In this document: piece by piece, positions 1-61,298 of the stretch
How positions within the stretch are numbered: position 1 is the first letter of the stretch
Layout: every line of letters begins with the position of its first letter
Assembly (NCBI GenBank): GCA_002170535.1
Contig: NHDW01000008.1
Span: 86,365-147,662 of the forward strand
DNA length: 61,298 nt
From: Methylococcaceae bacterium TMED69
GTDB taxonomy: Bacteria; Pseudomonadota; Gammaproteobacteria; Ga0077536
Direction of reading: 5' to 3'
The notes under the pieces: model-generated
What the model saw: only the letters and a program-made list of their open reading frames with translations
Told to the model about the DNA's origin: nothing
Database searches by the model: none
Made by a program: the position numbers and the translations under genes

Positions 1-447
1 CTAGTAGCTGCGTTGCTAGCAGATGTATCTGTTGCAGGAAGGTCTGCTAAAATTTTAGACGGTCATACCAGGCTGGGGGTTGCAGCCGGCGATGCGGCAG
101 TAATTAATTGGCCGCTCCTGTGTGGTATGGCTAAAGCAAAATATCATTTGCTACTTAATAAACCGATTGATGGGACCGAGGCGGAGAGGATAGGGTTGGT
201 ATCTTTGTGTGTCGAAGACGATGTACTGCTCGATACAGCCTTAGAAATTGCTAATAAATTAGCTGTTTCCTCACAACCAGCGATTCGCTGGACAAAGTAT
301 GCCTTAAACAACTGGTACAGGATGGCAGGGCCTAGTTTTGACGTTTCTACGGCGCTTGAGATGCTCGGTTTTACTATGAGCGACGCACAGGAAGGGCTGA
401 CTTCTCTAAAGGAAAAGCGGGAACCTAATTTTGGGGGTGAGTTGTGA
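1..447 (+). CDS. Enoyl-CoA hydratase/isomerase family protein (5'-truncated by window edge)
   Basis: This is the C-terminal part of a crotonase-fold protein. The frame is open from base 1, so the TTG start in the ORF track is an artefact of the window edge and the gene begins upstream. The segment [15 protein letters not shown] followed by a GLVS turn is typical of the crotonase core after the oxyanion-hole region. The position that holds the catalytic Glu in classical hydratases (PE-x-x-LG) reads DGHTRLG, as in a common subfamily with His there, so simple hydration of enoyl-CoA is not certain. The next gene starts 47 bp downstream on the same strand. The family call is solid; the substrate is unknown. 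Confidence 0.85.
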
Positions 448-494
448 CTAAAAACAAGTTACATTATATGGGAGGTTATAAAAAGGAAGGGAAA

Positions 495-2207
495 ATGAAT
501 ATATCGAAAAATTTTAAGGTCCTATTAGCTGTGGGTTTGCTCAGCTTTTTGGTCGCCTGTAATAAAACAGAGGAGCAAGCGGAAAAACTTTCTATTTCTG
601 CCGTTACAAACGAGACGCTTCTTAATAGTTCGGCAAAAACCGATGGCTGGTATATGTATGGAGGATCTTATGAGAACTGGAGACACAGCGGTCTCAAACA
701 AATAAATCGGAGGAATGTTAGTTCTTTAGTCCCTAAGTGGGTTTTTCAGCCCGGGATCAAAGGTCAACTGTCCGGATCTCCGCTGGTTATCGATGGAATC
801 ATGTATTTAAGCGCAGCATATAATAATTTATGGGCGCTAAATGCAGAAACTGGCGAACCAATTTGGCATTACGAGCGAGATTTACCCACAGACCTGAGAA
901 TATGTTGCGGACCAGCAAACAGGGGTGTATCAGTCGCCGGAAGTAAGCTATTTATGGCGACATTAGATGCGTATCTAATCGCCATGGACAGAGAAACTGG
1001 GGAGGTTCTCTGGGAAGTACAGTTGGAAGATCATCAAAAAGGTTATTCAGGAACGAGCGCTCCGCTAATTGTTGATGATTTGGTAATCACAGGGATAGCC
1101 GGCGGTGAGTTTGGGGCTAGGGGGTTTATAGATGCATATGAAGCCTCTACAGGAAAAAGAGTTTGGAGAACGTACTCCGTACCTTCCGCTGGTGAAAAAG
1201 GGGTAGAAACGTGGGACGGGGAATCTTGGAAAACGGGTGGTTCACCGACTTGGGCAGTAGGCACATACGACAAAGAAACACACACGCTTTACTGGCCTAC
1301 GGGAAACCCTTCCCCAGACTGGAACGGAGATGCGAGAAAAGGAGATAATTTATTCTCAAACTCTCTTCTTGCGCTTGATCCAGAAACTGGAGAGATGAAG
1401 TGGTATTTTCAATTCACCCCACACGATGTTTGGGATTTTGATGCTACAAATCCCGTTGTTCTTACTGATATGAAAATTGATGGAGTTGAGAAAAGGGTTT
1501 TGGTACAACCTAATAGAAATGGCTATGTGTATGTGATTGATGCTAGCGATGGCGCTTTCCTAAAGGGTTTTCAATATGTGGATCAACTTAATTGGTCAAA
1601 GGGGTTGGATGAAAACGGACGTCCAATAGTAGATTATGATTTCGTACCAACCTCAGAGTCTAAAACAGCTAATAATAGTTGTCCTGGAGCAATTGGCGGT
1701 CATAATGGCGCTTGGTCTTGGGCTTTCAACCCCAACCAGAAAATCATGTATGTTGCGAGTATAGAAGCCTGCAATAGAATGGTAAAGCGGGTTGACACCT
1801 ATAATGCAGGTGATCCTTTTTGGGGCGGCGGTCCGGTTGAAACAGATAAAGATAGTGGGAACAACTACGGGAATTTCTTGGCAATTGACCCAGTGTCGCA
1901 GTCAATTAAATGGAAATACAAAGACAAATACCCAATGGTGTCTGGCGCATTATCTACTGACGGGGATGTGGTGTTTACTGCTAACCAAGAGGGTTATGCG
2001 ATGGGTTTTGATGCTTTGAATGGAGATTTATTATGGAAGTTTCAAATGGGTACATCTGCAAGAGGGCAGCCTATTACTTGGGAGCAGGGCGGTAAACAAT
2101 ATGTGGCGATTACTAGCGGCGGTGGGGGCTTAGCCGTAGAAATAGTAGGCGAACCGCCAATGGTAACTAGGGGTAATGCCCTTATGGTGTTTGCTTTACC
2201 AAAATAA
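495..2207 (+). CDS. PQQ-dependent (quinoprotein) dehydrogenase, lipoprotein
   Basis: The track starts this ORF at GTG 444. I prefer ATG 495 because it follows a purine-rich AAGGAAGGGA and opens a lipoprotein signal (MNISKNFKVLLAVGLLSFLVAC, Cys22 the acylated residue). The body (about 570 aa) is an eight-bladed quinoprotein propeller with repeated A-x-TGE-x-xW motifs and an adjacent-cysteine pair (RICCGP, Cys137-Cys138), the vicinal disulphide typical of PQQ alcohol dehydrogenases. There is no CxxCH haem motif, so electrons must leave to a separate carrier; the azurin at 18600 is one candidate (inference). It probably oxidises an alcohol or aldehyde on the periplasmic face of a membrane. A strong terminator follows directly. 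Confidence 0.9.
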   Translation: MNISKNFKVLLAVGLLSFLVACNKTEEQAEKLSISAVTNETLLNSSAKTDGWYMYGGSYENWRHSGLKQINRRNVSSLVPKWVFQPGIKGQLSGSPLVIDGIMYLSAAYNNLWALNAETGEPIWHYERDLPTDLRICCGPANRGVSVAGSKLFMATLDAYLIAMDRETGEVLWEVQLEDHQKGYSGTSAPLIVDDLVITGIAGGEFGARGFIDAYEASTGKRVWRTYSVPSAGEKGVETWDGESWKTGGSPTWAVGTYDKETHTLYWPTGNPSPDWNGDARKGDNLFSNSLLALDPETGEMKWYFQFTPHDVWDFDATNPVVLTDMKIDGVEKRVLVQPNRNGYVYVIDASDGAFLKGFQYVDQLNWSKGLDENGRPIVDYDFVPTSESKTANNSCPGAIGGHNGAWSWAFNPNQKIMYVASIEACNRMVKRVDTYNAGDPFWGGGPVETDKDSGNNYGNFLAIDPVSQSIKWKYKDKYPMVSGALSTDGDVVFTANQEGYAMGFDALNGDLLWKFQMGTSARGQPITWEQGGKQYVAITSGGGGLAVEIVGEPPMVTRGNALMVFALPK

Positions 2208-2213
2208 AAAACC

Positions 2214-2245
2214 GGCCGATTGGAAACATGCCAATCGGCCTTTTT
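2214..2245 (+). terminator. Rho-independent terminator after the PQQ dehydrogenase
   Basis: A perfect 10-bp stem GGCCGATTGG/CCAATCGGCC with a 7-nt loop is followed directly by TTTTT. It begins 7 bp after the dehydrogenase stop codon, and separates that gene from the LLM oxidoreductase downstream. Confidence 0.93.
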
Positions 2246-2266
2246 ATATAGCTAGAGGATTTAGTT

Positions 2267-3130
2267 GTGAATGTTGAAAAATTAGGGGTATTTACTTTTA
2301 CCGATGTCATGAATAGCGATGATCTCAAGACCTTTGCTTGTCGTGCAGAGCAACTCGGATATTCAAGAATATGGTATCCTGAGGCGTTCTCCTATGAAAG
2401 CTTCTGTCTTGGCGGTTACTTGCTTAATTGCACGAAGACGATAGGAGTAGCAAGTGGGATAGCAAATATCTATGCTCGTGATGCGAGCGCCTCGGCGATG
2501 GGTTATGTTAGTCTTAATAAGTTATATCAAGGTAGGTTCACATTGGGACTAGGCGTCTCTCATGCGCCTTTTGTTGAACAAAGGGGACACACATACGGCT
2601 CACCAGTAAAAGAGATGAGCGATTACATTAAAAATATGAAACTTACTTTTCAAAGTTTAGAATATAAAGATGAAAGAAATATCTTTATTGCCGCATTAGG
2701 GCCAAAAATGAGCGCCTTGGCTTCAGCTGAAGTGACAGGTGTTTTTCCGTATAATATAACTAGTGCTCAAGTAGAGCTATCAAGAAAATCCATGGGCTCA
2801 ACTGGTGCGATCTGTTGCGAACAAAAGATTTGTTTAACTAGTGACAAGAATAAGGCTAGAGAAATAGCTAGAACTAATTTAGAATTTTATCTTTCGCTTC
2901 CGAACTATCAAAATAACTGGCTGAGATTAGGTTTCGATAGTAGCGATTTTAAAAATGGAGGTTCGGAAAGATTTTTAGACAGCATGGTGATATCCGGTGA
3001 TAGAATTGAGATCAGAGACAAACTGAATGAATATTTTGAGAAGGGCGCAGATGAATTGGTGATTCAGCCATTAAAAGCAAACGGTCAGCCAGGACCAGAC
3101 TTGGATGCTCTTGAACAAATTATACAGTGA
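2267..3130 (+). CDS. LLM-class flavin/F420-dependent oxidoreductase (paralog of 40909-41793)
   Basis: A 287-aa luciferase-like TIM-barrel protein. It has the family motifs W-x-PEAF near the N-terminus, SGIANIYARDA in strand 4 and GRFTLGLGVSH before the flavin-binding loop. It starts at GTG with GAGGA about 8 bp upstream. It shares long motif blocks with the protein at 40909-41793 (SGIAN-x-YARDA, RGH, NGGS-x-R), so the two are paralogs; this type resembles the MSMEG_4141-like F420 group, though I cannot tell FMN from F420 use. The RibA paralog starts 15 bp downstream, which suggests co-transcription and a link to flavin or deazaflavin supply (inference). Confidence 0.85.
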   Translation: MNVEKLGVFTFTDVMNSDDLKTFACRAEQLGYSRIWYPEAFSYESFCLGGYLLNCTKTIGVASGIANIYARDASASAMGYVSLNKLYQGRFTLGLGVSHAPFVEQRGHTYGSPVKEMSDYIKNMKLTFQSLEYKDERNIFIAALGPKMSALASAEVTGVFPYNITSAQVELSRKSMGSTGAICCEQKICLTSDKNKAREIARTNLEFYLSLPNYQNNWLRLGFDSSDFKNGGSERFLDSMVISGDRIEIRDKLNEYFEKGADELVIQPLKANGQPGPDLDALEQIIQ

Positions 3131-3145
3131 TATTTAACATTTATT

Positions 3146-3964
3146 ATGTTTAGCTACGTTGATCCAAGTGTTGCAGAAAAGCTTATCAGCGACGGGAAAC
3201 TAAGGACCGTTGATTTCAATGGTGAGTTAGTTTCTAGAGAAGATGATAAAGCATATCTTTCTGTACTAGGTCCAGTCCCGATGCCAAGAAAATTCGAAGT
3301 TGATAATACGCTCAAAGAGATTAAATTAAACTGGTATTGTTTTGTGAGAAGAACTGAGTTATCCCACGTGGTCGAGACCGGTTTAAAGGTAAGTTCGAGT
3401 GATAGTGAAGAGTTTCGTCAATTAGTAACCAGCTCAATGTGTGTGAATTCAGTATTGGCTTTTCCTGGGTTCGAAACCGTAGAAACTCCGTTGGTTCGGG
3501 TACACTCGAACTGTTTGACGGGAGATGTTTTTGGTTCTTTAAGATGTGACTGTAGACCGCAGTTGGTGAAGGCTTTTGATCAGATTTCTGAATCAGATGG
3601 CGGCGCTATTGTCTATATGAGCGGTCATGAGGGTAGGGGTATTGGTCTTTGGGCGAAGGCTGCGACCTATTTGCTTCAAGACGAAGGTCAAAACACTTAC
3701 CAAGCAAATCGCAGTTTAGGGTTGCCAGAGGATTCACGTGATTTCAGCGATGCGGCGGTTGTCCTGAAATTTCTAACCAAAGGCAAATCGATTAATCTCA
3801 TTTCTAATAACCCTGAGAAAAAAAGACAGCTAGAGGCATCAGGGCAACGTGTAGCCTCAACGGTACCGATAATGACTGGTAAAAATGAATATAACAAAAA
3901 ATATTTGTCGTCGAAAAAAGAAAAAGGTCATTTTATTTCAGATGAGTATTTAGGCACTGAATAA
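3146..3964 (+). CDS. ribA: GTP cyclohydrolase II (RibA-like), N-terminally extended
   Basis: GTP cyclohydrolase II opens GTP to the pyrimidine that starts riboflavin (and deazaflavin) synthesis. The signature RVHSNCLTGDVFGSLRCDC supplies the three zinc-ligand cysteines (Cys123, Cys134, Cys136). HEGRGIGLW follows, where the usual form is QEGRGIGL, and SNNPEK closes the core. At 272 aa it is about 75 residues longer than E. coli RibA, all of it N-terminal, with no DHBP synthase domain. No convincing Shine-Dalgarno precedes the ATG, so the start is uncertain. It lies 15 bp after an LLM oxidoreductase rather than in a rib cluster, so it may be a second, specialised copy. Confidence 0.85.
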   Translation: MFSYVDPSVAEKLISDGKLRTVDFNGELVSREDDKAYLSVLGPVPMPRKFEVDNTLKEIKLNWYCFVRRTELSHVVETGLKVSSSDSEEFRQLVTSSMCVNSVLAFPGFETVETPLVRVHSNCLTGDVFGSLRCDCRPQLVKAFDQISESDGGAIVYMSGHEGRGIGLWAKAATYLLQDEGQNTYQANRSLGLPEDSRDFSDAAVVLKFLTKGKSINLISNNPEKKRQLEASGQRVASTVPIMTGKNEYNKKYLSSKKEKGHFISDEYLGTE

Positions 3965-4025
3965 ATGTTTGAATTCAGATTAATCTCTATTGTAGACTGC
4001 ATGAAGAATTTAGGAGTTTTCAAGT

Positions 4026-4886
4026 ATGCTATCGAACCGTAATTGCCATTTAGCAACCTTGCTATTATTATTTTTTACCGTGAACTTTAGCTCATTTGCA
4101 TTTGCAAAGGACGTTAAACTTTACCAAGTGTCTAGTGGTGTTCTCAAATTTGACAAAGGTTGGTTAACTGCAATGAAAGACGTTGGAAAAATATTAGAGT
4201 TTCCTGTAGCTATGTATATTATCGACCATCCCCGAGGTCTTGTTGTTTACGATACAGGAATGAATGTTGCAGTTTCTGATGGAAAATGTGATAGCTATTG
4301 GGGAAGCGGACTATGTTCGGCATTCCTGCCCATTCAACGAAGGGATGAGGTTATAGATAAATGGCTCGAAAAATTTGGTTACAAGGTTTCTGATGTAAAG
4401 TATGTTATTTATTCCCACATGCACTTAGATCATGCTGGAAATATGGAGATGTTCCCTGATGCGATACACGTTCTTCAGAAAGCAGAATTAAAAGCGGCAT
4501 GGTGGCCAGAGAAGTTTCAAAGAGCTGCTTTCGTACTTAAAGACTTTGATGGGACTAGGAACTTTAATTTTCTAGAGATTGAAGGAGATTTTGATCTTTT
4601 CAATGATGGTAAAATTAAAATTATAGAAACTATAGGGCACACCCAGGGTCATCAATCTCTAATGGTTAAATTAAAAAATACGGGTACATTGTTTCTTGCT
4701 GGAGATGCAATCTATACATCTGATAATGAGGCTGGAGTAATACCAGGCATCACATGGAATACATATGAGTCGATGAAGTCTATTGATCGGTTGAAAATGT
4801 TACGTGACTCTCATCAGGGTGAGATTTGGTACTCTCACGGGATTGACCAATATAACCAACACAAACATGACGCTGCTTATGATTAG
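4026..4886 (+). CDS. Secreted metallo-beta-lactamase-fold hydrolase, AHL-lactonase-like
   Basis: A 286-aa protein with a Sec signal peptide (hydrophobic run LATLLLLFFTVNFSSFAFA, cleavage expected before KDVKL). The dinuclear zinc site is intact: SHMHLDHAG gives His131-x-His133-x-Asp135-His136. GHTQGHQS and GDAIYT carry the later metal ligands. This spacing and the GHTxGHQSL block match the AiiA-type N-acyl-homoserine lactonase group more than class B beta-lactamases. The likely reaction is hydrolysis of a lactone or ester in the periplasm; the real substrate is unknown. The ABC operon begins about 50 bp downstream. Confidence 0.82.
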   Translation: MLSNRNCHLATLLLLFFTVNFSSFAFAKDVKLYQVSSGVLKFDKGWLTAMKDVGKILEFPVAMYIIDHPRGLVVYDTGMNVAVSDGKCDSYWGSGLCSAFLPIQRRDEVIDKWLEKFGYKVSDVKYVIYSHMHLDHAGNMEMFPDAIHVLQKAELKAAWWPEKFQRAAFVLKDFDGTRNFNFLEIEGDFDLFNDGKIKIIETIGHTQGHQSLMVKLKNTGTLFLAGDAIYTSDNEAGVIPGITWNTYESMKSIDRLKMLRDSHQGEIWYSHGIDQYNQHKHDAAYD

Positions 4887-4933
4887 TCAATGAAACGGCC
4901 AAACCCAAAGACTATTTGTTAAAAAACTCTTTC

Positions 4934-5644
4934 ATGACGCCCGTTCTTCTTGATATTGCGAATGTAAGTAAATATTTCCACAAAAATCAGATACTTCATA
5001 GTGTCAGTCTATCTGTCTCGAAAAATGAGGTAGTTGGTCTAGTCGGCCCAAATGGCGTTGGTAAGACTACAATGATGAGGTTGGCGCTAGGCACTTTGAA
5101 GCCAGATGCGGGAGTTATTACACGCTTTGAGCATGCAAAAGACCAAAAAAGTGCTTTGCAACTTGGTTATATGCCAGAGGCAAGCCCGTTGTTTGAAACC
5201 TATAAAGTTGAATCATACCTGAAATTAATATCAAAAATAAAAAAAAATTCTGATAGTTATGATTATGAAGAAATAGAGAGCATCATAAGTCAATTCGACT
5301 TGCGTGACATCAGGGATCGGACGCTTGGAAATCTATCAAAGGGTACAAAGCAAAGGGTTGGTTTAGCCCAAGCTTTTCTCGGTAGCCCTGATTTGCTACT
5401 TCTTGATGAGCCATTTAGTGGCTTGGATCCTATCCAAAATAAAGAAATAAAAGATATAGTACTTGGTGCGTCCAAGAAAGCTGGTATTTTATTATCGACT
5501 CACTTAATTCACGATGTAGTTACATTATGTGACCGGGCATTTCTACTAAATCAAGGAAAAATTTTCGAATTAGATATCGCTAATTGTAATGAGGACGAAT
5601 TAACGTCACGAATAATAGAGCTTATAAAAGGAAGAAGAGAATGA
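4934..5644 (+). CDS. ABC transporter ATP-binding protein (GldA-like)
   Basis: A cytoplasmic ABC ATPase of about 236 aa. Walker A is GPNGVGKTT, the signature is LSKGTKQRVG (a K-for-G variant of LSGGQ), Walker B is LLLLDEPFSGLDP and the H-loop is LSTH. The ORF track starts at TTG 4916. ATG 4934 is equally placed and begins the homologous part (TPVLLDIANVSKYF), so I chose it; neither start has a clear ribosome site. The stop overlaps the permease start (ATGA), so the genes are translationally coupled. Together with the next two genes it forms a GldA-F-G-type exporter or ABC-2 complex. Confidence 0.88.
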   Translation: MTPVLLDIANVSKYFHKNQILHSVSLSVSKNEVVGLVGPNGVGKTTMMRLALGTLKPDAGVITRFEHAKDQKSALQLGYMPEASPLFETYKVESYLKLISKIKKNSDSYDYEEIESIISQFDLRDIRDRTLGNLSKGTKQRVGLAQAFLGSPDLLLLDEPFSGLDPIQNKEIKDIVLGASKKAGILLSTHLIHDVVTLCDRAFLLNQGKIFELDIANCNEDELTSRIIELIKGRRE

Positions 5645-6360
5645 TTAAAATTCTTTTTTTAAAAGATTTAAATCTTTTTTTTCAATCACCAATGGGATTT
5701 CTGATTATTTCAAGTTACTGGTTGCTTACAGGGTTTTTTTTTAGTTTTAATACTGTTTTCGTGTCAGCGGTTGATATGGTAAGTGGATTCCATAATATGT
5801 GTATTTTACTCTTATTTTTCACTCCTATAATTACTATGCGATGTTTTTCGGAAGAATATCGAAACGGAACTTTAGAGTTATTCCTAGCTTATGGTGTACA
5901 TGAATTTGATATTGTTATGGCAAAGTTTCTATTCCTTACCTGTATACTTTTTATTTTGATCGCGGGTAGCCTGCCATCAGTTGGTATCTTGATACTGTTT
6001 TCTGAGCCTGATTTGGGACCTATTTTTGGGGGATATCTCGGCTTATTACTTCTTGGCTTATCTTTCTTTTCGATCGGTTTACTCTCGTCCACTCTGTCAG
6101 TATTTCAAATAGTATCGGCTGTTATTGCTTGGTTTATATTATTATTCCTTTGGTTTATCGACTATTTCAGCGTATTTGTGGAGGGTGTTTCAAAGGAGTT
6201 TTTAATGTTTATTAGTTTTTCTAATAATTATATTGATCTTATTAGAGGCGTCTTTGATCTTTCCTCTAGCTTATACTTTCTAAGTGTTTGTGTCTTTTGC
6301 TTATTTTTAAGCTTCAAGTTATTACTCTATAGAAAAAGCCATGGAAGGGTGACTGTGTGA
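5641..6360 (+). CDS. ABC-2 type permease (GldF-like)
   Basis: A 239-aa integral membrane protein with six hydrophobic stretches. It carries the ABC-2 permease pattern of a conserved MRCFSEEYRNGTLEL loop after the second membrane segment, which contacts the ATPase. It overlaps the ATPase gene by 4 bp and the following gene by 4 bp (GTGA). In Bacteroidetes such permeases (GldF) serve gliding. Proteobacterial homologs sit in similar operons of unknown role, so only transport or extrusion driven by the ATPase is supported here. Confidence 0.85.
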   Translation: MIKILFLKDLNLFFQSPMGFLIISSYWLLTGFFFSFNTVFVSAVDMVSGFHNMCILLLFFTPIITMRCFSEEYRNGTLELFLAYGVHEFDIVMAKFLFLTCILFILIAGSLPSVGILILFSEPDLGPIFGGYLGLLLLGLSFFSIGLLSSTLSVFQIVSAVIAWFILLFLWFIDYFSVFVEGVSKEFLMFISFSNNYIDLIRGVFDLSSSLYFLSVCVFCLFLSFKLLLYRKSHGRVTV

Positions 6361-7709
6361 CGACGCACTTCGCGGATTTTGTTAAATCTTTTCTTTTTTT
6401 GTGCTTTCTTATAATTTTTAATTTATTTGTGAGTACTCTTAATTACCGCTATGACTTCACCGATCAAAAAATTTTTAGTTTATCTGCTAAAACTAAAGAA
6501 TTTATTAAATCTATTGATCAACCTGTATCTATATACTATGCCTACGATATAAGAAACCGAGTTTTAAAAGATGCTGCCAATACTTTACGTCTTTTTGCAA
6601 ATGAATCTGAAAAGTTAAGGCTGGAAATATTCGATCCGGTAATTGAACCTTCACTAGCTGAAAAGCACGGAATTAGATTTGCGGGTACTGCGGTGGTCCG
6701 TTCAGGTGATCGCAGGGTCGAAATAAACTTATTTGATGAAGTGTCCTTTGTTAATGGTTTGATACAGGTTGTATCTAATAGTCGTGGTAAAATTTGTTTT
6801 ACTACAGGCCACCTAGAAAGCGATCCGTTCAGTATGCAAACCCATGACCATTATGAAGGAGGCAGTCATAATCATACTTTCGGTGGCAAGCCTCTTACAA
6901 TCCATGAGAAACATGGCATGGGAGAGGCCTATAATTCTCTGATTACATTGGGGTTTGCTATCGAAAAGTTATTTTTAGCAAAGCAATCGGATTCAATTAA
7001 TGATTGTTTAGTGATGGTAATTGCATCTCCACAAAGAGAGTTTATGCAAACCGAGGTTGAGACGATTAAAAAGTATCTAACTGATGGAGGTAATCTATTG
7101 TTGATGCTCGAGCCTGGTGTAGATACCGGATTAAAAAGAATTTTAACGGAATATGGGGTTTCCTGGAAATTGGATTTTATTTATGATGAATACAGTCACC
7201 TTCGAGCGGACAAATATGCTATTGCAGTTACGCGGTATCCTAAACATAAAATCACAAGAGATCTTGCCTTGACAGTATTTCCAGGAGCGGTTGCCCTCGA
7301 ACCTGAAATTATAAATGGCAATGCTGAAATCAAGCCCAGTTTTATTCCATTAATACAAACTTCAGGCAGGGCTGGCTCCGAAAGGGTTAAAGATTTAAAT
7401 GACCAGAAATTAATTGGATTAATCGTAAAAAGTAAGGCTAATAGTTCAACCATAGCCATTTTGGGAGACGGGGACTTCGCCACAAATTCTTTTTATGATG
7501 TGGGCGACAATGGTAGATTGTTCACCCGTCTTATAAATGAATTGGCGGAGATAGAAAATGTTTTACAATTGGAACCAAAAAGTTACAAGCAAGATGTCCT
7601 TAGTTTAACTAGTAAACAAGCCTCGGTGCTATTTCTAACAGCCACACTAGCCTTGCCAATTATATTTTTAATGCTAGGAATATATGTTTTTTTCCGTTCT
7701 CGTGTATAG
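6357..7709 (+). CDS. GldG-like ABC-associated periplasmic-domain protein with His-rich segment
   Basis: A 450-aa protein with an N-terminal membrane anchor (FLCFLIIFNLFVSTLNYRYD), a large extracytoplasmic domain and a C-terminal membrane helix (VLFLTATLALPIIFLMLGIYVFF). The opening FTDQKIFSLSAKTKEFIKSIDQPVSIYY and the segment GGNLLLMLEPGVDTG are typical of GldG/ABC-auxiliary proteins. It starts at GTG inside the permease stop (GTGA overlap). Unusual is a histidine cluster at roughly residues 162-190 (HDHYEGGSHNH and later HEKHG), which could bind zinc or copper. It probably forms the external part of the ABC complex. Confidence 0.78.
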   Translation: MTTHFADFVKSFLFLCFLIIFNLFVSTLNYRYDFTDQKIFSLSAKTKEFIKSIDQPVSIYYAYDIRNRVLKDAANTLRLFANESEKLRLEIFDPVIEPSLAEKHGIRFAGTAVVRSGDRRVEINLFDEVSFVNGLIQVVSNSRGKICFTTGHLESDPFSMQTHDHYEGGSHNHTFGGKPLTIHEKHGMGEAYNSLITLGFAIEKLFLAKQSDSINDCLVMVIASPQREFMQTEVETIKKYLTDGGNLLLMLEPGVDTGLKRILTEYGVSWKLDFIYDEYSHLRADKYAIAVTRYPKHKITRDLALTVFPGAVALEPEIINGNAEIKPSFIPLIQTSGRAGSERVKDLNDQKLIGLIVKSKANSSTIAILGDGDFATNSFYDVGDNGRLFTRLINELAEIENVLQLEPKSYKQDVLSLTSKQASVLFLTATLALPIIFLMLGIYVFFRSRV

Positions 7710-8220
7710 CAACATAATTAAGAGCAACGTGCTAAGGTTAATTTTGTTAATTTTTTTAGCTTCCTGTGAATCGGAATACAAGGCTCACTCCCATCAATTA
7801 CTAGATCAATTTTTATTTAATTGCTCAAAAATAACCTCGGCTACCGTTGAAATTAACAGAGTGCTTCCAAGTGGGGGGAAGGAATCGATAAAAAAGTTGT
7901 TCGAATTTTCTGAATTAACGAGTCCGAAATCAGTTTTGAAAACAATGTGTGTCGCAAAAGTGGAGAGGAATTTTAAAGTGAGGGCAAATCGGCTTGAGAT
8001 GTATAATTTGGGCAAGACTTATAATGCAAAGATAAAGCTGAATTTTTCTGATAGTCAGTCTATAAAATTATATTTTGGTAGGACGACGCCTGATAGTTTT
8101 GGGCAGTATGTAAAAATAGAGAAGACACTAAGTTTTACGAGTTTATATAGACCGACCATCGAAGTTTTGATTGTCCCTGCTTATCATTTGAATGCTGTAG
8201 CAGCAGAGGTTATAGAATAA
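7684..8220 (+). CDS. Putative small lipoprotein at the end of the ABC operon
   Basis: A 178-aa protein of no family I recognise. Its N-terminus has a hydrophobic run ending in a lipobox (LILLIFLASC), so it is likely a lipoprotein. The track's ATG overlaps the GldG-like gene by 26 bp; a GTG at 7702 would also leave a workable signal, so the exact start is open. GldFG operons elsewhere often end with a DUF4340 protein, and this shorter protein occupies that place. It contains a conserved-looking Cys (LKTMCVAKV) and an RTTPDSFGQYVKI segment. Its co-transcription with the exporter is well supported; its function is not. Confidence 0.6.
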   Translation: MFFSVLVYSNIIKSNVLRLILLIFLASCESEYKAHSHQLLDQFLFNCSKITSATVEINRVLPSGGKESIKKLFEFSELTSPKSVLKTMCVAKVERNFKVRANRLEMYNLGKTYNAKIKLNFSDSQSIKLYFGRTTPDSFGQYVKIEKTLSFTSLYRPTIEVLIVPAYHLNAVAAEVIE

Positions 8221-8266
8221 AAAGTGAATTAGTGTTATTTTTAAAGCTCCCCAAAGAGAACGCAGA

Positions 8267-8626
8267 ATGGAACATTTACTTGAAGAAATTTTATTTAGTT
8301 ATGATGCTAATCTTAGAGGGTTTGTGTTCGGCTTTGTTCATGTTGGTATAATGCTGTTGGGCTATTATACTGGATGGAGTATTAATAGATTCTTAAATTT
8401 TGCTTCTAATGGTTATGCGGCAGGTATCATAGGAGCTGGATTGTCTCATGTGATAGCCGACTTGCTCGCTAGCCTAATAGATCCCCATCTTAGAGAAATG
8501 GTCGCCGGTATTGTTGTAGGAGGGGTTGTTCCGCTTTTTGCTGTACCTTTCTTTGAGCGATATATTCAAAATCATGAAAAGACAGAAGCTCATGACGACA
8601 AAAAAAAGAATTACAGACCTCAGTAA
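8267..8626 (+). CDS. Small membrane protein of unknown function
   Basis: A 119-aa protein with about three membrane segments (FVFGFVHVGIMLLGYYTGW, YAAGIIGAGLSHVIADLLAS, MVAGIVVGGVVPLFAVPFF) and a charged cytoplasmic tail (HEKTEAHDDKKK). I do not recognise a family. It follows the ABC operon by 46 bp and may belong to it. It converges on the MoaD-like gene with only 6 bp between stop codons. Confidence 0.6.
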   Translation: MEHLLEEILFSYDANLRGFVFGFVHVGIMLLGYYTGWSINRFLNFASNGYAAGIIGAGLSHVIADLLASLIDPHLREMVAGIVVGGVVPLFAVPFFERYIQNHEKTEAHDDKKKNYRPQ

Positions 8627-8632
8627 TTAAAT

Positions 8633-8878
8633 TTAACCGCCTTCAATAGCGGGTATAAATCTTACAGACTTAACATCTTTTATATCTTCGTCAAACCAGT
8701 CATGAATAATCTCGTTTTCAAGTGCACAGGCGAAGCCCTCTGATAAAGCGTTCTTGATACCCGGATATTGGTCATCTAACGACCTAATGACCTGGTCCAG
8801 CTTCTCGCCTTCAGCATTTAGTTCATGCAGGCCGTTTGTATAGCCATTGGCTATCTGGCTAGGTATAAAAACTTTCAT
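8633..8878 (-). CDS. MoaD/ThiS-like sulfur carrier protein
   Basis: An 81-aa beta-grasp protein ending in the diglycine tail VRFIPAIEGG that is adenylated and thiocarboxylated in sulfur carriers of the MoaD/ThiS group. Length and tail fit MoaD (small subunit of molybdopterin synthase). It is the last gene of the molybdenum hydroxylase operon, 10 bp after the large subunit, which supports a role in supplying dithiolene sulfur to the molybdenum cofactor. No MoaE or MoeB partner is visible in the window, so it may instead be a dedicated carrier for this enzyme or another pathway. Confidence 0.82.
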   Translation of the reverse strand: MKVFIPSQIANGYTNGLHELNAEGEKLDQVIRSLDDQYPGIKNALSEGFACALENEIIHDWFDEDIKDVKSVRFIPAIEGG

Positions 8879-8888
8879 TACAATTTAT

Positions 8889-11180
8889 CTAGCCAATTTC
8901 AGACAAAATTTTGATCGGGTTTAACGGTAAATCGGTCATTCGTCTACCAATAGCATTAGAAACTGCATTTGCGACCGCTCCTAAAGGAGGTACAATCGGC
9001 GTCTCCCCTACACCACGTACTCCGAACGGGTGCCCTGGATTTGGAACTTCAACTAAAATTGTTTCGATCATAGGTAGGTCTGAAGCAACTGGGATTCTAT
9101 AGTCTAAAAATCCAGTGTTCATAAGATTACCGTCTTTACTATAGACATATTCTTCGTTCAATGCCCATCCGATACCCTGTGCAGCCCCACCCTGGAGTTG
9201 GCCTTCTACATAACTGGGATGTATTGCTTTACCAACATCTTGGATCGCTGTGTATTTTAATACGGTGACCCTGCCCGTTTCTGGGTCAACTTCGACATCG
9301 CAAATATGCAGACCAAAGCCGGGCCCTGCGCCCTTTTTTACATTTATATTGGCTTTGCCGCTTATTGCTCCACCTGTTTTAAATGCTATCTTTGCAATTT
9401 GTTTCATAGACATAGGTTCGATATCCGTTCTTTCTATACAAATCGCCTTTCCATTTTTCCACTCAACCTGAGCCGGATCTACTTTCCAAAACTTGGCAGC
9501 TCGTTTACACATTTCCGTAATCATATCCTCCGCCGCTTCAATTACTGCTTTCCCAGTCGCAAATGTAACCCTGCTTCCGCCTGTGAGATCAGAATAAGGA
9601 ATTGACTCAGTGTCAGCTACGATTGGTTTGACATTCTCCATATTTATACCTAAAGTCTCAGCCGCCATCATTGCCATAGATGCTCTCGATCCACCAATAT
9701 CCGGATTACCCGTAGCAACGGTCACATTTCCGTCTTCATTAATCATTATCTCTGCACTTGAATTGCCACCGATGTTGAACCAGAACCCAGACGCAATTCC
9801 TCGCCCTTGATATGGTTTTAGTTTTTTTCGGTAGTGGTTAGAATTTAATGCAGCTTCTAAGCATTCTTTGTGCCCTATTTTATCAAAGGTTACACCGTAG
9901 GGAGCGGTGGTTCCCTCTGTAGCGCAATTCTTTAGTCGGAGATGGATTGGATCCATTTGAAGTTTTGAGGCCAATTCGTCTATTGCCGATTCGACCGCAA
10001 AAGCGGCAACCGGTGCACCTGGCGCCCTATAGGCAGCTGCTTTTGGCCTATTTACCAAAACATCCCATCCAGTACATTTTACATGTTTTAAATTATAGGG
10101 GGCAAAAGCGGTCATACATCCCAAGCCGACCGGAGAGCCGGCAAAAGCACCAGCCTCATATTTTAACTCGATGAGACCAGCGATAAAATTTCCTTTTTTA
10201 TCGGCGCCCAATTTTACGTGTGCAGTTCCTCCTGATGTCGGACCAGTAGCTCTCATCACTTCTGTTCTATTCATTACAATTTTCACGGGACGGCCTGTTT
10301 TCTCTGAAAGTTTTACAGCGAGCGGCTCGAGATAAATTGTAGTTTTGCCCCCAAACCCGCCTCCTATTTCTGCTGGAATGACTTTTATTTTAGATGTTTC
10401 TAGGCCGCACAATTTGGCGGTGTAAGCTCGAACCATAAAAGCACCTTGACTAGAGCACCAAATTGTTGCCTGATTATCTTTGGTATAACTCGCCGCGCAA
10501 GCATGCGGTTCAATATAACCTTGATGCACAGTTTGGGTACTGTATTTTCTGTCAACCACTATCTCTGCTTGTTCGAAGGTCTTGTCAGGATCTCCAAGTA
10601 GAAATTCAACTTTCTTTGCTATGTTTGATGGCTTTTTAGCTGGTTCTTTAAGTCCTTCAGTGAAAATATTTTTATCGATAATTGGGGTGTTCTTCTTTTC
10701 AGCCGTTTTTATATTCATTACTGGTTTTAGTATTTTGTATTCTACTTCAATCAACCTTGCTGCCTCATTAGCAATGGTTTGAGATATAGCGGCGACAGCA
10801 GCAATAGCATGGCCGTCATAAAGTACTTTATCTTTTGCAAGAACGTTTCTAGCAAGGTCAAAAAAATTAACATTCGAGTTTTTATCAGTAGGCTTAAGAG
10901 TAGCAAGGTCGGAGTGCGTAATTATGCTTTTGACACCCTCTAATTTTAATGCTTTTGAGACATCGACTTTTTTAATTAGTGCATGGGCGTGCTTGCTTCG
11001 GTGAATAGCTCCATAAAGCATTCCATTTAATACAATATCGGCTCCAAAGTTGGCCTTCCCAGTAACCTTGTCTATTCCATCAGGACGTACTGGCCGGGTT
11101 CCGATGACCTTGAATTTATTTTCTTCTTCTGTAGCCTTCCGGTTAGGTCTAGTTAGCTCTTCGGTTCGTACGCTGCTCAT
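8889..11180 (-). CDS. Molybdenum hydroxylase large subunit (xanthine dehydrogenase family, CoxL-like)
   Basis: A 763-aa molybdopterin-binding subunit. It shows the aldehyde oxidase/xanthine dehydrogenase architecture: an N-terminal a/b hammerhead (VTGKANFGADI), GGGFGGK, AAYRAPGAP and the C-terminal GVGE with the catalytic Glu (Glu726). The active-site loop is AYRAPGAP, not the AY-x-CSFR of true aerobic CO dehydrogenase, so CO oxidation is unlikely and an N-heterocycle, aldehyde or aryl substrate is more probable. A clear ribosome site (GAGGG) precedes the ATG, and the gene overlaps the iron-sulfur subunit by 32 bp. The order is FAD, 2Fe-2S, Mo subunit, then the MoaD-like gene. Confidence 0.9.
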   Translation of the reverse strand: MSSVRTEELTRPNRKATEEENKFKVIGTRPVRPDGIDKVTGKANFGADIVLNGMLYGAIHRSKHAHALIKKVDVSKALKLEGVKSIITHSDLATLKPTDKNSNVNFFDLARNVLAKDKVLYDGHAIAAVAAISQTIANEAARLIEVEYKILKPVMNIKTAEKKNTPIIDKNIFTEGLKEPAKKPSNIAKKVEFLLGDPDKTFEQAEIVVDRKYSTQTVHQGYIEPHACAASYTKDNQATIWCSSQGAFMVRAYTAKLCGLETSKIKVIPAEIGGGFGGKTTIYLEPLAVKLSEKTGRPVKIVMNRTEVMRATGPTSGGTAHVKLGADKKGNFIAGLIELKYEAGAFAGSPVGLGCMTAFAPYNLKHVKCTGWDVLVNRPKAAAYRAPGAPVAAFAVESAIDELASKLQMDPIHLRLKNCATEGTTAPYGVTFDKIGHKECLEAALNSNHYRKKLKPYQGRGIASGFWFNIGGNSSAEIMINEDGNVTVATGNPDIGGSRASMAMMAAETLGINMENVKPIVADTESIPYSDLTGGSRVTFATGKAVIEAAEDMITEMCKRAAKFWKVDPAQVEWKNGKAICIERTDIEPMSMKQIAKIAFKTGGAISGKANINVKKGAGPGFGLHICDVEVDPETGRVTVLKYTAIQDVGKAIHPSYVEGQLQGGAAQGIGWALNEEYVYSKDGNLMNTGFLDYRIPVASDLPMIETILVEVPNPGHPFGVRGVGETPIVPPLGAVANAVSNAIGRRMTDLPLNPIKILSEIG

Positions 11181-11655
11181 TTTCTTCCCTCATTATTTTT
11201 GCGGCTTTGATTACTGCTTTTATGATCTTATCATAGCCTGTACATCGGCAGAGATTACCGGCTAGCCAGTATCTTATTTCTTCCTCGGAAGGGTTTGGTT
11301 TCTCATCAAGTAGCGACTTCGCTGCTACAATGAATCCTGGAGTACAGACGCCGCATTGCAATGCAGCTTCCTCAAGAAATGTTTTTTGTAGTGGATGTAA
11401 TGTTTTTTCGCTCCCAATTCCTTCTATGGTTTGAACATCGCAACCATTTGCCTCAACACCTAAAACCAAACAAGAACAGACTAATCTCCCGTTTAGAGTG
11501 ACACTGCATGCGCCACAGTCTCCAGTAGAACAACCTTCTTTTGTGCCCGTTAAATAAAGTTCATCCCTCAGACAGTCTAGAAGTGTTTGTTGGGTTTCAC
11601 AGAGGATCTCTACGGGGTCGCCGTTTACACTCATTGAAACATGATGCTTGTTCAT
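11149..11655 (-). CDS. Molybdenum hydroxylase [2Fe-2S] small subunit (CoxS-like)
   Basis: A 168-aa protein carrying two [2Fe-2S] clusters. The N-terminal plant-ferredoxin type is formed by GCSTGDCGACSV plus the later LVCSC cysteine. The C-terminal four-helix type is formed by QCGVCTPG and LCRCTGY. It passes electrons from the molybdenum centre to the FAD subunit. Its ATG overlaps the stop of the FAD subunit (ATGA), so the subunits are coupled in translation. Length and motifs are normal for the family. Confidence 0.93.
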   Translation of the reverse strand: MNKHHVSMSVNGDPVEILCETQQTLLDCLRDELYLTGTKEGCSTGDCGACSVTLNGRLVCSCLVLGVEANGCDVQTIEGIGSEKTLHPLQKTFLEEAALQCGVCTPGFIVAAKSLLDEKPNPSEEEIRYWLAGNLCRCTGYDKIIKAVIKAAKIMREENEQRTNRRAN

Positions 11656-12530
11656 AAATTTGCCTTTTCTAAAATTCTTGTATGTGCGATTTGTACAGCA
11701 CGTTTAGCCAATACCCCAGCTACCTTGGTTCTGTATGCTATCGTTCCCCTAGTATCGTTAATCGGATCACAGGTGTCCTCGCAAGCCATACCCAAGGTTG
11801 CTAGCGAGTCATTATTGATCTTTTTACCGACTAATATTTTCTTTGCTGTTTTTACAACGGTTGCTTTAGGTGCGACTGCACCTAAACAGATTATTGCATC
11901 CAAGCATTTATTGTTTTCATCAAGAGTCAGAGATGCAGCCACCCCTACAACAGCTATATCCATTTCAGTTCTGGGTATTAGCCTTAAATAGGCTGACGAT
12001 GATTTGTTCGGTTTATCAGGCAAAAAAAGACTTGTCAGTATTTCATCTCTTTTTAAAATAGTTTTACTAGGACTTTTTACAAAATTTTGAACTTTGATAT
12101 CTCTTTTCCCGTTCGGTCCTGCAATTCTACATATAGCTTCGTTAGCTATAAGAGCGGGCACGCTGTCTGCGGCCGGGGAACCATTGCACAAATTGCCCCC
12201 AAGGCTCGCTCTGCCCTGAATCTGGGTTGAACCAATTAACTCCAACGCTTCAACGACTCCAGGCCAATTTCTTTTTATAGACTCGTGTTCTCCTACGACC
12301 GCACCGGAAACAGCTGCCCCTATTCTGACTCCATTTTTCTCTATAGTTATTTGGTTGGCTTCTTTAATATTTTTTATATCGATTATAATTCCAGGTTTAA
12401 TTTTTCCCATCCTCAGTTGCACCAGAAGGTCGGTGCCTCCAGCGATAACTTTAGATCTTCCTTTATTTTGAACCAACAGCTTAACTGCTCCGGCCACTGT
12501 CTTTGGAGCTGCAAAATTCATCTGATGCAT
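11652..12530 (-). CDS. Molybdenum hydroxylase FAD-binding subunit (CoxM-like)
   Basis: About 292 aa, with the vanillyl-alcohol-oxidase-type FAD fold. The motif AGGTDLLVQ binds the pyrophosphate and STQIQGRASLGGNLCNGSPAADS is the second FAD-binding block. The track starts at TTG 12545. ATG 12530 has AAAGGA at a suitable distance and begins the homologous MHQMNFAAP, so it is the better start. It is the first gene of the three-subunit operon, about 100 bp downstream of the acyl-CoA dehydrogenase stop codon. Confidence 0.9.
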   Translation of the reverse strand: MHQMNFAAPKTVAGAVKLLVQNKGRSKVIAGGTDLLVQLRMGKIKPGIIIDIKNIKEANQITIEKNGVRIGAAVSGAVVGEHESIKRNWPGVVEALELIGSTQIQGRASLGGNLCNGSPAADSVPALIANEAICRIAGPNGKRDIKVQNFVKSPSKTILKRDEILTSLFLPDKPNKSSSAYLRLIPRTEMDIAVVGVAASLTLDENNKCLDAIICLGAVAPKATVVKTAKKILVGKKINNDSLATLGMACEDTCDPINDTRGTIAYRTKVAGVLAKRAVQIAHTRILEKANL

Positions 12531-12628
12531 ATGAATTCCTTTCAAATTTTTCTTTAATATTATCTTAAACTGAAAAAAATCTACAGTATCTCGATGAATT
12601 CGGTTTTATTTTGATTTTCGGTGTCTTG

Positions 12629-14938
12629 TCAGGACGGTAAAGAAAGCACATTTTTTGAAATGATATTCCTTTGAATTTCATTTGAACCGCCATAAATAGT
12701 GGCGGGTCTTGCGTTATAAAATTGACTCAAAACATCAACTTTTGAATTTCCAAATGACACATCGCCTAATTTTGATCCTTGGGATTGAGCCAAATCTATT
12801 AGTAATTCGGTCAGTTCTGCAAAAGTTTCTGTGGCCCAGATTTTAAGAATAGAAACATCTGGTCCTAACTCTTCTCCTTTCCTCACAATATCCGCGAATT
12901 TTTGATAAATCGATTCTAAATCTAATACATCTAATTTCAATCTGGTGAATCTATCTTGATAGGAAGATGATATTTCGGCCTGATTTTGGGTGAAAATTTC
13001 TTCTATTCGTTGTAGGACATATTGCGATTGCCTAGGACTGCCTAAGAATATTCGTTCGAACCCTAACAATGCTTTGGCGATAGACCAACCTTTATTGATA
13101 CCACCAATCATGCTATCGAAAGGTACTCGAACATCATCTAAAAAAACTTCACAAAATTCCTCGTGTCCGGCAATATTTTTTATTGGTCTTACAGTTACAC
13201 CAGGTTGATTTAGATTGATGAGAAAAAAACTTATGCTTTCTTGTGGTTTCTTATTAGAGGAGGTTTTGGCTAAGCAAAACATGTGGGTCGCATCCTGTGC
13301 CATCGTCGTCCATGTTTTTTGTCCATTTATTACAAACTCATCTCCATCTTTCACGGCTTTAGTTTGTAGACTAGCTAGATCAGAACCCGCATTTGGCTCA
13401 GAATAGCCTTGGCACCATATTGTTTTTCCTGACAAAATATCGGGAAGGTATTGAGCCCGTTGAGCTTCTGTCCCATGTTTAATTAGGAGCGGGCCAACCA
13501 TGACGATTCCCATGTCAGGCGCCCTTCCTACACCATGACGCTCTAATTCCTCTATGTGGATCAATTGTTGTGATGGGGTGAGACCCATTCCACCGTATTG
13601 TTCTGGCCAAGCAGGTGCTACCCAACCATATTTGGACTGTTTGACATACCAACCTTTAACCTCTGCCCAGCGAAATCTCTTGGTAGGATATCTCATTGAC
13701 TCTGGATACTCAGATTTAAGAAAAGAACGGGAAATTTTTCTAAACTCCTCGTCAGATAAAGATGACCAACCTTTTTCTGGTTTGGATTTCCAACTGGTGC
13801 TAAAACACTTATCTGGTTCATGATTATTAGGCATGAGTTTTTCCAGCTTTTGAAAATTTTCGCTATGCTCCGTGCAATTCCCGAGCCGAGACGTAAGGAC
13901 TAAGGCCTTGTTGACGAATAAACCCACGTCACACTCATCTGTGTATCCCATGCCACCATGCATCTGGATCGCTTCCCTTGTAATAATCTTTGCGGTTTGA
14001 TTGGATCGATATTTTGCTCTTGATAAAAGTTTCTCGATCACAAAGGCGTCTGTTTCCTCGGATAGGCTTTCGAGAGCGTCTTCTAAGACTGCACCCGATA
14101 TTCGCAGTTGCATATACATATCAACAGCACGATGTTGCAAAGCTTGAAAACTACCAATTTTTTTTCCAAACTGGGTCCTCGTTTTTAAGTATTCAATCGT
14201 GATTTTCAAAAGCTCTTCGCTCATTCCATTTAAATATGCGGAGTGGGCAATTAAATTAAGGTTTTTTGATCTCTGAATATTAGCTTCTGCTTTTTTGCCT
14301 GAAGCTATTATTTGTTCGTCCTTTAATTTATATTTTGAAAATCTAATTTTAAGACAGTTACTGCCATCTGCTAAATTCGTCTCGCTAATTGTAAGATCTG
14401 GATCGTCTAGTTTGATTTTTAGAATATAGGATTCGCTAGAGTTTAGAAGACCGAGTATTACAAAATCAGCTTGAGCTGGAATTTGTAGCCCAATAATTTC
14501 TCCATCAATTACAGATTCTTTTTTATAAAATTCTATTTCGTTAGAAGAACTAATATGGTGTCCTGCTAGCGTGTTACAGCTTGCCAAAGAATCGGTAAAT
14601 TCTAAATTCTTTGCCGATCCATTTAGCAAGCTTAACGGCCCGATACCACATTCCATAAAAGGTTCAGGCGCTCCTTTGGTTCCCATGTAATATGCAATCA
14701 ACTTAACTGCGCGCGCTATAAAGTTGATTTCGTTTTCGTCTGTAGATAGTAAATCTAGCCATCCTAGTGCGCCTATTTTTCTCCAGATTTCTAAATCAAA
14801 ATTGACTTGATTATCCCTGATCTTCCTTAATCTAGATCTGTCGAGCTCGGCATTTGTGAAACTAACTGCTGAATTTTCGAGCAAATCTAGGATTTCTTGT
14901 TTTTCGTCTTGCCCTACTCGTTGTGAAGCTGTTCGCAT
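12629..14938 (-). CDS. Fused double acyl-CoA dehydrogenase (two ACAD domains in one chain)
   Basis: A 769-aa protein made of two acyl-CoA dehydrogenase halves. The first (about residues 1-370) has a degenerate N-terminal part but retains RTQFGKKIGSFQALQH and MHGGMGYTDE. The second (about 390-769) is complete, with YSEPNAGSDLA for FAD, GQKTWTT and a terminal YGGSNEIQRN. In that last motif the base Glu seen in MCAD (YEG) is Gly. Such fusions parallel the alpha2beta2 dehydrogenases of steroid side-chain breakdown (FadE34 type). The substrate could be a bulky acyl-CoA (inference). Its stop lies about 100 bp upstream of the molybdenum hydroxylase start. Confidence 0.85.
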   Translation of the reverse strand: MRTASQRVGQDEKQEILDLLENSAVSFTNAELDRSRLRKIRDNQVNFDLEIWRKIGALGWLDLLSTDENEINFIARAVKLIAYYMGTKGAPEPFMECGIGPLSLLNGSAKNLEFTDSLASCNTLAGHHISSSNEIEFYKKESVIDGEIIGLQIPAQADFVILGLLNSSESYILKIKLDDPDLTISETNLADGSNCLKIRFSKYKLKDEQIIASGKKAEANIQRSKNLNLIAHSAYLNGMSEELLKITIEYLKTRTQFGKKIGSFQALQHRAVDMYMQLRISGAVLEDALESLSEETDAFVIEKLLSRAKYRSNQTAKIITREAIQMHGGMGYTDECDVGLFVNKALVLTSRLGNCTEHSENFQKLEKLMPNNHEPDKCFSTSWKSKPEKGWSSLSDEEFRKISRSFLKSEYPESMRYPTKRFRWAEVKGWYVKQSKYGWVAPAWPEQYGGMGLTPSQQLIHIEELERHGVGRAPDMGIVMVGPLLIKHGTEAQRAQYLPDILSGKTIWCQGYSEPNAGSDLASLQTKAVKDGDEFVINGQKTWTTMAQDATHMFCLAKTSSNKKPQESISFFLINLNQPGVTVRPIKNIAGHEEFCEVFLDDVRVPFDSMIGGINKGWSIAKALLGFERIFLGSPRQSQYVLQRIEEIFTQNQAEISSSYQDRFTRLKLDVLDLESIYQKFADIVRKGEELGPDVSILKIWATETFAELTELLIDLAQSQGSKLGDVSFGNSKVDVLSQFYNARPATIYGGSNEIQRNIISKNVLSLPS

Positions 14939-15068
14939 TAAATTATGTCCTTTGTTATAACGATTATTCTACACTTTTTATACGATAATTAGAAAAAACC
15001 TTCAACCGCATCTTTTCATTAGATACTCTTGTGTATTTTTATCCTAGTTTTTAATCCTGTTCTGTATT

Positions 15069-15074
15069 TATAAT
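15069..15074 (+). promoter_or_regulatory. Possible -10 box upstream of selA
   Basis: TATAAT lies 27 bp before the selA start, in the 162-bp AT-rich gap between the divergent acyl-CoA dehydrogenase and selA. I see no good TTGACA partner, so this is a weak sigma-70 call. Confidence 0.3.
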
Positions 15075-15100
15075 AGTTCTAATTACGTTAGAAATATATT

Positions 15101-16510
15101 ATGAAAACTAATTTAAAAAAAATAATCTCGTCAATCCCGTCTATAGATCAGTTATTAAGAGACGAAGAAGGCGATAGATTGCAAGATAAATTTGGCCGAA
15201 AGACTGTTAAATCTAGTTTAAGGCTCCTTATTTCTGAAATGAAACAGGAGATTCAAACCGGTGAGCTAAAATCAGTTAGTAAGGGAGATATATACCAAAG
15301 ACTTGAGCTAATCTGTGAAAGCACTAACCCCGAGATCAAAGAAGTTTTAAATTTAACAGGAATAGTTGTGCACACGAATTTAGGAAGATCTTTGTTTCCT
15401 GAGGAAGCTGTAAGATCAGCAGTAAAAGTGATGGAGAATTTTACTAACTTAGAGTTTGATTTATCGTCAGGGAAAAGAGGGGAGAGAGAGCGATTTTTGA
15501 TTGCAAATATAAAAGAGTTAACGGGTGCCGAGGATGCGACATTTGTCAATAATAATGCGGCTGCTGTTTTCTTAATCTTAAATACATTCGGAATGACAAA
15601 AGAAGTTATTATTTCTCGCGGAGAACTGGTTGAAATAGGTGGTCATTTCAGAATACCTGAGATTATGAGAAAAGCTGGCGCTCAAATAGTGGAGGTTGGC
15701 ACTACAAATCGAACCCACTTATCAGATTTTTCTGCTGTTATTAATGTTAATACTGGATTGATCATGAAGGTCTATACCAGTAATTATGAAATTGTTGGGT
15801 TTACTAGTAGTGTTGATGAAAAACAATTGGCTGAACTTGCAAAAAAAAACAATGTACCATTTATAGTCGATGCTGGCAGTGGTAATCTAATTAACACAAC
15901 TTTTGCTGGTTCTACCACAGAAGATAGGGTGGAACAGATCCTTGCGAGAGGTGCTGATCTAGTGACTTTTAGTGGAGACAAGTTATTAGGAGGTCCTCAG
16001 TGCGGGATTATTGCAGGTAAATCAAATTTTATTAATGAGATTCGGCAAAACCCTGTAAAAAGGGCCATGCGTATTGATAAAGTGACTGTTGCTTCAATGT
16101 TCGAAGTTCTCCGGGTCTATATGGACGAACACAAAAAAATTAAACAAAAAATTCCAACCCAGAGATTTTTAAATCGGTCGCCTGATGAGATTAAGAAAGT
16201 TGTAAATCATGTTTTAAGAGCAGTTTCTTCATCTTTTGATTCTGTGGCATCGGCTGAGCTTACTGAATGTAAAAGTCAAGTTGGTAGTGGCGCGCTACCT
16301 GTTGACTCTTTGCCGAGCTATGGGTTGAAGATCACTCCGTTAACTGAAAAATCAATATCGATAGAAAAACTAAACTCTATGTTGCGAGGATTGCCTCATC
16401 CCGTGATTGGCAGAATCACCAAACAATGCATTGTTTTAGATTGTCGATGTTTGGAAAGCGCAGACAAACTAATTGAACAGCTTAAATTGTTGGGACAAAT
16501 AGAACTTTGA
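15101..16510 (+). CDS. selA: L-seryl-tRNA(Sec) selenium transferase
   Basis: SelA converts seryl-tRNA(Sec) to selenocysteinyl-tRNA(Sec) with selenophosphate, using PLP. At 469 aa it is close to the E. coli enzyme. The PLP lysine lies in SGDKLLGGPQCGII (Lys294). The N-terminal tRNA-binding helical region, NLTGIVVHTNLGRS and the NNNAAAVFL substrate loop are also present. The gene overlaps selB (stop TGA within TTGA), so the two are coupled. No selD is in the window, so selenophosphate must be made elsewhere. Confidence 0.95.
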   Translation: MKTNLKKIISSIPSIDQLLRDEEGDRLQDKFGRKTVKSSLRLLISEMKQEIQTGELKSVSKGDIYQRLELICESTNPEIKEVLNLTGIVVHTNLGRSLFPEEAVRSAVKVMENFTNLEFDLSSGKRGERERFLIANIKELTGAEDATFVNNNAAAVFLILNTFGMTKEVIISRGELVEIGGHFRIPEIMRKAGAQIVEVGTTNRTHLSDFSAVINVNTGLIMKVYTSNYEIVGFTSSVDEKQLAELAKKNNVPFIVDAGSGNLINTTFAGSTTEDRVEQILARGADLVTFSGDKLLGGPQCGIIAGKSNFINEIRQNPVKRAMRIDKVTVASMFEVLRVYMDEHKKIKQKIPTQRFLNRSPDEIKKVVNHVLRAVSSSFDSVASAELTECKSQVGSGALPVDSLPSYGLKITPLTEKSISIEKLNSMLRGLPHPVIGRITKQCIVLDCRCLESADKLIEQLKLLGQIEL

Positions 16511-18411
16511 TTTTTGCAACTGCCGGACATATTGACCACGGAAAAACGCAGTTGGTTCGCTCTTTAACCAACGAAAATACTGATACCTTACCTGAAGAAA
16601 AGAGAAGAGGTATGAGTATCGATTTGGGATTTGCCTACACAGATCTAGGCGATGGTGATATTACAGGATTTATTGACGTGCCAGGTCACGAGAAATTTGT
16701 TCATACCATGGTGGCGGGGATTGGTTGCGTTGACCTTGCTATTCTGGTCATAGCTTTGGATGATGGGTTGATGCCGCAAACCCATGAACATATCAAAATT
16801 TTGGAGCTTCTTGGAATTGAAAAAGTAGTTGTAGCTTTTACTAAGCTAGATCTAGTTACAAATAGTAGAGCAATGGCGGTAAGAGACTGTTTTTCTGGAT
16901 TATCGCGGGGAACATTTCTTGAAAATGCATCTAGTGTCATGGTTTCAAACAGTACTGGTGCTGGCATAAGTCAACTCAAGATGATGCTGGTCAACTTGAA
17001 ACAATATGTTAGGGCCAAGGCCACTTGCGGTAATTTCAGATTGGCAATAGATAGGAAATTTTCACTGCAAGGCGTTGGGAAGGTTGTAACCGGTTCAATA
17101 TTTTCTGGAGAAATTAATATCGGAGACACAGCCATGCATTTGCCCTCCAAAACAATGATAAAAGTAAGAGATCTCAGGGTCCAAGGTGCCCCTGCTAGCC
17201 GAGGGAAAACAGGCGACAGGTGTGCATTAAATATCAGTGGTAGCAACCTTGGGAGAATTGAATTATCAAGAGGAGATTGGATCGTTGCGTCAGAAATGGA
17301 TAATTTATCAAAAAATCTTATAGTAGAAGTCCCAGTTAATCTTTTTAAAGGAAAATCGGAAAATCTATCTGTTCATTTTCATCTTGCTTCTCAACACGCA
17401 ACCGGAAAAATTTTTTTGCTTAAATCTTTAAAAGGTGATGGCAAGTTCAAATTTGCCAAAGTCACGTTAACAAAGAAAATTCATGGTGTCAGAGGTGATA
17501 GATTTATCATAAGAGATCAATCCGCGAGGCACACTATTGGAGGGGGCACTCTAATTGACCCTGCGCCCGACTTGAGCGAAATCACTAGTAAAAAAAGAAA
17601 GAGAGTATTTTACCCTTCGATTAAAAGTATCGAATCTGTTTTTGATAGTATGTTGCGCGAAAATGTTACCGGAATTAATCTTGATATCTTCAAAAAAAAA
17701 TTTAATCTCCGAGTCGATGAGTTAAATAGAATGACTGATGATCGATCTATGATGCATTTGTCGCTCAAAAATTGCCAGGTTGTTGTTGACAAGAAAAATT
17801 ATGAAAAAGTTTGTTCGCAGGTTGTCTCGGCATTAGAGCGTTTGCATTTAGATCGTCCAATGAAGTCAAACTTCCACATAGGAGAAATTTTCGAAGTTAC
17901 CCAGCAGCATTTTGAATTTGACAGGCGGCTTTTCCTTTCAGTTGTCTTAAAAACACTTGTGGAAAATAATATTATTGAAAATAAGAAAAATCAGTTTGCG
18001 CTTAAGAACTATAAGCCAAAATTGGATAAAGATAACCAAAGTAAATTTAATCAAGTGAATCTATATTTTGGTTCAAAATTTAATCAGATTTATACGATTC
18101 ATCAGTTGACCGAAAGAACTAATATCGACAGTAATGATATCTCTACGTTTTTAAAAGAGAGTGTAAGGTCAGGGATGATTGTCCAGATTAGTGATAAACG
18201 ATACTGTTCAATCGATTTGGTCGCAAAGGCAAAGAAAATATGTACTTTGCTAGTTCAACAGAACCCTAGCAATTCTTTTACCGTCGCAGATTTTAAAAAT
18301 AATTCGTCGTTGGGAAGGAATCAAGCAATTGAATTACTGGAGTATCTAGATAAAACCAACTTCACCTTGAGAGTAAACAACGCGCGAATTTTGAGAAAAA
18401 ATCGAGGTTGA
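16507..18411 (+). CDS. selB: Selenocysteine-specific translation elongation factor
   Basis: SelB carries Sec-tRNA to the ribosome at UGA codons followed by a SECIS hairpin. It begins with TTG inside the selA stop. The GTPase motifs are GHIDHGKT (G1), DVPGHEKFVHTMVAG (G3) and TKLD (G4). EF-Tu-like domains follow, and the C-terminal 230 or so residues are lysine-rich winged-helix repeats that bind the mRNA hairpin. The length of 634 aa is normal. The tRNA-Sec gene starts 25 bp downstream, giving a compact selA-selB-selC locus. Confidence 0.95.
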   Translation: MIFATAGHIDHGKTQLVRSLTNENTDTLPEEKRRGMSIDLGFAYTDLGDGDITGFIDVPGHEKFVHTMVAGIGCVDLAILVIALDDGLMPQTHEHIKILELLGIEKVVVAFTKLDLVTNSRAMAVRDCFSGLSRGTFLENASSVMVSNSTGAGISQLKMMLVNLKQYVRAKATCGNFRLAIDRKFSLQGVGKVVTGSIFSGEINIGDTAMHLPSKTMIKVRDLRVQGAPASRGKTGDRCALNISGSNLGRIELSRGDWIVASEMDNLSKNLIVEVPVNLFKGKSENLSVHFHLASQHATGKIFLLKSLKGDGKFKFAKVTLTKKIHGVRGDRFIIRDQSARHTIGGGTLIDPAPDLSEITSKKRKRVFYPSIKSIESVFDSMLRENVTGINLDIFKKKFNLRVDELNRMTDDRSMMHLSLKNCQVVVDKKNYEKVCSQVVSALERLHLDRPMKSNFHIGEIFEVTQQHFEFDRRLFLSVVLKTLVENNIIENKKNQFALKNYKPKLDKDNQSKFNQVNLYFGSKFNQIYTIHQLTERTNIDSNDISTFLKESVRSGMIVQISDKRYCSIDLVAKAKKICTLLVQQNPSNSFTVADFKNNSSLGRNQAIELLEYLDKTNFTLRVNNARILRKNRG

Positions 18412-18436
18412 GCCACCATTCTGTTAATATCGACGT

Positions 18437-18528
18437 GGAAGAGCATCGCCTCCGGTGAGGTGCCCGGTCTTCAAAACCGGTGAAACGTTTACTAAAACGT
18501 TTGGTGGGTTCGACTCCTACCTCTTCCG
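18437..18528 (+). tRNA. selC: tRNA-Sec (anticodon TCA)
   Basis: A 92-nt gene aligned readily with E. coli selC. The acceptor is GGAAGAG/CTCTTCC, the D-arm contains CTCCGGTGAGG, the anticodon stem CCGGT/ACCGG frames CTTCAAA with anticodon TCA (18471-18473), and T-loop TTCGACT is canonical. The long variable arm is an 8-bp stem AAACGTTT/AAACGTTT with loop ACTA. CCA is not encoded. The acceptor plus T stem adds up to 12 bp (7+5, position 8 being an unpaired C) rather than the usual 13. Confidence 0.95.
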
Positions 18529-18599
18529 TAAATTCATCGTTTTGATTACGTGAGCGTAATGGTTGGTATGGACGTATATACAACAAAAAGGAAAATAGA

Positions 18600-19040
18600 A
18601 TGAATAAATTTATCTTAGCAATGTCAATCTTTGTTTTAAGTGGAGGCTTATCGGCTTCTGATTGTGGGATTACTGTTAATGGCAATGACATGATGCAATA
18701 CGATGTTACCACTATCAATGTGGACAGCAGTTGTACAAATTTTGAGATAACACTTAACCATTCTGGCAAATTAGACAAATCAATTATGGGTCATAATATC
18801 GTTATCGTCTCTACAGAGTCATTTGATGAAATCATTGGAATGATAAATATGGACGCCGGTATCGACAATGGTTTTCTGCCAGAGGATGGTCGAATAATTG
18901 CAAAGACCGCTATGATCGGTGGAGGAGAGACCACATCCGTTTCTTTTGAGGCAGCTAAGCTTGAGTCCGGCAAGGAATACACTTTTTTCTGTTCTTTCCC
19001 CGGCCATTACGGCATAATGCGCGGAAAATTAGCAATATAG
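18600..19040 (+). CDS. Azurin (type 1 blue copper protein)
   Basis: A 146-aa periplasmic electron carrier with a signal peptide (KFILAMSIFVLSGGLSASD). The copper ligands are all present: His in MGHNIVI, and Cys, His and Met in FFCSFPGHYGIMRG. The two cysteines SDCGI and SSCTN form the usual N-terminal disulphide. A ribosome site AAAAGGAAAA precedes the ATG. It sits between tRNA-Sec and gltX, 11 bp before gltX, with no obvious functional link to either. It could accept electrons from the PQQ dehydrogenase (inference). Confidence 0.93.
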   Translation: MNKFILAMSIFVLSGGLSASDCGITVNGNDMMQYDVTTINVDSSCTNFEITLNHSGKLDKSIMGHNIVIVSTESFDEIIGMINMDAGIDNGFLPEDGRIIAKTAMIGGGETTSVSFEAAKLESGKEYTFFCSFPGHYGIMRGKLAI

Positions 19041-19051
19041 GACAAAGTTTT

Positions 19052-20446
19052 ATGAGTGTCGTAACTCGGTTTCCTCCGAGTCCTACAGGCCATCTACATT
19101 TGGGGGGAGCAAGAACAGCCATTATCAATTGGATGTATGCTAAGCAAAATGGCGGCAACTTCATCGTTAGAATGGAAGATACGGATAAGGGGCGTTCATC
19201 CCCGGAATTTGAATCTTCCATTTTGAATTCCTTAAATTGGTTTGGTTTGGACTTTGAAAAGCCGGTAATCCGCCAAAGTGATTCGGCTGTCAATCACCGT
19301 AAAATTATCAGTCAATTGCTAGATTCGGGCAAGGCTTATAGGTGCACTTGCAGCTTAGAGAGGCTTGAACAACTAAGAGCTGAACAAAGAAGCGCTGGAT
19401 TAAAGCCCCGCTATGATAGACGATGTAGAGATCGGGAAATATCGGCCAGCACAGGCACTCCTTTCGTTGTTAGGCTAAAAATTCCGGAATCGGGGTCGAT
19501 AAAGTTCGGTGATTTAGTTCAAGGGTCAGTAGAATATCAAAATGCCGAACTTGACGACCTAATTATTGCCCGATCAGATGGATCACCTACCTACCATCTA
19601 AGTTCTGTAGTTGATGATATCGAGGCCGGGGTCTCTCATGTAATTCGAGGAGATGATCACCTGAACAATACTCCTAGACAAATTCATATTTTTGATGCGC
19701 TAAACATCAAGGCACCTGTCTATGGTCATATTCCGTTACTTCATTCAGTCGACGGAAAGAAACTATCAAAGCGATCTGGTCTCGGGAATATTTTATCTTT
19801 AGCAGAGGAGGGCGTCTTACCTAACGCACTACTAAATTATCTTGCTAATATTGGATGGTCAGGTGACAACGGAGAAGTACATCAAAAAGAAAAATTATTT
19901 GAAAAATTTGATTTGTCATCGATATCAAAGAGTTCTGCTCGGTTTGATATCAATAAATTATATTGGTTTAATCAGCAGCATATGGTAACAAGTCCACCTA
20001 GTTCATTGGTTAAGATTTTTAAGACATTCGTCGAGGAATCAGAGAAGTTTGATCAATCGTTTTTCGAAAAGGTAATAGCTTTATACACGGGTCGGGCTAA
20101 TACTATTAAAGACATGGCAGAAAAAAGTTTTTTCTTCTTCAAAAAACCTTCGGATTATGATAGCAAAGCGCGGCAAAAATTCATAAACCCACAGGCGCTT
20201 ATTATCCTAAGTCAGGCTATAAACAGACTTCAAAATCTTGATGATTGGAACCGTCAATCAATAGATGGCGAATTAAAAAGGATCGTTGCGGAAAACGACA
20301 TAGCGTTTCCTATGCTGGGCCAACCAATTAGAATAGCGTTATCGGGCGGGACTAATTCTCCAGATATTTCTCAAACCCTCAATATTTTAGGACGTATTGA
20401 AAGTTTGGACAGAATGTATTTCGCGGCGGAAAACTTGAGAAGTTAG
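19052..20446 (+). CDS. gltX: Glutamyl-tRNA synthetase
   Basis: A class I aminoacyl-tRNA synthetase of 464 aa, the normal bacterial length. The HIGH motif appears in PPSPTGHLHLGGAR and the KMSKS motif as KLSKRSG. RMEDTD and IRGDDHLNN are GluRS-specific. The zinc-type cysteines CTCSLE-x(n)-CRDR match the discriminating or standard form. A tRNA-Glu gene lies about 190 bp downstream with tRNA-Ala between them, so the enzyme and its tRNA may share a transcript. Confidence 0.95.
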   Translation: MSVVTRFPPSPTGHLHLGGARTAIINWMYAKQNGGNFIVRMEDTDKGRSSPEFESSILNSLNWFGLDFEKPVIRQSDSAVNHRKIISQLLDSGKAYRCTCSLERLEQLRAEQRSAGLKPRYDRRCRDREISASTGTPFVVRLKIPESGSIKFGDLVQGSVEYQNAELDDLIIARSDGSPTYHLSSVVDDIEAGVSHVIRGDDHLNNTPRQIHIFDALNIKAPVYGHIPLLHSVDGKKLSKRSGLGNILSLAEEGVLPNALLNYLANIGWSGDNGEVHQKEKLFEKFDLSSISKSSARFDINKLYWFNQQHMVTSPPSSLVKIFKTFVEESEKFDQSFFEKVIALYTGRANTIKDMAEKSFFFFKKPSDYDSKARQKFINPQALIILSQAINRLQNLDDWNRQSIDGELKRIVAENDIAFPMLGQPIRIALSGGTNSPDISQTLNILGRIESLDRMYFAAENLRS

Positions 20447-20536
20447 TTGGAGGACAGGACAATTGCATCGACCTGTACCGACAGTTTAGTGTATAATATT
20501 CAACATCGGATTAATGAGGTATACTTCCCGCTAAAT

Positions 20537-20612
<76 letters not shown>

Positions 20613-20635
20613 ACACTCAGTATTTAGAAGGACCA

Positions 20636-20711
20636 GTCCCCTTCGTCTAGAGGCCTAGGACACCGCCCTTTCACGGCGGCAACAGGGGTTCGAATCCCCT
20701 AGGGGACGCCA
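20636..20711 (+). tRNA. tRNA-Glu (anticodon TTC)
   Basis: A complete cloverleaf. The acceptor is GTCCCCT/AGGGGAC, the anticodon stem CCGCC/GGCGG frames CTTTCAC, the T-loop is TTCGAAT and CCA is encoded. It lies 23 bp after tRNA-Ala and downstream of gltX, its own synthetase. Confidence 0.96.
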
Positions 20712-20777
20712 ACTTTAATATTCTAGCTTTTATGGTAACAACAAAATAATAATTAACTTAGTGCGGATCGACTTTGT

Positions 20778-21539
20778 ATGAATAAAGAATTCAATGGAAA
20801 AGTCGCCTTAGTTACAGGCGGCACATCTGGCATCGGCGAAGCTACTGCATTAGCTTTTGCAAACCTTGGGGCAGAAGTAGCGATAACTGGTCGTCGTAAA
20901 GATTTGGGTAAAAAGGTTTTGGCCCGACTACACGCCAAAGGCGTAGACAGTCGTTTTATATGTGGCGACATTAGCAAAGAAAAAGATTGCTATCAGATGG
21001 TGGAGTCTGTTTTAGAAGCCTTTGGGAGACTAGATTTTGCATTTAATAATGCAGCTATCGAAGGAAAGGTAGTTCCTGTGACTGAACAAACAGATCAAAA
21101 TTTTCACAATGTCGTCAATACTAATGTTCTTGGGGTAATGAACTCAATGAAGTATGAGATTCCAGCAATGTTAAAGAATGGCGGTGGTTCTATTGTAAAC
21201 AGTTCTTCTATTTCTGGCACGGTTGGGATGCCTGGAATGAGTGTATACTGTGCTTCAAAACATGCGGTGATTGGTTTGACTAAAGCTGTGGCAGTTGAAT
21301 TTGGCTCGCAAGGAATTAGGGTTAATGCAGTCTCTCCAGGGGCTGTAAAAACAGAAATGTACGATCGTTTCACAAAAGGTAGTCCCGAAGCACGAGACTT
21401 TTATGAGTCTCTACACCCTATTGGTAGAGTAGGTGAATGCGAAGAAATTGCTAACCCAGTAGCTTTTTTGTGCTCTGAAGGGGCCAGTTTCATCACAGGT
21501 GCCAATATCCCAATAGATGGGGCCTTTACAACGGTTTAA
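20778..21539 (+). CDS. SDR family oxidoreductase
   Basis: A 253-aa classical short-chain dehydrogenase. The NAD(P) motif is TGGTSGIG, NNAA marks beta-4, the catalytic triad is in NSSSISG and YCASKHA, and the C-terminal segment ITGANIPIDGAFTTV is typical of FabG-like members. Substrate unknown. It converges on the DUF427 gene, the two overlapping by 14 bp at their 3' ends. Confidence 0.88.
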   Translation: MNKEFNGKVALVTGGTSGIGEATALAFANLGAEVAITGRRKDLGKKVLARLHAKGVDSRFICGDISKEKDCYQMVESVLEAFGRLDFAFNNAAIEGKVVPVTEQTDQNFHNVVNTNVLGVMNSMKYEIPAMLKNGGGSIVNSSSISGTVGMPGMSVYCASKHAVIGLTKAVAVEFGSQGIRVNAVSPGAVKTEMYDRFTKGSPEARDFYESLHPIGRVGECEEIANPVAFLCSEGASFITGANIPIDGAFTTV

Positions 21540-21891
21540 AAGAGGGACTTTTTATTATTTCAAAGCCTTTGTCTTCATAAAAGCCGTAGTATCCTTTAAT
21601 AGAGCTTACTTCCTCTAATGGATCCTCATAGGACCAGATACAATGATCTCCGTCTTTGTAGGACCAATAATAAGCGGTGCCTTTTATTGGGCAGTACGAC
21701 GTATGCTCTTCTCTTTTTATCGGTATTTCGGAAAGAATAACCTTTGGGAAGTAGAAAACTGGTTCTAGATATTTTCCCTTGTATTGTTCGCGCAATTCAA
21801 TTACTTGATCAGACTCAGCCAGGAGTTCATTTTTAAATAAGAGTTTAAAAGTTTCATTGCGACTGATTGCGTTTGCGAAATGGTCTCTCAT
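21526..21891 (-). CDS. DUF427 domain protein
   Basis: A 121-aa protein with the DUF427 pattern: the segment CPIKGTAYYWSY followed by a short beta-strand block (IKGYYGFYEDKGFEII). The family is a small beta-barrel fold of unknown role, common near oxidoreductases. The gene lies 27 bp downstream of the hypothetical gene on the same strand and overlaps the SDR on the other strand by 14 bp. Confidence 0.78.
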   Translation of the reverse strand: MRDHFANAISRNETFKLLFKNELLAESDQVIELREQYKGKYLEPVFYFPKVILSEIPIKREEHTSYCPIKGTAYYWSYKDGDHCIWSYEDPLEEVSSIKGYYGFYEDKGFEIIKSPSFKPL

Positions 21892-21918
21892 TTCTTTGTT
21901 ACTCTCTGGCTACTATTT

Positions 21919-22386
21919 TTATTTGCATTTATCAGGGAATGTTTTAATTATTTCTTTAAATCCGTCAGAAAAAAATTGTTCTCTGCTAGTATATACGTCC
22001 CTCAAATCGCAGTTATTATGATGAAATTTAATTGCATTGAGTTTAGCATTCCAAGTTTTCTGATCCATCAGGCCTAGTTCATACTGATAATAATCGTTTT
22101 CAGCCAGAAACCAAGCAATTTGCACTCCGTTTCTATGCGTTATCTCGGTGGGTGAAAGTTTAAGGCCATGATTGTTTTGGCCAAGGACTGATGTGAAATC
22201 TACCCCTCGTTCATTAAAACTTTTGATTAAAGTAATTCCCATTGCAGATCGGTCTTGTTGCTGACCGGCTACCGCAATTTTTTGGGTTTGTCGCATTTCT
22301 AATCCAACAAACAGTAGGGAGCCGACTATTCCTGTGATACCGACCAATTGTATTATTTTATCGATGTCGATACCTATTTTAGACAC
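21919..22386 (-). CDS. Hypothetical protein with N-terminal membrane anchor
   Basis: A 155-aa protein. It has one membrane helix near the start (IIQLVGITGIVGSLLFVGLEM), then a soluble helical part with the motif EMRQTQKIAVAGQQQDRS. Proteins with this opening are common in marine proteobacteria but have no assigned function that I know of. It probably shares a transcript with the DUF427 gene. Confidence 0.65.
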   Translation of the reverse strand: MSKIGIDIDKIIQLVGITGIVGSLLFVGLEMRQTQKIAVAGQQQDRSAMGITLIKSFNERGVDFTSVLGQNNHGLKLSPTEITHRNGVQIAWFLAENDYYQYELGLMDQKTWNAKLNAIKFHHNNCDLRDVYTSREQFFSDGFKEIIKTFPDKCK

Positions 22387-22520
22387 AGGGCGTTTTCCAG
22401 GTATGCATTGAGCTTTCTGCGTTAATAGCTTTCTTTCTCCAAGTTGACTAAATTTTAAGAATTAGCAAATTATGAAATTCTAATGTTAGTATAAGGTAAT
22501 TAAAATCAACTGTTGTGTCT

Positions 22521-23243
22521 ATGGCTATATTTTCGAAAAATCATGTTTCAATTTATTATGAAGATTCAGGCGAAAATCTTCCCGCATTATTACTTTTAGC
22601 TCCTGGAGGCATGAAATCTTCTCTCGATTTTTGGAATCATACTCCTTGGGACCCGCGAAAGGAGCTTAGAGGTAGCTATCGAGTGATTGCCATGGATCAG
22701 AGGAATGCAGGTCGTTCAATCGCGCCAATAACGATCGAGGATGGATGGCAAAACTACATTGAAGATCAAATAGCGTTGATGGACCACCTCGATATCCAGG
22801 AATTTAACATAGCTGGAATGTGTATTGGTGGGCCGTATTGCTTAGGGATTATAGATGCGATACGTGACAGAGTTATTACTGCAACTATTTTTCAGACAAT
22901 TGGTCTAGACGATAACAGAGAAGCTTTTTACCAATTATTTGATGAATGGGCGTTTGAGGTTGGTTCTCGACACAATATCATTAGTCCAGAAGTATTTGAT
23001 GCTTTCAAGACGAATATGTTTGGTTCAAAAAATGTTCTTTTTAATCTTGATGAATCTTTTTTACCAACTTGCAAAACTCCGCTTCTGGTTCTTATGGGCG
23101 ATGATCTATTTCATCCAAAATCAACTTCTGAGTTGATAGTAGATCAAGCACCGAATGCTCAGCTCATAAAGATTTGGAAGGCGGGCGAGGCGCGAGAGAA
23201 AGCAATTTTAAAATGCCAACAATTCTTGGATCACTATAATTGA
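22521..23243 (+). CDS. Alpha/beta hydrolase with Cys nucleophile
   Basis: About 240 aa, alpha/beta-hydrolase fold. HG is replaced by LLLAPGGMKSS at the oxyanion region, and DQRNAGRS is the usual DxRGxG-like turn. The nucleophile elbow is GMCIGG, so Cys101 stands where Ser is usual, as in dienelactone hydrolases. MGDDLFHP supplies the acid. The track uses GTG 22515; ATG 22521 in the same frame is as likely, and no strong ribosome site decides. It stands alone between divergent and convergent neighbours. Confidence 0.78.
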   Translation: MAIFSKNHVSIYYEDSGENLPALLLLAPGGMKSSLDFWNHTPWDPRKELRGSYRVIAMDQRNAGRSIAPITIEDGWQNYIEDQIALMDHLDIQEFNIAGMCIGGPYCLGIIDAIRDRVITATIFQTIGLDDNREAFYQLFDEWAFEVGSRHNIISPEVFDAFKTNMFGSKNVLFNLDESFLPTCKTPLLVLMGDDLFHPKSTSELIVDQAPNAQLIKIWKAGEAREKAILKCQQFLDHYN

Positions 23244-23385
23244 TAAAAATTGAATAGAAGCTCTAATTTGCGGATAAGCTATTTTTGTTTCGGCTTATTG
23301 CGCTATTCGTGCCTTTTCGACCTTTACGGTTAAGCTAAGGTTTTTTGGGGACAAATAGTCGTGAATGATGCGATCGAAAAAATTA

Positions 23386-23928
23386 CTAGACTTGTTTAGA
23401 TTTTATGGGTTCACTGGGATTAAAGACAAGCAGTAAGATCTCATTGAAAAATTGTTCTGCTAGTTTTTCTAGTTCCTCTTCTGTTCTGTCCTGAATTGGA
23501 TGTGTAATAAAAACTCCGTCAGCATCAAATCCCAATGATTTAGCATGGCTTTCCGCTGATGCTCTGAATGGTTCAGATGCTACGAAACCACCTGGGATGC
23601 CCCGTTCATCTAATTCTCTAATGTCCTGCAAACTGCAAGACGTACATGAACCTCAGTCGGCTAATGCCTGAACCACAACATCTACCTCTGAGGTTATTTT
23701 TTGAATGAGGTTGATTGGAGCAGGCCGAGTAAATGTTGGTTTTTTATATCGTTTTGTTTGCACCCCTTTTTGGACGAAAAGCTTTTCAATCCTATCCAAA
23801 AAAACGTCTCCCTTCGCTTTTGAGATGTCAATCAGACCGACTGTTAAACTCGGTGTTGCCGTGATTTTTTCCAACGGCTTCTTGAATATTGGTTCAAGCT
23901 CGCCGGTTGGGTCAAGTAAGTATTGCAT
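23386..23928 (-). CDS. UGSC-family selenoprotein, read through in-frame UGA (Sec92)
   Basis: The track splits this gene into 91 aa (23653-23928) and 81 aa (23386-23631). The single frame continues through TGA at 23653-23655 and gives a 180-aa protein reading ALAD-U-GSCTSCSLQD. Sec92-Gly-Ser-Cys95 is the motif that names the UGSC (seleno)protein family, and a further Cys98 follows. A hairpin of SECIS type sits 11 nt after the UGA. SelA, SelB and tRNA-Sec are encoded 5 kb away. The ATG overlaps the upstream stop (TAATG) and has AAGGAG upstream. The family is thought to be redox-active; no reaction is established to my knowledge. Confidence 0.9.
23623..23641 (-). promoter_or_regulatory. SECIS element of the UGSC selenoprotein gene
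   Basis: On the minus strand, exactly 11 nt after the UGA, the mRNA folds into GUCUUGC-AGUUU-GCAGGAC: a 7-bp stem (one U-G pair) with a 5-nt loop holding a GU. Bacterial SelB-binding hairpins such as that of E. coli fdhF have the same 11-nt spacing and a G-U in the apical loop. Confidence 0.82.
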
Positions 23929-25349
23929 TAGTTCTTTATCTCCTTTGTTACTGGATTAGTACCAGACTCTCCATTCATTAACCATCCAGGCATGACTGCC
24001 GAAAAAAGCCCTGCTGCACCGCCAGCTCTTATGAGAGTTATACCAGAACTTCTAAATTTTGGTACATTTTTCTTCTCTGTTTCAAGGTTTTCTACAGAAT
24101 CATTTGTGATCATGCCAAAGTCGCCTCCCGCAGGAACTGTGGTTGCTTTGTAAAGGGCTTCAGCAGTTGATTTTTTATCCCACCCGTTTCTATCAAAAAC
24201 GTCGCCATGTTCAGGTCCTATGATTACTATAGTATCCGACGCATTTGCCATGTCAATATGGTTAATTATTTTTAGGCTTTCTGATATTGATCTAATTAAA
24301 CCTTCGGGTTCGCGGGAAATTTGATCTATTACGCCTACAGGGCCATCAGACGAGAGTAGGGTGACAGTAGACTCGTTTTTATCGAAACCATTGTCTTCAG
24401 CGAGTGTTGTCCATGGAGTAGACTCATCCTCCGCTATGCAGAACCCTAGTTTAGAAGGTGTACCAAAAGTTGCCTGATCGACCTCTTGTGGTTTTCCACC
24501 GCCAACATTTCGTATTGTAAGTTGTAGGGCGCGCCCAATGGTTGAATTAGCACGATTGCCTTGTCCTAATACGTTACCCTTCCAATTCATATTAATTCTT
24601 TTTCTTATATCACCATTAACAACAATTATTGGACCGGACAGCCACGTTGTCGCTAGGAGTCCGTGAAGGCAATACGCTGGATCCAGCGCCGCTTCAACAG
24701 CCGCAATTACTACTGGTAAAAACTCGGGTTTACAACCAGCCATCACAGCATTTATTGCAACCTTCTCAATCGTACATGGTTGCAGGTTCGGCGGCATCAA
24801 ACCAAGTAGTTCTGAGGGTTCTCTTTTGGTGCCCTGTAACATTAAAAAAACTCTTTCTTTGGTTGGTGGTACTACTGGCAGCCCGTCAGACCAGCCCCTT
24901 TCAAAACAAAACTCAATTTCATCTTTAAAACTGTGCACTTGTAAATTTCTAGATCTAAATTCGATACCTCCAAATTTGACCGCTAATTTTTCAAAAACTC
25001 CTGGTTCAACTGATTTTGAACCACAACCTGGTTTCATGTCTGGTAGTGTGTAATTTTCCTGAGAAAATTTAAATAATTCTTTCCATTCCTTCTTGTCCCA
25101 TCCTACTAGCCGTACGGTTTCAGTGTTTTTTTCTAGTTTTATGGCCGTCGGAACAATTTCAATTTCATGATTGAAGGATATTTCAAGGTCATTGTCCTCT
25201 TGAACATTTAAACTAGGGAACAACTTGCGGTCATCTTGAACGATAATTTCTAATGAGGGAACTTTTTTTTGGATATCGGCGAGTAACGGGCGAATTAATT
25301 CGCAAGTCGGACAATCATATTTGAGAAAAACAAGAACTCTATTATCCAT
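23928..25349 (-). CDS. Thioredoxin-fold domain fused to a large uncharacterised domain, UGSC partner
   Basis: A 473-aa protein. Residues 1-90 are thioredoxin-like with the redox motif CPTC (Cys13-Cys16) directly after the first strand. The remaining part (about 105-473) is a domain I cannot name. It contains CFERGWSDGLPVVPPT, AGCKPEFLPVVIAAVEAAL and NVGGGKPQEVDQATFG, and several spaced cysteines. The stop codon overlaps the start of the UGSC selenoprotein by one base, so the two are translated in a coupled way and probably work together, the Trx domain perhaps reducing the Sec-containing partner (inference). No signal peptide, so cytoplasmic. Confidence 0.75.
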   Translation of the reverse strand: MDNRVLVFLKYDCPTCELIRPLLADIQKKVPSLEIIVQDDRKLFPSLNVQEDNDLEISFNHEIEIVPTAIKLEKNTETVRLVGWDKKEWKELFKFSQENYTLPDMKPGCGSKSVEPGVFEKLAVKFGGIEFRSRNLQVHSFKDEIEFCFERGWSDGLPVVPPTKERVFLMLQGTKREPSELLGLMPPNLQPCTIEKVAINAVMAGCKPEFLPVVIAAVEAALDPAYCLHGLLATTWLSGPIIVVNGDIRKRINMNWKGNVLGQGNRANSTIGRALQLTIRNVGGGKPQEVDQATFGTPSKLGFCIAEDESTPWTTLAEDNGFDKNESTVTLLSSDGPVGVIDQISREPEGLIRSISESLKIINHIDMANASDTIVIIGPEHGDVFDRNGWDKKSTAEALYKATTVPAGGDFGMITNDSVENLETEKKNVPKFRSSGITLIRAGGAAGLFSAVMPGWLMNGESGTNPVTKEIKN

Positions 25350-25351
25350 GT

Positions 25352-27034
25352 TTATAATCTCTTTGCTCTTCCGTGCTCTAACTTTGTATCGCTATGTTGC
25401 CATGCTTTTTTAAACCTGTCGGTGGCCTGTCGCATTTCTTCAGTATCCTTGGTTTGGGATGTGCCTTCAACAATACCTTGTAAAGCCCAGCCATTTTCCG
25501 GATGTCTCCTTAAATCTTCCCAGAATATCATAGTAGCCTCTTGCGCCCTGCCTAGTTCCAGAAGAAGTGAACCTAACTCTCTTCGTACGGGAAATCGCCA
25601 TTCAGGTGGTTCCATATATTTTAAATTGTCTTCGGCCATAATCGCCTGATGATAGAGAGCAATTGCTTTTTCGATTTCGCCCGAGACAACGGCTATTTCC
25701 GCGGCAAGCACATTTTTTGCGATCAATAAAATATCTTGGACTGAATTTGAATATATTTGCATATGCCGAATTTCTTCCATAGAAGTTAATTCTTTCAATT
25801 TATTAAATTCGCTTGAAGCTTTTCGCAGTTCATTAGTGTGTACATAAGCAGTACCTTTAACAAAGTGCTCAAGCCCTTTTATAAGTTGTGAGTCACTATT
25901 TTCGTCTTCCGTTGCTAAAATCGTGTCCCATTTTGCAAATATTCTATTGGTTAGCATTGGTAGGACGTATCTCCCTTGAGCCATCAAGCTTTTGCCGATC
26001 TTATTCTCAGCTCTATTCGCAATGCGGTTAGCATATTTGATTGAGTATTGGTAATTGCCTTGTTCGATATATGCGTACCAAATGAAATCGTCCGCGTGCG
26101 CAATGCTTGATTTAGAGCTCATTGGAAGACTTACAAGATGCGTCGTTGGAGGAACTTTCCATTTTTTAGAAAACTGTTCGGCCGCACGGATGGCATCTAA
26201 ATTTTGTTCAATAGATTTCTGGTATTTCCCAGTTCTTATATAAATGTGGGCAGGCATGTGTACCATATGAGCCACAGATGGCATTGTGTTAGCTAACCGT
26301 TCTGCGTGTGGAAGAGCTATTTGAGGAGTTTGAGAGTCTTCGTAAATATGAATAAATAAATGATTTGCCCCGGGATGATTCAGATCACTTATACATGCCT
26401 CATTTAGTGCATTCACGGCTTCCATAGTACCGCGGCGGGGGGAGCCATCAGGTGTCCAATAATCCCATGCATTTTCTGTCATGAAGGCTTCGGCAAACAG
26501 AGTTTTAATATCTGAGTCAAAGGGAAATTTTTCCCGAAGTTCACGCATAGCTTGGGTATAACTGCGATCTTTATCTCTTTGGTCTCCATTTAAAGGTAGG
26601 TAATATTTACTAAGCGCATTAACAAGTTCTGTAACTATAGGGCTTGCTTGTGATCTTTGCTTTAGTGCTTTTTGAATCGCTTTGAGTCCCTCTTTTTTTG
26701 GGTCATCTTTGAAAGCTAGATAGCGACTGTTTGGGTTACCTTTGGCATTTAACGCTATACCCCACAGTGCTGCTGTACATGTTTCATCTATTCTTAAAGC
26801 TGCATCAAAGGAAATAAGAGCATCCGCGAATTGAAAGCCATAAAACCAGTTTAGGCCTTGATCAATATAAGGTTGAGCTGCCCGAGCACATGAACTAGAG
26901 ATGGCAGTATATTTAGGTTCGGTGGTAATTAATGGAACATTTGTTTCTGATGAATCTGCTTTTGAGACAAAGGCGAATGGTATAAGAATACAGTAGAGAA
27001 AAACGAAAATTTTGGAAACTATTTTCTGGTACAT
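25352..27034 (-). CDS. Secreted TPR-repeat protein
   Basis: About 560 aa, with a signal peptide (IVSKIFVFLYCILIPFAFVSKADS) when started at ATG 27034 (MYQK). The track uses ATG 27049, five codons earlier. TPR-like helical pairs recur through the mature protein: GLNWFYGFQFADALISFDAALRID near the N-terminus and LELGRAQEATMIFWEDLRRHPENGWALQGI near the C-terminus. The gene overlaps the DCC gene upstream and ends 2 bp before the thioredoxin-fusion gene. It is likely a periplasmic or envelope scaffold; its partner is unknown. Confidence 0.78.
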   Translation of the reverse strand: MYQKIVSKIFVFLYCILIPFAFVSKADSSETNVPLITTEPKYTAISSSCARAAQPYIDQGLNWFYGFQFADALISFDAALRIDETCTAALWGIALNAKGNPNSRYLAFKDDPKKEGLKAIQKALKQRSQASPIVTELVNALSKYYLPLNGDQRDKDRSYTQAMRELREKFPFDSDIKTLFAEAFMTENAWDYWTPDGSPRRGTMEAVNALNEACISDLNHPGANHLFIHIYEDSQTPQIALPHAERLANTMPSVAHMVHMPAHIYIRTGKYQKSIEQNLDAIRAAEQFSKKWKVPPTTHLVSLPMSSKSSIAHADDFIWYAYIEQGNYQYSIKYANRIANRAENKIGKSLMAQGRYVLPMLTNRIFAKWDTILATEDENSDSQLIKGLEHFVKGTAYVHTNELRKASSEFNKLKELTSMEEIRHMQIYSNSVQDILLIAKNVLAAEIAVVSGEIEKAIALYHQAIMAEDNLKYMEPPEWRFPVRRELGSLLLELGRAQEATMIFWEDLRRHPENGWALQGIVEGTSQTKDTEEMRQATDRFKKAWQHSDTKLEHGRAKRL

Positions 27035-27426
27035 GATTGTCGTCTCCAAGTGTATTTTCTTAGAAATAAAAAAGCCTCATAACAAATGTCTAAAAATATA
27101 TTAAAGATTGGAATTCTCATAATTTTCGCAAATCTACTCAATTTTGGAACCCTAGCCCAAATTTCTATAAAAGCATCTGCTCCAATGAATAGATTTCCAT
27201 TACTGTCTGCAACGTGAAGCTTTTCCAAAGCCTTATTCTTATCAATTCTGTCATCCTCCATATTGCTAATCGCCTCCCAATTAGCACCTTCCGAATGAAT
27301 CTTTCTTTTATAAAAATTTATTTCCCGTGTACACAAAGGGCACTGGTCGTCGTAATATACAGTAATAGTTGGTTGTTTAGATTGTGATTCTCTCAACGGG
27401 TTGGGCTCCTTTTTAGACAGTTTCAC
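27019..27426 (-). CDS. DCC-family (DUF393) thiol-disulfide oxidoreductase-like protein
   Basis: A 135-aa protein with the family signature YYDDQCPLC (Cys29-x-x-Cys32) after the first strand, followed by the FIGADAFIEIWARVP block typical of DUF393. The family is presumed redox-active through the CxxC. It is the first gene of the four-gene minus-strand operon that ends with the UGSC selenoprotein, which strengthens the idea of a thiol/selenol electron relay. It overlaps the TPR gene by 16 bp or more. Confidence 0.85.
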   Translation of the reverse strand: MKLSKKEPNPLRESQSKQPTITVYYDDQCPLCTREINFYKRKIHSEGANWEAISNMEDDRIDKNKALEKLHVADSNGNLFIGADAFIEIWARVPKLSRFAKIMRIPIFNIFLDICYEAFLFLRKYTWRRQSCTRK

Positions 27427-27473
27427 AGTAAATATTTCTATTGTCTAGTAAAACTTAATTGGGCGTAATAAAC

Positions 27474-28244
27474 ATGAAGACTTTGCACGGTATAGATGAC
27501 GCGACATTATTTATTCAAGGCGGAACAGGAGGAATAGGAGGAGGTCTAGTTGCCTATGCGCTAGCAAATTTTTCATTGAAAAAAGTGTTCATTTCTTACA
27601 GTAACGCTGATAGGCTCACTGGTCTAAAAAATCTCGTGAAAAACAAAAGAGATATTTGTGAATTTATCCATTTGGATATGGAGTCTGACCATAGTATCGA
27701 AGAAGCTGTAGGTAAAGTTTCGGAGACTAGTGCCTATTTAGACATATTAATTAATGCGGGTGGATTTTTGCACGATTCGCATACCGTTCCAGAAAAAAAG
27801 CTTGAGGATATAACTCGTAATAATCTTTTGAAATCTTTTAATATAAATGCCGTTGGACCTTTACTGATGGCTCGGTATCTTGGTCGTTTATTCGATAAAA
27901 ATCGTAAATCAATTATGGTTAATATTTCCGCAAAGGTAGGAAGTATTAGTGATAATCATTTAGGAGGTTGGTATTCTTATCGCGCCGCAAAGGCAGCCTT
28001 GAATATGTCAACAGTAAACACTTCTATTGAATTGAAGAGGAAGCTGCCAAAACATATCTGCATAGCGCTCCATCCCGGAACAACAGATACTAGGCTGTCG
28101 AAACCTTTCCAGCGAAGGGTGCCTTCTAAGCAACTTTCATCGCCAGAGCAGACAGCGGAGAGATTATGGGAAGTCATTGCTAAATTAGATTACAATGATA
28201 CAGGTAAATTTTTTAGTTGGGATGGTAGCGAGATTACTTGGTAA
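27474..28244 (+). CDS. SDR family oxidoreductase
   Basis: About 256 aa. The cofactor motif is the glycine-rich GGTGGIGGG. The active site reads NISAKVGS followed by YSYRAAKAAL, giving Ser, Tyr and Lys. The track start is TTG 27459; ATG 27474 (MKTLHG) is preferred. It resembles the SDR subgroup ending in GKFFSWDGSEI, seen in marine proteobacteria. The PPOX-fold gene follows directly, its ATG 1 bp after the stop. Confidence 0.83.
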   Translation: MKTLHGIDDATLFIQGGTGGIGGGLVAYALANFSLKKVFISYSNADRLTGLKNLVKNKRDICEFIHLDMESDHSIEEAVGKVSETSAYLDILINAGGFLHDSHTVPEKKLEDITRNNLLKSFNINAVGPLLMARYLGRLFDKNRKSIMVNISAKVGSISDNHLGGWYSYRAAKAALNMSTVNTSIELKRKLPKHICIALHPGTTDTRLSKPFQRRVPSKQLSSPEQTAERLWEVIAKLDYNDTGKFFSWDGSEITW

Positions 28245-28245
28245 C

Positions 28246-28716
28246 ATGAAAAATACGCTTTTGGCCAAGGTTGCAAAGACAAGTGTTTGGGATATTAGGC
28301 AAATCGAGAAATTTTTAAAATCCGCGGTACTGCCAGCACGGGTCAGTTGCATAACAACAAATGGATATCCTTACATTATGTCTTTATGGTTTCTTTACGA
28401 CGCTGAACGTTTGTTTTGCAGTGTCCAAAGGAAAACTTTAATTTCAAAATGGTTGCAAAATAACCCCCTATGCGGATTCGAAATCGCGGGTGATAATGCG
28501 CCATATAAAGGCGTGAGAGGTCGTGGCGTGGTTTCAGTTACTAGCGCGATCAATAATCCTGTTTTGCCATCGCTGGTTGACAAATACCTTGGAAATAGGA
28601 ATTCTTCCCTTGCATTTAGTTTATTATCAAGAGAGGAGACGGAGCTTACCTTGAATATCAAGCCTACGTGGATGACGTCTTGGGATTATTCTAGAAGAAT
28701 GGTTAAACCTAGTTAA
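28246..28716 (+). CDS. Pyridoxamine 5'-phosphate oxidase-fold flavin/F420-binding protein
   Basis: A 156-aa split-barrel protein. I start it at ATG 28246, the first codon after the SDR stop; the track's ATG 28195 would overlap the SDR by 50 bp. ARVSCITTNGYPYIMSLWFLYD is the characteristic first half of the split barrel (small protein family often binding FMN or F420), and VRGRGVVSV the dimer strand. The function is unclear. Its pairing with an SDR and nearby LLM genes fits flavin- or deazaflavin-dependent reduction. Confidence 0.72.
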   Translation: MKNTLLAKVAKTSVWDIRQIEKFLKSAVLPARVSCITTNGYPYIMSLWFLYDAERLFCSVQRKTLISKWLQNNPLCGFEIAGDNAPYKGVRGRGVVSVTSAINNPVLPSLVDKYLGNRNSSLAFSLLSREETELTLNIKPTWMTSWDYSRRMVKPS

Positions 28717-28721
28717 AATTC

Positions 28722-29510
28722 TTAAAGCTTGTTTTCTTCAAAAAATTCTTTCATATTCTTAGCTATGTTTCTGGCGTCAAAATATGGTTCAAAATTAGCG
28801 CCGACTAAATCAACTACTTTGGCATTCTGTAGATACCTTGCTGTGTTTTGATGACCAAGATACAAAACATCGTCTGGTGCGCACATTAGCATAACAGGGC
28901 ATCGTAAGTTATCTAGAAATTCTTGAAATGTATAGTCCCAAACACATTTATAAATCATGCCTCTCATCTTCCACGCTCTTAGCGCGCCAAAAAATTCGTC
29001 ATTCATGTTTTTCAAATCTTTATTACCACCTAAGTTATAAATATAATCCCAAGTGGCCTGCAGATAGTTTGCATTATGAGAAGGACCTATAGAGCCGCTG
29101 AATTCTTCTCGAAAGGGAATCGCTTCCTCTGGACTAAGCAACAATGCGCCTATCATGGTGCAGGATAAGACCTCGTTAGGATATTTGGCTGCAAGCTCTG
29201 CTGCCATTCCTGCACCAGTATGGTTGCCAAATGTATGATACTGATCGCAGCCTAGTGCCTTTATGAAATCGTGTATATAAGCTGTAAGTTCGCTAATCGA
29301 TTTTATTTCAGGGGGTTCGAAGGAGCCGCCGAATCCCGGAAGGTCAGGTGCAATGCAATGGAACTCATCACACGATGCAAGAATAGTTTTTTCATACATT
29401 TTTGCGCCGCTTACATTTTGATGCAAAAAGATGATAGGTGCTTTATGTTCTGGTCCACCTTGGTAGTAATGAATTACACCGTTTGGCGTATCAATGTATT
29501 TTTTTTGCAT
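28722..29510 (-). CDS. Alpha/beta hydrolase with His at the nucleophile elbow
   Basis: A 262-aa alpha/beta-hydrolase. IFLHQNVSGAKMYE is the oxyanion loop and DLPGFGGS the next turn. The nucleophile elbow reads FGNHTGAG, with His97 in place of Ser, Asp or Cys, as in a subgroup of this superfamily. The acid is in CAPDDVLYLGHQN, with no clear final His in the usual place. It starts 3 bp after the LLM oxidoreductase stop, so the pair is an operon. It may be a lyase or non-hydrolytic member. Confidence 0.78.
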   Translation of the reverse strand: MQKKYIDTPNGVIHYYQGGPEHKAPIIFLHQNVSGAKMYEKTILASCDEFHCIAPDLPGFGGSFEPPEIKSISELTAYIHDFIKALGCDQYHTFGNHTGAGMAAELAAKYPNEVLSCTMIGALLLSPEEAIPFREEFSGSIGPSHNANYLQATWDYIYNLGGNKDLKNMNDEFFGALRAWKMRGMIYKCVWDYTFQEFLDNLRCPVMLMCAPDDVLYLGHQNTARYLQNAKVVDLVGANFEPYFDARNIAKNMKEFFEENKL

Positions 29511-29513
29511 AAC

Positions 29514-30578
29514 TTAATAATTAATCACATTGTCGGCAAAGTCATCCATCGCTGCTCGAAGTGTGTCTTTTGTGCCAGCGTGAATTGCAAGTTGGTTTAC
29601 GCCGGCTTTTTCCAATTCTATGATTCTATTTTTTATTTCATCTTTCGTTCCAGTTAGGGTTGTTTCTTCGATCATTTTTTCGGTAACCAGCTCTGCATGT
29701 TCTTTTTGAAAAGTGTGGACGTACTCTTTATAAAGATCTAGATGTCTGGTTTCAACGGACGCTTCAGGCGTTCTGTAGGCTTGTTTAAAATTCATAATAT
29801 CTTCTCTTACATCAGCCGGAAGGGCTTCAGGATTTTTGCTGGCGGATAAAGCGAAGATATTGCACTGTGATGTTACGTAGGCCCCGACAGCTTCCTGTAT
29901 GCTTTCGAGGGAATCATTTGGACCACAAACATGGGCTGCAGTAGATAGCATGACATAAATGTCATTCATGGTCCGCCCACTTTTTTCAGCTCCTTTCCGA
30001 ACATGTTGAAGCGCGTACTCAAGCAGGCTATCACCGACTGCGCCAAACAAAATAACTCCGTCTGCCACCTCTCCTGCCATTTCAAGGGCTTTGGGCCCGC
30101 TAGCTGCGACAAAAACATCAATTTTATCTTTTATATTAATCCAGCCGCTATCTGGATTAAGAAATTGAATCATCCTTCCTCTTTCTCCTTCCTGATATTG
30201 AACTCTTTCACCTTCGAATAAACCTTTACAAATTTTAATATGTTCTTTGACCTCATTTAACTTTGCAGCAGGCATGCCCATTGCCCGCCTAGCGGTGTTA
30301 CCAGTGCCAATTCCCATAATGATTCTGCCCGGTGCAATTACGTTAAGTGTCGCAAAACTATTCGCTGTAACTGGGGCAATCCGAGATTTGGGGTTAGTTA
30401 CATTGGTGCCTAGTTTGATTTTTTTTGTTTTATCCCCGCACAGTGCTAAACATTGATATGGATCGCCACAGATCATTTGTGAGTCATACAGCCATGCGTG
30501 GGTGAAGCCTTTCTTTTCAGCATACGCCACGTCATCGGCAATTTCAGTAAACGATAGAAACGAGAATCCGTAATCCAT
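29514..30578 (-). CDS. LLM-class F420/flavin-dependent oxidoreductase
   Basis: A 354-aa luciferase-like protein. The signatures are YAEKKGFTHAWLYDSQ, KIKLGTNVTNPKSR, PGRIIMGIGTGNTARRAMG and VFVAASGPKALEMAGEVADGVIL, the last resembling F420-dependent methylene-tetrahydromethanopterin-reductase-like members. The cofactor is inferred, not proven. It is the first gene of a two-gene operon with the His-elbow hydrolase. The 30579-30655 gap before it holds a 6-bp inverted repeat AGAACA/TGTTCT but no U-tract. Confidence 0.85.
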   Translation of the reverse strand: MDYGFSFLSFTEIADDVAYAEKKGFTHAWLYDSQMICGDPYQCLALCGDKTKKIKLGTNVTNPKSRIAPVTANSFATLNVIAPGRIIMGIGTGNTARRAMGMPAAKLNEVKEHIKICKGLFEGERVQYQEGERGRMIQFLNPDSGWINIKDKIDVFVAASGPKALEMAGEVADGVILFGAVGDSLLEYALQHVRKGAEKSGRTMNDIYVMLSTAAHVCGPNDSLESIQEAVGAYVTSQCNIFALSASKNPEALPADVREDIMNFKQAYRTPEASVETRHLDLYKEYVHTFQKEHAELVTEKMIEETTLTGTKDEIKNRIIELEKAGVNQLAIHAGTKDTLRAAMDDFADNVINY

Positions 30579-30655
30579 AATATCTCCCCTAAATTTTTTG
30601 TACTCTATTTAACCCTAAAATAAATTAGACCATTCTACAAGAACAATTATGTGTT

Positions 30656-31291
30656 CTAAGAATCTTCGTTTAAGATAGAGGCGGTTTGTCCACTGTGCCC
30701 AAAACATGCGCCTGCCGTCATTTCAACTGCTATAAAACAGCTTTCTAAAATTGAATCATTTGAGCAGCCAGCATTTTTTGCGGCCGTAAGGGTTGAATCA
30801 ATCAAAGACCGATTCGCACCAAGGGTCATGAGGCCAGCATTGATCGAAAGCATAGCTAAATTTTGGTCGCTAGTTTGATCGCGGCAATTAAGCAAAAATA
30901 TTTCGCATGAATCGTATTTATTTCTGTGAATAGCGTTACTATCAACTTGGCTATAATTAGATTCCTTTTCAAGCCATTTACTTGTCGCCTTGAGAGTAGC
31001 GAATGTATTGAATGCAGCGGAGCTCGCGCCTAGCCATGTCGCCTCTGATATTTGCTTATCTGATGCAGCTGCTTTTTTGGCAAGTCTCACGTGATACTCA
31101 ATACAGTAGGCGCATTTGAGTGTGTGGGCGCAACATACAGCTATAAGCTCCTTTTCTTTGAGGGAAAGAGCGCCTGATTCAAAACAATTTAAAGCAAATT
31201 TGTTAAAAGCTTCATATTGGTGAGGCGCAAGTTCAGCAAACAAGGTTGTATTTTCAAGATTTTTATGTGAATAAAGCTCAGTTTTTGACAT
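30656..31291 (-). CDS. AhpD-like/carboxymuconolactone decarboxylase family protein
   Basis: A 211-aa protein with two AhpD-like halves. The first has the redox motif KCAYCIEYHV (CxxC then His three residues on), the peroxidase-type active site of AhpD. The second half (SINAGLMTLGAN-x(n)-CFGHSGQ) has lost the CxxC. The likely role is peroxidase-like thiol chemistry. Ordinary Cys rather than Sec is present here, although the window encodes a Sec system. The gene is transcribed divergently from the class III aminotransferase. Confidence 0.82.
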   Translation of the reverse strand: MSKTELYSHKNLENTTLFAELAPHQYEAFNKFALNCFESGALSLKEKELIAVCCAHTLKCAYCIEYHVRLAKKAAASDKQISEATWLGASSAAFNTFATLKATSKWLEKESNYSQVDSNAIHRNKYDSCEIFLLNCRDQTSDQNLAMLSINAGLMTLGANRSLIDSTLTAAKNAGCSNDSILESCFIAVEMTAGACFGHSGQTASILNEDS

Positions 31292-31386
31292 AGAAACACC
31301 TTTTAGATTCAGATTCTGTTGATATAATGGTAGTCTAATTAAACAGTCTTAGTAAATACAAAAAACTAGTAACAAGGGGTATTGTC

Positions 31387-32772
31387 GTGACGAAAATTTC
31401 AACTATTCAGAAAAGAGATTTAGATTCAATATTTCATCCTATGGCTAATTTCTCAGAACTCAATGAAGCCGGCCCGTTAATGGTTGTTAGGGGCGAGGGT
31501 ATTTATCTTTATGATGAGCATGATAATCAATATATCGATGGTTTAGCGGGTTTATGGTGCACATCCTTAGGCTATGCTAATGAGGAAATTGCTGAGACCG
31601 CATACGAACAAATGAAGAAGCTTTCCTACCAGCATTTGTTTAAAGATAAAAGTTCGGTAATTTCAATGGAGCTTGCAGAAAAGTTAAAGGAAATGGTGCC
31701 GGGAAACTTCTCTAAAGTATTTTTTGGGTTATCGGGGTCTGATGCTAACGACACCCAAATAAAGTTAGTGCGCTATTATAATAACGTCATTGGAAGACCA
31801 GAAAAGAAGAAAATAATCGGACGAAAGAAAGGCTATCACGGCATTGCATCGTACGCTGCAAGCGCGACCGGTAATGAGATGTATCATAAAGGTTTTGATC
31901 TACCAATAGAGGGTTTCTATCATGTTGATTGTCCCCATTATTATTGGAATGCAGAAGAGGGCGAATCGGAAGAGGGTTACTGTGATCGGTTGGCGACTAA
32001 CCTCGAAAATTTTATTATTAAACAAGACCCAAAGACAGTTGCGGCCTTCATTGCTGAGCCTATTATGGGTGCGGGAGGGGTAATCGTTCCTCCAGACATG
32101 TATTTTAAAAAAATCCATCCTGTATTAAAAAAATATGACATCTTGTTTATTGCCGATGAAGTTGTGACAGGTTTCGGTAGGACGGGAAATCCGTTCGGTT
32201 GTGAGACCTTCGATTTTACTCCTGATACTGTGACCTTGGCTAAATCGTTAACCTCCGCGTATCAGCCATTGAGCGCAGTTATGATTCCGGATTTTATTTA
32301 TCAAGCAATTCTTTCAGCCAGTAAGGAAATGGGTATATTTGGTCATGGTTTTACGTACAGCGGTCACCCAGTCGCGGCAGCGGTTGGACTTAAAGTTTTG
32401 GAAATTTATGAGAGGGATAAGATCTTTGAAAAGGCTTCAAAGTTAGGAGTTAACTTCCAAGAAAAGCTAAAGAGTCTGGCATCTCACCCACTTGTTGGAG
32501 AGGTAAGAGGAAAAGGGTTGATAGGGGCTTGTGAACTGGTTAGAGATAAAAAACAAAAAACGCCATTTCCAGCTGATAAAGCTGTTGGTGCATACTGTTT
32601 AGAGAGAATGAAAAAAAATGGCCTACTTGCCCGAGCCATTGGTGATGCAATGTGCTTATGTCCTCCGCTCATATCGTCTGAAGACGAAATAGGCGAAATT
32701 TTTGTAAGATATACGAAATCCTTGGATGAGACTTTAGATTGGGCGCAAAGACAGGGTCTCTTGGCCGCATAA
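31387..32772 (+). CDS. Class III aminotransferase (omega-amino acid/taurine:pyruvate type)
   Basis: A 461-aa PLP enzyme beginning with GTG after AAGGGG. GLAGLWCTSLGYA is the active-site loop of omega-transaminases. GSDANDTQIKL, DEVVTGFGRTG and the PLP lysine in LAKSLTSAYQP (Lys286) complete the fold. The pattern fits beta-alanine-, taurine- or putrescine:pyruvate transaminases. The amino donor cannot be set from sequence. It stands as a single gene. Confidence 0.88.
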   Translation: MTKISTIQKRDLDSIFHPMANFSELNEAGPLMVVRGEGIYLYDEHDNQYIDGLAGLWCTSLGYANEEIAETAYEQMKKLSYQHLFKDKSSVISMELAEKLKEMVPGNFSKVFFGLSGSDANDTQIKLVRYYNNVIGRPEKKKIIGRKKGYHGIASYAASATGNEMYHKGFDLPIEGFYHVDCPHYYWNAEEGESEEGYCDRLATNLENFIIKQDPKTVAAFIAEPIMGAGGVIVPPDMYFKKIHPVLKKYDILFIADEVVTGFGRTGNPFGCETFDFTPDTVTLAKSLTSAYQPLSAVMIPDFIYQAILSASKEMGIFGHGFTYSGHPVAAAVGLKVLEIYERDKIFEKASKLGVNFQEKLKSLASHPLVGEVRGKGLIGACELVRDKKQKTPFPADKAVGAYCLERMKKNGLLARAIGDAMCLCPPLISSEDEIGEIFVRYTKSLDETLDWAQRQGLLAA

Positions 32773-32853
32773 CTTTTGGATTAAACTTATTTTCACAAAT
32801 GTCGATTACTTAACTGTGTTAACGCGGGTAAATGTATCGATTGGGTCAAACTG

Positions 32854-33408
32854 GTGAGCATAATTAATTCAGAGTTCGACCCATCGAACAGTTTAGGTTG
32901 GTTGGCTCCAAATTCTATTATCTTTTTGAGACATGGGCATTCTACAGAGCGGATTTCTGACTTCACAAGACCTCTTTCAAATTTAGGCAGGGAAGAGTGC
33001 CAGAAAACTGCAATTATTCTCTCAACGGTCAAGCCACCAATATTAACGTTGTGCTCTGCCGCAAAACGATGCGTTGAAACGGTTAACTTAATTGAGCAGT
33101 TTTCGGGCCATAGATTGACCGACAACTGTAAATATGTCAGCGAATTATATCTCGCTCCATTTCACAATATTAAAAGTATACTTCAGGCAGAGAGAAAGGA
33201 AAAAAATAAGACCTTGATCGTAGGTCACAATCCAGGCCTGTCAGATATTCTCAATGAGCTCAAATTCAAACAAGCATCAAATACTAACATGGAAATATTA
33301 GCCACCTGTGGAATATTTATTTGTGACCTCAAAAAAGACACTAGTGGCTTACGAGCTTTTGATCTTGTATTGAGATACCAGTATTCCCCAATAATTTCTG
33401 AACGCTGA
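32854..33408 (+). CDS. Histidine phosphatase family protein (SixA-like)
   Basis: A 184-aa protein. The phosphohistidine site is FLRHGHSTE and the second catalytic His is in IVGHNPGLSD, which is the SixA-type phosphohistidine phosphatase pattern. It starts at GTG with no strong ribosome site. It converges on the other histidine phosphatase, the two stop codons being 2 bp apart. Confidence 0.82.
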   Translation: MSIINSEFDPSNSLGWLAPNSIIFLRHGHSTERISDFTRPLSNLGREECQKTAIILSTVKPPILTLCSAAKRCVETVNLIEQFSGHRLTDNCKYVSELYLAPFHNIKSILQAERKEKNKTLIVGHNPGLSDILNELKFKQASNTNMEILATCGIFICDLKKDTSGLRAFDLVLRYQYSPIISER

Positions 33409-33410
33409 CT

Positions 33411-34019
33411 TTAAGCTATACCTTGATTAGCATTTTCGGATTTCAAATGTTTTGTGCTAGCGAATTCTATTACTTCAAATGGATAGCTCGGTTCAAAAAT
33501 AGTAATCGAGGTGTTGGGCACTATCTCGTATTTTGAACTAATTGATTTATCTACAAATAATTTTCTTTTCAGAAAATCCTTTATAACCAGACCGTGAGTT
33601 ACTATTATCAGATCCCCCCGCAGGGAGTTGCTAACTTTGATAATCTCGTCCCAAGCAAAATCAATCCGTGTTTCAAATTGCGTTAGATTCTCGCCACCCG
33701 GAGGAGAGAAACTATCTTTGAATACTTCACTGTTATTTATGTCCTTATAAAACTTTCCCTTCAATTCACCAAAATCTCGCTCGCGCAAAGTTTTAGACCA
33801 TGAGCAAGGAATATTTTTTTTTCTGACAAATTTTTCTATGGTTTGCCTTGCTCGCATGAAATCGCTGGATAATATTTTTGAGATATTTCGCTTACCTAAT
33901 ACATCTTGAAGAGAATTAGCCTGATTTCGTCCCACAGCGTTCAAAGGTGTGTTTGCGTTTTGCACAAATCCCTTTAAATTACCATCAGTCTCACCATGTC
34001 GAATGAGCAGGATTTTCAT
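33411..34019 (-). CDS. Histidine phosphatase family protein (phosphoglycerate mutase-like)
   Basis: A 202-aa protein with LIRHGETDGN as the catalytic core, TPLNAVGRNQA and IVTHGLVIKDF as the second histidine. This is the cobC/gpmB-type arrangement; the substrate is unknown. Its start lies 9 bp after the alcohol dehydrogenase stop, so it belongs to that operon. Confidence 0.85.
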   Translation of the reverse strand: MKILLIRHGETDGNLKGFVQNANTPLNAVGRNQANSLQDVLGKRNISKILSSDFMRARQTIEKFVRKKNIPCSWSKTLRERDFGELKGKFYKDINNSEVFKDSFSPPGGENLTQFETRIDFAWDEIIKVSNSLRGDLIIVTHGLVIKDFLKRKLFVDKSISSKYEIVPNTSITIFEPSYPFEVIEFASTKHLKSENANQGIA

Positions 34020-34028
34020 ATCATAAGC

Positions 34029-35111
34029 TCAATAAACTATAACGCCTCTAGTATTTTTTCCTGACTCCAGATCTTCGAAAGCCTCTGGGGCTTCATCAAT
34101 TGAGTAAGTTCTCGTGATTAACCGGTCTAAGTCCAACTTTCCTTGTTTGTAGAGGTCTAGATACATAGGAAAATCTACTTTGAAGTTTGCATTCCCATAC
34201 AAGCTCCCTTTAATTGTCTTACCAGTGAATGGCATTATCATTGCGTTTATAGTAAAACTGTCGTCAGCCCTCCCAACTCCTACTAAAATAGTGGACCCGT
34301 TAATTCTGGTTGATTTGAAACATGCTTCGACTAATTTCCCGCTTCCTACTACCTCAAAGGCATAATCGACTCCGATGCCGTTAGTTAGAGCCTTAATTTC
34401 TTTGTGAGCAGGATTGGCTGGATTAACGGTATGAGTTGCTCCAAAGGTTTTTGCTATTTCCATTTTTTCTTCAGATAAATCTACTGCAATTACTTGTGCA
34501 GCGCCAGCGATTTTGGCTCCTTGAATTACATTAAGCCCAACACCCCCACAACCGAACACTGCGACTGTACTTCCTGGCTCGACGGCTGCGGTTTTTATAG
34601 CAGCTCCAACACCGGTCGTGACACCACAACCTACTAAAGCGGCAGCTTTGAAATCAATTTCTTTATCAACGGAAACCACGCAAGCTTCTGGAACGACGCA
34701 ATATTCCGCCATATTTCCTAAAAAGGACATAACGGCTATTTCTTTGCCATTCAAGCTTACTCGGCTCGTGCCATCTAAAAGCCCCCCATGAGGTTTGTTT
34801 TCCTTGCAGTGATAGGGCTCAGATCTGAGGCAACTATAGCATTCCCCGCAGTTAGGTATGAAAGACAAGACAACATGATCTCCTGGCTTCACTTGGGTCA
34901 CCAATTCCCCGGTTTTTTCAACGACGCCTGCGCCCTCATGTCCTAAAACGGACGGGAGTTTCCAGCTAATGGTCCCATTGATGATTGATAAATCCGAATG
35001 GCAGATACCCGTTGCTTTCATTTTTACTAAAACTTCGCCAGCTTTTGGCTCAGCAAGGTCTACGTTCTCAACACTAAATTTATTGATTTCATGAGCGACA
35101 ACGGCTTTCAT
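34029..35111 (-). CDS. Zinc-dependent alcohol dehydrogenase (class III-like MDR)
   Basis: A 360-aa medium-chain dehydrogenase. Catalytic zinc ligands are in TGICHSD, LGHEGAGVVE and LVGCGVTTG. The structural zinc loop CGECYSC-x(7)-C is intact. The Rossmann motif is VFGCGGVGLNVIQGA. It resembles class III or long-chain alcohol dehydrogenases with broad substrates; NAD use is inferred. The gene starts 304 bp upstream of the divergent glutamine synthetase, sharing that intergenic region. Confidence 0.88.
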   Translation of the reverse strand: MKAVVAHEINKFSVENVDLAEPKAGEVLVKMKATGICHSDLSIINGTISWKLPSVLGHEGAGVVEKTGELVTQVKPGDHVVLSFIPNCGECYSCLRSEPYHCKENKPHGGLLDGTSRVSLNGKEIAVMSFLGNMAEYCVVPEACVVSVDKEIDFKAAALVGCGVTTGVGAAIKTAAVEPGSTVAVFGCGGVGLNVIQGAKIAGAAQVIAVDLSEEKMEIAKTFGATHTVNPANPAHKEIKALTNGIGVDYAFEVVGSGKLVEACFKSTRINGSTILVGVGRADDSFTINAMIMPFTGKTIKGSLYGNANFKVDFPMYLDLYKQGKLDLDRLITRTYSIDEAPEAFEDLESGKNTRGVIVY

Positions 35112-35255
35112 AATTTATACCTCAAAGCTATATCAAATAAGCGAATGTTAGGAATGATAAACTAAACTCCCCAAACACAACAGTATTAGATAACCGGATT
35201 CTAATCAACAGGCTGCTGACCAAATCAATTTTTTATAGAACTTTGCAAATAAGGC

Positions 35256-35270
35256 GCCCCCAGATAGTGC
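35256..35270 (+). promoter_or_regulatory. Putative NtrC site 1 (weaker)
   Basis: GCCC-N7-GTGC matches the GCAC-N7-GTGC core of NtrC enhancers with one mismatch. Its centre is 30 bp from site 2, about three helical turns, and about 126 bp before the predicted start of transcription. Confidence 0.55.
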
Positions 35271-35283
35271 AAGAGAAAGAAAA

Positions 35284-35302
35284 TCGCACTGATCTAGTGC
35301 GA
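35284..35302 (+). promoter_or_regulatory. Putative NtrC site 2 (perfect palindrome)
   Basis: TCGCACT-GATCT-AGTGCGA is a perfect 7-bp inverted repeat containing the exact NtrC core GCAC-N7-GTGC. It is centred about 96 bp upstream of the predicted transcription start, in line with enhancer placement at E. coli glnA. Confidence 0.75.
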
Positions 35303-35362
35303 GTTAAAAGGATTGAAATGATTTTTCTTTGATAATATTAGTGTAATCCAATCTAATCAGTT

Positions 35363-35378
35363 GGGCATGATTTTTGCG
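35363..35378 (+). promoter_or_regulatory. Sigma-54-type -24/-12 promoter for glutamine synthetase
   Basis: GGGCATGATTTTTGCG keeps GG (-24) and GC (-12) at the required spacing of ten bases between them, with GGCA and TTGC blocks matching TGGCAC-N5-TTGCA. The predicted start of transcription is near 35389, 27 bp before the ATG. Confidence 0.75.
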
Positions 35379-35415
35379 ACCAAACTTAAACTAATTCACA
35401 GGAGGATTACGGAAC

Positions 35416-36426
35416 ATGAAATCAAAACTAGAATATATTTGGCTCGACGGATTCGAACCTACCCAATCTCTTCGCAGCAAAACCCAAGTTTTAAGCAACT
35501 TTAGTGGTGAATTAAAGGACTGCCCAATGTGGTCTTTTGATGGAAGTTCGACCCAACAAGCTACGGGTGATTCCTCAGATTGTCTGCTCAAACCTGTTGC
35601 TATCATTCCCGACGAGGGTAGAGATGATGCTTTTCTTGTAATGACTGAAGTACTCAACGCCGATGGCTCGCCTCACGCCACAAATGGTAGGGCAACAATT
35701 GATGACGATGATGACGATTTCTGGTTCGGCTTTGAACAAGAATACTATTTGTGGGATACCAAGACAAACCTTCCTCCAGGCTTTCCTGCTGGGGGATATC
35801 CAGCCCCTCAAGGTCCATATTATTGTTCTGTTGGTGCTCAAAACGCCCACGGTCGAAATTGTGTTGAGGACCACCTAGATTTATGTTTGGCCTCTGGACT
35901 AAACGTCGAAGGAATTAACGCTGAAGTTGGAGCCGGTCAATGGGAATTTCAGGTATTTGCGAAAGGGGCGAAAAAAGCTGGCGATGAAACCTGGCTCGCA
36001 AGATATATATTGGAGCGTACTGGCGAAGACTATGGATATGCTATTAATTACCATCCTAAGCCCTTTGGTGAACTTGATTGGAATGGCTCAGGAATGCATG
36101 CAAACTTCTCAAACGGACCTATGAGGGAATCAGGTAAAGAAGAAACATTTACCAAAATTTGCGAAGAATTTGGTAAGAATATCGAAAGGCACATTAGCGT
36201 TTATGGAGCAGATAATCACAAAAGGCTGACTGGTCTTCATGAGACTCAATCAATTGATAAATTTAGCTACGGGGTCTCCGACAGAGGTGCCTCTATTAGA
36301 ATCCCAGTGGGTACTGTTACCGATGGCTGGAAGGGTCGACTAGAGGACAGAAGGACAGCTTCCAACGCTGACCCTTATAAAGTCGCTGCTGCTATTATAA
36401 AAACCACAAAAGAAGCGTTAAAATAG
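35416..36426 (+). CDS. glnII: Type II (eukaryote-like) glutamine synthetase
   Basis: A 336-aa GSII, much shorter than the GSI of most gammaproteobacteria (about 470 aa). MWSFDGSSTQQA is the N-terminal beta-grasp glutamate-site region. NAEVGAGQWEFQV and the segment GSGMHANFS are the ammonium- and ATP-site blocks, and RRTASNADPY follows near the end. It makes glutamine from glutamate and ammonia. GSI carries an adenylylated tyrosine loop that GSII lacks, so regulation here is probably transcriptional, which fits the sigma-54/NtrC promoter upstream. GGAGG lies 10 bp before the ATG. A terminator follows. Confidence 0.94.
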   Translation: MKSKLEYIWLDGFEPTQSLRSKTQVLSNFSGELKDCPMWSFDGSSTQQATGDSSDCLLKPVAIIPDEGRDDAFLVMTEVLNADGSPHATNGRATIDDDDDDFWFGFEQEYYLWDTKTNLPPGFPAGGYPAPQGPYYCSVGAQNAHGRNCVEDHLDLCLASGLNVEGINAEVGAGQWEFQVFAKGAKKAGDETWLARYILERTGEDYGYAINYHPKPFGELDWNGSGMHANFSNGPMRESGKEETFTKICEEFGKNIERHISVYGADNHKRLTGLHETQSIDKFSYGVSDRGASIRIPVGTVTDGWKGRLEDRRTASNADPYKVAAAIIKTTKEALK

Positions 36427-36451
36427 TTATCCTCCTGAAATAATGCTTCTG

Positions 36452-36478
36452 GGGGCCGAGGTCACACTCGGCCCCTTT
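36452..36478 (+). terminator. Rho-independent terminator after glnII
   Basis: The stem GGGGCCGAG/CTCGGCCCC (9 bp, GC-rich) has a 6-nt loop and is followed by TTT. It starts 26 bp after the stop codon. The T-run is short, but the stem is strong. Confidence 0.85.
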
Positions 36479-36573
36479 CCCACCTTTTGAAGATTACTCG
36501 ATTATTGTTGATTAACAAATTATGATTCTTGGGTATAATGATGGGCACAAGAACATCGTAAAACTTTTTGCCT

Positions 36574-38256
36574 ATGACGCCTAAAAACAACAAATTTGGA
36601 GTAATGCCTAGTATTAAATATACTAGCTTTGATCCAATAGATATCAATCGTACTTGGCCAGAAAATATAATTACCCAAGCTCCAAAATGGTGCAGTGTTG
36701 ATTTACGAGATGGTAACCAGGCACTGATCGAACCTATGGATGGTGAGCGAAAATTGATTATGTTTGATAAACTCATAGAGATAGGTTTTACGGAAATCGA
36801 AGTCGGCTTCCCTTCAGCCTCACAAACAGACTTTGAGTTTGTAAGAAAAATCATAGATGAAAACCTAATCCCTGAAAATGTCACCATTCAAGTGCTTACT
36901 CAGGCGAGGCAAGAATTAATAGAGCGAACTTATGAAAGTATTGATGGAGCCAAAAATGCAATTGTTCATCTTTATAATTCAACGTCAACTTTGCAAAGAA
37001 AAGTTGTATTCGGACTAGATGAAGCTGGCATTATCGATATTGCGGTTAAAGGGGCAGAACTTTGTAAAAATCTTGAACGCAAATTGAGCCGCACACAGGT
37101 TCGTTATGAGTACTCCCCTGAAAGCTTTACCGGCACTGAATTAACTTTTGCCAAGGAAATATGCGAGGCTGTTATGGAGGTGATAGAGCCTTCTGAACAT
37201 AATCCGTTAATTTTGAACCTTCCGGCTACGGTGGAAATGAGTACCGCAAATATTTATGGGGATATGATCGAATGGTTTCATAAAGAAATAAATAATAGAG
37301 AGGCCATAGTCCTTTCGTTACATCCCCATAATGATAGGGGAACTGCTGTCGCTGCTGCAGAATTTGGAATAATGGCTGGTGCAGATAGAGTTGAAGGAAC
37401 TCTCTTTGGAAATGGGGAGAGGACAGGAAACGTAGATATTGTCACTTTAGCATTGAATCTTTTTAGTCAAGGTATTGACCCTGAATTAGATTTTTCTGAT
37501 ATAAATTCAGCGCGTAGGGTTGCTGAGCATTGTAATCAATTACCAATTCATCCGAGGCATCCGTACGTTGGTGATCTTGTTTACACCGCATTCTCAGGTT
37601 CTCATCAGGATGCGATTAAAAAGGGTTTGGAGGCCTTGAATCTTTCATCCGACCGAGTTTGGGAAGTTCCATATTTGCCTATTGATCCTAAAGATGTCGG
37701 CCGTACCTATGAAGATGTAATTAGAGTAAACTCTCAGTCCGGGAAGGGAGGGGTCGCTTATTTGCTGAAGACCGATCAAGGGCTTGATTTGCCTCGGAGA
37801 CTTCAAATCGAATTTACCCGTGTTATCCAAAAAATTACTGATTCCTCGGGTAAAGAGATTACTGGCCAGGAGATCTGGAAGGTTTTCCGGGAGCATTACT
37901 TAACTAGGGAAAGTCCTTTTAAATTGGTATCTTTTTCTACTAATGCGAATATAGATGGTGAAGATAGAACGAATCTTACCGCTGAGATAGAGAAAGCAGG
38001 TAAGTTGGTGCAAATTAATGGGCATGGCGGCGGAAGTATTGAGGCTTTCATTTCCGCGATCAATAGCGGTTTTGGCCTGTCTATCTCTGTATTAGACTAC
38101 CATGAGCATGCAATTGGTTCTGGTGAAGGGGCTAAGGCTGTCTGTTATATGGAGATGAAAATTGGTGGGAATGAGCTTTGGGGAGTGGGTACTCATACTG
38201 ATATAGTAACGGCGTCCTTGCGAGCTATTATTTCGGGTTTAAATGCCTTTAGTTGA
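36574..38256 (+). CDS. leuA: 2-isopropylmalate synthase
   Basis: First committed step of leucine synthesis: acetyl-CoA plus 2-oxoisovalerate. About 560 aa, the long type II LeuA form. DLRDGNQALIEPM is the catalytic N-terminal motif, LHPHNDRGTA supplies the metal-binding HxH, and GNGERTGN is present. The C-terminal regulatory domain ends HTDIVTASLRAIISGLNA. The track starts at TTG 36568; ATG 36574 is preferred. It converges on an SDR gene, overlapping its 3' end by 18 bp. Confidence 0.93.
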   Translation: MTPKNNKFGVMPSIKYTSFDPIDINRTWPENIITQAPKWCSVDLRDGNQALIEPMDGERKLIMFDKLIEIGFTEIEVGFPSASQTDFEFVRKIIDENLIPENVTIQVLTQARQELIERTYESIDGAKNAIVHLYNSTSTLQRKVVFGLDEAGIIDIAVKGAELCKNLERKLSRTQVRYEYSPESFTGTELTFAKEICEAVMEVIEPSEHNPLILNLPATVEMSTANIYGDMIEWFHKEINNREAIVLSLHPHNDRGTAVAAAEFGIMAGADRVEGTLFGNGERTGNVDIVTLALNLFSQGIDPELDFSDINSARRVAEHCNQLPIHPRHPYVGDLVYTAFSGSHQDAIKKGLEALNLSSDRVWEVPYLPIDPKDVGRTYEDVIRVNSQSGKGGVAYLLKTDQGLDLPRRLQIEFTRVIQKITDSSGKEITGQEIWKVFREHYLTRESPFKLVSFSTNANIDGEDRTNLTAEIEKAGKLVQINGHGGGSIEAFISAINSGFGLSISVLDYHEHAIGSGEGAKAVCYMEMKIGGNELWGVGTHTDIVTASLRAIISGLNAFS

Positions 38257-39003
38257 GTTAAGAATCCTTAGAAAGGTGCTTGAAATAGAATAGGGTAGAA
38301 GGCTTATAGCTTTTAGAATTAGACTTAACTTTTTAGGAAAATGTATTTCAAATTTTCCTGAATTTAATCCTCTGCCTATTAAAATTGCCGCTTCCTTAGG
38401 AGTCATCAGACCTGGCATTGCGAATGAGTTTTTATCTGTGAGCCTAGTGCTTACAAAACCGGGATTTATCAGTTTAATATCAACTTTATTGATTAAATCA
38501 ATTCTTAAAGTTTCAGCGAGATTTATCAGTGCGGCCTTTGTTGATGCGTATGGCTGGGAGTTGGGCAGACCAATATATCCGCTGAGACTGGCGCAGATTG
38601 CGATTTGCCCGAAACCTTGTCGTTTAATGATTGAAAGTACGCAATTGACGGTATTAAAAGCCCCTGTCAAATTTACTTCAATTATTTTAGCCGTTAACGA
38701 TGGGTCCATTTGGTCTGTTTCCATTGGTTCATAAATTCCCGCCATGAAAATAACTCGGTCAATTCTTTTGTATTTTTCGTTTATTTCTTCAGCAGCTTGA
38801 CTTAATTGTTGGTAAGAGGATACATCGGCTTTGATGTAATGGATTTGTTTACCGGTTAGCTTTGATATTTCGTTTGCTTTTTGTTCCAAAGAATTAAGGC
38901 TGCTCGAGGAGATACAAACGCTTTCCCCATTTTTCGTCAGTTCTAGGGCTAAAGCTGCCCCTATTCCAGAGCTCCCGCCAATTATCCAACTAATTTTATT
39001 CAT
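38239..39003 (-). CDS. SDR family oxidoreductase
   Basis: A 254-aa short-chain dehydrogenase with GGSSGIGAALA for the cofactor and YASTKAAL for the Tyr-x-x-x-Lys site. The C-terminal portion has the longer helical tail of the classical DHRS7-like or sepiapterin-reductase-like type (MTPKEAAILIGRGL). Its start lies 12 bp after the stop of the GrdB-like selenoprotein, so the two probably share a transcript. Confidence 0.85.
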   Translation of the reverse strand: MNKISWIIGGSSGIGAALALELTKNGESVCISSSSLNSLEQKANEISKLTGKQIHYIKADVSSYQQLSQAAEEINEKYKRIDRVIFMAGIYEPMETDQMDPSLTAKIIEVNLTGAFNTVNCVLSIIKRQGFGQIAICASLSGYIGLPNSQPYASTKAALINLAETLRIDLINKVDIKLINPGFVSTRLTDKNSFAMPGLMTPKEAAILIGRGLNSGKFEIHFPKKLSLILKAISLLPYSISSTFLRILNSTKGI

Positions 39004-39015
39004 AGTATTATTGAT

Positions 39016-39867
39016 TTAAATTAATCCGGCTTTTTTTAATTTTAAAATAATCGGCGCTGGTTCCGTAGGATGCCATATAGTTTCTTTTGGTTGTTGATGC
39101 CATATTAGATCTAAATGTTTGATGTAACCAGCTCTATCAGCCTCTTCAAATAATTTTAGTGTAGAAAGAAGAACTTTTCCCTGTGTATCCTTATCCCCAA
39201 CATCACCAAAAGGCCTACCAAAGGGATGCTCAATTGCGGCGATTCTGGGCATCCCCACAATTCTTTGGAACTCCCATATCATATTCAACGTTACCGTTGG
39301 AATACCAATTTTTTCAATGGCTCGGGCTACCAATCCAACGGATCGGCAACAATCTGGTCACACAGGAGCAAGAATTGCCAAGTCGACATTATCTTGTTTC
39401 ATGGATTTGGCAATTTCAGGACCTGAAAAGTTTATCAAGTGCGAAGTGTCGCTGCCTTGATATCCCATGATTGAGTAGTGAAATTTACTGATTGAGCCAA
39501 CAATTCCCTTCTGAAGAAAGTCTTCAATTATATCGATTGGAAGTGCCACATTTAGATCTTTTTTGATATATGTGGTATCAATGTGAAGATGGTTGACATT
39601 TAGATGCTCAATTTTGGACCCATGCTTAATTAAGCGCCAAGATGGGTCACCCCAGTCCCCTTTTTTTCTCTCTGTTTCCATATCAAATGGTGTGTCGGTT
39701 TCCATAGAAATACCCGCTGTTGTGACTAGGGATACTCTAGATTTCGAAATTTTTTTGGACCTAGGAGTCCACGGTATTGACTTTTGCTCCCGTCCATTTT
39801 CAATCATGTCTAACACGAACTTTTTGATCATTTTCCCGGTAAATCGAAAAGAATCTACTTCCCTCAT
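39016..39867 (-). CDS. Glycine/proline reductase selenoprotein B-like protein, read through in-frame UGA (Sec170)
   Basis: The track splits this into 169 aa (39358-39867) and 105 aa (39016-39333). The single frame continues through TGA at 39358-39360 to give 283 aa. The junction reads LAPV-U-PDCCRSVGLVARAIEKIGIPTV, where GrdB/PrdB-type proteins have U or C before P-x-C and a GLVAR-x-IE helix. The second half (MVARAIEKIGIPTV onward) has the family's HPFGRPFG motif. Sec170-x-x-Cys173 is a selenylsulfide-type active site. A SECIS-like hairpin follows the UGA at 11 nt, and GGAGA precedes the ATG. True glycine or proline reductases need other subunits that are absent, so it is probably a distant, stand-alone relative of unknown reaction. 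Confidence 0.9.
39330..39346 (-). promoter_or_regulatory. SECIS element of the GrdB-like selenoprotein gene
   Basis: On the minus strand, 11 nt after the UGA, the mRNA forms CCGAUCC-GUU-GGAUUGG: a 7-bp stem (one G-U pair) and a GUU triloop. Spacing, stem length and loop GU match the hairpin in the UGSC gene and the fdhF-type bacterial SECIS. Confidence 0.82.
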
Positions 39868-39969
39868 GTTTGAATTTCTCCGTTTGATTTGTATTGTTTT
39901 CCCTTAAACATATTGACCGTCGGCCTTTAAAATTGCAAGATAAGCTATATACTTTAGTGGGAGCAAGAC

Positions 39970-40827
39970 ATGGATATAGGAATATTCCAACCGATGGCAA
40001 ATGCAGATGCTGATCCAATTATGATAGCGCAGCATGCAGAGAAGCTAGGATTCGAATCATATTGGGCGCCTGACCATACGGTTGTTCCTGTCGATTACAG
40101 TATTCCTTATCCAGGTGGTACTCCCGACGAGCCTGAGCCAGATTATCTTTGGCAAATGCCTGATCCTTTGATGTTACTATCTTCTGTGGCTGGTGCCACA
40201 AAAAAAATTAACTTGGGAACAGGAGTATTGCTTGTACCAGAACGAAATGCTCTTCTTACAGCTAAGCAAATTGCTACCTTAGATGATATGTCTAATGGAC
40301 GTTTTCTGTTTGGTGTTGGAGCCGGTTGGAATCCGGAAGAGTCAAAGGTTTTAGGCGGTGACTTTGAGCGAAGGTGGACTCAGGTAAAAGAAAATATTCA
40401 GGTAATGAAAGCTTTGTGGACTGAGCATGCACCAGAGTTTGATGGTAAATATAATAAGTTTCCGCCAATAAGATGCTACCCAAAACCTAAACAAACTCCA
40501 TATCCCCCCGTCCTCCTCGGCGCTATCAATAATCCAAAATCTCTAAAAAGAGTGGCCGTGTGGGGAAGCGGATGGATCCCGGTTGTTCAATCGGTTGATG
40601 AGTTTGCAGACGGTGTAAAACAAATCAAAACATTTTGTGATGAAATTGGGCGCAATTCTAATGAACTAGATTATACTGTTTTCGAAATAGGAGACCAGTG
40701 GAAGTCCAAGGAGCATGTTAAAAAAATGGAAGAAGCTGGAGCGAACCGCATAATCTTCTGGTTATCGGAAACCGACACGCATTCTTTAAAAAATGAAATG
40801 GAAAGTCTATTGAAGGCTATTAACTAA
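39970..40827 (+). CDS. LLM-class F420-dependent oxidoreductase (TIGR03619-like)
   Basis: A 285-aa luciferase-like protein of the group represented by TIGR03619. The marks are AEKLGFESYWAPDHTVVP with the DH pair, NLGTGVLLVPERN, SNGRFLFGVGAGWNPEE and YPPVLLGAINNPKSLKRVA. It probably uses F420 or FMN; the substrate is unknown. It is divergent from the GrdB-like selenoprotein and convergent with another LLM gene. Confidence 0.88.
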   Translation: MDIGIFQPMANADADPIMIAQHAEKLGFESYWAPDHTVVPVDYSIPYPGGTPDEPEPDYLWQMPDPLMLLSSVAGATKKINLGTGVLLVPERNALLTAKQIATLDDMSNGRFLFGVGAGWNPEESKVLGGDFERRWTQVKENIQVMKALWTEHAPEFDGKYNKFPPIRCYPKPKQTPYPPVLLGAINNPKSLKRVAVWGSGWIPVVQSVDEFADGVKQIKTFCDEIGRNSNELDYTVFEIGDQWKSKEHVKKMEEAGANRIIFWLSETDTHSLKNEMESLLKAIN

Positions 40828-40908
40828 GGTCTATCGAGTTTATTGGCCGTTTACCTAATTTCATAAATACAGCTTATTTTCTTTATGGTTTTTGGCAAAG
40901 CAGTTGAA

Positions 40909-41793
40909 CTAGGATAGAGCTTCAAGAAGCTCCCAATGCCACCCAACGGATAAGGCACTATCAGGTTTATAATCCTCGCCTGGATTACAAGGGTATATCA
41001 CTAGCTGAGTAGCCCCAGCATCTATATAGCTTTTAAGTTTCTTTTTGATTGTTTCAGAATCACCCCATGCGCAAATTGCATCGACTAATCGATCACTTCC
41101 TCCATTTGACCAATCTGCCTCTTCGAAACCTAAGGAACTCCAAACTCTGTGATAAGCCGGTAGGCTCATGTAAAAAGCACAAGCTTTCCTGGCCAAATCT
41201 CGAGCAGATGTGGGATTGTCATCTAACACACACCTTACCGCGACTGGTAAAGATTTTTCCGGACCGATTATTGCCTTGGCATTTTTTACGGTTTCCACAG
41301 TCTGAAGAAATAGAAATAGTCCATCTGCCTTGTTGGCTGCAACCTTCTGCAATCCTGGAGCGTGTCCGGCAATGACTATTTCGGCAGGTTTACTTGCTAA
41401 TGGGCTCTGTAGAGGTGCATCCTTTAATCTATCAAGATAAGAATTCATTTTTTTAACGGGTGGAACCCACTCATGGCCTCTCGGCTCGACCAAAAGTGGA
41501 TGAGATACACCTAAACCAAGGCTGAATCTACCATCTGAAAATTCGTTTAAAGTATTTGCCGCTTGAGCGGAGGCATCGGCGTCTCTTGCATAGACATTGG
41601 CAATTCCGCTCGAAATTTTTATTTTGGTAGTCTTTGCAAGCAAATAGCCAGCGGTCGAAAATGGTTCTCGTCCCGCAATTTCCGGAAGCCATAGTTCTTC
41701 AAAGCCCAGTGATTCAAGTCTAAGAACATATTCCTCAAGTTTCCTTCCATCCGTTCCTTCTGTCCATTGAATCAATCCGAGCGGCAATTTCAT
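40909..41793 (-). CDS. LLM-class oxidoreductase (paralog of 2267-3130)
   Basis: A 294-aa luciferase-like protein. LGFEELWLPEIAGREPF, SSGIANVYARDADASA, GRFSLGLGVSH and the RGH block are shared with the gene at 2267, so these are paralogs of one subgroup (MSMEG_4141-like F420 family, tentative). It is divergent from the class II aldolase-like gene, with a 111-bp AT-rich spacer. Confidence 0.86.
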   Translation of the reverse strand: MKLPLGLIQWTEGTDGRKLEEYVLRLESLGFEELWLPEIAGREPFSTAGYLLAKTTKIKISSGIANVYARDADASAQAANTLNEFSDGRFSLGLGVSHPLLVEPRGHEWVPPVKKMNSYLDRLKDAPLQSPLASKPAEIVIAGHAPGLQKVAANKADGLFLFLQTVETVKNAKAIIGPEKSLPVAVRCVLDDNPTSARDLARKACAFYMSLPAYHRVWSSLGFEEADWSNGGSDRLVDAICAWGDSETIKKKLKSYIDAGATQLVIYPCNPGEDYKPDSALSVGWHWELLEALS

Positions 41794-41904
41794 GATTATT
41801 TCGGCTCCTTTGTAAATTTTTTAATTAAATATGCTATTCTAACCGTACTATTAAATATAACCTATATCCACTGTTATTAGAAAATAAAATTTAAGCGAGA
41901 CGAT

Positions 41905-42678
41905 ATGGCACATCCCTTAAAAGAATACTCTAAGATAAGAGAAAACGTGACCGAAGCTGAATGGGCTGCACGAGTTGACCTAGCAGCCTCCTATAGGTTG
42001 GTACATTATTACGGTTGGACGGACATGATATTTACTCATTTATCGGCCCGAGTTCCTGGACCAGAGGACCATTTTTTAATCAATCCTTTCGGTCTTCTTT
42101 TTGATGAAATATGTGCTTCAAACCTAGTCAAAATAGATGTTGAGGGGAACATAATTTTAGATAATGGATACAATGTCAATCCAGCAGGTTTTTGTATTCA
42201 CAGTGCAATTCATATGGCAAGAGAAGATGCTCTTTCCGTTATGCATCTCCACACTCCAGACGGTGTAGCGGTCTCATCTATGAAGTGTGGACTGTTACCA
42301 CTTACTCAGACAGCCATGACGATTTGTAATGAGATTGCATATCATGAATATGAGGGTATTGCTTTAAACCTTGATGAAAGAGCACGGTTGATACACGACA
42401 TCGGTGATAAGAAACTAATGATCCTAAGAAACCACGGAACTCTAGCGACTGGTTCAAGTATTCCGGAGTGCTTCATGCTTCTTTATAACATCGAGCGTTC
42501 GTGTTCTATGCAGGTTCGTGCCATGACAGGAGGGGAACTTCATTTGCCTTCGAAACAATCAATGAATACTGCTGCACAACAAGGTGCTGACTTATTAAAT
42601 AGGGGAAAATTAGGCAGCCTGGCCTGGCCTGCTTTATTGAGAATGTTAGATCGAATGGGCTCATCCTACGCAGATTAA
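41905..42678 (+). CDS. Class II aldolase/adducin family protein
   Basis: A 257-aa protein with the class II aldolase fold. The zinc histidines are seen in MHLHTPDG (His-x-His) and RNHGTLATG. FTHLSARVPG is the substrate loop near the N-terminus. Members act on sugar phosphates or are non-enzymatic; no sugar pathway genes flank it, so the substrate is open. The orphan ORF at 42684 follows within 5 bp. Confidence 0.85.
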   Translation: MAHPLKEYSKIRENVTEAEWAARVDLAASYRLVHYYGWTDMIFTHLSARVPGPEDHFLINPFGLLFDEICASNLVKIDVEGNIILDNGYNVNPAGFCIHSAIHMAREDALSVMHLHTPDGVAVSSMKCGLLPLTQTAMTICNEIAYHEYEGIALNLDERARLIHDIGDKKLMILRNHGTLATGSSIPECFMLLYNIERSCSMQVRAMTGGELHLPSKQSMNTAAQQGADLLNRGKLGSLAWPALLRMLDRMGSSYAD

Positions 42679-42683
42679 TTAAG

Positions 42684-43577
42684 TTGAAAAAGCAGATTTT
42701 TGGACTCGAGTTGCTGTTAACGGGCGACTCCCAGTTTGATCGGGAGGTTTGGAGCAACTTGGCCGACGATGCAAATCATTTAAGAAATCAGCTAAGCTTA
42801 AGTTGTTGTGAACCGCTTATCCCGCAAAACATTAAAACTGCGAAAAAATTCCTAATAGAACAAGGAGGGTCTCATAGACGGCTTCAGTTAAGCGGACTCT
42901 TTCCGACAGACAAAGTTGAAGCTTTTGTTGCAATGGCGCGTTACGGGTTAATACGATTTTATTTCGTGTTTATTACTCTGCACTGTCTGTCCAAAAAGTT
43001 AGTCAGTGTTTCAATCAAAAAACAGGAACATTCTTATAAATGTCTATTTGAATATTTCAATATGAGTTCATTTAACCACAATCTACCTCAACTTCTAAAT
43101 TTTGGGAATTCTGACAACAAGAATAAATTATTAGTGAGTGGATATAGAAAATTCGATTCTTACATCGATGTATGCATGGAAACAGTAGTAAACTTTTTAA
43201 GTGACCGATTATATTTAGATCAGGCTACCATCCAAAAACTCAAAAACTTGATGTTCTCACTATTAAAATTTTTGAATTACGAGGATAAAATGCTGGTCGA
43301 CAACATAGGTTTGTTTTACGTATTTGAAGGGAAATTGATTAATTTAATGAATGCTAATGCCATTTGTTTGACAAATAATATACCGATAGCGGCAGTAGGC
43401 AACGCAGGTGATACTCTCACTTTTTCTACAAATCAATTCCTTGAATTTTACAGAAGAGAAATGCTTAAATTATTTTACGATATGACTCATATCGATCAGG
43501 CAAGTTTGAGAGTACAGATTGGCAGCAATTCTCTTCTAAAGCTCTTAAATCGATTTCCCATAAGTGTTTACCACTGA
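42684..43577 (+). CDS. Hypothetical protein, no family recognised
   Basis: A 297-aa ORF beginning with TTG 5 bp after the aldolase-like gene. No domain is recognised. One short hydrophobic stretch (GLIRFYFVFITLHCL) may be a membrane segment or buried helix. The rest is helical, Leu/Phe/Asn-rich, without a signal peptide. It is long enough and placed closely enough to be real, but the TTG start has no strong ribosome site. A roughly 330-bp non-coding stretch follows before fusA. Confidence 0.5.
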   Translation: MKKQIFGLELLLTGDSQFDREVWSNLADDANHLRNQLSLSCCEPLIPQNIKTAKKFLIEQGGSHRRLQLSGLFPTDKVEAFVAMARYGLIRFYFVFITLHCLSKKLVSVSIKKQEHSYKCLFEYFNMSSFNHNLPQLLNFGNSDNKNKLLVSGYRKFDSYIDVCMETVVNFLSDRLYLDQATIQKLKNLMFSLLKFLNYEDKMLVDNIGLFYVFEGKLINLMNANAICLTNNIPIAAVGNAGDTLTFSTNQFLEFYRREMLKLFYDMTHIDQASLRVQIGSNSLLKLLNRFPISVYH

Positions 43578-43707
43578 AAGTGTTTGTGTGATGAGGTGAG
43601 CTAAAGGAGTTTTCTTGGTTGTGTTCGATTGAGCCATCCTCTGAAGTCGTGAAAATTGCCACGGGCTAGAGTTAAATGATTACTTTTTCTTTAAGCGCGG
43701 GGACAAT

Positions 43708-43721
43708 TATCTAGCTAGATA
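43708..43721. repeat. Perfect 14-bp palindrome TATCTAGCTAGATA
   Basis: A self-complementary sequence in the 43578-43915 gap, consistent with an operator-like site, though no protein can be named. Chance is possible in an AT-rich stretch. Confidence 0.4.
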
Positions 43722-43748
43722 GTTCTCGGCTAGCAGACTTGTTTAGAT

Positions 43749-43775
43749 TTGTAAAAAAAAACAAAATTTTTACAA
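43749..43775. repeat. 9-bp inverted repeat TTGTAAAAA/TTTTTACAA
   Basis: The two arms are separated by 9 nt (AAAACAAAA) and lie about 130 bp upstream of fusA. The stem would be AT-only apart from one G-C pair, so a weak hairpin or binding site rather than a terminator. Confidence 0.4.
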
Positions 43776-43915
43776 AAAAAATATTCCCTATTGCTGGTTA
43801 AATGTTTAAAATCACAGCCTAGTAATTTTAATTGGATTTTATTCTCACTAGCGATAGTAAATTTAGTGTTTCTACAGGAATAATCCTATCCATAATTTTA
43901 AAAGGAATGAATGAG

Positions 43916-45997
43916 ATGACTAGCGACCTGAGTAATTACAGGAATATAGGAATATTTGCCCATGTTGATGCTGGAAAAACTACTACTACAGAGAGAATTC
44001 TTAAACTAACGGGCAAAATTCATAAGATTGGTGAGGTTCATGATGGTGCGGCAACCACTGACTTTATGGAGCAAGAACAAGAACGAGGAATTACTATTCA
44101 GTCTGCAGCAACCACATGTTTTTGGAAAGACCACAGATTTAATATAATTGATACTCCTGGTCACGTTGATTTTACGATAGAGGTTTATCGTTCACTGAAA
44201 GTCCTCGATGGAGGAGTTGGTGTGTTTTGTGGTTCTGGCGGGGTGGAACCTCAGTCAGAGACTAATTGGCGTTATGCCAATGATTCTGGAGTTTCCCGCA
44301 TAATCTACATAAATAAATTAGACCGAGTTGGAGCTGACTTTTATCGTGTTACAGATCAAATTGAGAGTGTTTTAGGTGCTAAGACTTTAGTTATGACGCT
44401 TCCAATTGGGATAGAGGATGATTTCCGTGGCGTTGTAGACCTTCTTACTATGAAAGCATGGATTTGGGATGACTCAGGAGATCCAACTAAGTATACCATT
44501 GAAGACATTCCATCTGATTTGGTAGAAAAAGCTGAGGAATTTAGAGAGAAGCTAATTGAAATGGCGGTGGAGCAAGACGATGACGTCATGGAGAAATATT
44601 TGGATGGCATTGAGCCCGATATGGAATCCATTAAGTCTTGTATCCGAAAGGGCACAATCAATTTGGATTTTTTTCCTACTTATTGCGGTTCTAGTTTCAA
44701 AAATAAAGGGGTGCAGCTAGTTCTGGATGCAGTAATAGATTTTCTTCCGAATCCAACAGAAGTAAAACCTCAACCAGAAGTTGACTTGGAGGGTAATGAG
44801 ACAGGTAATTTTGCATTGGTGGACCCCGTTGCACCATTAAGAGCCTTGGTCTTTAAAATTATGGATGACAGATATGGCGCCCTCACTTTTATAAGAATAT
44901 ATTCTGGTAAAATCGAAAAAGGAACTAACGTTCTCAACACGTTTACTTCCAAAACCGAGCGGATAGGAAGGATTGTTGAGATGCATGCTGACTCAAGGAA
45001 CGAGTTAAACAGCGCAGGAGCTGGGGATATTGTTGCGGTGCTAGGTATGAAAAATGTTCAGACAGGTCACACATTAGCTGATGAAAAAAATCCAGCGACT
45101 TTAGAGCCAATGGTTTTTCCAGATCCTGTAATTTCTGTCGCGATATCCCCTAAAGAAAAAGCTGGCTCTGAGAAACTAGGTGTCGCATTAGGTAAAATGA
45201 TTCAAGAAGATCCATCTTTTCGGGTCGAAACAGATATAGAAAGCAATGAAACAATAATTAAAGGAATGGGGGAGTTACATCTTGATATTAAAGTTGATAT
45301 TTTAAGACGAACTCATGGTTGCGAGGTCGAGGTTGGAAAACCTCAAGTAGCTTATCGTGAAACCATAACTAAACAAATTAATGATGAATATACGCATAAA
45401 AAGCAAACTGGTGGTGCAGGGCAGTTTGCAAAAATCGACTATGTTATAGAACCAGCTGAAGTTGGAACAGGTTTTGAGTTCGAGTCGAAAGTCACTGGAG
45501 GAAATGTACCAAGAGAGTTTTGGCCAGCCGTCAGGAAAGGATTCGAATTATGTATCGCAGAGGGTGTGCTAGCAGGTTATCCTGTACAAGATCTTAAAGT
45601 AACCTTGATGGACGGAGCTTATCATGCGGTTGACTCATCTGCCGTCGCTTTTGAAACAGCTGCGAAGGCTGCTTACAGGCAGTCGTTACCTAAAGCGTCT
45701 CCGCAACTTTTAGAGCCGATCATGAAGATTGACGTTTTCACACCAGAAGACCATGTCGGAGATGTGATCGGCGATCTTAATAGAAGAAGAGGGGTAATAA
45801 AGGCCCAGGAAACCGGCTCCTTAGGCTCAAGGGTAAAAGCGGATGCTCCGCTTGGCGAAATGTTTGGATATATAGGTGATTTAAGAACTATGACATCAGG
45901 GCGCGGCCAATTTTCAATGGAATTTTCTCATTATGCTCCGTGTCCAGTTAACATTGCGGAAGAAGTTATCAAAGAATCCAAAGACAAAAGAGCGTAG
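43916..45997 (+). CDS. Elongation factor G, second-type (FusB-like) paralog
   Basis: A ribosomal translocase of about 693 aa. I start it at ATG 43916, which has AAGGA at 9 bp and opens [24 protein letters not shown]; the track's start 84 bp upstream adds a non-homologous segment. The GTPase motifs are [14 protein letters not shown] and NKLD, and domain IV and V follow ([32 protein letters not shown]). The TDLS-x-YRNIGIF opening and a location away from the str operon suggest the second EF-G type, as in Pseudomonas FusB. Confidence 0.88.
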
Positions 45998-48613
45998 TCA
46001 GGATAAAGCTAGAATCTTATTTATCACCTCCGTTAAATCTTTAGAGCAATTTGATTTTTTAATAAGATCGAGACTTTGTCTTGCATGCTGTCTTCTTTCT
46101 TTTCCAAATCTGCACCAGCTGTCGAAGGCTCGAGCTAGTCTTGCAGCAATTTGAGGATTAATGGCATCTAGTTTTAGTACGTAGGATGCGCACAATTCGT
46201 AGCCTTTTCCGTCGATTCGATTAAATTGGTTCTGGTTTGCATGGCAAAAGGCTCCTATCAGTGATCTCATCCTGTTCGGATTTTTTAAATCAAACTTCTC
46301 ATGTTTTGTGAGTTTTTCGATCTCTTCCAAAGTGCTCGGCAGTCGAGATAGTGCTTGAGCAGTGAACCATTTGTCCAAAACCAACTCTTCTGACTGCCAC
46401 TTATGATAGAACCAATCGATTGCCTCTGCTCGATGTTCGCAAGCAAAATTCACTAGTCCAGAGAAGGCAGCCATGGTATCTGTCATGTTTTTAGAGTTTT
46501 TAAGTTGACTCAGCGCCAGCTCAAAAAATTCTGTTTCATCGTTTTCTAGGAGATAATTTAAAGCAAGGTTTTTAAGGGCACGTTCCCCAACACTCTTTCG
46601 AGAGAAGTCGTCATCGCTATTCTTGTTAAGGTCATTGTAAATCGAATAAAGAGGCTCTCGGAGTTGGGTGCTAATTTTTCGCCGAACATCATTTCTAATG
46701 TTATGACAGACTGAGGGATCAAGTGAACCCAGTATTTCTAAAACATATTGTTCGCCTGGAATAGTACCCATTTCTGCTAAAAATAATGCTTCGCTTTTAG
46801 GTGCTATTAAATTTTCCTCTAATACAGAGATAAAGGGATCTCTGTTAGGACTTAATTTGTAGTCTGGGAAACTTTTTATCCCATCTATTATTGTTTTGAT
46901 GACTAATTTTTGGGCTGCTTCCCATCGATTAAATTCATCTGGGTCATGTTTAGCGAGAGCAACTAAGTCATCACTTGAATGCTCAAAGTCCATTTTAACA
47001 GGGGCCGAAAAATCACGTAACACTGATATTATCGGGGTTGACTCTATATCCCTAATGATTAGATTGTCTTGTTCTTTATCGAGAATAAATAAAATCGACC
47101 CGTTTTCATCTATTTGTTGATGGTCTGTAATATTTATTGAAGACCCTTCTTTGTCAATTAACCCTAGTTTGATAGGAATTGGTCTGGTCATCTCCCCTTT
47201 TTTTAGATTCATGTGCCGAAAGCAGATTTCTAAGGTTTTATTACTTGTGTGAAAAACGCTTTTGCCCTTAACAATAGGAGTTCCTTTAATTTCATACCAT
47301 GATTCAAAGTTTCTTAATTTGTGACCTGAGGCGTCGCGCATGGCAGAGAGAAACTCCTCAATCCGCACAGCCTCCCCGTCATGCCTTTCGAAATATAGCT
47401 TCATTCCTTTATGGAAATTATCTTTGCCAATTATCGTGTTGAGCATCCTGACTAATTCAGCGCCTTTTTCATAAATAGTCGATGTATAAAAATTGCTAAT
47501 TTCTAAGTACTGACTTGGTCTAACGGGATGAGACATCGGCCCTGAATCTTCAGGAAACTGCACACTCCTCAACTGCCTGACCTCTTGAATCCGAGTCACT
47601 GAATGTGAATACCGATCCGCGCCATACTGTTGATCTCTAAAAACAGTAAGGCCTTCCTTTAAACTAAGTTGAAACCAATCTCTGCAAGTGACTCGATTAC
47701 CAGTCCAATTATGGAAATATTCGTGAGCGATCACCCTATCAAGCATTATGAAATCTCGATCGGTAGCCGTGTTGGAGTCTGCCAAAATATATTTAGTGTT
47801 AAAAATATTTAAACCTTTGTTTTCCATTGCGCCCATATTGAAATCGCTGACGGCGACTATTTTATATTGTTTTAGGTCTAGTTCCAGATCATATACATCC
47901 TCATCCCATTTAATCGAATTTCTTAGTGAGTCCATTGCAAAAGAAGTAAGGTGTAATTTTCCAGGCTCAACGAAAATTAAAAGCTCGGCTAATTTCCCTG
48001 ATTTTGTTCTAAAGGAATCACTGATATGATCAAGTTTTGCAGCTACGAGAGCAAATAAATAGGAAGGTTTTGGGAAAGGGTCATCGTATGTCTTCCAGTG
48101 TCTTCCGCCGTCGAGTGAACCCTCTGAGCATAAATTTCCATTAGCTAATAAAACCGGAAACTTTTTTTTGTCGGCAATAATTTTTGTCTTATATTTTGCC
48201 ATAACATCCGGTCGATCTAGAAAAAACGTTATGTTTCGAAAACCTTCTGCCTCACACTGTGTAAATAGGCCCGTATTGGATGCATATAACCCTTCCAATC
48301 TCGTATTCCTGTAGGGATCGATTTCGATTGTCGTTTGCAGGGAGCAACGAGATTTACTAATGGCTAGTTTAAGCGTGTCATTCTTATAAGTATATTCATT
48401 TTTATCGAGTATTTGATTATCTATCTTTATCTCGATTATCTTTAAATCCTCTCCGTCCAAATAGAGGTGTTTGGCTTTAAGATTATTTTTGATCAAAGAA
48501 ATGTCTGATGAAACTGTTACTTTATCCTCTTTAATGTCGAAAACCAAAGATACCTCGTTTATTGAGAAATCGGACGGCTTATAATCTTTTAACCTTTTTA
48601 ACTCAGAGCTCAT
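45998..48613 (-). CDS. pepN: Aminopeptidase N
   Basis: A cytosolic M1-family zinc aminopeptidase of 871 aa, nearly the size of E. coli PepN. The substrate motif is GAMENKG, the zinc-binding HEYFHNWTGN and the distal Glu in KEGLTVF. It is divergent from the M18 aminopeptidase with an 89-bp spacer, and its stop abuts the fusA stop. Confidence 0.94.
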   Translation of the reverse strand: MSSELKRLKDYKPSDFSINEVSLVFDIKEDKVTVSSDISLIKNNLKAKHLYLDGEDLKIIEIKIDNQILDKNEYTYKNDTLKLAISKSRCSLQTTIEIDPYRNTRLEGLYASNTGLFTQCEAEGFRNITFFLDRPDVMAKYKTKIIADKKKFPVLLANGNLCSEGSLDGGRHWKTYDDPFPKPSYLFALVAAKLDHISDSFRTKSGKLAELLIFVEPGKLHLTSFAMDSLRNSIKWDEDVYDLELDLKQYKIVAVSDFNMGAMENKGLNIFNTKYILADSNTATDRDFIMLDRVIAHEYFHNWTGNRVTCRDWFQLSLKEGLTVFRDQQYGADRYSHSVTRIQEVRQLRSVQFPEDSGPMSHPVRPSQYLEISNFYTSTIYEKGAELVRMLNTIIGKDNFHKGMKLYFERHDGEAVRIEEFLSAMRDASGHKLRNFESWYEIKGTPIVKGKSVFHTSNKTLEICFRHMNLKKGEMTRPIPIKLGLIDKEGSSINITDHQQIDENGSILFILDKEQDNLIIRDIESTPIISVLRDFSAPVKMDFEHSSDDLVALAKHDPDEFNRWEAAQKLVIKTIIDGIKSFPDYKLSPNRDPFISVLEENLIAPKSEALFLAEMGTIPGEQYVLEILGSLDPSVCHNIRNDVRRKISTQLREPLYSIYNDLNKNSDDDFSRKSVGERALKNLALNYLLENDETEFFELALSQLKNSKNMTDTMAAFSGLVNFACEHRAEAIDWFYHKWQSEELVLDKWFTAQALSRLPSTLEEIEKLTKHEKFDLKNPNRMRSLIGAFCHANQNQFNRIDGKGYELCASYVLKLDAINPQIAARLARAFDSWCRFGKERRQHARQSLDLIKKSNCSKDLTEVINKILALS

Positions 48614-48702
48614 ATTAATTGTACGGACAAGATTTTTCTTTAGTTTCTTATTTTATACAATCTTTTAGTTTTTAAACAATAATTTGGTAATATACTAATA
48701 TC

Positions 48703-49989
48703 ATGAAAAAGAATTTAATCCCCGATTTCCTTTTATTTTTGCGAAACTCACCAACACCATTTCACGCAACGCAAAATCTTAAATCTATGCTCGAAAGTGC
48801 TGGTTTTGAACAAATTTTAGAAAAAGATGAATGGTCGCTCAAAAACAATGGAAAATACTTTGTAATAAGAGGTGACTCCTCTCTAATAGCCATTGAACTA
48901 AATCGTGCAGTTAGCGAGAATACTGGTTTTTTAGCTGTCGGTGCACACACAGATAGTCCTTGCCTTAAATTAAAACCGAATGCAACTAAAGAGAGGTTTG
49001 GTTATTTACAATTAAATACTGAGGTTTATGGGGGTGTTTTGTTAAACCCGTGGTTTGATAGAGATTTATCAATCGCGGGAAAAATTGTTTATAAAACAAA
49101 GACCGGCCAAATCAAAACTATGCTCATCGACTGTAAGAAGCCTTTAGCAGTTTTATCAAGTCTCGCTATCCACCTAGATCGCGAGGCTAATAAAAAACGC
49201 TCTATAGACAAGCAGAAAATGTTAAGCCCTATTTTGGCCCCTCGGAGCGAGGGGAGCAACTTCCAAGATTTGCTTATATCTGAAATAAAAAAGAAAGAAA
49301 AAATAAAGACTGGTTTGAGCTTGCTGACTACTGATTTGTTTATGTACGATACACAAGCACCAGCAGTTACTGGCATGAATGATGACTTTGTGTCCAGCGC
49401 TAGATTAGACAACCTCGTTAGTTGCTTTTACGCATGCCGAGCCTTAATAGATAGCAAGCCCAGTCAAAACAAATTGCTTATATGTAACGACCATGAAGAG
49501 GTAGGGAGTCAATCTTATATTGGAGCTAAGGGTAATTTTTTTAAAGATGTACTAGGCCGAGTGTGTAAAACTCCGGAACTATATTCAAGAGCGATTGCAT
49601 CTTCAATGTTAGTGTCTGCTGACAACGCCCATGGCTTACATCCCAATTTTCCGGAGCGTCATGATGAAAATCATAGGCCGATTATTAACTCTGGGGTGGT
49701 GATTAAAATAAATAACAACCAAGCATATGCTTCAAATGCCGATACCTGTTCAATTATTCAAAATCTAGCTGAAAAACGAAAAATTCCAATTCAATATTTC
49801 ATAAGTAATAATGAGATGGCCTGTGGTAGCACGATTGGACCTATTACAGCAACGGCCTTAGGCGTGAAGACCGTTGACTTAGGGTTGCCCACTTTTGCTA
49901 TGCACTCTATTCGTGAGCTCTGCGGTGTTAAAGATATCTATAGTTTTTACAAACTTTTACTTGAGCTCTACCAGGAAGATTTAGATTAG
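48703..49989 (+). CDS. apeB: M18 family aminopeptidase
   Basis: A 428-aa aspartyl-aminopeptidase-type enzyme. Metal ligands and active-site residues are in GAHTDSPCLKLKP, NDHEEVGSQSYIGAKG and the last His in FAMHSIRE. It cleaves N-terminal acidic residues in its characterised relatives. It begins at ATG 48703, directly after an AT-rich promoter-like stretch (TATACT at about 10 bp), and is divergent from pepN, the two forming a peptidase pair. Confidence 0.9.
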   Translation: MKKNLIPDFLLFLRNSPTPFHATQNLKSMLESAGFEQILEKDEWSLKNNGKYFVIRGDSSLIAIELNRAVSENTGFLAVGAHTDSPCLKLKPNATKERFGYLQLNTEVYGGVLLNPWFDRDLSIAGKIVYKTKTGQIKTMLIDCKKPLAVLSSLAIHLDREANKKRSIDKQKMLSPILAPRSEGSNFQDLLISEIKKKEKIKTGLSLLTTDLFMYDTQAPAVTGMNDDFVSSARLDNLVSCFYACRALIDSKPSQNKLLICNDHEEVGSQSYIGAKGNFFKDVLGRVCKTPELYSRAIASSMLVSADNAHGLHPNFPERHDENHRPIINSGVVIKINNNQAYASNADTCSIIQNLAEKRKIPIQYFISNNEMACGSTIGPITATALGVKTVDLGLPTFAMHSIRELCGVKDIYSFYKLLLELYQEDLD

Positions 49990-50009
49990 GTATGAATCGA
50001 TAATCTCAA

Positions 50010-51011
50010 CTAATAATGTGAAACCATAACAACCACTTTGCCAACAACTTGACGGCGTTTTAATCGCTCAATCGCCTCCTCCGCATTTTCTAATCCGAGA
50101 ACTGTGGAAATCTTTGGTTTAAGCTTGCCTGTTTCAAGAAGCCTAACAAGATGCTCATGATTTTCTCTTGCTTTTGCCCGGCTTTTTTCGAAAAATGTTC
50201 CCCAGAAAACACCAGTACATTCACAGCCTTTAAGCAACGGAAGGTTTAAGGGTAGCTTTGCGATACCACCAGGAAAGCCAACAATTAGAAACCTCCCCTC
50301 CCAAGCTATTGATCGTATTGCGGCTTCGGAATAGGCACCTCCAACAATATCAAAAATGATATTTGGACTCCTGCCCGCCAGTTGTTCTTTAAAAATTTCA
50401 GAGCGTGACTTTGCCGGAAGTTCTACCATATTTTTTGGGTATAAGAAGCACTGATCAGCACCAGATTCTAGCACCGCATTCTTTTTCAAATCGTCGGAGA
50501 CCGCTCCAATAACGTAAGCATCATGGGCTTTGGCTAGCTCAACTGCAGCCAAGCCGACCCCACCGGCAGCTCCTAAAACGAGAACCGTTTCGTTTGGAGT
50601 TAGCCGTCCTCGGTCATGTAGAGCATGATAAGCTGTTCCATAAGTGAACAAGAAACCTGCTCCATTTGCCATGGATATGCTATTCGGTAGTTTAACTAAT
50701 TTATCAGCTTTACAGGATACATATTCCGCTAGACCTCCATAAGAAGTGATTGCAATGACTCGGTCATTCTCATGCCAGCCAATAACGTTTTTGCCTTTGT
50801 TTACAATTATTCCTGAGACTTCTCCTCCAGGCGCGAATGGACGCTTCGGTCTGATTTGATATTGATCTTTTATAATCAATGTGTCTGGATAATTAATGCC
50901 ACAGGCTATGACTTTTATTAACACCTCATCATCTTCAATAGTAGGCTCATCGGTAGTTTGTAGATTTAGGCTAAATCTATCATCAATTTTTCCACTTAAA
51001 AGTGCTTTCAT
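50010..51011 (-). CDS. NADPH:quinone oxidoreductase-like MDR protein (zinc-free)
   Basis: A 333-aa medium-chain dehydrogenase/reductase. The Rossmann motif is LGAAGGVGLAAVELA. The zinc ligands of alcohol dehydrogenases are absent, which places it in the quinone oxidoreductase or enoyl reductase branch. GINYPDTLIIKDQY near the N-terminus and GFPGGIAKLPLNLPLLKG in the second half are typical. Divergent from the thioesterase gene. Confidence 0.85.
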   Translation of the reverse strand: MKALLSGKIDDRFSLNLQTTDEPTIEDDEVLIKVIACGINYPDTLIIKDQYQIRPKRPFAPGGEVSGIIVNKGKNVIGWHENDRVIAITSYGGLAEYVSCKADKLVKLPNSISMANGAGFLFTYGTAYHALHDRGRLTPNETVLVLGAAGGVGLAAVELAKAHDAYVIGAVSDDLKKNAVLESGADQCFLYPKNMVELPAKSRSEIFKEQLAGRSPNIIFDIVGGAYSEAAIRSIAWEGRFLIVGFPGGIAKLPLNLPLLKGCECTGVFWGTFFEKSRAKARENHEHLVRLLETGKLKPKISTVLGLENAEEAIERLKRRQVVGKVVVMVSHY

Positions 51012-51080
51012 TCTTTTTCTCTCTATTGATTAATTACAAATATTAAATATTTTATTATAATAATACGTAACGAGGTAATA

Positions 51081-51524
51081 ATGTTCACTAGTCACTTTGA
51101 AGTTGAAAAAACGTGGATCGATCACAACGAGCATATGAACGTATCTTACTACCATTATGCTTTTCAGCAGGCTTTAAACCGATATTGGGAACATATTTTG
51201 AAAAAAAAAAATAACAGTAGCGCAGATTTAGCACTCTCACCAAAGAATGTTCATATAAGGTATTTGTCCGAGGCCTTTTTAGGTCAGCTTATTGATGTTC
51301 ATTCTTTCATTTATAAGTCAGATTATAAGGGGTTTTCGGTTTATCAAGAGATGAAACGTGATGATACAATACTATGTTTATTTAATCAGCACGTTAACTT
51401 CTGTACTGCTAGCGAAGCTTTAATCCGGCAGTGTGATAATACGACGTATAATAGTTTGCATACGATTGTAAAAAACACAAATATTGTTTTGCCTAAATGG
51501 ATAGAGCGATCGATTGATATTTAA
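51081..51524 (+). CDS. Acyl-CoA thioesterase (hotdog fold)
   Basis: A 147-aa hotdog protein. FEVEKTWIDHNEHMNVSYYHY contains the Asp-His-x-x-His-Met-Asn active-site pattern of 4HBT-type thioesterases. It hydrolyses an acyl-CoA; the chain is unknown. The CMD-like gene begins 18 bp downstream with AGGAGC before it, so they are co-transcribed. Confidence 0.82.
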   Translation: MFTSHFEVEKTWIDHNEHMNVSYYHYAFQQALNRYWEHILKKKNNSSADLALSPKNVHIRYLSEAFLGQLIDVHSFIYKSDYKGFSVYQEMKRDDTILCLFNQHVNFCTASEALIRQCDNTTYNSLHTIVKNTNIVLPKWIERSIDI

Positions 51525-51541
51525 TATATAGGAGCAAATTT

Positions 51542-52114
51542 ATGGTTACTGATAATCAACCAAGAATAAATCCAAAATCACAATCGTTTTGGGACGAGAA
51601 GGACCATGAAATAATGCAACCTTTTGTAAAAGATAAATCAGTCATGAATATTTTTACAACTCTTTTAAATCATCAAACCCTTTTCAAACGTTGGCTGGTA
51701 TTCGCTAATCATATTTTGTTTAAATCATCCATTCCACCGAAGGAGAAAGAGATCGCTATCCTGAGAATAGGGTTTCTGTGTAAATGTGAATATGAGTGGG
51801 CTCAGCATGTCGTCATTGCCAGACGAGTTGGGCTGGATGATGTCATTATTGAAGAGATAAAGAAAGGCGAGGAAAGCACTAAGCTTAATGAGTTACAGCA
51901 ACTGATCATAAGGTCTGTAGATGAGCTCCACCAGCACGCATCTATTACTGATAAAACTTGGTCGAGTCTTGCGAAACACTATTCAGAGAAGCAACTAATA
52001 GACCTTGTCTTTACCGTCGGCCAATATAATTTAGTCTCTATGGCACTAAATAGTTTCAAAGTCCAAATTGATAAAAGAGTCTTATCCCAAGTTGACGTCG
52101 ATTTTACCAAATAA
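51542..52114 (+). CDS. Carboxymuconolactone decarboxylase family protein
   Basis: A 190-aa AhpD/CMD-fold protein. PPKEKEIAILRIGFLCKCEYEWAQHVVIAR is the family core, with C-x-C-E-Y-E-W-x-x-H instead of the redox CxxC, so it is likely a non-peroxidase member. It follows a thioesterase. It converges on the Ddn-like gene, stop codons 4 bp apart. Confidence 0.82.
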   Translation: MVTDNQPRINPKSQSFWDEKDHEIMQPFVKDKSVMNIFTTLLNHQTLFKRWLVFANHILFKSSIPPKEKEIAILRIGFLCKCEYEWAQHVVIARRVGLDDVIIEEIKKGEESTKLNELQQLIIRSVDELHQHASITDKTWSSLAKHYSEKQLIDLVFTVGQYNLVSMALNSFKVQIDKRVLSQVDVDFTK

Positions 52115-52118
52115 TTAG

Positions 52119-52571
52119 TTAGATTCTTTCTAATGCAATAACTGGTATGTGACGTTCGGTAGCTGCTTGGTAATCATTATAGGGAGGATAGAGTTCTGCC
52201 ATCATTTTCCACACACTTTCCCTTTCATTACCGGAAATGATACGGGTCTTTGCCTGATATACATCGTTTTTAACCTGTACTTTGACTTCATTTTGATTCA
52301 TAAGATTGTGATACCAGCCTGGATGGCTAGGATTGCCGCCTTTTGATGCGATTATGACTACCCCCGACTCGATATCCCCGTAAATAAGAGGCATTATTGA
52401 TTCTTTACCCGATTTTCTACCGGTAGTGAAAAGAAGCAGTGTCGGTATAGGCCCAGGTCCGCCAGCTATTGCAGAATCCCACATATGGCCGGCTTCACCA
52501 TTTTCTAGATATAAATCCCTGTGTTTTGCTATCCAGCCACTATCGCTAGCTTCTTTAATTGGGTCTGCCAT
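52119..52571 (-). CDS. Ddn-like nitroreductase/quinone reductase family protein
   Basis: A 150-aa split-barrel protein of the deazaflavin-dependent nitroreductase (Ddn) group. TGRKSGKESIMPLIY and IIASKGGNPSHPGWYHNL are the signature blocks for F420 binding in characterised members. These are mostly actinobacterial, so its presence here supports F420 use or a flavin-adapted variant. Single gene. Confidence 0.85.
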   Translation of the reverse strand: MADPIKEASDSGWIAKHRDLYLENGEAGHMWDSAIAGGPGPIPTLLLFTTGRKSGKESIMPLIYGDIESGVVIIASKGGNPSHPGWYHNLMNQNEVKVQVKNDVYQAKTRIISGNERESVWKMMAELYPPYNDYQAATERHIPVIALERI

Positions 52572-52634
52572 GATATCGCTCCAAAATCTGTTAATATGGA
52601 GTGAGTATAATGCATCTTAAAAAAAAAAAAAATA

Positions 52635-53405
52635 ATGCCTGAATTAATTTTAAAAAAACTATTTGAAGATTATAGGGAGGGAGAGCAGGATCCTTTAAAA
52701 GGAGGCTTACTCGTTTCTAGACTTATTGATGATGATCTTAATACGACTTGGGTCTACGACCAATTTAATGACTTGGCTAAAAAAATGCGAGTTAGTGGTG
52801 ATACTGTTACCTTCTTAGATGATTTGCAAAGGTTTGGTTTTGAGGGAGCTCTAGATTTTAACGATAAAAAATTAAGCTCGATCGCATATGTATTGAGACA
52901 TAGGATAGGGATACCGATATCTCTTGCAATGGTTATTATCGGAATTGGTAATGTGCTTGGTTTTAGAATTAAAGGTATCAATTTCCCTGGCCATTTTCTC
53001 CTAAAGTTAAATGATTTATTGATTGATCCCCATGGTTTAAAGGCGGTTCAAGTTGGAACAGAGACTATGCTTAATAACCAACGTTGCTTTATTGATCCGA
53101 ATTACTTAGTTGAGATAAACGGGGTAAAAATAGTAAGTCGTATGCTTAATAATCTTAGATTTATTGCAATAAAAGAGAATGATTTCAATAAGGCTATAGA
53201 GTACTGTAGTTATCAGATTTTGATAGAGAATGTAAATTTTCAGTTGTATATAGAGAGGGCTTCCCTGTTTCTGAATAGCGGCGACAAAGAAGGGGCATTA
53301 AAGGATTTGGAGAGAGCTATAATCGATGCTCCAACGGATGCAGTTCGATCTAGATTGATAATTAATCGTGATAAGATTACAAGAAAAAATCACATTGTTC
53401 ATTGA
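52635..53405 (+). CDS. SirB1-family transglutaminase-like/TPR protein
   Basis: A 256-aa protein. LSSIAYVLRHRIGIPISLAMVIIGIGNVLGF and INFPGHFLLKL are the SirB1 N-terminal transglutaminase-like domain marks, and the C-terminal part (DKEGALKDLERAIIDAPTD) is TPR-like. The ATG follows a run of 13 A residues with no clear ribosome site, so the start is approximate. It is followed by hspQ on the same strand. Confidence 0.83.
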   Translation: MPELILKKLFEDYREGEQDPLKGGLLVSRLIDDDLNTTWVYDQFNDLAKKMRVSGDTVTFLDDLQRFGFEGALDFNDKKLSSIAYVLRHRIGIPISLAMVIIGIGNVLGFRIKGINFPGHFLLKLNDLLIDPHGLKAVQVGTETMLNNQRCFIDPNYLVEINGVKIVSRMLNNLRFIAIKENDFNKAIEYCSYQILIENVNFQLYIERASLFLNSGDKEGALKDLERAIIDAPTDAVRSRLIINRDKITRKNHIVH

Positions 53406-53442
53406 GCACATAGTGGACTAGTAAAGAATAGAGAATGTTTTT

Positions 53443-53775
53443 ATGAATTTAAAAGGAACAGCCAAATTTCTAATTGGCCAGGTCGTAAAGCATAGGTTTT
53501 ATCCTTTTCGAGGCATAATATTCGATGTGGATCCAACTTTTAGTAACAGTGAAGAATGGTGGGAGTCAATACCAGAAGAAACTCGACCGAAGAAAGATCA
53601 ACCTTTTTATCATCTTTTGGCCGAAAACGAGATGACTAGTTACATTGCTTATGTTTCAGAGCAGAATCTGTTGGAAGATAGATCTGGCGGCCCAATCAAT
53701 CATCCTGATATCGACTATTATTTTAGTAAATATGAAAAAGGTTGTTATATATTAAAACCGGAAAACTCCCATTAA
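53443..53775 (+). CDS. hspQ: Heat shock protein HspQ
   Basis: A 110-aa protein with the HspQ pattern: KFLIGQVVKHRFYPFRGIIFDVDP followed by QPFYHLLAENEMTSYIAYVSEQNL. HspQ is a ClpXP/Lon adaptor and hemimethylated-DNA-binding-fold protein. It converges on the rhodanese gene, the stops overlapping by 4 bp. Confidence 0.9.
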   Translation: MNLKGTAKFLIGQVVKHRFYPFRGIIFDVDPTFSNSEEWWESIPEETRPKKDQPFYHLLAENEMTSYIAYVSEQNLLEDRSGGPINHPDIDYYFSKYEKGCYILKPENSH

Positions 53776-54170
53776 AACTTGGGCTCTTTAGGCTCAGTAG
53801 TACCGCCCGATTCAACCCACTTAGCATATCCGCCCTCCATGTGCGCCACTGGATCTAACCCCATCTTTTTGACCGTAAAAGCCGCTAACGCAGAGCGAAG
53901 ACCACCCGCACAGTAGAATATAAATTTTTTTCCACTGCCGAATTGTTCGCGATAATAAGGGCTATTAGGGTCAACCCAAAATTCTAGCATTCCTCTAGGA
54001 GCGTGAATTGAGTTAGGAATAGTTCCATCTCGCCACAGTTCTCTTATATCTCGAATATCAACTAATAATGTATTATCGTCGTCTTTGACTCTTATAACTT
54101 CTTCTACCGACATGGTCTCAATATTTGCTTCAGCTTCTTGTACTAGGTCCTTAATACCTTTTATAATCAT
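53772..54170 (-). CDS. Rhodanese-like domain protein
   Basis: A 132-aa single rhodanese domain. The active Cys is in FYCAGGLRSA (Cys87), with DIRDIRELWRDGTIPNSIHAPRG as the N-terminal half. The loop CAGGLRS is that of single-domain sulfurtransferases of GlpE or PspE type. No signal peptide, so cytoplasmic. Confidence 0.88.
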   Translation of the reverse strand: MIIKGIKDLVQEAEANIETMSVEEVIRVKDDDNTLLVDIRDIRELWRDGTIPNSIHAPRGMLEFWVDPNSPYYREQFGSGKKFIFYCAGGLRSALAAFTVKKMGLDPVAHMEGGYAKWVESGGTTEPKEPKF

Positions 54171-54253
54171 AACGACTCCTCTTTTAAGTTGACCTTATTA
54201 GTATATAATAAATACTCAACGAGATTAACTAATCAAACGATTCGACCAACAAA

Positions 54254-55144
54254 ATGCTCGCCAATTCTTATTCAGCCCTAGTTTTTGTGATGTTTCTCTG
54301 GACCTCCGGTCTCGTTGTATCAAAAACAGCAACAAACTTAATGACGCCATTTGAGTTGAGTTTTTCTCGATGGGTAATATGTTCTTTAATTTTATTTATA
54401 TTTTGCTTTTCACAACTTAAATGCCATGGGCAAATGATCCAAGAGAATATTCAGAAACTATTCGTTTTAGGTTTTTTACTAGCATTGGGCTCCACATTCT
54501 TGGTTTGGTCCGTTGACTCCACAACGGTTTTTAATGCCTCACTTTTGGGTGCGTCGCAACCGTTAATTACTCTGATAATAGCTCTTATCATTGGGTTAGA
54601 GATCATATCAAGGCTACAGTATTTAGGTATTTTATTAGGGTTGGTGGGGGTTTTTATTTTAATAACCAAAGGAAATAGCGATTTAATTTTTAATTTTAAA
54701 TTTAATTTGGGTGATATTTTAGTTTTGGCAGCGGTTTTATTTTATTCTTTATATACAGTTTTTTTAGTAAAGTGGAGTATGAAAATTCCTGGTCATATTA
54801 TAATGCTGACAAGTTCTTTCTCGGCGGCTTTGATTCTTTTCCCTTTGACTCTAATGCATAGTGGTTTGGCTGTTGTTCAACTTTGGTTTGACCCGACCGC
54901 AATTTTAATCATCTTCTTCATGGCTGTTTTTCCAACAGCCTTAGCTACTACTTTGTGGAACAAAGCTGTGGTTAATGTTGGCGCTAATAAGGCATCGGTA
55001 TTTATTAATTTAATGCCTGTCTTCGGCGCTTTAGCCTCTATTTTAATTTTCCAGGACCGATTTCAGCTGTTTCATTTTTACGGGACAATTCTGGTTGTGA
55101 TTGGTGTTTGGATGGTTGCCTTTAGAAAAGGTTTAACCGAATAA
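54254..55144 (+). CDS. EamA/DMT-family transporter
   Basis: A 296-aa membrane protein with about ten transmembrane helices in two repeats, each with the EamA pattern (LWTSGLVVSKTATNLMTPFELSFSRW; LGLVGVFILI; AVFPTALATTLWNKAVVNVG). It is a metabolite or drug exporter of unknown substrate. It converges on the DUF1329 gene, overlapping its 3' end by 12 bp. Confidence 0.88.
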   Translation: MLANSYSALVFVMFLWTSGLVVSKTATNLMTPFELSFSRWVICSLILFIFCFSQLKCHGQMIQENIQKLFVLGFLLALGSTFLVWSVDSTTVFNASLLGASQPLITLIIALIIGLEIISRLQYLGILLGLVGVFILITKGNSDLIFNFKFNLGDILVLAAVLFYSLYTVFLVKWSMKIPGHIIMLTSSFSAALILFPLTLMHSGLAVVQLWFDPTAILIIFFMAVFPTALATTLWNKAVVNVGANKASVFINLMPVFGALASILIFQDRFQLFHFYGTILVVIGVWMVAFRKGLTE

Positions 55145-56560
55145 TTTACGAATTCCCTTTTGCGTCATATACTTTTCAATAAATTCGTCCGGAGTTCCGT
55201 TTAACGTAATATTGTCAGAGGTTGTTTTCCAACCTCCGGTGCAGCTCTCTGCTAGATGGAATCTACCAATTTTTTTTGTCCGATGATTCTTACATATGTA
55301 CCAACTCCAATTCCAATCGGGTTTTTTCAGACTGGTCAGTATTGGCGCATTTCTAATGGTTGGTTGTATTGATGAGTTTATTTTTAATTGTGAATATCCG
55401 ATCTCAATGCTTTTTATAATATTATTACTTTGGTCATAATATAAAATTTTTGCCGGAGTCATATTTCTGCTATCGATATAAATTCTTTTTTTTGCAAAAC
55501 CAGGATTTCTATATCCAGTAGGAGTTATATCTATCACGATAATGTTTGGGACATATTGCTTTCTGACTAGATAATAACTTTGACCTTTTAAGCCCCCGGT
55601 AATAGGTAAATCCCAATTTGGTAGGTCAGGTCTCCAATTGTGCTGCGTTGATACTAAGAATGGGCCCTTATAAACTATCTTCCAATTGCCCCAGACACCA
55701 AATGGATCTCCAAATCCATAAGCATCTGATAGTGAAAAATTTATATTAGGAATTATTTCGCTTAAGCGCCTGGAGTTGGCAAGCTTCGTCATCCTTCTTG
55801 TATTTGGACTAAAAGAGTAAAGTTCAGGAAACTTATATTGATCTTTGAACCATTTATTCGTGAAAGTAAGTCCTTTGAGCTCTTCAGGTTCAGAAAACCA
55901 TACCGCATTATATTTCAAAAGATGTTTGTACCGTGTTTTATCCTCGATTGAATCATTAATTGAAGGATTACAGATGCCACTTAATTGCTGTGAAGCGAAG
56001 ACCATATCAAAACTTTGTTCAACATTGCCGTTTTTGTCGATAATACTACCATTGATAGCGTTAACGGCTTGATCATGTCTGTTACAACCCAGAGCTAGGT
56101 TATAGGTTATCTCTTTTGCCGACTTGGTAGTCGGGAAGGGTAGTCCGCCTGTCCATTCAGCGCCAGCCTTGTCAACAACATTATTTTGTTCGTTAATGCT
56201 CAATTTATTTCTATTATTTCTTGTTGCCTGATAAAAGAAAGGAGGGAAAAGGGTTTCATGATCGTTTTCTGAGGGGGAAAGAAGAAACTCCCTATTTTCA
56301 AACATAACCTCCTTATAAGTTGAGGGATCAACTAGATTTTCCAAGTACGAGATATTTTTTGCGGATATAACGTCTGTATGTTTAATTTTACCTTCGGTGT
56401 ATTCTTCAATACTTGATGCCAGGGTTTTTTTAGTGACTGATTGTACTTTTTTAATATAGAAAAGTGGTGGGCTCACAAACAACCCGCAACTTGCCAAGCT
56501 TAACGATTTTTTTAAAAAAAGTCTTTTAGATGAACTGAAATTTTTCACTTTATTCTTCAT
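55133..56560 (-). CDS. DUF1329 family protein at the end of the ccm operon
   Basis: A 475-aa exported protein. The N-terminus is a twin-arginine-like signal (SKRLFLKKSLSLASCGLF with Lys-Arg). GGLPFP near residue 145 and the long beta-rich body are DUF1329, a family with a LolB-like fold thought to bind lipids or envelope molecules. Its ATG overlaps ccmI by 11 bp, so it is transcribed with the cytochrome c maturation genes, which is unusual. No haem-binding CxxCH is seen. Confidence 0.82.
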   Translation of the reverse strand: MKNKVKNFSSSKRLFLKKSLSLASCGLFVSPPLFYIKKVQSVTKKTLASSIEEYTEGKIKHTDVISAKNISYLENLVDPSTYKEVMFENREFLLSPSENDHETLFPPFFYQATRNNRNKLSINEQNNVVDKAGAEWTGGLPFPTTKSAKEITYNLALGCNRHDQAVNAINGSIIDKNGNVEQSFDMVFASQQLSGICNPSINDSIEDKTRYKHLLKYNAVWFSEPEELKGLTFTNKWFKDQYKFPELYSFSPNTRRMTKLANSRRLSEIIPNINFSLSDAYGFGDPFGVWGNWKIVYKGPFLVSTQHNWRPDLPNWDLPITGGLKGQSYYLVRKQYVPNIIVIDITPTGYRNPGFAKKRIYIDSRNMTPAKILYYDQSNNIIKSIEIGYSQLKINSSIQPTIRNAPILTSLKKPDWNWSWYICKNHRTKKIGRFHLAESCTGGWKTTSDNITLNGTPDEFIEKYMTQKGIRKLFG

Positions 56561-57626
56561 TACCTAACACTTTGTTTATTGTAATAATCTTTGTATCTAA
56601 GGTTGGTTCGAAAATTTCAGATTTACCCTCAATGTCGCCTATGCTACCAAGAGGCGAGCCGGTCCTGCTGATTCGGGCGACAGCATATAAGAAATCTATT
56701 TTTTGCATACTTGCATTCCCTAGCATAGCGTTCTGTTCTGTAAACTCTATCAGAACAGGAAAATTTTTTGGTGCTTTTGTTTTGATAGCGAAAAGCGGTG
56801 GCGATTTTTCATTTGATTTTAAGAAAACAAACATTGTAGAGTCCAAGTCTATTCTTTCAATTAGTTTTGGCTTTATTTTAATTTCAATATTGGCAATTAC
56901 TTTATCAGGAGGGCTCTTCGGATTTGAGCCCAGTTGATTTTGGGCATCCTGAATCAGTTCATTTACTCTTGTGCTTAACTCTGAATTAAGGGGCAGGTTT
57001 GTTACAGCCATATTCCATTGAGATATTGCATTAGCTGTCTCACCTTTTTGTTGATGTCCTATGCCAGAAAGAGTGAGTGCTACAGGATTTCTGTTATCTA
57101 AACTAATCGCTTTATCTAAAATTTGCATGACCTCTGAATCAATATTTCCCTTTTTTAGCATGGCCATCGCATCAGCTAGTTGCGTTAGTGCACTACTATC
57201 GTTTGGACTCGAATTAACCCTTTTATTAGCAAATTCTACGGCTTTTTCGTAGTCTCCTCTGACCATGTAAACTTTCGTCATTTGTTCAAGAAGATTGGGG
57301 TTATCTGGGTCTTGCTCCAGCACTTGTTCTATCTGTTTAGAATGTTTTTCAGGGTTGAATTCTTCCTGACTGTTTGCTTTGAAGCTTTGTTCAGATAACG
57401 TAAGGCTGTCGGGCAGCCCAATCATATTATAAATTCCAAATGAGGTGATCGGGATGACAACAAGAAAACATACTATTTTATAAAAATTAATCTTATCTTT
57501 GAGTTTTTGAATTTCATTCTCTTGTGGCGAATCAATAATTTTATCTTTTTTACTAATTTTAACTGCTGGTAACAATAAAATAAGTATTACGAATGTAGTT
57601 GATACTATTGCGATTAACCAAAACAT
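56550..57626 (-). CDS. ccmI: Cytochrome c maturation protein CcmI
   Basis: A 358-aa protein with two membrane helices (FWLIAIVSTTFVILILLLPAVK and IVCFLVVIPITSFGIYNMIG) around a cytoplasmic loop and a periplasmic TPR domain (QEFNPEKHSKQIEQVLEQDPDNPNLLEQM). It presents apocytochrome c to the haem ligation complex. It overlaps the DUF1329 gene and starts 1 bp after the ccmH stop. Confidence 0.88.
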   Translation of the reverse strand: MFWLIAIVSTTFVILILLLPAVKISKKDKIIDSPQENEIQKLKDKINFYKIVCFLVVIPITSFGIYNMIGLPDSLTLSEQSFKANSQEEFNPEKHSKQIEQVLEQDPDNPNLLEQMTKVYMVRGDYEKAVEFANKRVNSSPNDSSALTQLADAMAMLKKGNIDSEVMQILDKAISLDNRNPVALTLSGIGHQQKGETANAISQWNMAVTNLPLNSELSTRVNELIQDAQNQLGSNPKSPPDKVIANIEIKIKPKLIERIDLDSTMFVFLKSNEKSPPLFAIKTKAPKNFPVLIEFTEQNAMLGNASMQKIDFLYAVARISRTGSPLGSIGDIEGKSEIFEPTLDTKIITINKVLGNEE

Positions 57627-57627
57627 A

Positions 57628-58026
57628 TTAGTTCTGCTTGGGTCTATTCGAGAAAAACAATATTAGCCCGACAGCAATTATAGCCATTAAAAAAGGTGCA
57701 AACCAGAGAATACTTGTGCTTGGATTTAATGGTGGATCATATAATACAAAGTTGCCATACCTTTCGACTAAAAATTTCTTAATAGTTTGGTGAGAGTTGT
57801 CTTCAAGTACCATCTGATACACTTCGTCTCGTAGGTCAGTTGCTAATCCAGAACCGGAATCCGCAAGTGATTGATTTTGGCAAACTAGGCATCTTAATTC
57901 CTCAAGAAGACTTTCAAAAATTAATTCTTGATTTGAATTTGCAAAAGAATAGATTTTGTCGGACGCAAAAGAGATGGATATAGCAGCCAAGAGTAACGTT
58001 GGTATCAAAATTTTTATGATCTTCAT
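57628..58026 (-). CDS. ccmH: Cytochrome c maturation protein CcmH
   Basis: A 132-aa protein with a signal peptide (IIKILIPTLLLAAISISFAS) and the redox motif LRCLVCQNQSLADS (LRCxxCQ) that reduces apocytochrome cysteines. A C-terminal membrane helix (FAPFLMAIIAVGLILFF) anchors it. This is the short single-domain form; CcmI is a separate gene. Confidence 0.93.
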   Translation of the reverse strand: MKIIKILIPTLLLAAISISFASDKIYSFANSNQELIFESLLEELRCLVCQNQSLADSGSGLATDLRDEVYQMVLEDNSHQTIKKFLVERYGNFVLYDPPLNPSTSILWFAPFLMAIIAVGLILFFSNRPKQN

Positions 58027-58031
58027 TAGAA

Positions 58032-58562
58032 TTATAGTTTCTTACTTTCCAACTGTTGGAGAAGGAGGCTATATGTCTCAAATGTTAACGGACCAATATG
58101 TTTGTAAACGATTGTTCCGCTCTCGTCAATTAAAAACGTCTCTGGAACGCCGTAAACCCCTAAATTGAGCCCAAGACGTGCCTCGGGATCAAATATTTTT
58201 TGTATGTAAGGATCGCCATATCTAAGAAGCCATTTAGTTGCTTCCGAGTAATCGTCTTTATAATTGAGCCCAACAATTTTTAAGGAACCTAATTCGGATA
58301 TTTGCTTGAGCAATCGATGTTCTTCAAGGCAGGCACCACACCACGAAGCCCATACGTTTAGTAAATAAGGTGTTGAAGGTAAATCTTTATTTGTGATGAA
58401 TGTTTCGTTAGCACTAAGTTCGAGGAGGTTGAATTGTGGAATTTGTTTTCCTATTAAAGGGGAAGGAACTTTCCTAGGGTCTAACTGCAACCCAACAATT
58501 AGGAAGGCTACCATAACGAAGAAAAGCGTAAGTGGAATTATGAAAAATATTTTTTTTTTCAC
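58032..58562 (-). CDS. ccmG: Thiol:disulfide interchange protein CcmG/DsbE
   Basis: A 176-aa membrane-anchored thioredoxin. The N-terminal helix is IFFIIPLTLFFVMVAFLIVG and the active site WASWCGACLEEH. It starts with GTG overlapping the ccmF stop (GTGA). The GVYGVPETFLID block is the cis-Pro loop of CcmG. Confidence 0.94.
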   Translation of the reverse strand: MKKKIFFIIPLTLFFVMVAFLIVGLQLDPRKVPSPLIGKQIPQFNLLELSANETFITNKDLPSTPYLLNVWASWCGACLEEHRLLKQISELGSLKIVGLNYKDDYSEATKWLLRYGDPYIQKIFDPEARLGLNLGVYGVPETFLIDESGTIVYKHIGPLTFETYSLLLQQLESKKL

Positions 58563-60475
58563 GGCTTAACTCTCTTTGATGTGATGCTCATTGCTATGAG
58601 CCCTCCTGCCGCCATGAGGATCGCCCCTAGCCAAATAAATCGTACGAAAGGTTTAATATTTAGTCTGACGCTCCAAGATTCCGCCCCAATTTTTTCTCCT
58701 AAAGATATATAAATATCTTTAAGCAAGCCAGCGTCTATACCGGCTTCCGTCATCGTCATCCCGCGGGTGTTGTAAAATCGCTTTTCCGCGGGAATCGAAA
58801 CTTGATATGTTTCTTTGTTGTTGGTCACCTCGAAAGTAGCTTTGACACCTTCATAGTTTGGGCCTTTCACATTATCGAGCGAGGCAAATTTAAAGCTATA
58901 CTCATCGAGTTGTGTTTTATCTCCAACCTCCATTTTTAGGTGGGAAGTGTTCTCGTAATAGCTTACCAGGGTTATGCCAATGACGCAGAGTCCAAAACCA
59001 ATATGAGCAATAGTACGTCCAATGATGGCTCCATCGAGCCGCTTTACAGAAATCCTATTTTCCTTACTAATCAAAGTGGCCAGGCTAGTAGCGATGACCC
59101 AGAAGGATAAGACGGTTCCTATGACAGCCATAATGGTTAGGTTCTCGACTAGCATGAGTAGAACAGCGATTGAGAAGAGTATTGTTCCTAAAAGCGGTAG
59201 TTTGAGTTTTTTTAGGGTGAATATCCAATTATCGTGGCGCCACTTTGCCAGCGGCGCTATACCTAGAAAAATCATAAGGGGGGCCATGATTGGAATAACG
59301 ACCGCATTGAAATATGGAGGTCCTACAGAAATTTTTCCTAAATTTAAGGCATCCATTGCAAGTGGGTAAAGTGTTCCCAACAAAATCGTAGCAGTTACTA
59401 CACTTAATACCACTGAATTTAAAAGAAGATACGATTCTCGTGATGCAAATTTATATCCCTCATCATCTATCTGGCTGGCTTTAAGTCCGTAGATTAAAAA
59501 AGCGCCTCCCACAACTATAACAATAAATAGTAAAATAAAAATCCCTCTAGCGGGGTCAGTGGCAAATGCATGCACGGATGTTAACACACCCGAGCGAACT
59601 AGGAACGTACCTAGTAAGCTTAGCCCGAAAGCTGATATAGCTAACAAAAGCGACCATCCTGCGAACACCCCTCTTTTAGCGGTAGCATTCAAAGAGTGAA
59701 TCAGTGCAGTTCCTACTAACCAAGGCATTAATGAAGCATTTTCGACGGGATCCCAAAACCACCAGCCACCCCACCCCAATTCGTAATACGCCCACCAACT
59801 GCCCAAAGCGATTCCTATAGTTAGAAAAGCCCATGCTAATAGCGTCCATTTTCTGGCCCAGACCGCCCATTGATTTGTGTACTCGTTTAGCATTAGTGAA
59901 GCTAGCGCACAACAGAAAGAAATAGCGAACCCTACATATCCCATATACAGCATAGGAGGATGAATAATTAAACCAAAATCTTGTAATAAGGGATTTAGGT
60001 CGGCGCCATTCGACGGTGGAGGGATTTGCCTTATGAAAGGATTTGAGGTGAACAAGCAGAATAAAAGGAAGCCTAAGCTTATAATCCCCGCAAATATTAG
60101 GGTCCATGCTACGAATTTTCTCGGTAGAGAGGAGCTAAAGAATGCAAAAGCCACTATCCAAATTGACAAAATCATAATCCATAATAATAGAGAGCCCTCA
60201 TGAGCGCCCCAAACCGCTGACAACCTATATTGGAGGGGTAATAAGGTGTTTGAATTCATGGCGACATACTTGACGGTAAAATCATTTGAAGCAAAGCAAT
60301 ATGATAAAATAACGAAAGATGCAATTATTGCTAAAGCGTGGATATAAAGAGCTCTTTTGCCCAAAGTGATCCAAATGGTTGAATCTGATTGAACTCCTAT
60401 CAAAAGAGAGGAGATTTGAATTAGCACGAGGCTAAGCGATAGAATTAAAAAAAATGCTCCGAGTTCTGGAATCAT
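58559..60475 (-). CDS. ccmF: Cytochrome c maturation protein CcmF
   Basis: A 638-aa membrane protein of the haem ligation complex. The WWD domain GWGGWWFWDPVENASLMPW is intact and histidines flank it. It starts at ATG overlapping the ccmE stop (ATGA). Length and topology match the family. Confidence 0.96.
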   Translation of the reverse strand: MIPELGAFFLILSLSLVLIQISSLLIGVQSDSTIWITLGKRALYIHALAIIASFVILSYCFASNDFTVKYVAMNSNTLLPLQYRLSAVWGAHEGSLLLWIMILSIWIVAFAFFSSSLPRKFVAWTLIFAGIISLGFLLFCLFTSNPFIRQIPPPSNGADLNPLLQDFGLIIHPPMLYMGYVGFAISFCCALASLMLNEYTNQWAVWARKWTLLAWAFLTIGIALGSWWAYYELGWGGWWFWDPVENASLMPWLVGTALIHSLNATAKRGVFAGWSLLLAISAFGLSLLGTFLVRSGVLTSVHAFATDPARGIFILLFIVIVVGGAFLIYGLKASQIDDEGYKFASRESYLLLNSVVLSVVTATILLGTLYPLAMDALNLGKISVGPPYFNAVVIPIMAPLMIFLGIAPLAKWRHDNWIFTLKKLKLPLLGTILFSIAVLLMLVENLTIMAVIGTVLSFWVIATSLATLISKENRISVKRLDGAIIGRTIAHIGFGLCVIGITLVSYYENTSHLKMEVGDKTQLDEYSFKFASLDNVKGPNYEGVKATFEVTNNKETYQVSIPAEKRFYNTRGMTMTEAGIDAGLLKDIYISLGEKIGAESWSVRLNIKPFVRFIWLGAILMAAGGLIAMSITSKRVKP

Positions 60476-60909
60476 TTTGGTTCGCGAAGCTTTTCTGTGT
60501 GAAGGGTGTCTGCTATCTCAGGAGGCATATAATTCTCGTCGTGTTTTGCTAAAACCTCAAAAGCATTAAATGTTCCATCTGACCCCATAGAGCCGTTAGC
60601 TATGATTCCTTGCCCCTCACGGAATAAATCCGGCAGTATTCCAGTATAACGGACTGTTTGAGTTGATTTTAAGTCAGTAAGAACGAAACTTACTTCAAGT
60701 GAATTTGGTGCCCGTGATATACTGTTTTCAACCACTAGGCCCCCAACCCTAAAAGATTGTCGACTTTTTGCATCTCCATTTGCTATTTCAGTGGGGCTGT
60801 AGAAATACATAAGGTTACTTTCAAATGCTGATAAGATTAGGTAAACCGCTACACTAGCTCCAATCATTCCGAGTACTATTCCTGATATCCGTTTAGTTCT
60901 TTTTTTCAT
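60472..60909 (-). CDS. ccmE: Haem chaperone CcmE
   Basis: A 145-aa periplasmic haem chaperone with one N-terminal anchor (GIVLGMIGASVAVYLILSAF). The haem-binding His123 is followed four residues later by Tyr127 (KHDENY). VTG-type beta-barrel pattern RVGGLVVENS is present. Its start overlaps ccmD by 17 bp. Confidence 0.95.
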   Translation of the reverse strand: MKKRTKRISGIVLGMIGASVAVYLILSAFESNLMYFYSPTEIANGDAKSRQSFRVGGLVVENSISRAPNSLEVSFVLTDLKSTQTVRYTGILPDLFREGQGIIANGSMGSDGTFNAFEVLAKHDENYMPPEIADTLHTEKLREPK

Positions 60910-61045
60910 TGTTATTCTCGTTTTGTAGCATTTCCCACATTAATTTTTTGGTATTTTGCAGGTTTATCTGAGAAATTAACCCTAAAATACTCATTCCAGC
61001 AAACGTGAATATAAATGCACTAAGAATATATTCGATATATTGCAA
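60893..61045 (-). CDS. ccmD: Cytochrome c maturation protein CcmD (too short for the track)
   Basis: A 50-aa single-span protein beginning at TTG: QYIEYILSAFIFTFAGMSI is the membrane helix, followed by a charged tail rich in Lys, Glu and Asn. Its place between ccmC and ccmE fits CcmD, which links CcmE to CcmABC. It overlaps ccmE by 17 bp. TTG is the only start that leaves a sensible protein; an upstream TAG closes the frame. Confidence 0.8.
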   Translation of the reverse strand: MQYIEYILSAFIFTFAGMSILGLISQINLQNTKKLMWEMLQNENNNEKKN

Positions 61046-61068
61046 AACATAGCCCCGGTTTATAATAG

Positions 61069-61298
61069 TTAGCTAATTTCCTTACGAATCCAACTAGCAT
61101 TTCGTTCATAGCGAATTATCTCACTTTGCATCCTTATCATCAAAATAAGTACAAAATATGCTATGAACCCAATAGTCATTATGATCAGAGGGATCAACAT
61201 AGAAAGTTCAATTGATGGATTGTCGAATTTAGACACTGTGGGTCCTTGGTGTAGCGTCGCCCACCACTCAACAGAATAATGAATTATCGGGATGTTAA
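61069..61298 (-). CDS. ccmC: Cytochrome c maturation protein CcmC (3' end only; truncated by window edge)
   Basis: The visible C-terminal part reads NIPIIHYSVEWWATLHQGPTV, a hallmark of CcmC in the WWD-type haem exporter, then a last membrane helix (LIIMTIGFIAYFVLILMI) and a basic tail ending RKEIS. The upstream part lies outside the window. It precedes ccmD by 23 bp. Confidence 0.92.
   Translation of the reverse strand, partial: NIPIIHYSVEWWATLHQGPTVSKFDNPSIELSMLIPLIIMTIGFIAYFVLILMIRMQSEIIRYERNASWIRKEIS

Follow-up and report, generated by a model that had tools for sequence, protein, structure and literature searches.

A 61,298-nt stretch of the genome of Methylococcaceae bacterium TMED69 (contig NHDW01000008.1, positions 86,365 to 147,662; hereafter the window) carries two short ORFs that lie in the same frame and are separated by a TGA. 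Is this a decayed gene, or an intact selenoprotein gene in which the UGA is read as selenocysteine (Sec), and what might its product do? We addressed these questions with curated profiles, homologous loci, gene neighborhoods and structure prediction.

A full-length UGSC-family gene with an in-frame UGA

The initial annotation had joined the two ORFs (91 and 81 aa in a mechanical ORF list) into a single 180-aa product at 23386-23928. Both coordinates and translation were confirmed; the strand, which had been omitted, is minus. The gene begins with an ATG at 23928 and ends with a TAG stop at 23386-23388, and its single in-frame TGA (23653..23655, read from 23655 to 23653) is codon 92, giving the context ALADUGSCTSC (Sec92-Gly-Ser-Cys95). 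When TGA is translated as U, the product scores above the cut-offs of both curated models of the UGSC family, only slightly for NF041046 (130.5 bits, cut-off 125) and with 117 bits against a cut-off of 25 for PF24696, which bears out the family assignment made earlier. Based on composition, the probability of finding 88 more open codons past the UGA is ~0.0025. Because both cut-offs are passed and an open frame of this length is so improbable, the read-through is not a product of chance.

The family itself has been known since 2008 (PMC2398784) and is covered by both models, so that the emphasis originally placed on novelty was too strong; the window gene adds another member. The ‘UGSC-containing protein’ of PMC2398784 has the same length, the same Sec-Gly-Ser-Cys motif and a bacterial SECIS (bSECIS) element after the UGA, and the window copy differs from it in nothing essential. 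UGSC proteins are among the most abundant selenoprotein families of aquatic metagenomes, with 255 sequences in the GOS set (PMC2398784) and 8.2% of selenoprotein genes in a further study (PMC9402790).

The Sec column in homologous loci

Homologs were collected via the gene directly upstream (described below), yielding 80 loci, 70 of which have a UGSC gene and 69 of which are readable at the Sec column; the remaining one is cut by a contig end. The column contains TGA in 65 loci, TAG in two and TGC in two. A separate search of the class returned 15 UGSC matches, 14 with one TGA and one with Cys. All readable homologs thus have Sec (UGA or UAG) or Cys at position 92, as the initial annotation had proposed to check, and Cys95 is invariant. 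The two TAG codons occur in Geodermatophilus and Blastococcus (Geodermatophilaceae; loci L065 and L098), where the Sec-type tRNA has the anticodon CUA (L106, L105) and is labeled tRNA-Pyl by ARAGORN. This recoding has already been published, with UGSC proteins named among those affected (PMC5330540). No SelB reaches the cut-off in the genomes of four Cys-form UGSC genes (L070, L095, L016, L020), nor in those of the two partner-linked Cys forms (TGC); the more distant Cys form L006 comes from an incomplete genome with a partial SelB match. Ahead of the UGA the protein is 58-61% identical in amino acid sequence to four relatives, and past it 51-61%, with similar dN values; by these sequence measures, selection is equally strong on both sides.

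A conserved hairpin and the Sec machinery

A SECIS-type hairpin had been noted 11 nt after the UGA, and we located it at 23623..23641 on the minus strand (read from 23641 to 23623). It starts 11 nt past the UGA and has the sequence GUCUUGCA-GUU-UGCAGGAC, an 8-bp stem closed by an apical GUU loop. Compared with shuffled sequences the window hairpin is only mildly unusual (z = -1.6), and support for it comes from conservation across homologs rather than from its stability. The eight-pair stem is conserved across 66 Sec homologs, which make up 51 distinct rows: 93.4% of cells in the distinct rows are paired, three pairs have changed on both sides, and none of 500 shuffles matches this. Sliding the partner strand of the stem along the homolog alignment destroys the pairing. 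Neither the apical G nor the apical U varies (66/66 rows). The codon in the apical loop is AGT in 57 and TGT in 11 cases, which together make up all 68 Sec forms, while both partner-linked Cys forms have TCG. The window stem has a U-G pair at a site where G-U or G-C prevails among relatives, and distant fused UGSC members have other hairpins. An Rfam search with E-values up to 10 returned only chance matches.

SelA (15101..16510; TIGR00474, 530.9 bits), SelB (16507..18411; TIGR00475, 371.3 bits) and a tRNA-Sec with anticodon UCA (18436..18529; ARAGORN) are all encoded on the plus strand; the initial annotation had already placed them in the window. SelD (227 bits) is found outside the window in the same genome, within a 757-aa open frame that is probably an Ndh-SelD fusion (L023, G000:C8:62479-63387). 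An in-frame UGA with a conserved hairpin directly downstream is therefore accompanied by SelA, SelB, tRNA-Sec and SelD in one genome, features expected of a bacterial selenoprotein, and decoding of the UGA as Sec is, judging from these genes and the RNA element, helped by both. The window also encodes a protein of the AhpD/carboxymuconolactone decarboxylase family (30656-31291, minus) that is kin to selenium-associated AhpD families but has Cys (CAYC).

The split in the ORF list would fit a pseudogene or an assembly error, with the UGA terminating translation and the second half persisting as a relic. We reject this reading, which we regard as vanishingly improbable: 65 other loci have a UGA at this site, which also excludes a sequencing error at 23653-23655; TAG occurs at this position in a lineage whose tRNA-Sec reads TAG; selection is equal on either side of the UGA; and the hairpin that follows it is conserved. 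The earlier statement that the gene has no sign of decay is likewise supported. The window region 23386-23928 thus almost certainly encodes a full-length UGSC-family selenoprotein with Sec at the UGA, and it is an example of an intact selenoprotein gene that an ORF list cuts in two.

A constant partner gene upstream of UGSC

Most of the new functional information comes from the linked upstream gene, which the initial annotation had missed. This partner gene (23928..25349, minus) encodes 473 aa, and its stop codon overlaps the UGSC start (TAATG). Searches with the protein returned nothing from Pfam at E-values up to 10 or from NCBIfam at E-values up to 0.001. Residues 1-95 form a thioredoxin domain with a CPTC motif and a VPT turn, and PDB thioredoxins match the profile of this N-terminal part (A7) with a best E-value of 4.8e-6. 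The C-terminal domain (342 residues), which lies outside Pfam and NCBIfam, is strongly conserved, with the motifs SDGLPVVPPT, EKVAINAVMAGC and GNRANATIGRA. Its structure is predicted with high confidence (pLDDT 91), and a fold search with this model retrieved no close solved structure; it returned class I fumarases and cyclic amide hydrolases of the Toblerone fold, whose TM-scores of 0.2-0.3 are too low to be informative. A PDB sequence search with the partner profile gave nothing credible.

Of the 369 genomes of the class, six contain the partner family and the very same six contain UGSC, with the two adjacent or fused. UGSC lies directly downstream of the partner in 66 of the 70 UGSC-bearing partner loci, an order also seen in L007 (same family as the window) and L020. 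Other genomes have UGSC ahead of the partner domain, either as a separate gene or within one fused chain, with fusion into one chain found in three genomes. Seven partner loci have no neighboring UGSC, and their genomes hold UGSC elsewhere. Strict co-occurrence together with fusion argues that UGSC and the partner, its constant companion, form one functional unit. In the fused members, and in several unfused distant ones, the partner lacks the thioredoxin domain.

The other genes of the same-strand run do not share this constancy. A TPR protein with an apparent signal peptide (25352..27049, minus; PF07719, 31.3 bits) lies 2 nt upstream of the partner gene, and the run begins with a DCC1-like thiol-disulfide oxidoreductase (27019..27426, minus; PF04134, 73.5 bits). 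Clustering of the neighborhoods of related loci recovered no conserved genes beyond the UGSC-partner pair, and the TPR protein was accordingly not a conserved neighbor.

Predicted fold and distant relatives

In the AlphaFold2 model of UGSC (pLDDT 93, pTM 0.87), helices alternate with five strands, and Sec92 sits just before the helix spanning residues 93-108. Among solved folds, flavodoxins and DJ-1 come closest, with low TM-scores, and there is no thioredoxin among the best 50 PDB fold matches. Sequence searches of the PDB with UGSC gave nothing credible, and a search of viral contigs with the protein found zero relatives. A thioredoxin-like fold has been suggested for UGSC (PMC2398784). The UxxC motif of UGSC does resemble the CxxC motif of thioredoxins, but the fold of UGSC is predicted to be Rossmann/flavodoxin-like, and the published proposal finds no support in the model; a real thioredoxin domain is present instead at the N-terminus of the partner.

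The window encodes a second selenoprotein, of the PrdB/GrdB-like type (39016-39867, minus; 283 aa), with Sec170 at 39358-39360 in the motif APV-Sec-PDCC and a match to the GRDB domain (PF07355, 47.7 bits) in the part preceding the UGA; in ORF lists it appears as two pieces of 169 and 105 aa. The genome encodes yet another selenoprotein, the third (L123, G000:C2:84118-84705), which is likewise PrdB/GrdB-like and has one TGA (LVPM-Sec-PVCHQ). Since a gene of this type is present in the window, we compared the UGSC profile with that of six PrdB/GrdB-like proteins. The hhalign score was 42.6 (probability 80%), with Sec aligned to Sec over a similarity that spans only 67-95 columns; the best of 60 column-shuffled controls scored 20.4 and the reversed profile 13.6. 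No match of UGSC to PF07355 (GRDB) was found by hmmscan at E-values up to 10. Thus, UGSC has in common with PrdB/GrdB (PF07355, TIGR04483) the UxxC motif, the aligned Sec and a similar surrounding stretch, whereas the rest of the GRDB domain is missing from it, and profile comparison revealed no similarity of the partner to either UGSC or PrdB/GrdB. Based on these alignments, the Sec half of UGSC likely shares its origin with the Sec half of PrdB/GrdB-type proteins.

Proposed function of the UGSC-partner pair

The Sec of PrdB is the nucleophile toward a substrate that another subunit activates. PrdB/GrdB offers a working analogy for UGSC, a Sec nucleophile with its substrate held by another subunit, and it is by this analogy with PrdB that we would place the attack of Sec92 on a partner-held substrate. 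We suggest, as a reading with a little under even chances, that UGSC and the partner form one Sec-dependent reductase of a small molecule, recharged by the CPTC domain of the partner. UGSC would be a Rossmann-like domain, kin to the PrdB/GrdB-type Sec half, with Sec at the N-terminal end of the helix that follows the third strand. Sec92 would attack a small substrate, organic or perhaps peroxide-like, that the unannotated domain of the partner helps to hold; once the product has left, Cys95 would resolve the adduct by forming a selenenyl sulfide with Sec, which the partner would reduce back through its CPTC thioredoxin domain. The recharging step cannot work alike in all members, because the partner is without the thioredoxin domain in the fused and several other distant ones; there, free thioredoxin would serve. 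More tentatively, the two proteins could each supply one half of a Sec-dependent reductase of an undescribed class, a small relative of the glycine and D-proline reductases, in which the partner would bind a small molecule for attack by Sec and the built-in thioredoxin domain would recharge the enzyme.

The main rival to a reductase mechanism is a role as a thiol peroxidase or general antioxidant, in which Sec92 would reduce peroxides, Cys95 would resolve, electrons would come from the thioredoxin domain of the partner, and the second partner domain would only scaffold or target. The UxxC motif next to a thioredoxin-containing partner and the predicted flavodoxin/DJ-1-type fold, with its reactive residue after a strand, are consistent with such a role, as is the grouping of UGSC with redox selenoproteins in 2008 (PMC2398784). 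The second partner domain is, however, more constant than the thioredoxin domain, which is more readily explained by a substrate site than by a scaffold, and the relation found for the Sec half is to PrdB/GrdB-type proteins, not to peroxiredoxins. We consider the peroxidase role possible, though somewhat doubtful.

A role of the pair in handling selenium or metals (e.g., by reducing or sensing oxyanions of selenium or sulfur), as opposed to carbon metabolism, is suggested by its position near selA-selB in the window and by the recurrence of selA and selB as neighbors in about ten loci. Most loci, in contrast, have no selenium gene nearby, and Cys-form UGSC is kept in genomes without SelB, which argues that the function of UGSC is independent of selenium decoding; we regard this role as improbable.

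The present results go beyond the known family in three respects: the constant partner, the PrdB/GrdB-like Sec half, and the predicted Rossmann/flavodoxin-like fold. In the non-subscription literature searched, we found no description of the partner family, of the relation to PrdB/GrdB or of the revised fold. The thioredoxin-bearing partner, the fusions, the Rossmann-like prediction and the link to PrdB/GrdB would move UGSC from an ‘unknown redox protein’ to a testable two-component reductase, and the partner together with the likeness to amino acid reductases provides a first testable idea of UGSC function.

Fused, possibly exported and expanded UGSC genes

A ‘UGSC/Unknown_1’ fusion selenoprotein, a UGSC domain joined to an uncharacterized domain, was reported in 2008 (PMC2398784, Fig. 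S1A). This arrangement is probably the same as the UGSC-partner fusions found here. Genome G332 has nine UGSC copies (L004, L008-L015); every copy contains a single TGA, and the partner domain follows in the same frame. In several of them an apparent signal peptide is present, along with motifs such as Sec-Ser-Ser-Cys or Sec-Ser-Thr-Cys, which suggests exported selenoproteins. Genomes G753-G758 (L083, L088, L092, L097, L100, L102) have 3-8 UGSC matches each, nearly all with TGA, which represents an expansion of the family.
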